A DNA stretch of 42,128 nt. It comes from Caldithrix abyssi (GTDB lineage Bacteria; Calditrichota; Calditrichia; Calditrichales; Calditrichaceae). The stretch lies in contig DRQG01000030.1 in assembly GCA_011369465.1 (NCBI GenBank), positions 1 to 42,128 of the forward strand, read 5' to 3'. Below, piece after piece: positions 1 through 42,128 of this stretch. Every line of letters starts with the position of its first letter. Position 1 is the stretch's first letter. Below the pieces are notes generated by a model. That model saw nothing but the letters and a program-made list of their open reading frames with translations. It ran no database searches and was not told the DNA's origin. Both the position numbers and the translations under genes were made by a program.

Positions 1-1062
1 GAGGGGCGCTCTTATGGAAACCGGGTAGAAATGACCATACAGGGCGGCCATCGCAATTTATTTGGTACGGCCCGCAGCATAAGCCTGCACATAACGCCCG
101 CTCTCGTATATGATTTTGGCAACGGCGGCGTTCATAATATAGAAAACAGGTTAAATCTTCGCTTTGTTGAGCCGTGGGTTCTATACACACGGACTCCCGG
201 CGTATTGAATGTTTTTTATGAACAACACAGGCCGATAAACAGCGGCAGTTTTGACCTGACCGGTGCTTCCTTCGGGATGAGTCACAAACTTAACGATGAC
301 AGCCGCATCAACGGAGCGCTGTCGGCCAAATTCGTACGCCAGCTATCCGAGCAGGAGATCGACAGCGCCTATGTGGAAGAATATCAAACAAATCAGAACA
401 CTATTTACGCGCTCACTTTCTATTGGAAGGAAGACACACGGCAAAATATTTTCTACCCGGAAAACAGCTCTTATACAGACGCCAGCGTCGCTTTTTCTTA
501 CAGTAAAGGCAGGGACTCGTTGGGATTACCTGTAACGAATAAATATATTCGGTTTGTTTCTTCATGGCAGCGCTATCAACCTTTCCGGCCTAAAATATTC
601 AATTTTAAACGGTTTGATTTTACGCTGGCGTCGCGCGTTAAGGTGGGAGCCATTTTCGAACCGTGGCAAAACCGGGAAATTCCCATTAACGACCGATTTT
701 ATGCCGGCGGTTCTGCGACCGTGCGCGGTTACCAAGAAAGCTTATTGGGGCCGGCTCTGGAATTCGACGAAAACGGTAAAATAAAAAAAGCCGCCGGCGG
801 TAAGCTGATGTTTCTGGCCAATATTGAAGTGCGCATGCCCATCGTCTGGCTGCTGGTACTGGAAACATTTATGGATAGCGGTTATGTGTGGCCGGAATTA
901 AAAAGTTTCCGCCCGGCCGATATTCGATTTACAGCCGGAATCGGAATAGCCCTCATCACTCCTCTCGGCCCCATCCGTCTCGATTACGGCTACAAACTAA
1001 CCCCAAGGGATATCGATCCCACACGGGATGCTGTACATTTGGGAATCTATTTTGCCTTTTAG
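1..1062 (+). CDS. BamA/TamA-type Omp85 outer-membrane protein, C-terminal part (5' end outside window)
   Basis: The reading frame is open to the window edge (first codons read EGRSYGNRVEM), so the start lies upstream and only about 353 C-terminal residues are visible. These form the 16-strand barrel region of the Omp85 superfamily. GGSATVRGY corresponds to the conserved VRGF/Y motif of loop L6, GPIRLDYGY is the penultimate conserved strand, and the protein ends in aromatic Phe as expected for outer-membrane insertion. Omp85 proteins insert or translocate beta-barrel proteins at the outer membrane. The POTRA domains that would separate BamA from TamA or a patatin-like relative are not in view. 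The gene is followed at once by a convergent DUF423 gene. Confidence 0.85.
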   Translation, partial: EGRSYGNRVEMTIQGGHRNLFGTARSISLHITPALVYDFGNGGVHNIENRLNLRFVEPWVLYTRTPGVLNVFYEQHRPINSGSFDLTGASFGMSHKLNDDSRINGALSAKFVRQLSEQEIDSAYVEEYQTNQNTIYALTFYWKEDTRQNIFYPENSSYTDASVAFSYSKGRDSLGLPVTNKYIRFVSSWQRYQPFRPKIFNFKRFDFTLASRVKVGAIFEPWQNREIPINDRFYAGGSATVRGYQESLLGPALEFDENGKIKKAAGGKLMFLANIEVRMPIVWLLVLETFMDSGYVWPELKSFRPADIRFTAGIGIALITPLGPIRLDYGYKLTPRDIDPTRDAVHLGIYFAF

Positions 1063-1071
1063 GGCCGCTTA

Positions 1072-1440
1072 TTAAACTTTTAACAGTTTCCATATTAGCA
1101 TTGCCCAACCCAATATAAAAGCCACGCCGCCCAGGGGCGTTATGGCGCCAAGCCAGCGGATGCCGCTAACGGCCAGTATATACAGGCTGCCGGAAAAGAG
1201 CAGAATGCCAATGAAAAAAGCGTAGCCCGACCAGGAAAAATCCAATTGCCTGAAAATATGCTGTAAAATACCCACTGCCAGCAAAGCCAGCGCATGGAAC
1301 ATCTGATACTGCACCGCCGTTTCGTAAATGGCTTTGGAATAAGCATCCAGCACATTTTTAAGTGCATGCGCGCCGAAAGCGCCCAGCGCCACGCTCAGCA
1401 GGGCAAATGCCGCACCGCTGATGAGCCAAAATTTAATCAT
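1072..1440 (-). CDS. DUF423 family small membrane protein (YgdD/YwdK-like)
   Basis: This 122-residue protein starts at the ATG ending at 1440 (MIKFWLISGAAFALLSV), preceded on the minus strand by AAGAAAGGGATAATCGCT, a good ribosome site. An in-frame start further upstream would add 36 residues unlike the family. Four hydrophobic segments and the GAFGAHALK motif near residue 20 are typical of DUF423, an inner-membrane family of about 120-130 residues with no firmly established function. It converges on the Omp85 gene with a 9-bp gap and is divergent from the GntR regulator. Confidence 0.85.
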   Translation of the reverse strand: MIKFWLISGAAFALLSVALGAFGAHALKNVLDAYSKAIYETAVQYQMFHALALLAVGILQHIFRQLDFSWSGYAFFIGILLFSGSLYILAVSGIRWLGAITPLGGVAFILGWAMLIWKLLKV

Positions 1441-1556
1441 AGCGATTATCCCTTTCTTGTATTTATGTTGGCTAAACGTCCGGGGCATGCAGAATATTTC
1501 CTGACCGCAAAACCGGTAAAAAAATTGGACATAGAATAATGAATGCAATATATTAC

Positions 1557-1577
1557 TGATATATCACAAGTATATCA
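1557..1577. promoter_or_regulatory. Possible operator: palindrome TGATATATCA plus a second TATATCA
   Basis: TGATATATCA (1557-1566) is a perfect 10-bp palindrome, and TATATCA recurs 11 bp further on (1571-1577), one helical turn apart. The pair ends 14 bp before the GntR start codon and overlaps the expected leader. FCD-type GntR regulators often repress themselves from short AT-rich dyads, so an autoregulatory operator is plausible. I did not find the same palindrome before the other hydroxyproline genes. Confidence 0.35.
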
Positions 1578-1591
1578 ATAAAAAGGATGCC

Positions 1592-2245
1592 ATGGTACAA
1601 ATAAAAGAAGAAACCAAAAGCCTGTCCGAACTGGCCTATGAACGCATCGAAGAACGGATTGTCACCTTGCAGTTGGCGCCTGGTTCCTTTTTTTCCGAGG
1701 CGGAACTAAGCGCCCAGCTGGGCATCGGCCGTACGCCGGTGCGCGAAGCGTTGCAAAGACTGGTCGCCGACGGGCTGGTTAAAACCATGCCCCGCCGTGG
1801 TATGATGGTCAGTGAAATCAACATCGCGGATCAGATGGACCTGCTGGAAACCCGCCGGGCGTTGGAACGGATCATAGTCACCCGTGCCGCAAGACGGGCT
1901 ACGCCGCCGCAGCAGGCCACTTTGCAGGAATACGCAAATGCCATTCAGGATGCGGCTGAAAGGGAAGACCTGGAAGAATTTATGCGCTTCGACCACAAAT
2001 TCGACCGCCTGGTGGAAAGCGCTTCCGGCAATTCTTTTGCCGTTAAAGCCAATGCGCCGTTCCATGCGCATTGCCGTCGGTTCTGGTATTATTACCATCT
2101 GAACGGAGACCTGCGCCGCTCGGCCGATCTGCATGCGGCCATCATGCGCGCTATTGCGGATAAAGACGAAACCGCCGCCGCCCGTGCCTCGGATGCGTTT
2201 ATGGATTATTTGGAAGAATTTACGCGGGATGTGTTGAATAGGTGA
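1592..2245 (+). CDS. GntR family regulator, FadR subfamily (FCD ligand domain)
   Basis: A 217-residue DNA-binding regulator. The winged helix-turn-helix occupies about residues 8-72 (ELAYERIEERIV, then IGRTPVREALQRL, the recognition helix of the GntR family). An all-helical FCD domain spans about 82-207. In FCD domains a metal is usually bound by Asp and three His. Here the first signature reads RFDHKFDRLV, where the usual second ligand His is Asp, while His of DLHAAIMRAI is kept. The start follows AAAAAGGATGCC. Being next to the hydroxyproline genes, it most likely senses a proline or hydroxyproline metabolite and controls that cluster; the ligand is inference. Confidence 0.88.
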   Translation: MVQIKEETKSLSELAYERIEERIVTLQLAPGSFFSEAELSAQLGIGRTPVREALQRLVADGLVKTMPRRGMMVSEINIADQMDLLETRRALERIIVTRAARRATPPQQATLQEYANAIQDAAEREDLEEFMRFDHKFDRLVESASGNSFAVKANAPFHAHCRRFWYYYHLNGDLRRSADLHAAIMRAIADKDETAAARASDAFMDYLEEFTRDVLNR

Positions 2246-2600
2246 GGGAACGTTATTTGGTTATCGAAAACACAAAAAAGGATGACTATCCAATAACGAA
2301 TAAAGAATGTCCAATGATGAAGTATAAAAATGGTTATTGATTATTCCGCTTGTCCGCCCGTGGCGGGTGTTGGATATTGGATATTGAAAACGCAAAGAAG
2401 GAGGAATATCCAATAATGAACAAGGAATATCCAATATCCAAGTTAAAAATGATCATAGATTATTCCGTGTTCATTATTGGATATTGTAAACGTAAAAGAG
2501 GGAGAATAACCAATAACGAACAAGGAATATCCAATGATGAAGTGTAAGACATATCCAATGATGAAGTATGAGAATGGGAAAGAAAGTGGGCCAAAGTGCT
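2246..2600. repeat. Gene-less array of about 100-120-bp stem-loop repeats (three units)
   Basis: This 414-bp gap to the next gene is filled by degenerate copies of the repeat family seen at 6928-8135. Left arms (CCAATAA-CGAA...GGAAT) start near 2290, 2410 and 2510, spacing 120 and 100 bp. Right arms (ATTCCG...TATTGG) follow after an AT-rich loop. The first unit has a GC-rich extension of its right arm (2348-2371) with an internal CCGCC-CGT-GGCGG hairpin, which accounts for its extra 20 bp. The last unit decays into two copies of ATCCAATGATGAAGT. No coding frame is evident. Confidence 0.85.
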
Positions 2601-2629
2601 AAAATTTCTATTAACAATTTTTTTTTGCG

Positions 2630-2649
2630 CTTCCCTCGCTACGGAAGGA
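2630..2649 (+). promoter_or_regulatory. Ribosome site partly paired in a small hairpin
   Basis: CTTCC (2630-2634) can pair with GGAAG (2643-2647), and GGAAGGA (2643-2649) is the Shine-Dalgarno sequence for the ATG at 2660. The ribosome site is therefore part of a weak 5-bp hairpin preceded by a run of T residues. It may lower translation, or may only be a remnant of a repeat containing CTCGCTAC. Confidence 0.3.
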
Positions 2650-2659
2650 TAAACAGAAT

Positions 2660-3706
2660 ATGAAAAATTTCTGGCAAAAAAGCTGGGACTGGCAGCCGCC
2701 CGAAGAGTGGCTGCGCATCAGAACCATCGATGCCCATACGGAAGGAGAGCCGCTGCGCATCATCGTGGACGGTTTCCCTGAACTGCCCGGAGAGACCATT
2801 CTGGATCGCCGGCGCCTGGCCAAAGAAAAGTATGATCATCTGCGCCGGGCTTTGATGTGGGAACCGCGCGGTCATGCCGATATGTACGGCTGCATCCTGA
2901 CCCCGGCAGTGAGTGAAAACGCTGATTTCGGCGTGCTGTTTATTCATAATGAGGGTTTTTCCACCATGTGCGGGCACGGTATTATCGCTGTTACCAAAAC
3001 CGCCGTCGAAACCGCTATGGTGCCTGTCACGGAACCGCAAACCACGGTGCGCATCGATACCCCGGCCGGTTTGGTTACAGCGTATGCTCACGTGAAGAAC
3101 GGCTTGGTGCAAAAAGTCTCTTTTCACAATGTACCTTCTTTCGTTTTTGCTTCGGATGAAAAAATTGAGGTGCAAGGTCTGGGCGAAGTGCGTTACGATA
3201 TCGCATTCGGCGGGGCTTTTTACGCCTTTGTGGATGCCAATGCGCTGGGCATTGCCATGACGCCCGATAATTACCGCGGTTTGATTGAGGCGGGAATGGC
3301 CATCAAACGCCGTGTGATGGAAACCCGGCCGATTGTTCATCCGTATGAGCAAGACCTCAATTTTCTCTACGGTACCATTTTTACGGGTCAGCCGTATGCG
3401 CAAAATGCTCACAGCCGCAATGTCTGTATTTTTGCCGAAGGCGAGGTGGACCGCAGTCCGACGGGTACAGGCGTAAGTGCCCGCATGGCGCTGCATTACG
3501 CTCGCGGCGAAATCAAAGCGGGGGAAGAAATGATTATCGAAAGTATTATCGGCAGCACTTTTGCGGGGAAGGTGGCGGAAACCGTTCAATTTGGTCCTTA
3601 CGAAGCGGTTATTCCCGAAGTAAGCGGTACGGCTTATATCACCGGTAAACACGAATTCCTGATTGATCCGAGAGACGGATTGAAAGACGGATTTATTTTA
3701 CGATGA
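2660..3706 (+). CDS. trans-3-hydroxy-L-proline dehydratase (proline racemase family)
   Basis: This 348-residue cytosolic enzyme belongs to the proline racemase fold. The first catalytic Cys is present at residue 104 (STMCGHGIIA). The second position, Cys in proline racemase and 4-hydroxyproline 2-epimerase (DRSPCGTG), is Thr268 here (DRSPTGTGVSAR). The Cys/Thr pair is the known signature of trans-3-hydroxy-L-proline dehydratase, as in human L3HYPDH. The enzyme removes water from trans-3-hydroxy-L-proline to give pyrroline-2-carboxylate. The next gene, 7 bp away, encodes the matching reductase, which strongly supports the dehydratase reading over a racemase or epimerase. The start at 2660 has GGAAGGA ten bases upstream. 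Confidence 0.88.
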   Translation: MKNFWQKSWDWQPPEEWLRIRTIDAHTEGEPLRIIVDGFPELPGETILDRRRLAKEKYDHLRRALMWEPRGHADMYGCILTPAVSENADFGVLFIHNEGFSTMCGHGIIAVTKTAVETAMVPVTEPQTTVRIDTPAGLVTAYAHVKNGLVQKVSFHNVPSFVFASDEKIEVQGLGEVRYDIAFGGAFYAFVDANALGIAMTPDNYRGLIEAGMAIKRRVMETRPIVHPYEQDLNFLYGTIFTGQPYAQNAHSRNVCIFAEGEVDRSPTGTGVSARMALHYARGEIKAGEEMIIESIIGSTFAGKVAETVQFGPYEAVIPEVSGTAYITGKHEFLIDPRDGLKDGFILR

Positions 3707-3713
3707 GGTTATT

Positions 3714-4703
3714 TTGAAGCAGGAACTACTCTTTTTATCCGGCAATGATATCCGGCAGGCGCTGTCCATGCGGGAAGCTATTGAAGCCATGCGTTCGGCT
3801 TTCATCCAGCTTTCGAGCGGCGAGGCGCAGGTGGCGCTGCGGACGCGTCTGGATTTAAACGGCAAAGATGATTGTGCCTTGTTTATGCCGGTGTACCTGC
3901 CGCGGGAAGAAAAGGTGGCGGTAAAAACGGTCACCTTTTTACCGAACAATCCGCAAAAGGGACTGCCGGCCATCCACGCTTTGGTGTCTGTTTTCGATGC
4001 CGCGAACGGGCAGCCGCTGGCCGTGCTGGACGGCGAAGTGCTCACAGCGTTGCGCACCGGTGCGGCTTCCGGTTTGGCGACGGATTTATTAGCCGCCGAA
4101 GAGGCTGCGGTTCTGGCCCTGTTCGGCGCCGGTGTTCAGGCTCGCACGCAGTTCCAGGCTATCCGGACGGTTCGTCCCATTAACAAAGTGCTGATTGTCG
4201 ATACCGATGAACAAAAGGCGCAGCTTTTGGCTGAGGAAATCCGGTCGCGTTTTCCGCATGTTGCGGCGGAAAGTGTCTCGGCGGAGGCGGCGGCCGCTCA
4301 GGCGGAAATTATCTGCACGGTCACCACATCCCGGCAGCCGGTTTTCCAAGATTCCTGGCTAAAACAGGGCGTGCACATCAATGGCGTGGGCTCTTTTCGA
4401 CCGGATATGCAGGAAATTCCGGCGGAAACGGTACAACGTGCGGCTTTATTCGTCGATTCCCGCGAGGCCTGTCTGCAAGAACCCGGCGATATTATTATTC
4501 CCCTGCAGCAGGGACTTATCGACAAAAGCCACATCCGGGCGGAAATCGGAGAAGTGGCTGCGGGAAGGGTGGCGGGTCGAAAAAAACCCGATGAAATCAC
4601 CTTCTTTAAATCGGTGGGAAACGGAGTGCAGGATTTAGCCGCGGCAGCCGCGGCCATTCGCAATGCCGGCAAATTGAAACTGGGGCAAAAAGTAACTATT
4701 TAA
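3714..4703 (+). CDS. Delta1-pyrroline-2-carboxylate reductase (ornithine cyclodeaminase/mu-crystallin family)
   Basis: A 329-residue NAD(P)-dependent enzyme. The substrate motif LTALRTGAASGLAT is at about residues 104-117, the Rossmann motif LFGAGVQARTQ at about 133-143, and KSVGNGVQD near the C-terminus. These occur in both ornithine cyclodeaminase and the pyrroline-2-carboxylate/ketimine reductases. I prefer the reductase because the gene directly follows the trans-3-hydroxyproline dehydratase: reducing its product gives L-proline, completing the pathway. The start is TTG at 3714, with TGAGG overlapping the preceding stop codon as ribosome site, which suggests translational coupling. True ornithine cyclodeaminase, which also makes proline, cannot be excluded. 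Confidence 0.82.
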   Translation: MKQELLFLSGNDIRQALSMREAIEAMRSAFIQLSSGEAQVALRTRLDLNGKDDCALFMPVYLPREEKVAVKTVTFLPNNPQKGLPAIHALVSVFDAANGQPLAVLDGEVLTALRTGAASGLATDLLAAEEAAVLALFGAGVQARTQFQAIRTVRPINKVLIVDTDEQKAQLLAEEIRSRFPHVAAESVSAEAAAAQAEIICTVTTSRQPVFQDSWLKQGVHINGVGSFRPDMQEIPAETVQRAALFVDSREACLQEPGDIIIPLQQGLIDKSHIRAEIGEVAAGRVAGRKKPDEITFFKSVGNGVQDLAAAAAAIRNAGKLKLGQKVTI

Positions 4704-4732
4704 AAGGCGGATATTGTCTTTAATAAACATTC

Positions 4733-4816
4733 GATACGGGGTGGTTGGCCGGGTTATATATGTTTGCCGCTCTGCTGGTGTTGTTTATGAAAAGATTAAA
4801 ACGTTTTGCATGTTGA
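4733..4816 (+). pseudogene. Possible C-terminal remnant of a membrane protein
   Basis: Inside the 157-bp gap before the peptidase gene, one frame reads TFDTGWLAGLYMFAALLVL and ends in a basic stretch (KRLKRFAC) at the stop at 4814-4816. A hydrophobic helix followed by positive charges looks like the last transmembrane segment of a transporter. Stops lie immediately upstream in this frame and there is no start, so at best it is a fossil. Chance is a real alternative at this length. Confidence 0.2.
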
Positions 4817-4860
4817 TGAATTAAAAAGATCGTTTAGAATTCAGCGAAGGAAACAGTACC

Positions 4861-6042
4861 ATGCTCATTAGCGAAAAAGTAGCGCAGGCCAAAGAACTCT
4901 TAAAAGAATTTGATGTGGACTGCTGGATTACCTTTGTGCGCGAGAGTCAAATTAACGGCGACCCCATGCTGCCGTTTCTGGCCCCGGCCGATTTAACCTG
5001 GCACTCGGCCTTCATTTTGAGTAAAAACGGCGCGGCGCGGGCCATCGTCGGCTTATACGACCAGAAAATGGTGGAAGAAACAGGCGCCTATGACCGGGTG
5101 ATCGGTTTTGTGGAAGGAATAAAAAAACCGTTTCAGGAATACATGCGCGAACTAAACCCGGCACAGATTGCCTTAAATTATTCCGTGGGTAGCGAGATTT
5201 GCGACGGCATCACCCATGGAATGTTTTTGACCATGCATCAAATGCTGGAAGAAATCGGGATGAGTTCGCGGATTATTTCGGCCGAAGAGCTGGTTTCCGC
5301 CTTGCGTGAGCGCAAATCGGCGAGTGAACTGGCAAATATGCGCGAGGCCATCCGCCATACGGAAGAAATTTTCGAACTGGTTTCGGGATTCATCGCACCG
5401 GGTAAAAGCGAAAAAGAAATCGCCGCTTTTATGAAAGCCGAGGTTAAAAAGCGCGGTCTGGAACTGGCCTGGGAACCCCAGGTATGTCCGGCCGTATTTA
5501 CCGGCCCGGAAACCGCCGGCGCCCACTATGCACCCACCGACCGCAAAGTGGAACGCGGCCACGTGTTGAATATGGATTTCGGCGTCCGGGTAAACGGTTA
5601 CTGCTCGGATATGCAGCGCACGTTTTATATTCTGGAAAAAGGCGAGTCGCAGGCCCCGCCGGAAGTGCAAAAAGGATTCGATACGCTGATCGCTTCCATC
5701 GAAGCCGCGCGCCGTGCAATAAAACCCGGCGCTATCGGTCTTGATGCCGATGCGGCAAGCCGGCAGGTAATTACGCAGGCCGGATACGAGGAATTCCCGC
5801 ACGGGTTGGGACATCAGGTCGGTCGCTTTTCGCATGACGGCACGGCCCTGTTAGGACCTGCTTGGGAAAAATACGCTCAAAAACCGTTTCGCAAGATCGA
5901 AGAAAATATGGTCTTTACCATCGAACCGCGCTTGACAGTCGAAGGACGCGGTGTGGTTACCATTGAAGAAATGGTCGTGGTTACCAAAGACGGCGCGGAG
6001 TATTTGTCACATCCGCAAAAAGAACTGATTTTAATCGGATAA
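4861..6042 (+). CDS. M24 family metallopeptidase (Xaa-Pro aminopeptidase/prolidase type)
   Basis: A 393-residue protein with a creatinase-like N-terminal domain (about 1-155) and a pita-bread catalytic domain. The dinuclear metal ligands are all present: Asp239 (NMDFG), Asp250 (YCSDMQRT), His318 with His314 nearby (PHGLGHQVG), Glu355 (TIEPR) and Glu369 (TIEEMV). M24 enzymes of this type cut peptides next to proline; some members act on other substrates. No signal peptide, so it is cytoplasmic. In this cluster it would supply Pro or Hyp from collagen-derived di- and tripeptides; that substrate is inference. The start has AAGGAAACAGTACC upstream, and the next gene follows after 8 bp. Confidence 0.87.
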   Translation: MLISEKVAQAKELLKEFDVDCWITFVRESQINGDPMLPFLAPADLTWHSAFILSKNGAARAIVGLYDQKMVEETGAYDRVIGFVEGIKKPFQEYMRELNPAQIALNYSVGSEICDGITHGMFLTMHQMLEEIGMSSRIISAEELVSALRERKSASELANMREAIRHTEEIFELVSGFIAPGKSEKEIAAFMKAEVKKRGLELAWEPQVCPAVFTGPETAGAHYAPTDRKVERGHVLNMDFGVRVNGYCSDMQRTFYILEKGESQAPPEVQKGFDTLIASIEAARRAIKPGAIGLDADAASRQVITQAGYEEFPHGLGHQVGRFSHDGTALLGPAWEKYAQKPFRKIEENMVFTIEPRLTVEGRGVVTIEEMVVVTKDGAEYLSHPQKELILIG

Positions 6043-6050
6043 AAAACACC

Positions 6051-6860
6051 ATGAGCAGACAGGCAAGCGGAATTATATATGATATAAAAAAATACGCCAT
6101 ACACGACGGACCGGGCATCCGTACCACGGTTTTTTTGAAAGGCTGTCCGCTGGACTGCTGGTGGTGTCACAATCCCGAAAGCCGGAATCCCGAACCACAG
6201 CCACGCGGCACCATGCGGCCGGTAAAAAACCTGCCTCTGCTGCAGAACGATCGGAACCTGATTGGCAACGAAGTGACCGTAGAACAGGTGATGGAAGAAA
6301 TCCGTAAAGATGCCATGTTTTACGAGCAGTCTGGCGGCGGTGTAACCTTTTCCGGCGGCGAACCACTGTTACAATTTGACTTTTTACATGCGCTTCTGAA
6401 AGCTGCCAAAGCGGAGGGCATACATACCATTGTGGATACAACCGGCTATACGTCATATCACCATCTGGAACAGCTAATGCCTGTGACGGACTTGTTTCTG
6501 TATGACATTAAATTGTTAGACGACGCATTACACGAAAAATACACCGGTGTATCCAACCGGCTTATTCTGGATAATCTGAAAAAACTGGATCAGGCCGGAG
6601 CTTCCATACTGGTGTGCGTACCGCTGATTCCCGGTATTACCGATACGGAAGCCAATTTAAAGGCTCTCGCCCGATTTTTGCTGGAAAATACTTCCTTGCG
6701 TGAAATCGAATTATTGCCCTACAACAATATGGGAGAACATAAATACGAACGGATCGGCATGCCCAACCGGATGGGGCACAAATCGATACAAGACGAAGAT
6801 GAATCACAACAGAAAAAGAAAATTTTTACACAAAAAGGAATAACTGTGTTGGCAGACTAA
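6051..6860 (+). CDS. hypE: Glycyl-radical enzyme activating protein (radical SAM), presumed HypD activase
   Basis: A 269-residue radical SAM protein. The cluster motif GCPLDCWWCHNPE holds Cys32, Cys36 and Cys39 (CxxxCxxC), and GGGVTFSGGEPLLQ is the conserved SAM-contact region. Glycyl-radical activases abstract hydrogen from a Gly of their partner; the nearby HypD (8166) is the only partner in view. Unusually, the stretch after the radical SAM motif, where activases of this group normally carry an eight-Cys ferredoxin insertion for two extra 4Fe-4S clusters, is short and has no cysteine (about residues 43-72). The protein is correspondingly shorter than the usual 300 or so. hypE here means hydroxyproline dehydratase activase, not the hydrogenase maturation gene. 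Confidence 0.88.
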   Translation: MSRQASGIIYDIKKYAIHDGPGIRTTVFLKGCPLDCWWCHNPESRNPEPQPRGTMRPVKNLPLLQNDRNLIGNEVTVEQVMEEIRKDAMFYEQSGGGVTFSGGEPLLQFDFLHALLKAAKAEGIHTIVDTTGYTSYHHLEQLMPVTDLFLYDIKLLDDALHEKYTGVSNRLILDNLKKLDQAGASILVCVPLIPGITDTEANLKALARFLLENTSLREIELLPYNNMGEHKYERIGMPNRMGHKSIQDEDESQQKKKIFTQKGITVLAD

Positions 6861-6927
6861 GAATTTAACTTGATTGTTGAATATTTCGTGGTGTTATTGA
6901 TTCTTAGCAAAAGAGGCAGTGAGAATA

Positions 6928-7328
6928 CCAATAATCAACACGGAATGTCTAATGTCCAAATTTAAAGATGATAATTGAGTGATCCGTGTTGGATATTGGA
7001 TATTGAAAATGCAAAAAAGGAAGAATAACCAATAATCAACACGGAATGTCCAATGTCCAAGTTAAAAATGATAATTGAGTGTTCCGTGTTGGATATTGGA
7101 TATTGAAAATGCAAAAAAGGAAGAATAACCAATAATCAACACGGAATGTCCAATGTCCAATTATAAAAATGATAATTGAGTGTTCCGTGTTGGATATTGG
7201 CTATTGAAAATGCAAAAAGGGAAAAATAACCAATAATCAACACGGAATGTCCAATGTCCAATTATAAAAATGATCTTTGAGTGTTCCGTATTGGATATTG
7301 GATATTGAGAGTACAAAAAAAGGATGAC
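6928..7328. repeat. Four tandem copies of a 101-bp stem-loop repeat
   Basis: Units begin at 6928, 7029, 7129 and 7230 (spacing 101, 100, 101). Each has a left arm CCAATAATCAACACGGAAT, a loop of about 33 nt containing GTCCAATGTCC and TTAAAAATGATAATTGAG, a right arm GTTCCGTGTTGGATATTGG, and an A-rich linker (GCAAAAAAGGAAGAATAA). The arms are complementary at 16 of 19 positions plus one G-T pair. Units two and three are nearly identical, which indicates recent duplication. Together with the gene-bearing copy they fill the 526-bp gap between the activase gene and the four-helix-bundle gene. Confidence 0.92.
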
Positions 7329-7832
7329 TAACTAAATATGTAAACGGAATTACTAATATCTACTTTAAAATTAAAGGGTAAGAAAAATGGTCCAAAAAAA
7401 TGATTTCGACTTACAAGATCGTTTTATTGACTATGCCGTAAGAATTATAAATGTAGCCAATGCCCTAAAGAGTGATAAAGTGGGTAATCATATTAAAAGT
7501 CAACTATTGAGAAGTGGTACAGCTCCGGCCTCAAATTACGGAGAAGCACAAGGGGCTGAATCCAGACAAGATTTTATTCACAAATTAAAAATTGCTTTGA
7601 AAGAATTAAGAGAAACTGAGGTCTGGTTAAAAATATTAGTACGGTCTTCTTTACTCGCAAAGGAAAAATTAGAACCGTTGCTTAATGAAACGGATGAATT
7701 AATTTCCATCCTATATAAAAGTATCGATACTGCAAAGAAAAATATTGGCAAAAAATAAAAATGATAATTGATTTTTCTGCTTGTCCGCCCGTAGCTGGTT
7801 TTGGTTATTGGTAGCACAAAAAGAAAGAATAA
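7329..7832 (+). mobile_element. Gene-bearing copy of the stem-loop repeat (S23/IVS-like element)
   Basis: Before the gene, the sequence from about 7329 (AACTAAATATGTAAACGGAAT, then TACTAATATCT and TTTAAAA) aligns base by base with the left half of the repeat. After the gene, TAAAAATGATAATTG (7756-7770) matches the right half of the loop, followed by a GC-extended right arm ending in TTGGTTATTGG (7803-7813). The gene thus lies exactly where the short loop is in gene-less copies, and its stop codon is made from repeat sequence. This recalls the intervening sequences in 23S rRNA genes of Leptospira and Coxiella, where S23 genes sit inside a stem-forming insert. Mobility is inference. Confidence 0.6.
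7387..7758 (+). CDS. Four-helix-bundle protein of the S23/23S rRNA intervening-sequence family
   Basis: A 123-residue, all-helical protein. LLRSGTAPASNYGEAQG (about residues 40-56) followed by DFIHKLKIALKELRETEVWL is the conserved core of the S23 four-helix-bundle family, whose fold is shared with the accessory protein Avd of diversity-generating retroelements. Members form pentameric basic bundles and may bind nucleic acid; their role is not established. The start has TTAAAGGGTAAGAAAA as ribosome site. The gene interrupts the activase-HypD pair and is surrounded by seven gene-less copies of the same repeat. No reverse transcriptase or template/variable repeat pair is present. Confidence 0.9.
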   Translation: MVQKNDFDLQDRFIDYAVRIINVANALKSDKVGNHIKSQLLRSGTAPASNYGEAQGAESRQDFIHKLKIALKELRETEVWLKILVRSSLLAKEKLEPLLNETDELISILYKSIDTAKKNIGKK

Positions 7833-8135
7833 CCAATATCGAACACCCACCATAGGTGGACAAGCGGAATATCCAATATCCAATTTAAAAATGATCATTG
7901 AGTGTTCCGTGTTGGATATTGGCTATTGAAACTGCAAAAAAGGAAAAATAACCAATAATGAACACGGAATATCCAATATCCAATTTAAAAATGATCATTG
8001 AGTGTTCCGTGTTGGATATTGGCTATTGAAACTGCAAAAAAGGAAAAATATTCAATAATGAGCAAGGAATATCCAATTTCCAATTATAAAAATGATCATT
8101 GATTATTCCGCTTTTCCGCCTGTGGCGGATGTTGC
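7833..8135. repeat. Three further stem-loop repeat units between the four-helix-bundle gene and hypD
   Basis: Left arms start at 7833, 7952 and about 8051. The first unit has a GC-extended left arm (7842-7865) with an inner CCACC-ATA-GGTGG hairpin; the last has an extended right arm (8110-8133) with CCGCC-TGT-GGCGG. Loop and right-arm sequences of the first two units are almost identical from the ATCCAATATCC motif onward. This explains the 407-bp gap before hypD; only about 30 bp (8136-8165) remain for the hypD ribosome site AAAGAGG. Confidence 0.9.
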
Positions 8136-8165
8136 CTATAAATTATTAAACATAAAGAGGCAATC

Positions 8166-10526
8166 ATGACAGAACGCATTCAAAAACTTCGCGAACAGTC
8201 GCTTAACGCGCAGGAGCGCATCGATGCTGAGCGCGCCGTTTTGCTGACCGAATTTTATCGCAGCGCGGAAGCTCAGCGGCATTCCGTTCCCGTAACCCGG
8301 GCGCTGGCTTTCAAATATATACTGGAACACAAAACCATTTGCATCAACGAAGGTGAACTTATCGTGGGCGAACGGGGCAGCGCGCCCAAAGCCACGCCGA
8401 CCTATCCGGAAATCTGCCCGCATACCCGGCAGGATTTGGAAATCTTGCACGAGCGGCCCAAGATTTCCTTCAAATCCGATCAAGAGACGCGGCGGGTCTT
8501 AACCGAAGAGGTCTTTCCGTTCTGGACCGGCCGGGCCATCCGCGACCGCATTCTTTCCGAAATGGATAGCGAATGGTTGGAGGCCTATAAAGCGGGCGTG
8601 TTTACCGAGTTTATGGAACAACGGGCGCCCGGCCATACGGTGCTGGATGATAAAATCTACCGCAAAGGCATGCTGGATTTTAAAGAGGACACAAAACGCA
8701 GTATGGGAAATCTGGATTATTTCAACGATTCCGAAGCCCTGGCCAAACGCGAAGAATTGAGGGCCATGGACATCGCCGCCGACGCCCTTATCCGCTTTGC
8801 GGAACGGCACGCCGAGGCGCTGGATGAGCTGGCGGAGCAGGAAGGTGATTTGACGCGAAAAAATGAACTGGAAAAAATGGCCGCGATTTGCCGCAGGGTA
8901 CCGGCGCATGCGCCGCAGACCTTCTGGGAAGCTCTGCAATACTACTGGTTTGTCCATCTGGGGGTGGTAACCGAATTGAATACCTGGGATTCCTTTAATC
9001 CCGGCCGGCTGGATCTGCATCTTTGGCCCTTTTATCAAAAGGAAATGGCCAGGGGAAGTTTAACCAAAGAACAGGCCAAAGAGTTGCTGCAATCTTTTTG
9101 GGTGAAGTTTAATAATCAACCGGCCCCGCCCAAAGTGGGCGTAACGGCCAAAGAAAGCAACACCTATACCGATTTCTGCCTGATCAATGTGGGTGGAGTG
9201 ACGGCAGAGGGCGAAGACGCCAGCAATGAAATGAGTTACCTGATATTGGACGTAATCGAAGAAATGCGCCTATTGCAGCCCAGTTCCATGGTGCAAATCA
9301 GCAAAAAAAATCCCGATCGCCTGCTGAAACGGGCCATGGAAATCATAAAAACCGGATACGGCCAACCGTCTTTGTTCAATACGGATGCTATCGTACAGGA
9401 AATGGTGCGCCAGGGCAAGGATATCGTGGACGCTCGCCTGGGCGGCGCCAGCGGATGTGTAGAAGCCGGCGTGTTCGGCAAGGAAAGCTACATTCTGACT
9501 GGTTATTTCAATCTGGTCAAAGTGCTGGAAATTACCCTGAATAACGGCGCAGACCCGCGCAGCGGAAAACGAATTGGTCTGCAAACCGGAGCGGCGGAAA
9601 AATTTACATCTTACGGAGAACTGTTTGACGCTTTTACCAAACAACTGAATTATTTCATCGATATCAAAATAAAAGGGAATCGCATCATCGAGCAAATTTA
9701 TGCCCGCTATATGCCCGCGCCGTTCCTTTCTATCCTGATCGATGATTGTATTGCCACAGGCAAAGATTACAACGCTGGCGGCGCCCGCTACAACAGCTCT
9801 TATATTCAGGGCGTGGGGATGGGCACCATTACCGACTCGCTCAGCGCCATCAAATATCATGTTTTCGAACATAAAAATTTCACCATGAAGCAGCTTTTGC
9901 AGGCGTTAAAGGCAGACTTCGCCGGTTATGAGGATATTCGCCAGAAGCTTTTGGACGAAGCGCCCAAATACGGCAACGACGATGCCCGAGCAGACGAGAT
10001 AACCCGGCAGGTGTTCGAAACCTATTTTAGCCATATCGACGGGCGCCCCAATACCAAAGGAGGACATTATCGCGTTAACCTGCTGCCTACAACGGTGCAT
10101 GTGTATTTCGGCAGCGTTCTGGGCGCAACGCCCGACGGCCGCAAAGCCGGCGTCCCGATTTCCGAAGGCATTTCGCCAGTACAGGGTGCCGATACCAACG
10201 GGCCAACGGCTGTGCTCAAGTCGGCTGCTAAAATCGATCATCTGCGCACCGGCGGCACTTTGTTGAACCAGAAGTTTACGCCGCAGGTTTTGGCCAGCGA
10301 AGACGGCCTGAACAAGGCAGTACAGTTGGTGCGGACGTACTTTCGGATGGACGGCCATCATATTCAATTTAACGTGGTAACGGCCGAAACCCTGCGCAAG
10401 GCCCAAGGCAATCCCGAACAGTACAGGGACTTAATTGTGCGCGTGGCCGGGTACAGCGATTATTTTGTGGATTTAACGCCCGAACTGCAGGAAGAAATCA
10501 TTCGCCGGACGGAACAGGAACTTTGA
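8166..10526 (+). CDS. hypD: trans-4-hydroxy-L-proline dehydratase (glycyl radical enzyme)
   Basis: A 786-residue glycyl radical enzyme. The thiyl-radical motif is GCVE (Cys431, Glu433) and the glycyl loop VAGYSDYF has Gly762. The active-site residues I recall for Clostridioides difficile HypD (F152, H160, D278, S334, F340, C434, E436, T645, G765) all occur here at a constant offset of three: F149, H157, D275, S331, F337, C431, E433, T642, G762. This separates it from choline lyase, glycerol dehydratase and pyruvate formate-lyase. It converts trans-4-hydroxy-L-proline to pyrroline-5-carboxylate and water, and needs strict anoxia and its activase. No proC-type P5C reductase is visible in the window. 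Confidence 0.96.
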   Translation: MTERIQKLREQSLNAQERIDAERAVLLTEFYRSAEAQRHSVPVTRALAFKYILEHKTICINEGELIVGERGSAPKATPTYPEICPHTRQDLEILHERPKISFKSDQETRRVLTEEVFPFWTGRAIRDRILSEMDSEWLEAYKAGVFTEFMEQRAPGHTVLDDKIYRKGMLDFKEDTKRSMGNLDYFNDSEALAKREELRAMDIAADALIRFAERHAEALDELAEQEGDLTRKNELEKMAAICRRVPAHAPQTFWEALQYYWFVHLGVVTELNTWDSFNPGRLDLHLWPFYQKEMARGSLTKEQAKELLQSFWVKFNNQPAPPKVGVTAKESNTYTDFCLINVGGVTAEGEDASNEMSYLILDVIEEMRLLQPSSMVQISKKNPDRLLKRAMEIIKTGYGQPSLFNTDAIVQEMVRQGKDIVDARLGGASGCVEAGVFGKESYILTGYFNLVKVLEITLNNGADPRSGKRIGLQTGAAEKFTSYGELFDAFTKQLNYFIDIKIKGNRIIEQIYARYMPAPFLSILIDDCIATGKDYNAGGARYNSSYIQGVGMGTITDSLSAIKYHVFEHKNFTMKQLLQALKADFAGYEDIRQKLLDEAPKYGNDDARADEITRQVFETYFSHIDGRPNTKGGHYRVNLLPTTVHVYFGSVLGATPDGRKAGVPISEGISPVQGADTNGPTAVLKSAAKIDHLRTGGTLLNQKFTPQVLASEDGLNKAVQLVRTYFRMDGHHIQFNVVTAETLRKAQGNPEQYRDLIVRVAGYSDYFVDLTPELQEEIIRRTEQEL

Positions 10527-10743
10527 TGATTGGTTATTGACATCCAAAGGGAACTCTATATATTTTCTGTAAATCTCAAAAAGAAAAATTTTAACGGGCG
10601 CAGTTAAAATGGTCGACGCATCCGGCTGCCTGCAGGGCTTATCAAGAATTGATCCGTTCATTTTAGGTGATTAAACTTTTAGCCGTGAAAACCAGGCTGC
10701 GGATGTTTCCGAATTTATTTGTATTGCTTAAAAGGGTGATGAT

Positions 10744-12120
10744 ATGGAAAAATCGATACCCGTAAAAAAAAGTGTGGGAATCGTTATTTCCGGTTTGTTG
10801 CTTATAGCGACCAATCCTTTGTTGTCGCAAGAGATAATCTCAGCGAGCCAAATAGGGCAGTTAACCGGCCAGCCTTCCATGAACAACACCGGTTCGGTTA
10901 ACGTGTACGGCACGGATTTGGGTAGTATGTTCCTTCATAGCAACGGGAAAATATATTTTTTATTCGGGGATACGTTTGGTTCTCCCGGGCCGCCGTCTTC
11001 TTCTGGATATTGGCGATCGAACACAATGGCGTTTACAACGGATACCACCGCATCGGACGGGATTATCTTTGACGCTTGGATCACGGATTCATCGGGAATG
11101 GCTAAAGCATTAGTCGAAGGAGACCATGCGCCCAACGATGGTACGGGTGAAGTGACCAAAATTGTTACCGCGGGCTTTAGCGTTGGGCAAAGGCAGTTTA
11201 TCTGGTTTATGTCGGTTAAGCAATGGGGAAATCCGGGGCAATGGGAGGTGAACTATTCGAAAATTGCCTATTCCGATGACAATGGAAATACCTGGAATTT
11301 AACGGAAATTCAACATACGGATACAAGCAATTTTATCCAGGTGGCGGTTGCGGCGCACAACGGATATTTGTATATCTGGGGTATCCCGGCCGGACGATTC
11401 GGCAGTGTGAAGCTGGCCAGAGTGCTCCCCGGTGATATCCTGGATGGCTCATCGTATCAATATTATAACGGTTCCGGTTGGAGTAATAATGAAAACGACG
11501 CCGTCATCATTGTACCGTCCCCTGTAGGCGAGCTTTCGGTAATTTGGAATCCGTATCTTCAAAGCTGGCTGATGATGTATCTGAACGAAAACAAAGCCTG
11601 TATAGAAGCCCGTTTTGCTCCCCAGCCGCAGGGCCCCTGGAGCGCGCCCGAAACAGTGGTTTGTTCGGATCGGTATCCGGCCCTTTATGGTGCTTATATG
11701 CATGAAAAATATATGGATAACAATGGCGAGACTGTTTATTTTTTGATGTCGCAATACGGCCCCTATAACGTCTTCTTGATGAAAGCAAAGTTCCGACGCA
11801 AAGAAACCGGCCTGTCGGAGGCAGACTCATCTGTCCCTGATGATTATCCCGCTTTACTGCCAAATTATCCCAACCCCTTCAATCCGACAACCACACTGCG
11901 CTATCGTCTCGGCAGACCGGCGTTTGTAACCATCGAAATATTTAACCCCAAAGGCGAAAGAATAGCTGTTTTACTAAATGAATCCAGACCGAAAGGAAAC
12001 GGACAGATAGTCTGGTACGGAAAAAACGAAGCCGGCGAGCCCGTAGCGCCCGGTATATATATTTGTAAAATGACAGCGGGAATGTTTTCTTCTGCACGCA
12101 AATTGGTATTAATCCGCTAA
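10744..12120 (+). CDS. Secreted DUF4185 beta-propeller protein with type IX secretion sorting domain
   Basis: A 458-residue exported protein. Residues 1-29 form a signal peptide. About 35-350 match DUF4185, a five-bladed propeller related to GH43-type glycosidases (GTDLGSMFLHSNGKIYFLFGD near the start; later YSDDNGNTW and ARFAPQPQGPW). From Asn374 (NYPNPFNPTTTLRYRL) to the end is a typical T9SS type A sorting domain ending in VLIR. It should cross the outer membrane by the type IX system and be released or anchored at the surface. DUF4185 substrates are unknown, and I cannot point to a catalytic triad. RBS AAAAGGGTGATGAT. Nothing clear lies in the 217-bp gap before it apart from a short repeat fragment (GATTGGTTATTG). 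Confidence 0.85.
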   Translation: MEKSIPVKKSVGIVISGLLLIATNPLLSQEIISASQIGQLTGQPSMNNTGSVNVYGTDLGSMFLHSNGKIYFLFGDTFGSPGPPSSSGYWRSNTMAFTTDTTASDGIIFDAWITDSSGMAKALVEGDHAPNDGTGEVTKIVTAGFSVGQRQFIWFMSVKQWGNPGQWEVNYSKIAYSDDNGNTWNLTEIQHTDTSNFIQVAVAAHNGYLYIWGIPAGRFGSVKLARVLPGDILDGSSYQYYNGSGWSNNENDAVIIVPSPVGELSVIWNPYLQSWLMMYLNENKACIEARFAPQPQGPWSAPETVVCSDRYPALYGAYMHEKYMDNNGETVYFLMSQYGPYNVFLMKAKFRRKETGLSEADSSVPDDYPALLPNYPNPFNPTTTLRYRLGRPAFVTIEIFNPKGERIAVLLNESRPKGNGQIVWYGKNEAGEPVAPGIYICKMTAGMFSSARKLVLIR

Positions 12121-12139
12121 AGCACTTGTAGGAGAGTAA

Positions 12140-12182
12140 GAATCCAAATCATGGAACAGGGTATCCTGCTAACTTTGGATTC
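12140..12182 (+). terminator. Possible transcription terminator after the DUF4185 gene
   Basis: GAATCCAAA (12140-12148) pairs perfectly with TTTGGATTC (12174-12182), and CAGG-GTAT-CCTG forms a second stem inside. A run of seven T residues follows, but about 16 bp downstream rather than directly, so efficiency is uncertain. Confidence 0.45.
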
Positions 12183-12344
12183 GATATCTTATTGTGCATT
12201 TTTTTACAAAATTTAAGAAAACACGATCCCGGAATTTGCAAACTTAAGAAGCCGCCTTCGTCGCCCTTCCTTTCCATGGAGTTGTAACTTCTTTAATTAC
12301 AGTATATTGTATATCCTATGAATGTTGGCACTCCGTTTGCAAAG

Positions 12345-12362
12345 CTACATTTAAAAATGTAG
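12345..12362. promoter_or_regulatory. 18-bp palindrome upstream of the MerR gene (candidate operator)
   Basis: CTACATTT (12345-12352) and AAATGTAG (12355-12362) form a perfect inverted repeat with a 2-bp centre, 36 bp before the MerR start. A TTGGCA hexamer lies at 12325-12330 and could be a -35 element. MerR-type regulators bind such dyads between promoter elements, so this is a good candidate for the site controlling the sulfur operon. Confidence 0.5.
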
Positions 12363-12398
12363 ATAATAAACATTGAATAACATATAAAAGGTGTTGTT

Positions 12399-12851
12399 TT
12401 GGCTGAAGAGTTTGATAAGTTCGAACCGGTATTGAGCATCGGGGTAGTGGCAAAAAAACTGGACATTGCCGTGCAAACGGTGCGTTTGTATGAACAGGAA
12501 GGACTGGTCATTCCGCATAAAACGGAAACCAATCGCCGCCTGTATTCCATGCACGATGTAGAGCGATTGCAATGTATCCGCAAAATGATCACGGAAAACG
12601 GCATCAATATTCAGGGCATCAAACGAATTATGTCCTTTATTCCCTGTTGGGAATTCAAAGGTGGTTTGGACGAAGAATGTCGCAATTGTCCGGCCTATTA
12701 CGAAGCCAACGGGCCATGCTGGAGTACGGTTGGTGTGGGCAAAAAATGTCAACTGGAGGACTGCCGTTCCTGCCCGGTTTACAGGTTGGAAATAAACTGT
12801 ACAAAAATGAAAGAAGTTATTTACGGACATCATAGAAACGGAAATAGTTAA
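12399..12851 (+). CDS. MerR family regulator with eight-Cys C-terminal domain (first copy)
   Basis: A 150-residue protein. Residues 10-80 are a MerR winged helix (IGVVAKKLDIAVQTVRLYEQEGL) and the start of the dimer helix. Residues 83-134 hold Cys83, 94, 97, 107, 117, 122, 125 and 134 in the framework PCW, CPAY, PCW, DC, CPVY, C. An additional Cys59 lies in the DNA-binding domain. The start is TTG at 12399 with AAAAGG as ribosome site. The Cys-rich part could bind Fe-S or zinc, or react with sulfane sulfur. Because the next genes encode sulfur proteins, a sulfide or polysulfide sensor is a reasonable inference. A homologue ends the same cluster (15833). Confidence 0.85.
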   Translation: MAEEFDKFEPVLSIGVVAKKLDIAVQTVRLYEQEGLVIPHKTETNRRLYSMHDVERLQCIRKMITENGINIQGIKRIMSFIPCWEFKGGLDEECRNCPAYYEANGPCWSTVGVGKKCQLEDCRSCPVYRLEINCTKMKEVIYGHHRNGNS

Positions 12852-12875
12852 TTTTAAGATGGGAGAATTAGTTAC

Positions 12876-14108
12876 ATGAAGCGTTTATTGATTTTAGGCG
12901 GTGGAACTGCCGGAACCATGATGGCCAATAAGCTGGCTCCGGTTCTTGAGGAAAATGAGTGGCAGATTACGCTGGTGGATGAGTACGAAACGCATTATTA
13001 TCAGCCCGGGTTTTTGTTTATACCTTTCGGAATTTATAATAAGAATGACGTAATAAAACCTAAACGTGATTTTTATCCTTCCAATGTGGAAGTGATTATG
13101 GAACAGGTTGAGGTGATTAAGCCGAAGGAAAACCAGATTGTGATGAAAAGCGGAAAGGTTATCGGCTATGATTTGATGATTATCGCCACGGGCAGCAAGG
13201 TGCATCCGGAAGAAACGGAAGGACTTAAGGAGGACGGTTGGTATAAAAATATATTTGATTTTTACACCATCGAAGGCGCTGTGGCTTTGCGCAACTTCCT
13301 CAAATACTGGGAAGGCGGCAAAATGGTGCTCAACATCATCGAAATGCCGATTAAATGTCCGGTTGCGCCGCTGGAATTTGTGTTTTTGGCCGACTGGTGG
13401 TTTACCGAGCAGGGCATTCGCGACAAAGTGGATATCAAATATGTTACGCCCCTGCCCGGCGCTTTTACCAAACCCATTGCCGCTAAATTTTTGGGGCAGT
13501 TTCTGGAAAAGAAAAATATTCAGATTGTGCCGGAGTTCAGCACAGGTCGCGTAGACAGCGAAAATAATAAAATCATATCCTGGGACGAACGGGAAATCGA
13601 TTACGACCTGCTGGTTACTATTCCGACCAATATGGGCTCGGAAGTCATTGCTCGTTCGGGAATGGGGGATGATCTCAATTTCATTCCTACCGACCCGCAT
13701 ACCCTGCAATCCAAAGATTACGAGAATATTTTCGTGATCGGGGATGCTACCGATCTGCCCAGTTCCAAAGCCGGTTCCGTGGCCCATTTTGAAGCCGATG
13801 TGTTGTACGAAAACATTCTGCGCGCTGTGGACGGCCGTCCTTTAAAATCGGCTTTTGACGGTCATGCCAACTGCTTTATCGAATCGGGTTTCAACAAAGG
13901 TATCTTGATCGATTTTAATTATGATGTGGAACCTCTGCCCGGAAAATTCCCCTTGCCCGGCGTAGGGCCTTTTTCATTGCTGGAAGAAACGCGTATGAAT
14001 CACTGGGGAAAAATGACCTTCCGCTGGGTGTACTGGAATTTACTGTTAAAAGGAGCTGAGCTTCCCATCGAAGCGCAGATGACTATGGCAGGAAAGAAGA
14101 GGCAATAA
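12876..14108 (+). CDS. Sulfide:quinone oxidoreductase-like FAD flavoprotein
   Basis: A 410-residue two-dinucleotide-fold flavoprotein. FAD is bound by LILGGGTAGTMMANKL (5-20), followed by the ATGS segment (104-107) and FVIGDATDLPSSKAGS near 285-300. Two cysteines match the redox-active pair of SQR enzymes: Cys161 in MPIKCPVAPLEF and Cys333 in HANCFIESG. The third Cys found in some SQR types near residue 125 is absent. SQRs oxidise sulfide to polysulfide and pass electrons to quinone at the inner membrane face. Its tight link to a DUF1641 gene (2-bp gap) is common for SQR-like proteins. It could instead act on another sulfane-sulfur substrate. Confidence 0.82.
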   Translation: MKRLLILGGGTAGTMMANKLAPVLEENEWQITLVDEYETHYYQPGFLFIPFGIYNKNDVIKPKRDFYPSNVEVIMEQVEVIKPKENQIVMKSGKVIGYDLMIIATGSKVHPEETEGLKEDGWYKNIFDFYTIEGAVALRNFLKYWEGGKMVLNIIEMPIKCPVAPLEFVFLADWWFTEQGIRDKVDIKYVTPLPGAFTKPIAAKFLGQFLEKKNIQIVPEFSTGRVDSENNKIISWDEREIDYDLLVTIPTNMGSEVIARSGMGDDLNFIPTDPHTLQSKDYENIFVIGDATDLPSSKAGSVAHFEADVLYENILRAVDGRPLKSAFDGHANCFIESGFNKGILIDFNYDVEPLPGKFPLPGVGPFSLLEETRMNHWGKMTFRWVYWNLLLKGAELPIEAQMTMAGKKRQ

Positions 14109-14110
14109 CT

Positions 14111-14797
14111 ATGGAACAGAAAAAAATAGAACAGGAAATTAAGGAAATCCACGAAAAGCTGGATTTTATTACTCAGCAGCTGCAGGAAACCTGCAAACAC
14201 AACCAGGAAATGCAGGAACTGAAAAACGATCTGGCACTTGTCGGCAAAGACATGTTCGACGCGGCGGTGGAAGGGCTGGAAGATGTGGCACCCTATTTCG
14301 ATACGTCCGATCTGTTGCATCTTGGGAAAAAATTATTGCGCAATACACGTAATCTGAACCGAATGCTTACCCAGCTTGAAAGCGCCGAAGACCTGTTTCA
14401 CGATCTGAAACCGCTTGGCAAACAGATGTTTGATGAACTGTTGGAAACGTTGAATGAATTGGATCGCAAGGGTTATTTTGAATTTTTTGGTGAGGCCTTC
14501 AAGATCATCGATACCATTGTGACCACTTTTGATGTGGAGGATGTTCGTCTGCTGAGGGAAAATATCGCTTCCATACTTTTGACCATAAAAGATATGACCC
14601 AGCCGGAAATGCTCAATTCCATGAATAACGCGCTGGATTTCTTCAAGAAGATGGATGTGGTCATTAAAGATGAAGTTTCCTTTTTCACTATCATGAAAAA
14701 GTTAAGAGATCCGGAAGTGAAAAAGGGTATAGCCTTTTCGCTGGAATTTATCAAGAACATGGCCCAGCAGGGGAATGGTCATTCAAAACAGGCTTAA
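14111..14797 (+). CDS. DUF1641 family protein, partner of the SQR-like enzyme
   Basis: A 228-residue, mostly helical soluble protein. Residues 1-45 are likely coiled coil. The C-terminal VSFFTIMKKLRDPEVKKG followed by a hydrophobic helix (IAFSLEFIKNMA) is the DUF1641 signature. The family is repeatedly encoded beside SQR-like flavoproteins and some formate dehydrogenases, but has no demonstrated biochemical role. The gene begins 2 bp after the flavoprotein stop, so the two are very likely co-translated. A membrane-anchoring or complex-forming role is only a suggestion. Confidence 0.8.
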   Translation: MEQKKIEQEIKEIHEKLDFITQQLQETCKHNQEMQELKNDLALVGKDMFDAAVEGLEDVAPYFDTSDLLHLGKKLLRNTRNLNRMLTQLESAEDLFHDLKPLGKQMFDELLETLNELDRKGYFEFFGEAFKIIDTIVTTFDVEDVRLLRENIASILLTIKDMTQPEMLNSMNNALDFFKKMDVVIKDEVSFFTIMKKLRDPEVKKGIAFSLEFIKNMAQQGNGHSKQA

Positions 14798-14893
14798 CGA
14801 CAAAATATTGTTAAAATTAAATCAGGATTTGGTTGATGAATACAAAAAATAAACAACTTTAACATGTAAAATATCGAACTTAGGAGGATAATC

Positions 14894-15211
14894 ATGGCTG
14901 AGAAGACATTAGCAGGTAAAACCGTACAGGTGGATGATGAAGGTTTTTTGGTGAATCCGGATGACTGGACAGAAGACATGGCGCCGGAGCTGGCCAAAGA
15001 AATTGGTATTGATGAGTTGACCGACAAACACTGGGAAGTAATCCGTTTTATGCGTAAAGATTTTGCCGAGAAGGGGCAAATTCCTTCCATCCGTCGTATG
15101 AAAAATGCCGGCGGTATTCCCACAAAAGACCTTTATGCAATGTTCCCGGAAGGCCCGGCCAAAAAAGCCGCTTACATTGCCGGATTGGGTAAACCGCACG
15201 GCTGCGTATAG
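14894..15211 (+). CDS. DsrC/TusE-family sulfur carrier with a single C-terminal Cys
   Basis: A 105-residue protein of the DsrC/TusE/RspA family. The C-terminal arm reads GPAKKAAYIAGLGKPHGCV. The penultimate Cys104 (CysB), which carries sulfur as a persulfide, is present. The second Cys of true DsrC, at the seventh position of this arm (GPAKGAC in DsrC), is Ala here. It therefore resembles TusE-type carriers that relay sulfur, rather than the trisulfide-forming DsrC of sulfite reduction; no dsrAB is nearby. The ribosome site TAGGAGGATAATC is strong. It would exchange sulfur with the DsrE2-like protein encoded next. Confidence 0.88.
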   Translation: MAEKTLAGKTVQVDDEGFLVNPDDWTEDMAPELAKEIGIDELTDKHWEVIRFMRKDFAEKGQIPSIRRMKNAGGIPTKDLYAMFPEGPAKKAAYIAGLGKPHGCV

Positions 15212-15237
15212 ATAAATATTAAGAAAGGGAGAGAAAA

Positions 15238-15747
15238 ATGGCCGAGGAAAAAATTAAAAAAGTATCCATTATCGTTTCACAGGGCTCATTGGATGGAGTC
15301 TATCCGGGACTGATCATGGCCAACGGTGCGCGGATGGAAGGAATCGAAGCCAATCTGTTTTTTACGTTTTTCGGGCTGAATGCCCTGCATAAGAAAATGA
15401 TTAAAAAACTGCGCATTTCCACAGTCGGTAATCCGGCTCTCAATATGGCCATGCCCATGTTGAAATTTCCCATCACGACGCCGTTTCCAACCTTGATGGG
15501 CATTCTGCCCGGGGTTTCCAATTTTGCCAGCTGGATGATGAAAAACGAGATGGAAAGGCTGGACGTTCCGCCGGTAGATGAATTTCTGGAAATGATCAGC
15601 GATGCCGGCGGCAATATTTACGCCTGCAAACTGGCTATGGATATGTTTAAATTGAAAAAAGAAGATTTGGTGGATGAGGTACAGGAAGTTTTGACGGTTG
15701 GCCAGTTTTATGAAAAAGCGGGCGGTGGCGCTATTCTTTTTACCTGA
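15238..15747 (+). CDS. DsrE2-like (DsrE/F/H superfamily) sulfurtransferase
   Basis: A 169-residue protein with an alpha/beta DsrE fold (VSIIVSQGSLDGVYPGLIMA at the N-terminus) and a hydrophobic middle (about 60-100) as in membrane-associated DsrE2 proteins. Cys130 in IYACKLAMDMFKL occupies the conserved active-site position of the group. DsrE-type proteins hold sulfane sulfur on this Cys and hand it to TusE/DsrC or TusA carriers. The gene follows the DsrC-like gene by 26 bp with AAAGGGAGAG as ribosome site and is the last gene before a strong terminator. Confidence 0.87.
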   Translation: MAEEKIKKVSIIVSQGSLDGVYPGLIMANGARMEGIEANLFFTFFGLNALHKKMIKKLRISTVGNPALNMAMPMLKFPITTPFPTLMGILPGVSNFASWMMKNEMERLDVPPVDEFLEMISDAGGNIYACKLAMDMFKLKKEDLVDEVQEVLTVGQFYEKAGGGAILFT

Positions 15748-15764
15748 TTTTTAATCGAAAGAAG

Positions 15765-15801
15765 AAAAGCCCCGCACAGCCATGAGCTTACGGGGCTTTT
15801 T
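15765..15801 (+). terminator. Intrinsic terminator of the sulfur operon
   Basis: AAAAGCCCCG (15765-15774) pairs with CGGGGCTTTTT (15791-15801) around a 16-nt loop, giving a GC-rich stem directly followed by a T run. It lies 17 bp after the DsrE2-like stop codon and ends the operon that begins with the first MerR gene. Confidence 0.92.
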
Positions 15802-15832
15802 AAACATGATCCATTTCATATTAAAGGGTGAG

Positions 15833-16273
15833 ATGAAAGCAAAAGAACCTATTCTTTATCCCATCGGCTTGGTGGCCAAAATGTTCGGGATATCCGTGGC
15901 CACCTTGCGCTTGTATGAGAGCGAAGGGCTGATTTTACCGCAAAAAAGTCAGGGACAGCATCGCTCGTTTACGGAAGAAGATATTAAACGCATTGCCTGC
16001 ATTCGTTCAATGATTACCGAAAAAGGATTGAATCTGGCTGGTGTGCGCATGGTTTTTTCCGCTTTACCTTGCTGGAATATCAAGAATTGTTCGCAGGAAG
16101 AACGGGCAAGCTGCCCGGCTTATCTCGATTCCCACGATCCCTGCTGGGTGGCCAAGAGTGCCGAGTCTGTATGCGCTACGGAGGATTGCAGCAAATGTCC
16201 TGTTTATCTGGAACTGTCCGAATGCCATACCATTAAACATATTCTAAAAAAATATTGGAATCCGGCGGAATAA
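15833..16273 (+). CDS. MerR family regulator with eight-Cys C-terminal domain (second copy)
   Basis: A 146-residue protein. I start it at the ATG at 15833, which has TTAAAGGGTGAG upstream; an in-frame ATG at 15782 lies within the terminator loop and is unlikely. Residues 8-75 are a MerR domain (IGLVAKMFGISVATLRLYESEGL). Cys80, 86, 94, 104, 114, 119, 122 and 131 form the C-terminal domain; all but Cys86 align with the first MerR at a constant offset of three, and Cys56 matches its Cys59. The pair therefore share ancestry and probably the same kind of signal. Separated from the sulfur genes by a terminator, it must have its own promoter or depend on read-through. Confidence 0.85.
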   Translation: MKAKEPILYPIGLVAKMFGISVATLRLYESEGLILPQKSQGQHRSFTEEDIKRIACIRSMITEKGLNLAGVRMVFSALPCWNIKNCSQEERASCPAYLDSHDPCWVAKSAESVCATEDCSKCPVYLELSECHTIKHILKKYWNPAE

Positions 16274-16711
16274 CGGATAGTACACAGAGTAGAAGTGACG
16301 GGGAACTGGATACTGGATGCTTGATGCTGGAAACTTGAAATTTTCGAAGCGTAGCGAAGAACCCGCCGTGGCGGGGGGAACTGGGAATGAAATGAAAAAT
16401 GACAAAAGACAAATGAAAAAACTTTGTGTTCTTTGCGGCCTCGGTGGTTGTATAAAGCAGGGGTAAAGGCACAAAGTAGCAAGTGATGAGTAATTAGAAA
16501 ATAGAAATTGGAAATTGGAAACTTGAAACTGGGAATTGGGAACTGGGAACTAATAACTTAATAACTGAGAACTGTTAACTGAGAACTAAAAACTAACAGC
16601 CAATGGCCAAGAGCCAACAGCCAAAAGACCGGAATTTCGAATATCGATTAATGATTTATGATTTAAGAACTGATAACTGAGAACTAACAGCTAACAGCCA
16701 ATAGCTAATCA
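16274..16711. repeat. 438-bp non-coding stretch of dispersed and low-complexity repeats
   Basis: No gene was seen. From 16362 there is a CCCGCC-GT-GGCGGG hairpin. At 16461-16518 lies a 58-bp sequence found again at 42001-42058. From 16501 to 16705 the DNA consists of short near-repeats of seven to nine bases, first GGAAATT/GGGAACT types, then AACTGAGAACT and AACAGCCAA types. It lies between the convergent ends of the second MerR gene and the Wzi gene. Confidence 0.85.
16461..16518. repeat. Dispersed 58-bp repeat, copy 1 (copy 2 at 42001-42058)
   Basis: Begins GGGTAAAGGCACAAAGTAGC and ends in GAAATTGGAAATTGG. It matches 42001-42058 at 54 of 58 positions in the same orientation, 25.5 kb away. 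Both copies continue into AT-rich filler and later share GGGAACTAATA. Confidence 0.9.
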
Positions 16712-18364
16712 TCAAAACCCGTATTCTACGGTGAAATAATAATTCTGTTGTTTTGTAGTTATAAAACCGCCTTCTTCCTGTTCCTCTTCCCGATTCAGAA
16801 ACTTCGCTTGCAAGCGCAGATGCAAATCGTGGAAAACCTCATAACGGATATCCAGACCGTACTGGGTATAATTATTATTTAATCCGAACAGAAAGGGCGG
16901 CTGAGGTACGCTGTACTGCTGCTGCGCTGTTCCGTCCTCGCCTTTACGTATAAATCTGTACCATAAGCGCGCCTTCAATCCTCTGAGAATACCGTATTGA
17001 AGAGAAGCGGAAAGCATATCGGCATTGTGGTTGATCCAATGGCCCAGAGTGTAGCCGGCGTTTTGATAGGTTTGTGTGGATATATAATGCCGGTACACAA
17101 AGGGATTTAATCGCACATATTCCACGGCCGCCAGAAGATTATTGACAGGGAAATCCGCCACCGAGGCTCCTAACTGATAGGCCAGCTGATTGCGGTGATT
17201 CTTGCTGAATATTTTATTGGTGTTTATTTCATCTATGAACAGCGTTCCATACAGATGTGTGCCGGGGATATGATTCCGCGAGCTGACGGCCAGAAAAATC
17301 TGGGCATTGTCTCCGGCGTCGTTACTGGCCGGTCCGCTTAAGTAGTGGTCGGCCGGCCGGAAAAACATGATCGGCTGTAAATAGGCGATTTTCAATTTGT
17401 CCGAATACACCATGGATTCACCAGCCGCAATGCTTAACCCTTGTACGGGATAGACGACGATGCTGTGGTTGGCCAGATATTTGTCTCTGTAAATAGCTCT
17501 CTGTTTATCGGGTAGTTCGGTGGAATAGGATAGGGATGAATCGATGACGTTAGAAGAGAGCCAGCCGTGGTTGTAGTTGAAGGACAACCAGTCAACCGGG
17601 CGCACATCCAATCGTATGTAGGGCCAGAAAGGTGCCTTATCGGAAAGAACAAGTTGACCGGATTTTCCACCGAAACCCCATAAAATATTGCCTTTACCAA
17701 TGGTAAAAGAGCCCCAATCCCAGTTCACAGAAAGGGCCGTTTCAATACGGTCAAATACCAGACGGTCTGTTTTTACTTTTTCTTTTAAAAGAACCATCCC
17801 TTTCTCAGGGGTAAATTGCCGGCTGGTATCGATACCGGCGCCGGATTCACCTTCGTTGGTAAAACGGAAACTGAAGCCAATATTTTTACCCAGCGTACCG
17901 TAAAACGACAGTCCGTCCCAATGTCTTTCGAAGGAGCCGCCATCCCGGTAAGCGACGGTGCGTCCGATAACCGGGCTTACATAAAAATGAAACAGTGAAT
18001 CGGAATACAGAAAAAAACGACGGCGCTTACCCGCGTCCCTGCGGAAGAAGGTAAGCCCGGTGGTGTCAGCAGCGGATTTTAATTTTGAAAATTCGTGGTA
18101 AAAATCGCTGATATAAAAGGTAAGTTCCTTCTGTTGCAGCGCTGTAAGCAAGCTTGGGTCTTTGTGGCGAATAACATCCAGATAGCGGGCGATTTGCATG
18201 CGTGAAAGCGGTTTAATTTCGTCTTTGTATTCTATTATGCCTTTTTGTGCGATAATGGATAGGAAATCATACACCGTATGATTTGCCGGTTCAAAGACAA
18301 CCTGGCCCGATACAGGGATGGATAAAACCAACATACCGAGAAAATGAAAGAATATTTTCTTCAT
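16712..18364 (-). CDS. Wzi-like capsule assembly outer-membrane barrel protein
   Basis: A 550-residue protein with a signal peptide (about 1-20, ending VSG). It contains many alternating beta strands, the motif GKGNILWGFGGKSGQLVLSD and a terminal aromatic residue (VEYGF), as in the capsule-assembly Wzi family. Wzi is an outer-membrane barrel that anchors polysaccharide on the cell surface in E. coli; Bacteroidota-type homologues of about 450-550 residues are common. It is the last gene of the exopolysaccharide locus but is set apart by a strong terminator whose T run ends only about 24 bp before its start. RBS AGGCAG. Its exact ligand is unknown. Confidence 0.8.
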   Translation of the reverse strand: MKKIFFHFLGMLVLSIPVSGQVVFEPANHTVYDFLSIIAQKGIIEYKDEIKPLSRMQIARYLDVIRHKDPSLLTALQQKELTFYISDFYHEFSKLKSAADTTGLTFFRRDAGKRRRFFLYSDSLFHFYVSPVIGRTVAYRDGGSFERHWDGLSFYGTLGKNIGFSFRFTNEGESGAGIDTSRQFTPEKGMVLLKEKVKTDRLVFDRIETALSVNWDWGSFTIGKGNILWGFGGKSGQLVLSDKAPFWPYIRLDVRPVDWLSFNYNHGWLSSNVIDSSLSYSTELPDKQRAIYRDKYLANHSIVVYPVQGLSIAAGESMVYSDKLKIAYLQPIMFFRPADHYLSGPASNDAGDNAQIFLAVSSRNHIPGTHLYGTLFIDEINTNKIFSKNHRNQLAYQLGASVADFPVNNLLAAVEYVRLNPFVYRHYISTQTYQNAGYTLGHWINHNADMLSASLQYGILRGLKARLWYRFIRKGEDGTAQQQYSVPQPPFLFGLNNNYTQYGLDIRYEVFHDLHLRLQAKFLNREEEQEEGGFITTKQQNYYFTVEYGF

Positions 18365-18387
18365 AGTCTGCCTATTGCCTGTGTGTA

Positions 18388-18437
18388 TAAAAAAAATGCC
18401 GTTTTGCGGTATTCCTGACGAAACAGCAAAGCGGCAT
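18388..18437 (-). terminator. Intrinsic terminator between the sugar-phosphate transferase and Wzi genes
   Basis: On the minus strand ATGCCGCTTTGC (18437-18426) pairs with GCAAAACGGCAT (18407-18396) over 12 bp with one G-T pair and an 18-nt loop, followed directly by eight T residues. It ends the main exopolysaccharide transcript. Its closeness to the Wzi start suggests it may also limit Wzi expression by partial read-through. Confidence 0.92.
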
Positions 18438-18458
18438 CAAAGTTAAAGGCGAAAAAGA

Positions 18459-19187
18459 TCAATAAGCGCCGTCGCGCTTGATCACCTTCCAGATGGTCTT
18501 AAGAAGAATAGTCAAATCCAGTTTAAACGATTTATGCTGAATATACAATAAATCGAGATATTTGCGGTCGGGATAAGGCACATCACTGCGGCCGGCCACC
18601 TGCCACATCCCCGTAATGCCGGGCTTAACGGACAGAAAGGTATCCGCATCGTTGCCGTACCGTTCCAGTTCATCCTGAACAATCGGGCGAGGGCCGACAA
18701 CATGCATATCGCCGATAATAACATTGATAAACTGGGGAATTTCATCCAAACTCCAGCGGCGCAGGAATTTACCGATACGCAGTAAACGCGGGTCTTTATC
18801 AACCGGTAATTTAAAGTCGTTTACTATGTACTGTTCGTAAAGCAGGATATCCTGCTTTAGAATTTGTTCTGCGTCTTTACGCATGGTACGGAATTTAAAG
18901 ATTTTAAATACTTTTCCGCTTTTACCGAGACGTTTCTGCCGAAACAGCACCGGCTGCCCATCGGATAAAAAAATGGCCAGGGATACGATGATCCAGATGG
19001 GTGAAGTTAATAAGAGAAAAAATACGGAAAAGGCGATTTCGGCGCCCCGGAAGGCTTTGCTTTCATAAACGGAACTTCGGGTAAAACGGCTTTTGTTCGG
19101 GTATCTACGTCGTTTGCGCAAACGGGTATCTTCAAGCAGAATTTGTACTCTCGTACGTACGACAGGATCAGAAATATTTTGAACCAC
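18459..19187 (-). CDS. Undecaprenyl-phosphate sugar phosphotransferase (initiating PGT)
   Basis: A 242-residue monotopic phosphoglycosyl transferase of the WbaP/WcaJ/PglC family. It has one N-terminal hydrophobic re-entrant segment (about 49-75), then VLFRQKRLGKSGKVFKIFKF, the catalytic Asp-Glu pair in SLDEIPQF, GDMHVVGPRP and KPGITGMWQVAGRS. It moves a sugar-1-phosphate from a nucleotide sugar to undecaprenyl phosphate, the first membrane step of the repeat unit. The start is GTG at 19187 with GGAAAG upstream. It has its own likely promoter (19287-19315) and leader hairpin. The donor sugar cannot be read from sequence alone. Confidence 0.93.
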   Translation of the reverse strand: MVQNISDPVVRTRVQILLEDTRLRKRRRYPNKSRFTRSSVYESKAFRGAEIAFSVFFLLLTSPIWIIVSLAIFLSDGQPVLFRQKRLGKSGKVFKIFKFRTMRKDAEQILKQDILLYEQYIVNDFKLPVDKDPRLLRIGKFLRRWSLDEIPQFINVIIGDMHVVGPRPIVQDELERYGNDADTFLSVKPGITGMWQVAGRSDVPYPDRKYLDLLYIQHKSFKLDLTILLKTIWKVIKRDGAY

Positions 19188-19230
19188 GTGAACTTCTTTC
19201 CTATTTTTGGTTGCGGTTTACTCGGAGAAA

Positions 19231-19258
19231 CTGTTCCGATAGAAACATTCGGGAACAG
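19231..19258 (-). promoter_or_regulatory. Leader hairpin upstream of the sugar-phosphate transferase gene
   Basis: CTGTTCCGA (19231-19239) and TCGGGAACAG (19249-19258) are complementary except for one bulged base, inside the roughly 90-nt leader expected from the promoter at 19287-19315. There is no T run, so it is not an obvious terminator. Confidence 0.4.
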
Positions 19259-19286
19259 GGTGGATATATATGACGTAAGGTCAACT

Positions 19287-19315
19287 AATATATCCAAAAC
19301 TTCTGTTTAAATCAA
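19287..19315 (-). promoter_or_regulatory. Sigma-70-like promoter for the sugar-phosphate transferase gene
   Basis: On the minus strand TTGATT (19315-19310) and TATATT (19292-19287) are separated by exactly 17 bp, about 100 bp upstream of the GTG start. Matches to TTGACA and TATAAT are four and five of six. Confidence 0.45.
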
Positions 19316-19357
19316 CTACTCTATATACGTTCAATACCGGTCAAACTTAACATTTAT

Positions 19358-20344
19358 TTAATAATTTTGATTCTTTTTTTGCATTTTAACCTGTTCTTCA
19401 ATCCAGCGATAGGTGATTGCCAATCCCTTTTTCAAAGGCCAGGTTGGTTCCCATCCAAGCTTTTCTTTAATCAACCGGTTGTCAGAATTACGTCCGCGCA
19501 CTCCCAAAGGACCCGGTATATGTTTAATGGTTAATTTTTTACCGGCAATTTCCATTACCATTTCGGCTAATTGATTGATGCTTACCATTTCCTCGGAACC
19601 GATATTAACCGGTCCGGAAAAATCGGATTCCATTAACCGCCGTACGCCCTCAAGGCACTCGTCGATATACAGGAAGGAACGGGTCTGCTTTCCGTCTCCC
19701 CACATTTCGATTTCGCCGCCATCCTCGGCTTCGGCCACCTTGCGGCAAAAGGCCGCGGGCGCTTTTTCTTTACCTCCGGTCCAGGTACCATCCGGGCCGA
19801 ATATGTTATGAAATCGGGCGACTTTCACATTAAATCCGTAGTTGCGTTGGAAAGCCAGATAGAGTCGTTCACTGAAAAGTTTTTCCCAGCCGTATTCACT
19901 GTCCGGATCAGCGGGATATGCTGAATCTTCTGATGTCTTGGGATTATCCGGATCCATTTGGTTATGTTCGGGATACATGCAGGCCGAAGATGAATAAAAG
20001 ACTTTTTTAATATTTCTTCTGTGCATGGCCTCCAGAATATTTAAATTGATCAGAGCGGAATTATGCATGATATCGGCATCATTTTCGCCGCTAAAGACGT
20101 ATCCGGCGCCGCCCATATCAGCCGCCAGTTGATAGATTTCATCAAATGGCAGATCGATTACATGACGGCACATAACCGGATCCCGCAAGTCTGCAATAAC
20201 AAAATCATCTGCTGTTGTTTCGGAAAATTCGGGGTATTTCAGGTCCACACTTCTTACCCAGTAACCTTCTTTTTTTAAACGGGTTACCAGATGACTGCCA
20301 ATAAATCCACCACCACCACAAACGAGGGCTCGTTTCGTACTCAT
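19358..20344 (-). CDS. GDP-mannose 3,5-epimerase-like short-chain dehydrogenase
   Basis: A 328-residue extended SDR enzyme. GGGGFIGSH (10-18) binds NAD, and Tyr151 and Lys155 (YGWEK) are the SDR pair. The features of plant GDP-mannose 3,5-epimerase are all present: AADMGGAGYVFS, FYSSSACMYPE with Cys122, RFHNIFGPDGTW, GKEKAPAAFCRK with Lys194, EMWGDGKQTRSF and GPLGVRGRNSDN. These are closer to GDP-mannose epimerase than to UDP-glucose epimerases. It would make GDP-L-galactose or GDP-L-gulose as sugar donor for the polysaccharide. The start has GGAGG upstream. A gap of 148 bp separates it from the gene before it. Confidence 0.88.
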   Translation of the reverse strand: MSTKRALVCGGGGFIGSHLVTRLKKEGYWVRSVDLKYPEFSETTADDFVIADLRDPVMCRHVIDLPFDEIYQLAADMGGAGYVFSGENDADIMHNSALINLNILEAMHRRNIKKVFYSSSACMYPEHNQMDPDNPKTSEDSAYPADPDSEYGWEKLFSERLYLAFQRNYGFNVKVARFHNIFGPDGTWTGGKEKAPAAFCRKVAEAEDGGEIEMWGDGKQTRSFLYIDECLEGVRRLMESDFSGPVNIGSEEMVSINQLAEMVMEIAGKKLTIKHIPGPLGVRGRNSDNRLIKEKLGWEPTWPLKKGLAITYRWIEEQVKMQKKNQNY

Positions 20345-20492
20345 TCATCGCCTCCATATTGACTCAACATTAACATTTCCGTTATAAAAAGAGAATCTGC
20401 AAGATAAATAAAACTAAGGTTATTTTTCATTTTTGAAAGTGACTCATATTACAATTATCAGATTATAAGTTTATGTTTTTGGCCTTTGTTGG

Positions 20493-21695
20493 CTAAGCTT
20501 GTAATAGCTGATGAAAAATATGTTCAAATTTGTTTGCTATATTGTTGATTTCAAAATTTTCTTCCGCATATCGCCGGGCATTCCAAGCCATTTTCTCTCT
20601 GGTTTCGCGCTCATTCTTTAAGCGTAAAACCGCTTTTTCCAGGTTGTTGATAACATCTCCGCTCACTATAATTCCCGCATCGATTTGCCTGGTTACTTTA
20701 GCCGCCAGATTGGATTCCGGAACAACAAGAAGGGCCGGACGTTGGGCGCAAAAACCCGTCCACACTTTGGACGGTACACAATAGGTTCCGGCCTCATCGT
20801 CGAGTATGGACAGGAGAACATCTGCCGAAGCCAAAACCTGCGGGAGTATTTTAAAGGGCTGGAAAGGCAGCAATTTTAAATTGGACAAATGTTTTTTCTT
20901 CTGATTCTCACGCAGCAGTTCGATACCAACTCCTTCGGAAACAACTACAAGAACTATATCGGGATTGTTCCTTTCCAGACGCTCGGCAAGATCATAGATA
21001 TATTGCGGATTTTGTTTCATACCCAGGGTGCCGGAATAGAGCACCACAAATCTATCCTGCAAACCATGCTCCCGGGCAAAATCGTTGTCTTTAGGCAATA
21101 CGGGAACGGACTCGATGGGAGACCAGTTGCGGATAACGCTGACTTTATTTTCCTGAAGCCCCCAGTTTTTGAGTATGGGTAAAAAATCCTCCGTTACCGC
21201 AATGATATGGTCGGAACGGTTTAAGGCTTTTAGTTCAACGCGATGGAAATAGGCGGCCACCAGCGAACCCGCCAGGGGAATCTTACGTGAGAGAATCGAT
21301 TTGGCGGCCAGGCTCAACAAATCTTGCAGCCAGAAAACCGTAGGAACTTTGTTTTGGTTACACCATTTAACGATTTGTTTTTGGGCAAGCAGCGGAGCGT
21401 TGGCCGAGATGATCAAATCGGGTTTCCAGCGATCGAACAACGAAAGTACTTTTTTCCCGTATTTATATTCCTGCGCGGCCCGTTCCACAAAATTATTTTT
21501 TCTGAAACGATCGATAGGAATGTTTTCAACCTGAAGATTACTGAGACTATGTTCGAAACCGGCAATGGGCCCGCCGCTGGCAGAAGTGAAAACGTGCAGT
21601 ATATCATAGCCCTTTTGGGCTAAGTTTTTGCTGAGGTCAAACTGGAAAGGATGACCGGCGTAGTCGTGGATGATTATTCGTTTCTGGTTTGACAT
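20493..21695 (-). CDS. GT4 glycosyltransferase, WcaI/WbuB type
   Basis: A 400-residue GT-B enzyme. The N-terminal half starts IIIHDYAGHPFQFDLSKNL and includes WKPDLIISANAPLLAQ. The C-terminal donor domain has VLYSGTLGMKQNP, and the usual nucleotide-sugar loop of GT4 enzymes is replaced by DDEAGTYCVPSKVWTGFCA, as in the WbuB/WcaI group. It transfers a sugar to the lipid-linked repeat unit at the cytoplasmic membrane face. Its ATG follows the sulfotransferase stop codon by one base, so the two are co-translated. Confidence 0.88.
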   Translation of the reverse strand: MSNQKRIIIHDYAGHPFQFDLSKNLAQKGYDILHVFTSASGGPIAGFEHSLSNLQVENIPIDRFRKNNFVERAAQEYKYGKKVLSLFDRWKPDLIISANAPLLAQKQIVKWCNQNKVPTVFWLQDLLSLAAKSILSRKIPLAGSLVAAYFHRVELKALNRSDHIIAVTEDFLPILKNWGLQENKVSVIRNWSPIESVPVLPKDNDFAREHGLQDRFVVLYSGTLGMKQNPQYIYDLAERLERNNPDIVLVVVSEGVGIELLRENQKKKHLSNLKLLPFQPFKILPQVLASADVLLSILDDEAGTYCVPSKVWTGFCAQRPALLVVPESNLAAKVTRQIDAGIIVSGDVINNLEKAVLRLKNERETREKMAWNARRYAEENFEINNIANKFEHIFHQLLQA

Positions 21696-21696
21696 A

Positions 21697-22563
21697 TTAC
21701 CAATTATAATCCTTTTCGTAACCTAACTCGATGAGTAAATCTCCGGCGATTTCTTTAAACAGGTCTTTTTGTCGCTCGGTAAAAACCGTTTTCCAGTTTC
21801 CTGCTTTCCCGGTACGAAAGGTATGGGAGTTTTTTGGGTTTATATTTTTAAGTATCTGCTCGATTAAATTTTCTTTACTATCCAGAACAGATTGCTTGGA
21901 TGCATAGTGCGTTAAAATACCGTTAATAGCTTCTGTTTTTTTATCAGAAATTAGCTCTTCATATTTTATCGCAAAAACATGGCCGTTATTTATCCATGGG
22001 ATAAAATAGGATAGACGTTTGGCAATGTTCGGATATTTCCGCTCTCCGGGCAAATCCCCTAATCCTTTAATAGACAACTCTATCCGACTCTCCATATCAG
22101 GCAATGATTTAAAATAGGAATGTAAAAAATGCCAGCGGTTCATTTCAGCCAAATAATGCGCTTCGGAAACTACAATATCTCTGGGATCACGATACACAAA
22201 ATAATGGATGACTTGTTTTTGTCGTAAGGCAGCATCCGTTTCCTGATTATAGAATAAATGAGCTCCAATAAGTTCATTAGGAACAAAATATTCGATCTTT
22301 TTACGGACGGTTTCTAAAGAGAGTTCCCTAAAAGTAAAGGACGGAGTGCTTGCTAAAAAATTACCCCAATCCCGAACAGAAGGAAGGGATTTTAGTATGT
22401 TAATAAGCAAATGTGTACCACTTTTGGGGATACTGTTGGCCAAGATGGGGAAGCCGGATTCCCGCCTGCCATTTCTATTCGATGTGTGAATCACATATCG
22501 GGGAATATGCAAAGAATAGCGGATTAATTTTTTTGTGATAACGTTTTTACGCCAGTTAATCAT
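21697..22563 (-). CDS. PAPS-dependent sulfotransferase (first of two in the locus)
   Basis: A 288-residue cytosolic sulfotransferase. The 5'-phosphosulfate loop is PKSGTHL (46-52), the 3'-phosphate motif is YRDPRDIVVS (124-133), and RTGKAGNWK near residue 257 is the C-terminal P-loop contact. These place it with cytosolic-type sulfotransferases that use PAPS. In this locus it most likely sulfates a sugar of the growing polysaccharide. It differs clearly in sequence from the other sulfotransferase (28631), so the two probably modify different positions. Confidence 0.88.
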   Translation of the reverse strand: MINWRKNVITKKLIRYSLHIPRYVIHTSNRNGRRESGFPILANSIPKSGTHLLINILKSLPSVRDWGNFLASTPSFTFRELSLETVRKKIEYFVPNELIGAHLFYNQETDAALRQKQVIHYFVYRDPRDIVVSEAHYLAEMNRWHFLHSYFKSLPDMESRIELSIKGLGDLPGERKYPNIAKRLSYFIPWINNGHVFAIKYEELISDKKTEAINGILTHYASKQSVLDSKENLIEQILKNINPKNSHTFRTGKAGNWKTVFTERQKDLFKEIAGDLLIELGYEKDYNW

Positions 22564-22635
22564 AAAAATATTTTAGGTGTAAACGAGTTGTTGCCAAAAG
22601 ATTTTTTAAATTGTAATCAGGGTAAATTTACTAAA

Positions 22636-23781
22636 TCAATAATTTAAAAGCAGATCATCGTACAAATTCATTACTTGTTTAGCCGAATTTTCCCATGAAA
22701 AAGCCTGGACTCTCTCGTGCCCATTTTCTATGAGCTTCTGCAAAATTGGAGAAGAGTTTAGAGCATAGGTGATTTTAGCTGCCATATCTTCGATACTCAG
22801 AGGGTTAAAGTAAAGAGCGGCGTTTTCGCATACTTCTTTTAATACCGGAATATCGGAACACAAGACAGGTGTGGATAAAGACATGGCTTCAAGCAGCGGT
22901 AAACCAAACCCCTCTGTAAGCGAGGGCATCACGAAAAGGGACGCATGGGAAATAAGAGATATCAGTTCAGCATCGGTAGGATTCTTGAGAAGTAACAGTT
23001 TGTCATTTAAACCCAGCTCCTGCGCCAGCCGCTGCAAATCTACCGATTTATCCATATCCGAACCAGCGATGACAAGTTGGGCCTTTGTATTACAATGGGC
23101 GTAAGCTTTGATTAATCGTTCGTAATTTTTATGGGGTAAATACCTGCCAACGGCAATGATGTATTCCCCTTTAATTAATCGTTCGGGATTTCCTTGTTTT
23201 TTTATAGTTAAAAACGTGTTTCTAAGACCATTGGGGATCACAGTGGTCTTTTGATCATAACCGTGACCATAATGTTGTATCAGACTTTCTTTGCTGGTTT
23301 TGCTCACAGCAATCAATGCATCTGCTTTTCGTATGGAATGGCTAAAAAATACTTTTTTAAACAGCCGCTTTGGCAAAGAATAGGTATTCGGATTTTCCAG
23401 CCAAATCAGATCATGAATAGTAGCGATTATTTTAGCATACGCCGGTCGTTGTAAAGGCGTTAAATAATCAAAACAATGTAACAAGGCAATTCTATTCTGT
23501 TTAAGAGTATTGTTTAATGAAAAAAGCTGAAGTTTAAGCCTGTCTGTTTCTTTTTCAAACGAAGAAGCAATAATATGAACTTTGATGCCCCCGTTGGCAC
23601 GGATTCCGTGTTCATTTAAAATGTCTGCGCCCTCTTTGGTTGTGATTACATGAAAAATATATTTCGTTTCTTTTTGTTCCTCAAGGGCCCTGAACAATTC
23701 GATGGCATGAACCCGGATGCCGGTTATTTTTTTTCTTAAGAAAACGAAATTAAAGGCAATGTGGATAGGAAATTTGTCCAT
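22636..23781 (-). CDS. GT4 family glycosyltransferase
   Basis: A 381-residue GT-B enzyme. The N-terminus has IAFNFVFLRKKITGIRVHAIEL, resembling mannosyltransferases that act with a glycine-rich acceptor loop. The C-terminal domain has ALLHCFDYLTP, IIAVGRYLPHKNYERLIKAY and the EX7E nucleotide-sugar motif TEGFGLPLLEAMS. It adds one sugar to the repeat unit. The donor is not predictable; the presence of a GDP-mannose epimerase makes GDP-mannose or GDP-L-galactose reasonable guesses. Gaps of 33 and 72 bp on either side suggest it belongs to the same transcript. Confidence 0.9.
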   Translation of the reverse strand: MDKFPIHIAFNFVFLRKKITGIRVHAIELFRALEEQKETKYIFHVITTKEGADILNEHGIRANGGIKVHIIASSFEKETDRLKLQLFSLNNTLKQNRIALLHCFDYLTPLQRPAYAKIIATIHDLIWLENPNTYSLPKRLFKKVFFSHSIRKADALIAVSKTSKESLIQHYGHGYDQKTTVIPNGLRNTFLTIKKQGNPERLIKGEYIIAVGRYLPHKNYERLIKAYAHCNTKAQLVIAGSDMDKSVDLQRLAQELGLNDKLLLLKNPTDAELISLISHASLFVMPSLTEGFGLPLLEAMSLSTPVLCSDIPVLKEVCENAALYFNPLSIEDMAAKITYALNSSPILQKLIENGHERVQAFSWENSAKQVMNLYDDLLLNY

Positions 23782-23814
23782 TAAATATTTGCTCTTTTTA
23801 TATTTGAACGAGGG

Positions 23815-24936
23815 CTAAATGCTATTAAGTTCTTTTTGTGCAAGCAGCTCCCGATAAAAATCAATGGTTTTAATTAATTTTCCGTTTTCGATTTGCGGGG
23901 TACGGTTAGATTGCACCATGCCCCAAAAGGCCTGATGGGCCTGATGCATGGGATGAAAACCATGCATACCTACGGGTTTTCTGATCCCGAAATGATTGGG
24001 ACTAAACACAATACCCGGTAGGGTAATTGCCATGATATCGCCGAATTTTTTTAGAGTGACGCCGTACTCTTTCCTCTCCGCCTCACTAAGAATGTGCAAA
24101 TGCTTTTCAGTTTTGAGCCGCTCATGAATGATTCGTTTTTCTTCTTCTGTTTCTACCCATACGCGCAGCATGGTGGAATCCAGCCAATAGGCGGCTCTTC
24201 TTCCGCCGGGAATATTGAAAAGTTTGCCTGAAAGATGGATGCTTTCTGTTACCTTTAACATACCATGATCGGAGAAAGAACAAACGACGCCATCCGGATA
24301 TTTCTGCAAAAATTGTTCTGTCAGCTTTTGCAATTGTGAGTCCAGATACCGCGCATGTTCAAGGTAATTCTCATGATCCGGCCCATAAAGATGTCCCAAT
24401 TTATCCAACTGGGGCAGGGCAATGAAAAAAGAACGATCTTCCGAAGCGGATTCTATTTTTGTTTGCATAAGTGCAACAGCGGCAGAGTCAGGGTTGGGAC
24501 TGTCTAAATCATCTCCGATTACGATTTCCCATTTTCCCATACTCAAGATAGAAGGATTGTCCGGTGCGTAAGAGCTCGGGACGCCATTGTTAAAACGACC
24601 AATAAACTCAAATGGTATATTAGCTACTTTTTTCCACACTCTGGCCAAAAGGTAATGTAATACCTTATCTCCGAAAGGAAAAATATCGCGAACGAAAGTT
24701 GTTAAATTGTATACAATATTCAACTTTGCTGTTGGTTCCGCATCCAGATACCAAAAATTAAGATAACCCAATTGATCGGGCTGTTGACCCTTAAGTATTT
24801 CAGCTTTTTGAGTAAAACTGTAACCAACACCGGGTCGCAAAGGGCCTTTAAAAGATAGCCAGGAAAATAGATTATTCTTTGCTATAAGCTCGTACGGCAG
24901 GCTATCAATAAAAAGCAAAAGCATATTATTGGACAT
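23815..24936 (-). CDS. Alkaline-phosphatase-superfamily phosphodiesterase-like protein
   Basis: I start this 373-residue protein at MSNNMLLLFIDSLPYE (ATG ending at 24936), which has AAAAGGAAT upstream and overlaps the preceding gene by 11 bp; a longer frame would add 38 residues inside that gene. Metal-site motifs of the superfamily are present: Asp11 (FIDSLPYE), a likely nucleophile Ser40 in GVGYSFTQ, LDKLGHLYGPDHENY, FSDHGM and HGFHPM. The usual TG...HG after the nucleophile reads KG...LG. It has no signal peptide. Members hydrolyse or transfer phosphate or sulfate esters. Here it may process a phosphorylated sugar intermediate; its substrate is unknown. Confidence 0.8.
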   Translation of the reverse strand: MSNNMLLLFIDSLPYELIAKNNLFSWLSFKGPLRPGVGYSFTQKAEILKGQQPDQLGYLNFWYLDAEPTAKLNIVYNLTTFVRDIFPFGDKVLHYLLARVWKKVANIPFEFIGRFNNGVPSSYAPDNPSILSMGKWEIVIGDDLDSPNPDSAAVALMQTKIESASEDRSFFIALPQLDKLGHLYGPDHENYLEHARYLDSQLQKLTEQFLQKYPDGVVCSFSDHGMLKVTESIHLSGKLFNIPGGRRAAYWLDSTMLRVWVETEEEKRIIHERLKTEKHLHILSEAERKEYGVTLKKFGDIMAITLPGIVFSPNHFGIRKPVGMHGFHPMHQAHQAFWGMVQSNRTPQIENGKLIKTIDFYRELLAQKELNSI

Positions 24937-26035
24937 GGGGATAATATTCCTTTTTATGTACTTCAGCCATGAATAAATTATAGACAAGTGGAAAAAAACT
25001 TTCCGATGATACAGGGCACTCTGGGGGGATTTTAACCGGAAATAAATCATACAATCGTTTCAACAGTTGATCATTGGTATTTACAGAGAGATTCTGCCGG
25101 TTTAATCTAAAAAATAAAAGAAGAAGTATAATGTAAATATGGATTCTTGGCTCCCTAACAAGTTGAGCAAAGTTTTTTGGTATAGAATAGGACAGGGCAA
25201 TATGACGATTAAGAATCAGGCGCAACCATCCTTTCCATGCCGAACCGAATATTCTCTGTTTAGGGAGTTCAAGATGTATCATCTCAATATTAAATCCTGA
25301 ATATACAAGGCTTTTTTCAAGCGCTACCCTGGCCTGGTTGTATAATTCATCTTCGGTTCCTAAGGGGATGATACCGAGCTTCATCTGTATGCCTCGGATT
25401 GCCGTTGTAATTAACTCGATTTCATTCTCTTTGCATTCTTTTGACTTTTGTAGTCGCTTTAAAAAATCCAAACGCTCCCGATAGGAAGGTAAGAATACCT
25501 TATGTTTTGATAGTATAATAAAGGCAATATCCGCCATCGCTTTTACAGCCAGGTATCCGTTGGGATATTTGGCTGTACCGTTTGAGAGAAAGGGGTGTAA
25601 AAGTTCGGCGATACGGTTAAGCAATAGTCGCAGAACTTCTGTTCGAGGAATCTGCTCCGGAGTCGGGAAAAAAGACAGGGCGCTTTTGTTGCCATAGAGC
25701 ACTATACCAGATTGTCCGGTAATTACAGCTTCAAAAGTTGGTTTTAATCTTCCTAATCTCCGTTTCGGGAAAAAATTACAGTCAATATGTAGATACGGAA
25801 TTCGCTTTTTTAAACAATCTGAGATAGTCTTAGCCAGGGCGGGGTCTTTTTTACGAACAATAACATGCAGGTCAATATCGCTAATAACACGGGTTTTCCC
25901 GTTTATTGAAAGCACGCTCACTTCTCTTGTCGCCCAGCTGGACCCAACTACAACGGCATAGATGTTTTGGTTGTTAGGAATATCGTTTATACAAGCTACG
26001 ATTTTTTTTTCGATTTCCCTGTAGGCCGGTTTCAT
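24926..26035 (-). CDS. Nucleotidyltransferase-fold protein of unknown function
   Basis: A 369-residue protein. The N-terminal domain has the polymerase-beta-type nucleotidyltransferase pattern: GSSW (31-34), the metal pair Asp53 and Asp55 (ISDIDLHVIV), and a third Asp85 (HIDCNFFP). The rest (about 100-369) is mostly helical with a hydrophobic stretch IHIYIILLLLFF near 300. It overlaps the gene before it by 4 bp (ATGA) and the one after it by 11 bp. The complete catalytic triad argues for activity, perhaps attaching a nucleotide or activating a small group, but I recognise no characterised relative. Confidence 0.7.
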   Translation of the reverse strand: MKPAYREIEKKIVACINDIPNNQNIYAVVVGSSWATREVSVLSINGKTRVISDIDLHVIVRKKDPALAKTISDCLKKRIPYLHIDCNFFPKRRLGRLKPTFEAVITGQSGIVLYGNKSALSFFPTPEQIPRTEVLRLLLNRIAELLHPFLSNGTAKYPNGYLAVKAMADIAFIILSKHKVFLPSYRERLDFLKRLQKSKECKENEIELITTAIRGIQMKLGIIPLGTEDELYNQARVALEKSLVYSGFNIEMIHLELPKQRIFGSAWKGWLRLILNRHIALSYSIPKNFAQLVREPRIHIYIILLLLFFRLNRQNLSVNTNDQLLKRLYDLFPVKIPPECPVSSESFFPLVYNLFMAEVHKKEYYPHVQ

Positions 26036-27375
26036 ATTTTAGTGAAAATGTAAAAACTCGTTAAGGTCATAAAGAAGGCAATACCCATAAAAAACCAAAA
26101 GTACTTTTTTATTTTGGTCTGTTCGGACAAAAACGCCACACCGATTAGCAGTAGAAGGGGAACAAATTCCACACGATGCCGGGAAGGGCTGAATACATAG
26201 ATAAAAAAGGCCAAAGCAAACCACATCCCAAGTGCATGGTACAACAATGGTTTAATATTGTTAGGTTTTTGCTTTAGGGTAAATTTTATCATACCGGCGA
26301 GTATGGACGGTAAAAAGATAAGCCATGGAACCGTGCTTAGCGCAATGATGTTATCAGATAGCGGTCTATCCACCGGCCACCAGGGAAAGGGGGTAATTAC
26401 AGAAAAGACCATTCCAATTGGCAGCCGCCATAGATCATGGAAATTAAAAATAAACGCATGACGTAATATACCAACACTTTGGATAGAAGATTTTTCAAAA
26501 TTAGGGATTAAACCGGTGAAATCTGTAATCATATTCTTTTCTATCAAAGAGTATAAAATAGGACCAAAACCTACAATATCGCTCTTGTCTAAAAGTGGAG
26601 GTAAGATGATAGAAATAAATACAACGGATATTATAACAACTGTTAAAATGACCTTCTTTTTATTTACTTTTGATACGCCCTGCGTTATAAATAGAAAAAC
26701 CAGTATCAGTGCCAAAAACAAAGCGGATTCCAGCCTGATTTCGAAAAGTGAAATTATCCCCAGAATTGTGAAAAAAATATGACGGAAAAAGGGTTTGCCA
26801 TATAGGAAAAGCGTCATATGATACAGAGTTAACAAAACCAAAAATATGACTATGGTGTCTTTAAACTGTAGCCCTGCCCAAATGGAAATATCCGGTAAAA
26901 AGGCCATTAATAAAGTTGATTTTTTTGCTATCGATCGTCCCCATATTTCTATTGCCAAAGAATAGAGGATAATTAAACTGAATATCGAAATGATGATGTT
27001 GAATATTCGCGGAATAAGCGGGTGTTCGCCGAAAAGGAAATAAAGAAATCCGCTAACATAATAATATCCGTCATTTTTTACGTAGAAGCCGGGTGTTACT
27101 TCATTCGGGTCTACCGTTAATCCTTTTTCCATCCACTCACGTTGTAACTTAACTCCCGCCTCATGATACTTTTGGTCATCAATGAATGCAAAACCATTTA
27201 ATCCGCCGTATAGAAGCGATAAATAAATTATAAGCATTAACAATAGTTTATATAAATAGCTAAGGCTGCAAATAATCCATAAATCTCTTTTCGTAGCTTC
27301 ATCTTTGAAGATCAACCAGATATTAAAAGCCAAATAACCTAAAAGTATAAATATGACTATTCCAAGTATTTGCAT
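26032..27375 (-). CDS. Polytopic membrane glycosyltransferase or polymerase (GT39/Wzy-like)
   Basis: A 447-residue protein with about 10-12 transmembrane segments. The first large loop has FIDDQKYHEAG, an acidic pair placed like that of GT-C enzymes, followed by GEHPLIPRIFNII and AFLPDISIWAGLQFKDTIVI, as in the dolichyl-mannosyltransferase (GT39) superfamily. In a Wzx-type locus the single large polytopic enzyme besides the flippase often serves as the polymerase, so it may be the Wzy analogue. A lipid-linked sugar transferase is the alternative. It is translationally coupled to the nucleotidyltransferase gene through an ATGA overlap. Confidence 0.72.
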   Translation of the reverse strand: MQILGIVIFILLGYLAFNIWLIFKDEATKRDLWIICSLSYLYKLLLMLIIYLSLLYGGLNGFAFIDDQKYHEAGVKLQREWMEKGLTVDPNEVTPGFYVKNDGYYYVSGFLYFLFGEHPLIPRIFNIIISIFSLIILYSLAIEIWGRSIAKKSTLLMAFLPDISIWAGLQFKDTIVIFLVLLTLYHMTLFLYGKPFFRHIFFTILGIISLFEIRLESALFLALILVFLFITQGVSKVNKKKVILTVVIISVVFISIILPPLLDKSDIVGFGPILYSLIEKNMITDFTGLIPNFEKSSIQSVGILRHAFIFNFHDLWRLPIGMVFSVITPFPWWPVDRPLSDNIIALSTVPWLIFLPSILAGMIKFTLKQKPNNIKPLLYHALGMWFALAFFIYVFSPSRHRVEFVPLLLLIGVAFLSEQTKIKKYFWFFMGIAFFMTLTSFYIFTKI

Positions 27376-27416
27376 TACTCTAGTATTTTCTTTGGTGGGA
27401 AACTATGATTGACATC

Positions 27417-28598
27417 CTATAAACTTCTATACAGAGCAAGATATCTGTCTATCATCGTGTCTAAATTAAATTTTTCAGCAAATTTTAATGAGTTCTGTTG
27501 CCACTTTCTTAGTAGAGAATCGTTACGAGTAACAGATTCTATTGCAATAGTAAGTTGATTCGCATTCCCCGGTTCCAATAATTTTCCATTCCATCCATCC
27601 GTAACGATTTCCGGGATTCCACCAATACGGGATCCTATAATAGCCATGCCATGGTTACAGGCTTCGATACCTACCAATGGATAGTTTTCGTACCACTGTG
27701 AAGGAAGAAATAAGACATCACCTGAACTTAAAATTCTTTCTTTTTCTTGTCCGGATATATAGCCTAAATATTTAATATGTGCTTCTTTTTTTACAAGGTT
27801 TTCCAGCCTTCCTTTACCGGCAAATATAAATTCGATTTTACTATGTTTCTTTACTCTCCTGATTGCCTCGAGTAAGACGTTAATGCCTTTGTGCGTTTCT
27901 AACTGCCCTATATAAACAAATGATATTTTTTGATTTTTTTCTTTAATTTGTTCTTTCTTGTTGACTAATCGGGGAAGAGCATTCGGGATAACTTCAATGC
28001 GTTGTTTGGATATAAGTGATTCCTTAATATAGTACTCTTTAAGAAAAAGAGAAGGAGAAACAAATTTTTTTATAACCTGTGCTTTATCAATTATAAATGA
28101 ACTCCGGAGAGAACATAAACCGGGTCTATTCACACAGATATCACCGTTTCCGTGCAAAAGGGTATTTTTAATGCAGGCATGCCAATAATCATGAAGTGTT
28201 TGCACAATAGGAGTTTCTGAAAAGTGCTTTTGCAGTTCGCTGTAAAGAGCGCTTGTAAAAATACTGATGTTGTGCAAATGAATAATATCCGGTGCAAATT
28301 CTTTAATATAGCAAACGATACGTTTGGCAGAAAAAGGATTATACAGGTTAAGCAAATGCCATATACCTTTCTGTATTGAACCGGGACTTACCATTGCCGG
28401 GGGCCAGTATATATTAGCAATTTTATCACGATGGATGTGAATCTTATCTTGCGATTCGTCTAATATTGACGGTGAGCTGCAGAATACTTTTACTTCATGT
28501 CCCTTTTCACTTAGCCCTTTTGCCAATAGTTCAACAATAATTTCCGCTCCTCCTATCACATCTGGATTGTAGTATGAGTTTACTAAAGCAATCTTCAT
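27417..28598 (-). CDS. GT4 family glycosyltransferase
   Basis: A 393-residue GT-B enzyme. The N-terminus IALVNSYYNPDVIGGAEIIVELLAKGL begins with the GGAE acceptor-side loop common to GT4. APDIIHLHN follows near residue 110, and VYIGQLETHKGINVLLEAI opens the donor domain. Its EX7E motif is YENYPLVGIEACNHG. It adds a sugar to the lipid-linked unit in the cytoplasm; donor and linkage are unknown. It is 41 bp from the membrane enzyme downstream and 32 bp from the sulfotransferase upstream, in a region of low GC content. Confidence 0.9.
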   Translation of the reverse strand: MKIALVNSYYNPDVIGGAEIIVELLAKGLSEKGHEVKVFCSSPSILDESQDKIHIHRDKIANIYWPPAMVSPGSIQKGIWHLLNLYNPFSAKRIVCYIKEFAPDIIHLHNISIFTSALYSELQKHFSETPIVQTLHDYWHACIKNTLLHGNGDICVNRPGLCSLRSSFIIDKAQVIKKFVSPSLFLKEYYIKESLISKQRIEVIPNALPRLVNKKEQIKEKNQKISFVYIGQLETHKGINVLLEAIRRVKKHSKIEFIFAGKGRLENLVKKEAHIKYLGYISGQEKERILSSGDVLFLPSQWYENYPLVGIEACNHGMAIIGSRIGGIPEIVTDGWNGKLLEPGNANQLTIAIESVTRNDSLLRKWQQNSLKFAEKFNLDTMIDRYLALYRSL

Positions 28599-28630
28599 AT
28601 AAGAACCGGTATCTTTTGTAATAAGGGCCT

Positions 28631-29530
28631 TTATTTTAATTTATTCCAGGAACTCAGGTCACGATGAATTAATTCACCTAATGCTTTGTTGTGTTCCTCG
28701 AAAATTTTAACAAGGTCATTATAGGTTTCAGGTGCTAATGGGGGAGGCACAAAGCTTTTTTCATTAAACTTTAGTAGTCGTTCTTTAATTGAGTAGGCAG
28801 TTTTGGAACCGATTATTTTCCGTATGCTTTGTTTTAACGGATTTTTACTGAATAAAAGACGAGTGAAAGAAACGGATTTAGGAACAGCGGCAACATTATG
28901 TCTGGTTTCCAACGTTGGAGTAAAGCTCTCATCCACTTTACAGAATCGGAAAATTTTTTTACAAACGTCTCCCGGATCTGTCTTTAAATCTTCCGTGAGA
29001 AATATTTTTATTTGTTCCTTCGGAAAGTGAGAAAATACCTTTTTGAGATGGACGTCATATAAACCATTACCTATATAATCACAGTGACGTATCGATTTTT
29101 CATCATTATTAAAACGACTTAGCGGTAATTTTAAAGCTTTTTCGAATTGTTCCTCATATTCGACGCCCATTCGTTTAGCGTACCAGAATGCAGAATAAGC
29201 TCTCGTTATAGGATTACGTAGTATAATAACAATTTTCACCTCAGGATTATGATCCTTTAACCGTTTGATGGCCTTTTCCGAAGTTAAAATACTAACATAT
29301 TTACCGGCAATAATCGGACTGCTCTTAAAACGGCTATCCTCAAAGTAGAACCTCGTTCTTGCTGCATCAAAACCCATGTTGTATAAAGAGTCATCAAGAA
29401 AAAAGGTACATTCATGAGCCTCATGCATATAGATATCAGGGTGCTCTCCTAAATAGTTTTTTAGCGAACTGGTCCCTGCTTTTTGAGCACCAATAATCAT
29501 AAGTTGAATTTTTCGGCTGTTTTTTTCCAT
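28631..29530 (-). CDS. PAPS-dependent sulfotransferase, NDST-like (second of two)
   Basis: A 299-residue protein. The PAPS 5'-phosphosulfate motif is GAQKAGTSSL (14-23), followed by a Glu-rich segment (HEAHECTFF). The 3'-phosphate motif is VIILRNPITRAYSAFW (about 100-115). This order, with KAGTSS and RNP..RAYS, is that of the heparan-sulfate N/O-sulfotransferase domain family. It is thus of a different subfamily from the sulfotransferase at 21697. It probably sulfates a hydroxyl or amino group of the polysaccharide. No PAPS-synthesis genes are visible in the window. Confidence 0.9.
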   Translation of the reverse strand: MEKNSRKIQLMIIGAQKAGTSSLKNYLGEHPDIYMHEAHECTFFLDDSLYNMGFDAARTRFYFEDSRFKSSPIIAGKYVSILTSEKAIKRLKDHNPEVKIVIILRNPITRAYSAFWYAKRMGVEYEEQFEKALKLPLSRFNNDEKSIRHCDYIGNGLYDVHLKKVFSHFPKEQIKIFLTEDLKTDPGDVCKKIFRFCKVDESFTPTLETRHNVAAVPKSVSFTRLLFSKNPLKQSIRKIIGSKTAYSIKERLLKFNEKSFVPPPLAPETYNDLVKIFEEHNKALGELIHRDLSSWNKLK

Positions 29531-29559
29531 TGAAAGTTCTATAATATATTGTGATAAAA

Positions 29560-30888
29560 TTAAATTTTTGTCTTAAGTAACCCAAAAGCGGTTGGATTAA
29601 TATGTATGGATTTCCATACGGATATGCCCATGTAAATATTCCAAATTAAATAGCTGGAAGCGGTAGCAAGTGCCGCGCCTATAGATCCGAATTGAGGTAT
29701 TAAAGTAAGATTTAATACTAAATTTACGAGCACTGCGATTCCTAAACTTTTTGCTGCTTTCATTTCGTGGCCGGTCATATTGAGAAGCAAGCCGACTGAA
29801 CCCATGCCTGTGTTAATAATTTGGCCCAAAGAAAGTATGATAAGAGCTTTGTTTGCTTCCAGAAAGTCAGCACCAAACAGGATGGCTACAATTTGCTCTC
29901 CAAAATAAATAAAGAGAAATGCCAGCGGAAAAGAAAGAACTAGTATTGCACGTGCGCTCCAGGTGATCATCGATTGTAATTTTTTTAGTTTCTTTTCTGT
30001 CCATAATCGCGCTATTTGCGGGGCGATTACCATGTTTATTGCCTGCAAAGGGATAGATATCAACATAGAAAGTTGGACAGCAACCTTGTATGGCCCTACT
30101 TCTTCTGGTGATTTTAGAATCCCCAGCATGGTTACATCGGTATGATTATTGAGAACCTGCATACTACCCAAAAAGAGAAAGGGTAAAATACCAAAGAGCC
30201 ACTGTTTGCCCTGTATTTCAGGTTTACAATTTTTTAATTCACCCGGTGCATATTTCAAAAACAGATATATTGCAAACAGAGCGGCTATAAATGCAGCACC
30301 AACATGTAAGACCATTGCTCCGGTCGGAACCATCCATTTTTGAATTTTTAACAGATATAAGGACAGTGCCAATCCGATAAACACACCCCGCTTTATAATC
30401 ATTTCTGGCAGTTGGCCTAATAAAACGTGATGTAGGCCGCGGAGTGAAGCCTGAGCAAAGGCAGTGAAGGCCAAAATGGGTATGAGAAATAATGCTGTTA
30501 CAAATGTGGTGAACAGTTCAGCATCGAGATTGTTTTTGACTATGTAAAGAATAAATCCGGATATAATCGTTAGAGAGAAAGAAAATATAACAACATTTTT
30601 TCCTGCCCAAAAAAAAAGACCGCGCATCATCCCCCAATTTTTAAGTGCCCGGTAATAGGCGGTTTGCCTTACCATAAACTGGGGAAGTCCTAATTGCGCG
30701 GGGATAGATAACAAGCTGACAAAAGAAAGTACAAAAGAATAAACTCCAAAGGCTGAGGAACCTAACAGTCTGGCAATGATGAGAGTGGATAGAAACCCAA
30801 GACCAAGGTTCCCGACTTTTAATCCGATGGAACCGATGGAGCCTTTTATTAAACTTAATTTTAGTTCGCTCAGGTTGGAAAATTTCAA
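29560..30888 (-). CDS. Polysaccharide flippase, Wzx-like (MOP/MATE superfamily)
   Basis: A 442-residue protein with 12 or more hydrophobic helices. The N-terminal segment GSIGLKVGNLGLGFLSTLIIARLLGSSAFGVYSF is typical of polysaccharide flippases of the RfbX/Wzx group. Later features include RNTD-like membrane loops and GLLLNMTGHEMKAAKSLGIA, as in many Wzx proteins. It flips the undecaprenyl-linked repeat unit to the periplasmic side. A gap of 131 bp separates it from the Wzz gene; 29 bp separate it from the sulfotransferase. Confidence 0.9.
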   Translation of the reverse strand: MKFSNLSELKLSLIKGSIGSIGLKVGNLGLGFLSTLIIARLLGSSAFGVYSFVLSFVSLLSIPAQLGLPQFMVRQTAYYRALKNWGMMRGLFFWAGKNVVIFSFSLTIISGFILYIVKNNLDAELFTTFVTALFLIPILAFTAFAQASLRGLHHVLLGQLPEMIIKRGVFIGLALSLYLLKIQKWMVPTGAMVLHVGAAFIAALFAIYLFLKYAPGELKNCKPEIQGKQWLFGILPFLFLGSMQVLNNHTDVTMLGILKSPEEVGPYKVAVQLSMLISIPLQAINMVIAPQIARLWTEKKLKKLQSMITWSARAILVLSFPLAFLFIYFGEQIVAILFGADFLEANKALIILSLGQIINTGMGSVGLLLNMTGHEMKAAKSLGIAVLVNLVLNLTLIPQFGSIGAALATASSYLIWNIYMGISVWKSIHINPTAFGLLKTKI

Positions 30889-31019
30889 TACGTTTTTATT
30901 TATACTTTCTAACTAAGTCTTTAACTCTTAAAAGATAAAAATAGATTTTGACCATGCCCTTTGTAATCTTGCAGAAAGCAACAGTTTTGTGTTTAACCGT
31001 TCAGTAAAGGTGATGTATC

Positions 31020-32198
31020 TTACTTCGTTCTAAAAACAATAGATTTCAAACCGGTAAAGAAGATTTTTATTTTTTGAACTTTCTTCCCATCCGGATCAAA
31101 TTTTGCCGTATAATGTTCAATAAAGATTAATGATATGATAACGGATAATGCCAAAATAAGACCCAAAAACACAAACAAAAGGACAATAATAGAGCGACTG
31201 GGCCCTAATGGTTCTTTGGGTGGGGAAGGCCTTTCGAGAATACGTATTACAGGCTCTTTTCGTTTAAGCTCGATCTCTGTCTGCGTAAGTTGACTTTGTA
31301 GCTCGCTATAAACCTCTGCTTTAAAGGAAACATTCCTTTTTAAACGCTCGAGCTCTGTTTGTAGGTTTATTGTGGTGGGTTCGCTGTTTTTTTTGAGGAA
31401 TTTTACAACTTCCTCTTCTGCATTTCTCAACTCTTCTTTAGCTTCCATAAAGCGAGCACGTATAAAATTCAAATTCTCGCTCGCTTTTTTATCGTAGATC
31501 TGTTGCATTTTATGCCGGAATTTTTGCAGTAGAGTTGCATTAATCGAAGCCGATAAATTAGGATCAAACGTGGTTACGGAAATCGTTATAAGTCCCGTTT
31601 CAATATCCGAATCTACATTTACAAATTCGGAACTGAGGACTTTAAGAGCCTCATACTCTCCTTCTGAAATAAACAGAATATTCTGTCCTTTTGCTTCACC
31701 GGAAGGATAAGTAAATTTTTTTTTAGGAAAGAAAAAACGGAAAATAGTTTTGGGTAATTTTATAGTGTATTTTTTTAAATAAAAGAAAAAATCTTTGTAA
31801 TTAATATAATCAACCAAGCGCATCGAAGTGTCTTTGTCGGAAAAATAAAAAGTATCCTGTATTACTTCATAAAGCACTTCGCGGCTGGTGATAATATTGG
31901 GGTATGCTTCCAAAGTGAGCCCTTCCCCGGGAGGGCCCAAATTAATGCCAAATTTACGTAAGGTACTCAGACCACCGGAAAAATTCATTTCATCTAAGCT
32001 GATAGCTTCGTTGACAACAATTGAAGATGCCTGGTATTTAGAGGGTTTGAAGATGGCAATCAGGATGCCGGCGATCAGAAAATAGAGTACAATTTTTCCA
32101 ATAAAATTTGCTCTATCAATGATTTTAAGCAATAAATCTATAATGGAAACGGAATTTTCTTGCGGTTTGGTGTCTGATGTTGAATAATTATTTTCCAT
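31020..32198 (-). CDS. Wzz-type chain-length determinant / polysaccharide co-polymerase
   Basis: A 392-residue inner-membrane protein. TM1 is at about 33-50, followed by a periplasmic domain with the Wzz start motif YQASSIVV. A long coiled coil (about 210-300) is followed by the proline-rich PSPPKEPLGPS and TM2 (336-360), the known PCP layout. The C-terminus is a short basic tail without an ATP-binding or Tyr-rich kinase segment, so it is not a fused BY-kinase. It should control polymer length together with the polymerase and connect to the SLBB export protein encoded 32 bp upstream. Confidence 0.9.
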   Translation of the reverse strand: MENNYSTSDTKPQENSVSIIDLLLKIIDRANFIGKIVLYFLIAGILIAIFKPSKYQASSIVVNEAISLDEMNFSGGLSTLRKFGINLGPPGEGLTLEAYPNIITSREVLYEVIQDTFYFSDKDTSMRLVDYINYKDFFFYLKKYTIKLPKTIFRFFFPKKKFTYPSGEAKGQNILFISEGEYEALKVLSSEFVNVDSDIETGLITISVTTFDPNLSASINATLLQKFRHKMQQIYDKKASENLNFIRARFMEAKEELRNAEEEVVKFLKKNSEPTTINLQTELERLKRNVSFKAEVYSELQSQLTQTEIELKRKEPVIRILERPSPPKEPLGPSRSIIVLLFVFLGLILALSVIISLIFIEHYTAKFDPDGKKVQKIKIFFTGLKSIVFRTK

Positions 32199-32230
32199 CG
32201 AATTTTTCTCTCGAGGTTCGGGGATTTATT

Positions 32231-34546
32231 TTACCGGTTTTGAAACCGATCATAAATAAGTATTACCGTGGCTACACTGGCTAAAATGGCCGCTGCATCG
32301 CGGATGGTGCCGGACCAGTCGATCTCGTCTTTCTGAGAAAGCACCGGTACGTAAATCGTGGTACCGGCGGTGATGTCCTCGGACAGATATTTCCAGAATA
32401 AAAACCGCTTACGCTGTACAGGACGTCCGTTGGCCAGACGTATGGTTACGTTGTCCTCGTCAGCCAGTTCGGTGTAACCGCCGGCAGCTTCTATATAGTA
32501 ATCCAGCCCGGCGCCTTTCTCGTATAAAACGCTGCTGGGAAAATTCACCCCGCCCACAATTTTTACCGTGGCCAGCCGTTCCGGGATGACAATGCGGTCA
32601 CCGGATTGTAAATAAATATTTTCCGGATCGGACGGATTGTTAAAAATTTTGGAAAAATTAATTCCGATTTGGCCCACGCCATCCTTACGACGGAATAATT
32701 TGGCGCCGTCCAGATAGGCCGTCGGTTTTAATCCGCCTGCCCGGGCAATAAGGTCGGTAATGCGCGTAGTTTTGTTTTTTAGTGTATAAACACCCGGTCG
32801 CTGCACTTCACCGGTAATAGATACATTGCGTTGCAGCTCCCAGTCGCTATTGGATCGGATAAAAACATTATCGTATGGCTGTAGGAAGAACAGGGCGTCT
32901 TCGCCAAAGTCGCTGCGCTGGGTGTAATTGGAATCGATTTTTACGTACAATACATCGGCCAAACGGTGAGGATCGGTATTACTGGGATCAATGCGGGATA
33001 TCTCCGCTTCGGTGATCAGGGCATTTTTGCGAAACCCGCCGGCGCTAAAAATGAGATCCTTCAGGGTCATATCTTTTTTCAATAAATATTTTCCCGGCTC
33101 GTTCACAGCGCCAAAAATCGAAACCGAGTCCGGTGGGAAAAGCGCCTGTTTGGAACGGATGGTAATGTGGTCTTCCGGCGCCAGGGGAAAGTCCTGCTGA
33201 TCGTTTCCTAAAAAGTCATTCAGGTTAATGGAGAAGAGCTGTTTGTATCCATCGGGCAACTTGCGGGTGATCTGAACACGGTCCAAATAAGCCTCGCCGC
33301 CGATACTGTCCACTTTGGCGAATAATTCTTTGATCGTGAAACCGGGGTAGTATTCAAACTTTTTCGGTCCATATACAGGGCCGCTTATGGTTACAAAGTT
33401 TTTCAGCTCCCGATCGAGGGTTGGTACGTAAACCCGATCGCCGTTTTGCAGCATAAAATTTTTATTTTCAGATACCATTTCCTCATAATTTACATTGATC
33501 AATTGCGGTTCCGTATGATTTGCATATCGTTCTATTAAGATGTTGCGGATGTAGGCCTGGGGCAGAAAACCACCCGAAAAGTTTATGAGTTCTTTCAGCC
33601 CCTCGCCGTCTTTCAATTCATAGACGGCGTTTTTACGCACCGCTCCGGCCAGCATCACCCGGTTTTGTACCGGCGGTACTACGATAATATCGTTATTATG
33701 CAAGCGAACCGATGAAAATTTAACCCCCATACGGAAGAAATTATACAGATCAAAACGCTTATAAACCTTATCGTTTCGTACCAAGGAAAGAGTACGCATG
33801 GATCCGTTGGGATTGATACCTGCCGAATAGAACAGCATCGTGAAAGGCGCGGTGAGGGCAGGGACGGTGAACACACCGGGGCTGTTCACATCTCCGATTA
33901 CATAGACGCGGATGGATCGTATTTTACCAAGAGACACGTCCAGATAGGCTTTGCCCTTTAAAAGAGATGAGTACGATTGCCCCATCACATTGCGCAGTTT
34001 TTCGAGGGCCTGTTGGATGGTAAGCCCCATCAGGTTAACCAAACCTACTTTTTCAATATATACCTGACCCTGCCGGTCTATGGTTTTTTCCAGGCGCTGT
34101 TCCACTTCTCCCCAAATAGTGATAACAATTTCATCCCCCGGGCCTAACGGATAATCCGGATCGACCGGGCCGTAAATCTCCGGTACGTAATCCACTCTGG
34201 CATTTTCAAACAGATTCATTCCAAAAATAGGCAGATTTTCAAACGGTTCTGAGGGAAATCCCTTATGAAGAACCGAAGGAACCGGTTTGGCGACAATTTG
34301 CAGACTATCTTGCAATTGGTGTCGTTCTTCCACTGTTGGTATGCGTGAAAGGGAATCACGAAATGTTTCCAATGATTTTACCTCGGGAGCCTGTTGCGGA
34401 ACCGTCTGGGCGGGCAGCTCTCCCATTTTTTCCAGTTCCTTCCGTAATTTATCGATCTGTTGAAGATCGTTTAAGGATTGTCCGAAAAGCGGAAGACCGG
34501 ATAAATTCAGAGAGAGAAGAATTAATAAATATTTTCTATTTCGCAT
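32231..34546 (-). CDS. Polysaccharide export protein with repeated SLBB domains (Wza-like)
   Basis: A 771-residue protein with a signal peptide (1-22, ending PLFGQ). The Poly_export domain begins at about residue 125 (YPLGPGDEIVITIWGEV). Then follow about five SLBB repeats, each with a pattern such as VYVIGDVNSPGVF, VMLAGAVRKNAVYEL, VSIFGAVNEPGKYLL, VSITGEVQRPGVYTL and VKIVGGVNFPSSVLY. A final hydrophobic helix (AAAILASVATVILIY) precedes a short tail. E. coli Wza is about 380 residues with fewer SLBB units, so this is the long form seen in FCB bacteria. No lipobox Cys follows the signal peptide. It forms the periplasmic/outer-membrane export channel and is the first gene of the locus. Confidence 0.9.
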   Translation of the reverse strand: MRNRKYLLILLSLNLSGLPLFGQSLNDLQQIDKLRKELEKMGELPAQTVPQQAPEVKSLETFRDSLSRIPTVEERHQLQDSLQIVAKPVPSVLHKGFPSEPFENLPIFGMNLFENARVDYVPEIYGPVDPDYPLGPGDEIVITIWGEVEQRLEKTIDRQGQVYIEKVGLVNLMGLTIQQALEKLRNVMGQSYSSLLKGKAYLDVSLGKIRSIRVYVIGDVNSPGVFTVPALTAPFTMLFYSAGINPNGSMRTLSLVRNDKVYKRFDLYNFFRMGVKFSSVRLHNNDIIVVPPVQNRVMLAGAVRKNAVYELKDGEGLKELINFSGGFLPQAYIRNILIERYANHTEPQLINVNYEEMVSENKNFMLQNGDRVYVPTLDRELKNFVTISGPVYGPKKFEYYPGFTIKELFAKVDSIGGEAYLDRVQITRKLPDGYKQLFSINLNDFLGNDQQDFPLAPEDHITIRSKQALFPPDSVSIFGAVNEPGKYLLKKDMTLKDLIFSAGGFRKNALITEAEISRIDPSNTDPHRLADVLYVKIDSNYTQRSDFGEDALFFLQPYDNVFIRSNSDWELQRNVSITGEVQRPGVYTLKNKTTRITDLIARAGGLKPTAYLDGAKLFRRKDGVGQIGINFSKIFNNPSDPENIYLQSGDRIVIPERLATVKIVGGVNFPSSVLYEKGAGLDYYIEAAGGYTELADEDNVTIRLANGRPVQRKRFLFWKYLSEDITAGTTIYVPVLSQKDEIDWSGTIRDAAAILASVATVILIYDRFQNR

Positions 34547-35236
34547 AGTTTTGGTTCCAATATTGATACTTTACCTTCCTTATATGTACAGCTCCGCCAC
34601 GTAGCTTACATTGTGCTGTTACAGTAAGCTTTCTGGCGCAGTTAGTTTGCATCAAAAACTCTCAGTTTAGGAACTAAAAATAAATTCGGTTGTGATGTAT
34701 TCACAAAATGCCACAACCGAATATAAAATGTATAAATCATCACCCGTGTTTTGAACTATAGATTAACTAAGTGCTTCTATCCGCACAAGACGCATCCCTT
34801 AACAAAAATCTGTTGTATAAAGAATTAATAATGTTGAAAGGATAGTTCATTTTACGGTATCTGATTATTTTTGAAATAAGTTTTAAATTACAAGTTTACT
34901 AAAAATTTTACAAATTTTTATACCTGGTATTGTATCACAATTAAGGTCTTATGGTTTATTCATGCGAACATCGGTATTTCCACTTACCCAACAGATTTAG
35001 GTTTTGACCCTGATTGCCTTCAGCTTCGATTATGGTAATTATCGGGAATTTCCTGTCTGCCGTAAGCACATCCCTTTATTTTACCAATTAAGCCACCGAC
35101 CCCTGAGCTTTGCCTGTCCCGATGAAATCGGGGTCGAAGGGTGAGTCTTGCCTCGATCCTGACATGTCGGGATCGAAGGGAACGATCCATAAGATTCCGA
35201 TACGCTCATTACAGGCACTTGGTGTTCGCGGTTAGT
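34547..35236. promoter_or_regulatory. 690-bp leader region of the exopolysaccharide locus, no gene seen
   Basis: This gap must contain the main promoter of the exopolysaccharide operon and the end of the surface-protein transcript. It is AT-rich between 34640 and 34980. An inverted repeat lies at 34603-34630. At its right end two similar hairpins occur, CCCGAT-GAA-ATCGGG (35117-35131) and a GATCCTGACATGTCGGGATC segment (35155-35174), each followed by TCGAAGGG. I could not pick a convincing -35/-10 pair, and saw no ops/JUMPstart sequence. Confidence 0.5.
34603..34630. repeat. Inverted repeat in the leader of the export gene
   Basis: AGCTTAC (34603-34609) and GTAAGCT (34624-34630) are perfect complements with a 14-bp spacer, about 60 bp upstream of the export-protein start. 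It may be an operator or an RNA hairpin in the leader. Confidence 0.4.
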
Positions 35237-38029
35237 TTAAAAGCCTGTTCCGAGAATAACCCGCATATACCATTCCTGTGTTTTTTGGGCGGTGGAATTT
35301 GTCCCTATGGCATACCCCAGGCCCAGTCGCAATATGTTCCAGCCAAAAGTCATTTCGGCTCCGTAACCGTTTATATTAATTATTTTATCGTTTTCCAACA
35401 GAGCGTAGTCATAAAATGCGGTAAAGGTAAGCAGGTTAACGGGTAAAAATAGAAGTTTCATCCCGCTTTTCTCCGCCAGCATATACGTGAGCTCCACCGA
35501 TGACCAGAACATCTCTCTGGCTGAAAGGTCTTCTCTCACACCACGAACGGTACGCGTATAGGTCAAATCACGAGGCACGTCTATTCCAAAAAAGCGGTCG
35601 ATTCCCATACGGTTTAGCGGAGGTAATTTCCCGCTGGTTACGGTGTAATTTGCCCGGGTTTTTAGCCCCAGTTCTTCCCAAAATATGTTACCGGCTAAAT
35701 GTACGTCGGCCTGAACCAGATTGAATTTGTAGGCAGGTGTCAGAGATTGGAAATAATTTATCCTGCCGTATGCGTACCGCTTATAAAGCGCGGCGCCGTA
35801 GCGGGTTGGCAGGATATATCTGAATGAAATATACGCTGACGGCCCCTGATAGGAATAGGTTTGCGGCAGATAGGGACGCGTCGCTTTAATATTATAATGA
35901 TAAGCCGTATAAGACAGGGAAGGCATTATTTGCGTTCTGGAGTTTCCACCCGGGTTCCAGGGATGGCTCCAGCCGAAAGAGAATATGTCCTGATAGGTTT
36001 CAAGATAGGTGTCATTCTCAAAAGCGAATATGGCCGGGCCGTGATAATAGGTTGTGGTAAAAATCTGATCCCAGGCGCGGAGGACATGACCGGCCAGCAG
36101 AAGCGAAGAATTCCATCCACGTTGGTCTGCATATAACGTCAATTGAAATATTTGCCGTTGCAGCGGATCAGCCCAGGCCGTCATACCCAACGCACCCCAT
36201 CCGGTCTCTTTACCGGCATAAAAGGGAATAGCGCCGCTTAACAAATGGATCATCTTAAACTGGGGTAAGCGGATGCCCTTTTGTCCCTTCGCCTCAAAAG
36301 CCGTATCGGGAAGAGCGCCCAAATGGCCAAAGGAAGGCGTCTTATGCTCCCACGAAATGTAGCGGGGATTTACGGATGCCAGATCAGGTTCCGACCGCTT
36401 CCGTAATAAGGTGTCGGCAGAAATCGTGAAAAATTGTGCCTTTCGTTTGCTCTCCCAACGCGATACGATCAATTGGCCGGTTTCCCGATCATAGTTCTTT
36501 AACCAATAGGCATATTGGTCATTGATATGTGTACTCACTTTTTTGGTATGCAAATTGATTGTGGCTATAGCCTGGTTTTTATCCACTATGCGATTAAAAA
36601 CGACGATGGAATCGTTAAGAGCCAGCGGGCGCCGGTTCACTAAAGAATCGTTGGTTAACTCCAGCAGTTGCCCGGATTTTACAGAAAGAAGAAAAAGATC
36701 GTGCCAGCCGTTGGTCTTCTGAGCGTCAAATACAATACGGGCGCTGTCCAATGCGGACAGATAGCCCACCGACATGGCGGTAGTTAACAAGGTATCCGGG
36801 GAGGCGTATCCCGGCGTATATTGCAGCAGGAGGCTTTTTTGTGGAAGGGTCTGCGCCAGAATAAGCCGGCCATTATTTGTCAAAACGACGGAACGGGCCC
36901 GCGTATCCGAAGCGATTTCCATTGTAGTTTTTTTCTGCAAGTCATGTACAAACCAATCCAGACGAATACCGGTCTGGTTGTGAATCGTGGACAGGCTGTA
37001 ACGGCCATAGGCTGCAAAACGCTTGTTGGGGCTGATAAATAAATCGGTGTCGAAGTTATTGGTAATGGTGTAAACCTCATCCATTTCCTTCTTATTTTTT
37101 AGCCTGGCCATCAAGGCCGTTCGGTATAGATGTATGGGATCGAGTTTGGCGGTTACAATGTATGTGGAATCTCTTTTATCATACGGCAACAAATCGAATA
37201 TTTGGATATTTTTTGCCGACATTCGTTCAAAATCTGCTTCGGCCGGATAGGCGGCCAGGCGGTCACCGTAATAAATGATCATATAGCGCAGAAATTTCGC
37301 GAAAAGACTTTCCGGGGTTTTTTTGTAAACATGTTCAAAGGCCTCATCAAAATCGTACATCCAGCCATCCGGCTCAAAGCGCAGCAGGTTGATCAAGGAA
37401 GAATCGCCGAACTGCCAGGCCAGCCAGCGCACAAAAGCATGGCCGGCAGAATACAGGATGGCGCCGTCCGTCCAGTTATCAATGGCATCATAAGAAAGCT
37501 GACCGCTGAGTACGGCGTTTTTAAGAAAAATATCGCCGCGAAAGGCGTTCCAGGTTTCGGCAAAGTATTGGGCGACACCTTCGTGGAACCAGCGCGGCAC
37601 CGACATATCCGTAATGCTTCCGAGTACGCTTAACTTGCGATGGCTGGCCCGGAATACCGTGTGGTGACTCAGTTCGTGGGTAAGTACGGTTTTATACCAG
37701 GAATCGTTATTGGACCAGCTTAAAGCGAAGCCCGAGGACAGCGCATAAATAACCACCGTATTGCCGATAGCGTACCCGTTGGTTACGTCGGGAGCGTCGG
37801 TCAAAATGATGCGTGTTTTTTTATCAAGAAAAGATTGCAGCGGGACGCCGGTCATTTTAGCCAGACGGGGAATGGCCATTTCGGCGATTTCCAGCAGGGA
37901 ATCGGCCACTTCTTTATTACCCGTAGTGTATTCAACATAAGCGTATTTTCCTTCAACAAGATGCCAGGTAGCGGCTTGGATAAAACTGGCACCGCACAAT
38001 AATAAAAGGAGAAGATAAAGCCGTTTCAT
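35237..38029 (-). CDS. Surface protein: gluzincin-type peptidase, beta-propeller and outer-membrane barrel in one chain
   Basis: A 930-residue exported protein with a signal peptide (1-20). The first domain carries HELSH (118-122) and the downstream Glu150 in WFHEGVAQYF, the zinc-ligand arrangement of the peptidase-MA gluzincin family. Residues about 270-570 contain repeated strand units (SPNKRFAAYGRYS, DTRARSVVLTNNGRLIL, SALDSARIVFDAQ) of a TolB/WD40-like propeller. From about 640 to the terminal Phe930 the sequence alternates like an outer-membrane barrel and resembles an Omp85-type C-terminus. It could be an outer-membrane protein that displays a protease and a protein-binding propeller; substrate and orientation are unknown. 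Confidence 0.75.
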   Translation of the reverse strand: MKRLYLLLLLLCGASFIQAATWHLVEGKYAYVEYTTGNKEVADSLLEIAEMAIPRLAKMTGVPLQSFLDKKTRIILTDAPDVTNGYAIGNTVVIYALSSGFALSWSNNDSWYKTVLTHELSHHTVFRASHRKLSVLGSITDMSVPRWFHEGVAQYFAETWNAFRGDIFLKNAVLSGQLSYDAIDNWTDGAILYSAGHAFVRWLAWQFGDSSLINLLRFEPDGWMYDFDEAFEHVYKKTPESLFAKFLRYMIIYYGDRLAAYPAEADFERMSAKNIQIFDLLPYDKRDSTYIVTAKLDPIHLYRTALMARLKNKKEMDEVYTITNNFDTDLFISPNKRFAAYGRYSLSTIHNQTGIRLDWFVHDLQKKTTMEIASDTRARSVVLTNNGRLILAQTLPQKSLLLQYTPGYASPDTLLTTAMSVGYLSALDSARIVFDAQKTNGWHDLFLLSVKSGQLLELTNDSLVNRRPLALNDSIVVFNRIVDKNQAIATINLHTKKVSTHINDQYAYWLKNYDRETGQLIVSRWESKRKAQFFTISADTLLRKRSEPDLASVNPRYISWEHKTPSFGHLGALPDTAFEAKGQKGIRLPQFKMIHLLSGAIPFYAGKETGWGALGMTAWADPLQRQIFQLTLYADQRGWNSSLLLAGHVLRAWDQIFTTTYYHGPAIFAFENDTYLETYQDIFSFGWSHPWNPGGNSRTQIMPSLSYTAYHYNIKATRPYLPQTYSYQGPSAYISFRYILPTRYGAALYKRYAYGRINYFQSLTPAYKFNLVQADVHLAGNIFWEELGLKTRANYTVTSGKLPPLNRMGIDRFFGIDVPRDLTYTRTVRGVREDLSAREMFWSSVELTYMLAEKSGMKLLFLPVNLLTFTAFYDYALLENDKIININGYGAEMTFGWNILRLGLGYAIGTNSTAQKTQEWYMRVILGTGF

Positions 38030-38437
38030 AAGAGTTTTTTCCTATAAAATTTCTCAAATAGCCGATTATACGAAAAGATTTATAAACCTCTTCCGTCGTT
38101 TAAAACGAAGGAAGCAGATACAGGTTTTTTTAATGCCAATACTGCAGTAACTGAGGTTAAGGTTTGAAGTATTTAATTATCATTGCTGTCCAAAATAAAT
38201 AAATGTATGCAAAATTTGTATTGTTCTTAAAGAGATAAATGTCTTTAAAAGCCATTAATGAATTCCATACTATTGTAAGCCATCCTTGTCTGCCGAAGGC
38301 ACGACCTAACCCTTTTAAGGAAGGGAGCCATTTCCCCGTCTGCTTGTTCCAAAAATAATGGCATCAATGCTCAACACTTACTATATTTGATGGACAAATT
38401 CAGCTTACCGGGCTTTGTTCTATTTGTGGGTTATTTT
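38030..38437. promoter_or_regulatory. 408-bp divergent region between the surface protein and xdhC
   Basis: No further gene was seen. The segment 38280-38340 contains a short repeat-like sequence (TTGTCTGCCGAAGGCACG, then ACCCTTTTAAGGAAGGGAG, which can form a small hairpin). A related CTGTCTGCCGTAAGCAC occurs at 35053. Promoters for both divergent genes must lie here, but none is distinct. In-frame codons upstream of the chosen xdhC start run back to TTG 38387. Confidence 0.4.
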
Positions 38438-39217
38438 ATGGATATTTACCAAAAAATACAACAACTTCAAAAAGAGAGAAGGGCTTGCGCGCTGGTGACC
38501 GTTGTAAAAACCAAAGGTTCCGTGCCGCGCGATGCCGGTTCCAAGATGATCGTGGAAGCCGACGGTACCATTTATGGCAGCATCGGCGGTTCCACCGTGG
38601 AAGCGATGGTTATTAAAGAAGCACAGGATGTTATTCGTGCCGGTAAACCCAGGCTGACGTCGCATGATTTATACGATAAAAACGGGGAAGATACGGGTAT
38701 GCTCTGCGGCGGTATGATGGAATTTTTTATCGAACCGTTGAATTCGGCCGAACGTTTGTATATTTTCGGCGGAGGGCATGTGGGTTATCATCTGGCCCGA
38801 ATGGCCACTATGGTAGGCTTTGAGTATGTGGTGATCGATGACCGGCCCGAATTTGCCAATGTGGAACGATTCCCGCAGGCAGCACAGTGTATTGTGGAAG
38901 CCCCGGCAAAAATGGCCGATCAACTGACGCTGGGTGAAAACGATTACGCGGTCATTGTCACTCCAGGGCATGCCCACGATTACGAGGTTTTGCGAAATCT
39001 TATCCGAAAACCGGCACGGTACATCGGATTAATTGCCAGTAAGGTGAAACGCCGTGATATATACACAAAATTAAAGCAAGATGATGGTATTACCGACAGC
39101 GAGTTGCAAAGAGTACATTGTCCCATCGGTTTACCCATCAAAGCAGAAACTCCGGAAGAAATCGCTGTAAGCATTCTGGCTGAACTGATCCAGGTTAGAC
39201 GGGGGAAAGAGGCTTGA
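38438..39217 (+). CDS. xdhC: XdhC family molybdenum-enzyme maturation factor
   Basis: A 259-residue protein when started at MDIYQKIQQL, the start usual for the family; in-frame TTG/ATG at 38387/38390 would add up to 17 residues. The N-terminal XdhC/CoxI domain has VTVVKTKGSVPRDAGSKM and YGSIGGSTVEA. The C-terminal Rossmann domain has LYIFGGGHVGYHLARMA, then VVIDDRPEFANVERF and IVTPGHAHDYEVL. XdhC binds molybdenum cofactor, supports its sulfuration and inserts it into xanthine-dehydrogenase-type enzymes. The molybdopterin subunit is encoded 295 bp downstream on the same strand. Confidence 0.92.
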   Translation: MDIYQKIQQLQKERRACALVTVVKTKGSVPRDAGSKMIVEADGTIYGSIGGSTVEAMVIKEAQDVIRAGKPRLTSHDLYDKNGEDTGMLCGGMMEFFIEPLNSAERLYIFGGGHVGYHLARMATMVGFEYVVIDDRPEFANVERFPQAAQCIVEAPAKMADQLTLGENDYAVIVTPGHAHDYEVLRNLIRKPARYIGLIASKVKRRDIYTKLKQDDGITDSELQRVHCPIGLPIKAETPEEIAVSILAELIQVRRGKEA

Positions 39218-39512
39218 ATTGATGAAGCGGTGAATTATCAGCGGGATGAAATTGTGAAGTAATGGAGTAGTGGAGTATTGAATTAATGGAATATTAGAGT
39301 GGTGCTGAGCAAATTAAAAAGAAGAGCAAAATAAATTTCCCCCTTAGAAAAGGGGGATAAAGGGGGTTGTAAAATCTGGATTGTACACGCTCTATGGACA
39401 GGTATTTCAGAGATGTTCTCCATAGTAAAATCAAGGTTGTAAGATTCAGATATTAAGGATAAACACTTACCGAGCTTCTTGAAATATGATAAGAATAATG
39501 AGTACTTAATTT
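39218..39512. repeat. 295-bp gap with a G/C-run hairpin repeat
   Basis: The first part is AT-rich filler (AGTGGAGTATTGAATTAATG). At 39339-39356 CCCCCTT-AGAA-AAGGGGG forms a perfect 7-bp hairpin, followed by ATAAAGGGGGTTG. This form is, from memory, a widespread intergenic repeat in FCB bacteria; it could also act as a weak terminator. No obvious ribosome site precedes the next gene. Confidence 0.6.
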
Positions 39513-41843
39513 ATGTCATCTTTCAACATCATAGGCAAAAGGGAACCGCGGGTTGACGCACTGGGCAAAGTAACCGGCGCGGCAAAATACGCGGATGATT
39601 ATAACCTGCCGCATCAATTGCACGGCGCAGTAAAATACGCCGAATATCCGCACGCCGAGATTCTGTCTATCGACACATCCGAAGCTGAAAAGGTACCCGG
39701 GGTCGAAGCCGTTTTAACTTATAAAGACGTTCCCGGCGCCAATCATTTTGGGCTGATTCCCAATATCCGCATTCTGGCCGACGACCATACCCGTTATCTG
39801 GGCGATGTGGTGGCGGTGGTCGCCGCCGTCGATCGGCGTACCGCGCAAAAAGCCGCGGATTTAATCAAGGTGAAATACCGCGAATTGCTCGCTGTTTTCG
39901 ATCCCGAAGAAGCCCTTGAGGAAAATGCGCCGGTTATCCACGAAGGGGGCAATGAAATTGTCCATCATAAAGTGCGTAAGGGCGATGTAGCCGCAGGCTT
40001 CGAAGAAGCCGATTTCATTATCGAAAAAACATTCAAAACCCAGCCTATCGAACATGCCTATCTGGAACCGGAAGCGGCGCTGGTCTATCCCGATGAACAC
40101 GACGGTTTTACGGTGATCGGCTGTATGCAGAATTTTTACACCAGCCACAAAGTAATTGCCGCGGCTCTGGGGCTTCCTTTAAACAAAGTGCAGATTATTC
40201 AATCCACCATGGGCGGCTCCTTTGGCGGCAAAGATGAGGCGGCTACATTGGTTGCTGTACGCGCGGCGTTATTGGCGCAAAAAACCGGCCGTCCGGTCAA
40301 AATGCTCAGTACACGAGAAGATTCCATCCGCCAGAGCTACAAACGCCACGCTTATAAACTATATTACAAATGGGGCTGTAAGAAAGACGGAACCATTGCG
40401 GCAATGGAAATTAAAGCCGTGGCCGACGGCGGCGCTTATGCCAGCATGAGTCCGTTTGTAACCTGGCGTTCAGTGGTTCAGGCTACCGGGCCGTATTATT
40501 GCCCGAATGTGAAAACAGATGTTTACGCTGCCTACACCAATAATAATTTCACCGGCGCCATGCGCGGATTCGGTTCGCCGCAGGTTAATTTTGCCATTGA
40601 GTCGATGATGGACGAACTGGCTGAACGGGTGGGCGTCTCTCCGCTGCAAATCCGTTTGCGCAATGCTTTTGAGGATGGCGCAGAAACGGCCACCGGGCAA
40701 AAACTGACCCACAGAGTAAGCCTGAAGGAAGTGCTTATAAAAGCGGCGGAGGCCAGTGATTTTGAACGCAAATGGCGTGAATATCGTTCCGAGGCCAATC
40801 GCACTAAGACCTTTCCCAAAGGCATCGGATTATCCTGCGCCTATCGGGGCGTTTCGTTGGGTGCAGAAGGCGTGGACGCTGCCAGCGCAGTGGTGTATGT
40901 TCAGCCGGATGGCAGTGTTACGGTAAGCGCAGGCATTATCGATATGGGGCAGGGCGCCCGTACGGTGATGGCCCAAATCGTTGCCGAAGTATTAGGTATC
41001 CCTCTTCAACGCATACATTTTCTGGAACCGGACAGCGGTCGCGTGGCCGATTCCGGTCCGACCGTTGCCTCGCGCGGCACCATTATGGGCGGCGGGGCGG
41101 CGAAAATTGCAGCGGAAAATGTGCGCGAAATAATGAAACATACGGCAGCCGTCGTTTATTCGGTTTCTCCCGCTCATCTCGGTTTTCGGGATGGCAAAGT
41201 GTGGGACGATAACGGGAAATCATCCCGACCGTTGTGTACCTTTGAGGAGTTGACTGCGGCCTGCTATGCGCGCGGTAAACCTCTGTTTGCCTCCGGTGTG
41301 CGCCATGTGGCCGAAACAAACTGGGACGAGGAAACAGGGCAGGGTAACGCCTATTTTACCTTTGTCTATGGCGCTAATGTGGCCGAAGTACAGGTGGATA
41401 GCGCCACTGGTCAAACCGAGCTGTTGAATTTTGTTTCTGTCCATGATGTCGGCCGGGCTATCAACAAAGCTACGGTGGAAGGGCAGATTTACGGCGGAGT
41501 GGCCATGGGGGCCGGTTACGGAATGATGGAAGAATTCATTCAGGAAAACGGTGAGGCTAAAACCATAAACTTTGATGAATACTATATTTTAACCGCAATG
41601 GATGTTCCCAAAATGAAAGCGGTTATTGTGGAAAATCCGGATGAGCACGGACCTTTCGGCGCCAAGTCGGTGGGCGAACCCGCCGTGGAAATGGCCGCTC
41701 CTGCGGTTACCAACGCTATTTACAACGCAACCGGCCGGCGGGTGCAAAACTTACCGGCCAATCTGGAAGAAGTGCGGCTGGGGCAAAAACTGCGCCGTAA
41801 TGTTCAACGCGCCTCCGTGGCCTGCAAGATTGAGCCGAAATAG
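39513..41843 (+). CDS. Xanthine dehydrogenase family protein, molybdopterin-binding subunit
   Basis: A 776-residue large subunit. The N-terminal a/b-hammerhead domain spans about 15-125 (RVDALGKVTGAAKYADDY). Cofactor contacts are STMGGSFGGKDE (Gly234-Gly239), GAMRGFGSPQ with Arg351, and the catalytic Glu722 in SVGEPAVEMA. It catalyses oxidative hydroxylation of a purine, other N-heterocycle or aldehyde at a Mo centre. The [2Fe-2S] and FAD subunits that complete such enzymes are not encoded upstream and may follow beyond the window, or be supplied elsewhere. XdhC upstream supports a true Mo enzyme. Substrate cannot be assigned. Confidence 0.92.
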   Translation: MSSFNIIGKREPRVDALGKVTGAAKYADDYNLPHQLHGAVKYAEYPHAEILSIDTSEAEKVPGVEAVLTYKDVPGANHFGLIPNIRILADDHTRYLGDVVAVVAAVDRRTAQKAADLIKVKYRELLAVFDPEEALEENAPVIHEGGNEIVHHKVRKGDVAAGFEEADFIIEKTFKTQPIEHAYLEPEAALVYPDEHDGFTVIGCMQNFYTSHKVIAAALGLPLNKVQIIQSTMGGSFGGKDEAATLVAVRAALLAQKTGRPVKMLSTREDSIRQSYKRHAYKLYYKWGCKKDGTIAAMEIKAVADGGAYASMSPFVTWRSVVQATGPYYCPNVKTDVYAAYTNNNFTGAMRGFGSPQVNFAIESMMDELAERVGVSPLQIRLRNAFEDGAETATGQKLTHRVSLKEVLIKAAEASDFERKWREYRSEANRTKTFPKGIGLSCAYRGVSLGAEGVDAASAVVYVQPDGSVTVSAGIIDMGQGARTVMAQIVAEVLGIPLQRIHFLEPDSGRVADSGPTVASRGTIMGGGAAKIAAENVREIMKHTAAVVYSVSPAHLGFRDGKVWDDNGKSSRPLCTFEELTAACYARGKPLFASGVRHVAETNWDEETGQGNAYFTFVYGANVAEVQVDSATGQTELLNFVSVHDVGRAINKATVEGQIYGGVAMGAGYGMMEEFIQENGEAKTINFDEYYILTAMDVPKMKAVIVENPDEHGPFGAKSVGEPAVEMAAPAVTNAIYNATGRRVQNLPANLEEVRLGQKLRRNVQRASVACKIEPK

Positions 41844-42128
41844 TTCCTATTGTGCCGCAAGATTTATCTTGCGTATGAGTGCAAAGTACATAGTATTTAG
41901 TACTTAGTACAGAGTAGTGAGTAGCAAGTGACAGGTGACGCGTGACGAGAAATCAATTACGAATCATTCAATTACGAATTACGAATTAACAGGCATATAG
42001 GGGCAAAGGCACAAAGTAACAAGTGACGAGTAATTGGAAAATAGAAATTGGAAATTGGGAACGGGTATAGAATTACGAATCATTCAATTACGAATTACGA
42101 ATTAAAAGTTTTTAACCGGGAACTAATA
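41844..42128. repeat. Repeat-rich intergenic end of the window
   Basis: Immediately after the dehydrogenase gene a hairpin CGCAAGA-TTTA-TCTTGCG lies at 41856-41873, without a T run. It is followed by AGTAC-type short repeats. A 35-bp sequence starting AATTACGAATCATTC occurs exactly twice (41955-41989 and 42071-42105). Between them lies copy 2 of the 58-bp dispersed repeat (42001-42058). No gene was seen. Confidence 0.85.
42001..42058. repeat. Dispersed 58-bp repeat, copy 2 (copy 1 at 16461-16518)
   Basis: Begins GGGCAAAGGCACAAAGTAAC; differs from copy 1 at four positions, all transitions. Confidence 0.9.

Follow-up and report, generated by a model that had tools for sequence, protein, structure and literature searches.

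The stretch of DNA analyzed here (the window) comprises 42,128 nucleotides of a Caldithrix abyssi contig. Within it, a 1.3-kb gap between an activase gene and a glycyl-radical-enzyme gene is the site of a small open reading frame and a series of repeats, all on the + strand. The frame at 7387-7758 (+) encodes 123 amino acids and was assigned by profile search to the Pfam family 23S_rRNA_IVP (PF05635, E = 5e-19), with a score of 68.9 bits against a curated cutoff of 33.8. Proteins of this S23/IVP family are usually annotated as four helix bundle protein and are widespread, with no assigned function. The relevant features of the window are as follows.

2255-2415, + strand: gene-less counterpart of the coding unit by alignment, between genes for a GntR-type regulator and a proline racemase
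2416-2560, + strand: further degenerate gene-less copies of the same repeat family (match at 2505-2536, 88%)
6051-6860, + strand: upstream host gene, radical-SAM glycyl-radical-enzyme activase (PF04055/PF13353)
6927-7022, + strand: gene-less hairpin unit, 93% identical to 7124-7223
7024-7122, + strand: gene-less hairpin unit, 96% identical to 7124-7223
7124-7223, + strand: gene-less hairpin unit with arms at 7124-7146 and 7183-7205 (RNA fold z = -5.4)
7225-7319, + strand: gene-less hairpin unit with a G-rich arm at 7290-7306, 93% identical to 7124-7223
7316-7386, + strand: degenerate left half of the coding repeat unit, 64 to 76% ungapped identity to gene-less units
7387-7758, + strand: S23/IVP four-helix-bundle gene in the loop of one repeat unit (PF05635; third-position-biased substitution in relatives)
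7756-7835, + strand: right half of the coding repeat unit, which opens with the TAA stop codon (alignment to 2255-2415)
7865-7945, + strand: gene-less hairpin unit, 93%, its left part changed by a nested palindrome of the CCGCC..GGCGG type
7947-8045, + strand: gene-less hairpin unit, 93% identical to 7124-7223
8047-8139, + strand: last gene-less unit, divergent, 84% identical to 7124-7223 over 8047-8110
8166-10526, + strand: downstream host gene, glycyl radical enzyme (PF02901/PF01228), on the same strand as the S23 gene

Seven gene-less units of ~100 bp lie in the gap, on both sides of the S23 gene, with 84 to 96% identity to the unit at 7124-7223. Their arms, such as CCAATAATCAACACGGAA / TTCCGTGTTGGATATTGG, enclose the linker TTATAAAAATGATAATTGAG. 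Across the whole genome, 14 matches to 7124-7223 were detected, 9 in the window and 5 on three other contigs. RNA folding, a check that had been proposed from the sequence alone, gave strong stems (z = -5.4 for 7124-7205 and -7.1 for 7082-7146), and a divergent gene-less unit folded weakly (z = -1.7). The hairpin register at this locus is ambiguous because the tandem units pair equally well between neighbors (G-rich arm, spacer, C-rich arm of adjoining units) as across the linker. A separate short palindrome of the CTTGTCCGCCCGTGGCGG type is nested in some units (2345-2367, 7780-7800, 7840-7862, and 8105-8130).

The S23 gene interrupts one unit of this repeat, its frame occupying the position of the linker TTATAAAAATGATAATTGAG. 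When the frame was removed in the alignment, the joined flanks matched gene-less units end to end, as expected from the sequence-only reading, which had placed the gene in the loop of a repeat unit and regarded the gene-less units as its noncoding counterparts. The best counterpart of the joined flanks is the unit at 2255-2415, located 5 kb upstream within the gene's own cluster. Identical positions on the left side, relative to 2262-2402, read GGATGACTA, and those on the right side, relative to 2255-2415, read TAAAAATG..ATTGATT.TTC.GCTTGTCCGCCCGT.GC; the stop codon TAA is indeed the start of the conserved TAAAAATGATAATTG. The proposed comparison of the flanks with random DNA separated the two sides: the right flank aligns to 2255-2415 far above chance (score 92; top of 2,000 shuffles, 41), whereas the left flank taken alone is within composition-matched chance (score 49; shuffles mean 30, maximum 56). 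The left flank is 76% identical, ungapped, to 7936-7990, and the last unit (8047-8139) matches 7755-7808 with 80% identity across 54 nt. Intact left arms of the window type (e.g., AATATCCAATATCCAACAAGGAATATCCAATG in L274) accompany relatives of the protein that are 51 to 55% identical to it (L249, L250, L252, L253, and L274). A perfect pair of 17 nt (7290-7306 and 7868-7884, 100% complementary) also spans the gene.

The architecture of a 23S rRNA intervening sequence (IVS), an S23 frame between stem-forming complementary sequences, is therefore present in the window, where the element's own left arm is degenerate. The element is free-standing: it lies between two protein genes rather than in a 16S or 23S rRNA helix, and no rRNA was detected in L011, the locus checked for such a location. 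The S23 gene is the sole frame between the arms of the unit, with no transposase there. Together, these results suggest that the S23 gene and its arms probably form a single, putative IVS-type mobile element with gene-less derivatives.

How far this architecture extends was assessed by local alignment of the upstream flank of each S23 gene with the reverse complement of its downstream flank (threshold score of at least 30). The window's genome (G000, 98.5% complete) encodes 12 S23 genes, most of them flanked by arms of short tandem words that vary by gene (AAAGG(G/C)AC, AGTACAT, AGTTATTG, AATTACG, GGGAACT, GGAGTGTT, and others). A profile of these 12 genes matches the solved structures 2rld and 2gsc (five chains per entry). 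The test was then taken beyond G000 to relatives and 80 loci from many phyla. The threshold was reached by 56% of S23 genes (n = 119), 0.8% of mismatched S23 flank pairs, and 7.5% of other genes at the same loci (77 S23 genes drawn across phyla; Mann-Whitney P = 1.7e-16). The final set comprised 186 S23 genes from many phyla, of which 179 had flanks that could be used. Inverted arms are clear in 108, with a period of 7 in 85 and of 8 in 19; among S23 genes with both flanks available, ~40% have no clear arms of this kind. The 12 proteins of G000 diverge too much for their joint alignment to serve as a query; the wide survey was therefore seeded with four canonical S23 proteins, and its results tilt toward that subgroup. 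The free-standing IVS architecture noted at the window was thus found to be general.

The elements have a consistent polarity. G exceeds C in the 5′ arm of 88 versus 16 S23 genes (P = 3e-13), and ordinary strand skew does not explain this, since on the same strand the matching 3′ arm is rich in C. The S23 subfamily of the window tends to show the opposite arm polarity to this majority. The 5′ arm starts a median of 2 nt past the upstream stop codon, and S23 genes between codirectional neighbors are almost always in sense (86 sense, 3 antisense; P = 4e-22). Substitutions among related S23 genes are concentrated at the third codon position (0.48 per site versus 0.23 and 0.13), and the protein is therefore maintained. 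Stem mismatches lean slightly toward G-U over A-C (68:60 in an earlier set, 186:149 in a later one), weak support for pairing at the RNA level.

We then examined whether the arm word travels with the protein. Among 57 pairs of related S23 proteins (at least 58% identity) with unrelated neighboring genes, 22 share the same word; permutation gave a mean of 1.2 and a maximum of 6 word-sharing pairs in 2,000 trials. The word AAAGG(G/C)AC, for example, accompanies one protein lineage in G000 (L001), a Desulfobacteraceae genome (L062), a Nitrospirae genome (L069), and a KSB1 genome (L073). Because words are shared by protein lineage, the S23 protein and its arms behave as one heritable unit.

Arrays without a gene follow the same rule in the genomes sampled. 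Genome-wide statements here are based on samples from two genomes, 334 kb of G000 and 400 kb of a closed relative (G001). In the G000 sample, tandem arrays of period 7 to 8 occur at 1.85 per kb between genes and 0.08 per kb within them, and 7 or 8 is the dominant intergenic tandem period. In these two genomes, arrays match the arms of resident S23 genes: among 66 arrays of G000, 59% match its own S23 arms, 14% those of G001, and 10% random sets; among those of G001, the corresponding values are 58% for its own arms, 6% for those of G000, and 0% for random sets. Of 10 informative gaps in the G000 sample, 9 start with the G-rich array (9:1); the gaps of G001 are too few and mixed to show a trend. 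The array test was used in place of a stricter search for gene-less hairpins in gaps, which returned three. Composite gene-less clusters were also observed: at 16305-16709 and 41878-42104 of the window, the words GGGAACT, AGCCAAT, AATTACG, AGTACAT, and others follow in succession, and on another G000 contig (L165:5300-7271) many word families are packed in two clusters flanking one gene. Such clusters (also L173) may be hairpins nested in hairpins.

Empty sites in relatives, a check suggested at the outset, were found at the sdhA-sdhB junction, which we compared in 50 genomes of one family (seed genome included). The junction is empty, with a gap of 2 to 16 bp, in 29 genomes. Another 12 genomes have a hairpin without a gene at this position (9 clear cases and 3 weaker ones), 6 have an arm-flanked S23 gene, and 2 have other content; in the remaining genome (L232), a 44-bp remnant retains the end of an S23 reading frame. 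This remnant shows that internal deletion takes place; to this extent the proposed origin of gene-less units holds, and for such units in general it is one possibility beside independent insertion. Two of the S23 genes at this site (L185 and L239) are closer to L005 and L018 of the window's group than to most S23 genes of the sdh site, so the junction was hit more than once. At this junction, 12 of the 13 gaps examined for gene-less hairpins have the G-rich arm on the 5′ side; with the 9 of 10 gaps in G000, this indicates that gene-less hairpins are also oriented with transcription. No obvious target-site duplication distinguishes empty from full sdhA-sdhB sites, the empty ones being divergent and 2 to 16 bp in length, and neither transposition nor an exact junction was seen at the compared loci.

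The same architecture links the element to two sets of known sequences. S23 genes in two relatives of the window's genome, L044 (G001) and L023 (G007), lie within 23S rRNA (Rfam LSU) and are classical IVSs. Their arms are built of tandem TCAAGGA/ACAAGGT words, and the two proteins are 71% identical and share one arm word. IVSs with S23 frames are known from Coxiella and Leptospira (PMC4990558). The likeness extends to the position of S23 in the loop of a stem with complementary ends, the sense orientation, and the sporadic distribution. In contrast to rRNA IVSs, the window element and almost every other one are located between protein genes, the arms are tandem 7- to 8-mers with one word per protein lineage, and gene-less copies are dispersed in the same genome.

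The second set is that of orphan heptamers, reported for Xanthomonas (GGGAATC) and Nostoc (GGGGA(C/T)T) in PMC4692102 and for Beggiatoaceae (TAACTGA arrays) in PMC4679880, which have the same period and intergenic position as the arrays described here. PMC4692102 describes the Xanthomonas heptamers as often forming inverted pairs and finds no general association with mobile elements; the excerpts of both papers mention no S23 or four-helix gene or other coding partner. A scan of 369 gammaproteobacterial genomes for (GGGAATC)3 returned one, G471. This genome, chosen by the word GGGAATC alone, was predicted to hold a matching S23 gene, and its sole S23 gene, truncated, indeed lies between GGGAATC arms. 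In G259, found only through the backward control word, one S23 gene has closely similar arms. Among the cyanobacteria, G579 carries an S23 pseudogene with GGGGATT (GGGGAYT) arms; in G559, G569, and G536, GGGGATT arrays occur although no S23 gene carries that word, which shows that arrays can persist without the gene. The GGGAATC and GGGGA(C/T)T heptamers are in this way tied to S23 through the arms in G471 and G579.

Cyanobacterial plasmids carry S23 genes in arms as well. In Anabaena sp. 90 plasmid pANA02 (L340:1195-1563), an S23 gene with AGGTGAC arms is located between cas6 and cas4 of a type I-D CRISPR operon. An association of 23S rRNA IVP proteins with CRISPR loci has been reported (PMC10910872), and insertions like L340 may explain it. 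Two Calothrix plasmids with the same S23 gene were considered as a case of recent movement and set aside, since they share a common 3.6-kb block and not the element alone.

Several other readings of these data were weighed. S23 could be an RNA-binding regulator or processing partner, with the operon-gap arrays as its mRNA sites in a posttranscriptional regulon and its own arms autoregulatory. The sense orientation and fixed polarity of gene-less hairpins, their placement right past stop codons and ahead of the next start, the constraint on the protein, and the suggestion of such a role for TAACTGA arrays by MacGregor in 2015 (PMC4679880) are all consistent with this. A regulon would sit poorly with sites so weakly conserved (29 of 50 sdhA-sdhB junctions empty), with word turnover at one site, with host genes of all kinds, and with elements of one S23 lineage at unrelated genes in different phyla, and we regard the regulatory reading as unlikely. 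Heptamer hairpins might instead spread by replication slippage and host repair, S23 being a separate mobile gene that inserts in them. Arrays in genomes lacking a matching S23 gene, the many-word composite clusters without S23 genes, and the pair L086 and L089, which are 68% identical at one site with differing arms, would fit such a passenger; the sharing of words by related S23 genes at unrelated sites across phyla (22 of 57 pairs versus 1.2 expected) and the match of resident arrays to resident arms argue against it, and we consider it quite improbable.

A conventional mobile element fares worse. The sequence-only reading had likened the gene-less units to the MITEs of an autonomous transposon, and movement of this kind is at most conjectural: the unit encodes no transposase, target duplications did not appear, and reverse transcriptase was undetectable in G000 and G001. 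An ordinary DNA transposon with terminal inverted repeats and MITEs, mobilized by a transposase from elsewhere in the genome, would account for inverted ends, empty sites, gene-less derivatives, and repeated hits at one site. It is nevertheless very unlikely given that the ends of different elements have a period but no sequence in common, that the sense orientation is near absolute, that the sole gene is a four-helix bundle without a known catalytic site, and that no target duplication appeared, although the empty sites compared are 2 to 16 bp and divergent. Finally, S23 might act with a reverse transcriptase, like its homologue Avd of diversity-generating retroelements, which is reported to have a homologous four-helix-bundle fold and to resemble PF05635 in structure (PMC10053308); sense orientation is what an RNA intermediate would produce. 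Unlike the Avd systems, G000 with its 12 S23 genes and the closed G001 with its 9 have no detectable reverse transcriptase (RVT_1), nor was RVT_1 found in G471, G259, G017, G020, or G579. A resident reverse transcriptase is therefore not required, and the retroelement reading, largely rejected on this ground, has only a slender chance of being correct.

We accordingly return to an IVS-type element formed by the S23 gene and its arms. The survey suggests that this mobile hairpin belongs to a class that is widespread and apparently new to the literature. Tentatively, and with somewhat less than even confidence, we propose that S23 proteins are sequence-specific partners of a very large class of self-spreading hairpins in which the protein lineage and a seven-base word coevolve, that IVSs and orphan heptamers are two faces of this class, and that it spreads with no recognizable transposase or reverse transcriptase, probably via RNA hairpins. 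In the IVS-type model itself, which we consider more likely than not, arms of facing tandem 7-base (sometimes 8-base) words would form a stem in the transcript with the S23 frame in its loop, and each S23 lineage would be accompanied by its own word. Insertion would take place in sense, either between cotranscribed genes or within a hairpin of 23S rRNA, at positions that may tolerate one more stem-loop, and the promoterless S23 gene would be expressed from the host operon. We infer that the S23 protein binds its own word in the folded arm; this predicted binding would promote copying or insertion of the hairpin both in cis and in trans, and strand transfer would come from the host or from an activity that escaped recognition here. 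Copies lacking the gene would persist as solo hairpins and could account for a substantial fraction of the orphan heptamer arrays found in such genomes. The strict orientation favors a step at the RNA level or one coupled to transcription. For gene-bearing copies, the bias could also come from selection on a promoterless gene that needs a host promoter, although the gene-less hairpins are oriented as well.

The closest organizational parallel is the REP/REPIN system with its RAYT gene (TnpA-REP), in which the flanks of one gene likewise resemble palindromic repeats that are scattered, without the gene, through the genome that carries it. RAYT is a catalytic Y1 transposase, whereas S23 has no known catalytic site and its arms are tandem 7- to 8-mers. 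IVSs (PMC4990558) and heptamer arrays were known separately and are joined here; in the open-licence literature we found no published link between IVSs and heptamer arrays or between S23 and tandem-word arms. The proposed class would tie together three loose ends: the S23/IVP family, the unexplained origin of rRNA IVSs, and over-represented heptamers without a known source. If it is correct, many bacterial genomes contain mobile hairpins with a word-specific protein and no known mobility enzyme, and the pairing of protein lineage with short word would be a new repeat-recognition code that can be read from sequence. That pairing is directly testable by binding assays.

Several S23 genes depart from the common arrangement. 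L006 and L012 (both in G000), L304, and L316 lack clear arms and are possibly domesticated or old. L010 (G000) is flanked by direct rather than inverted arrays; L266, 90% identical to it, shares the gene and a downstream stretch, and the upstream sequence differs beyond the array. A search for S23 in phage records returned no match. In G006, a weak S23-like match (L054, contig C197) lies ~0.2 kb from a reverse transcriptase and looks like the Avd of a diversity-generating retroelement. In G475, two S23 genes (L310 and L315) form a tandem pair within about 0.7 kb.
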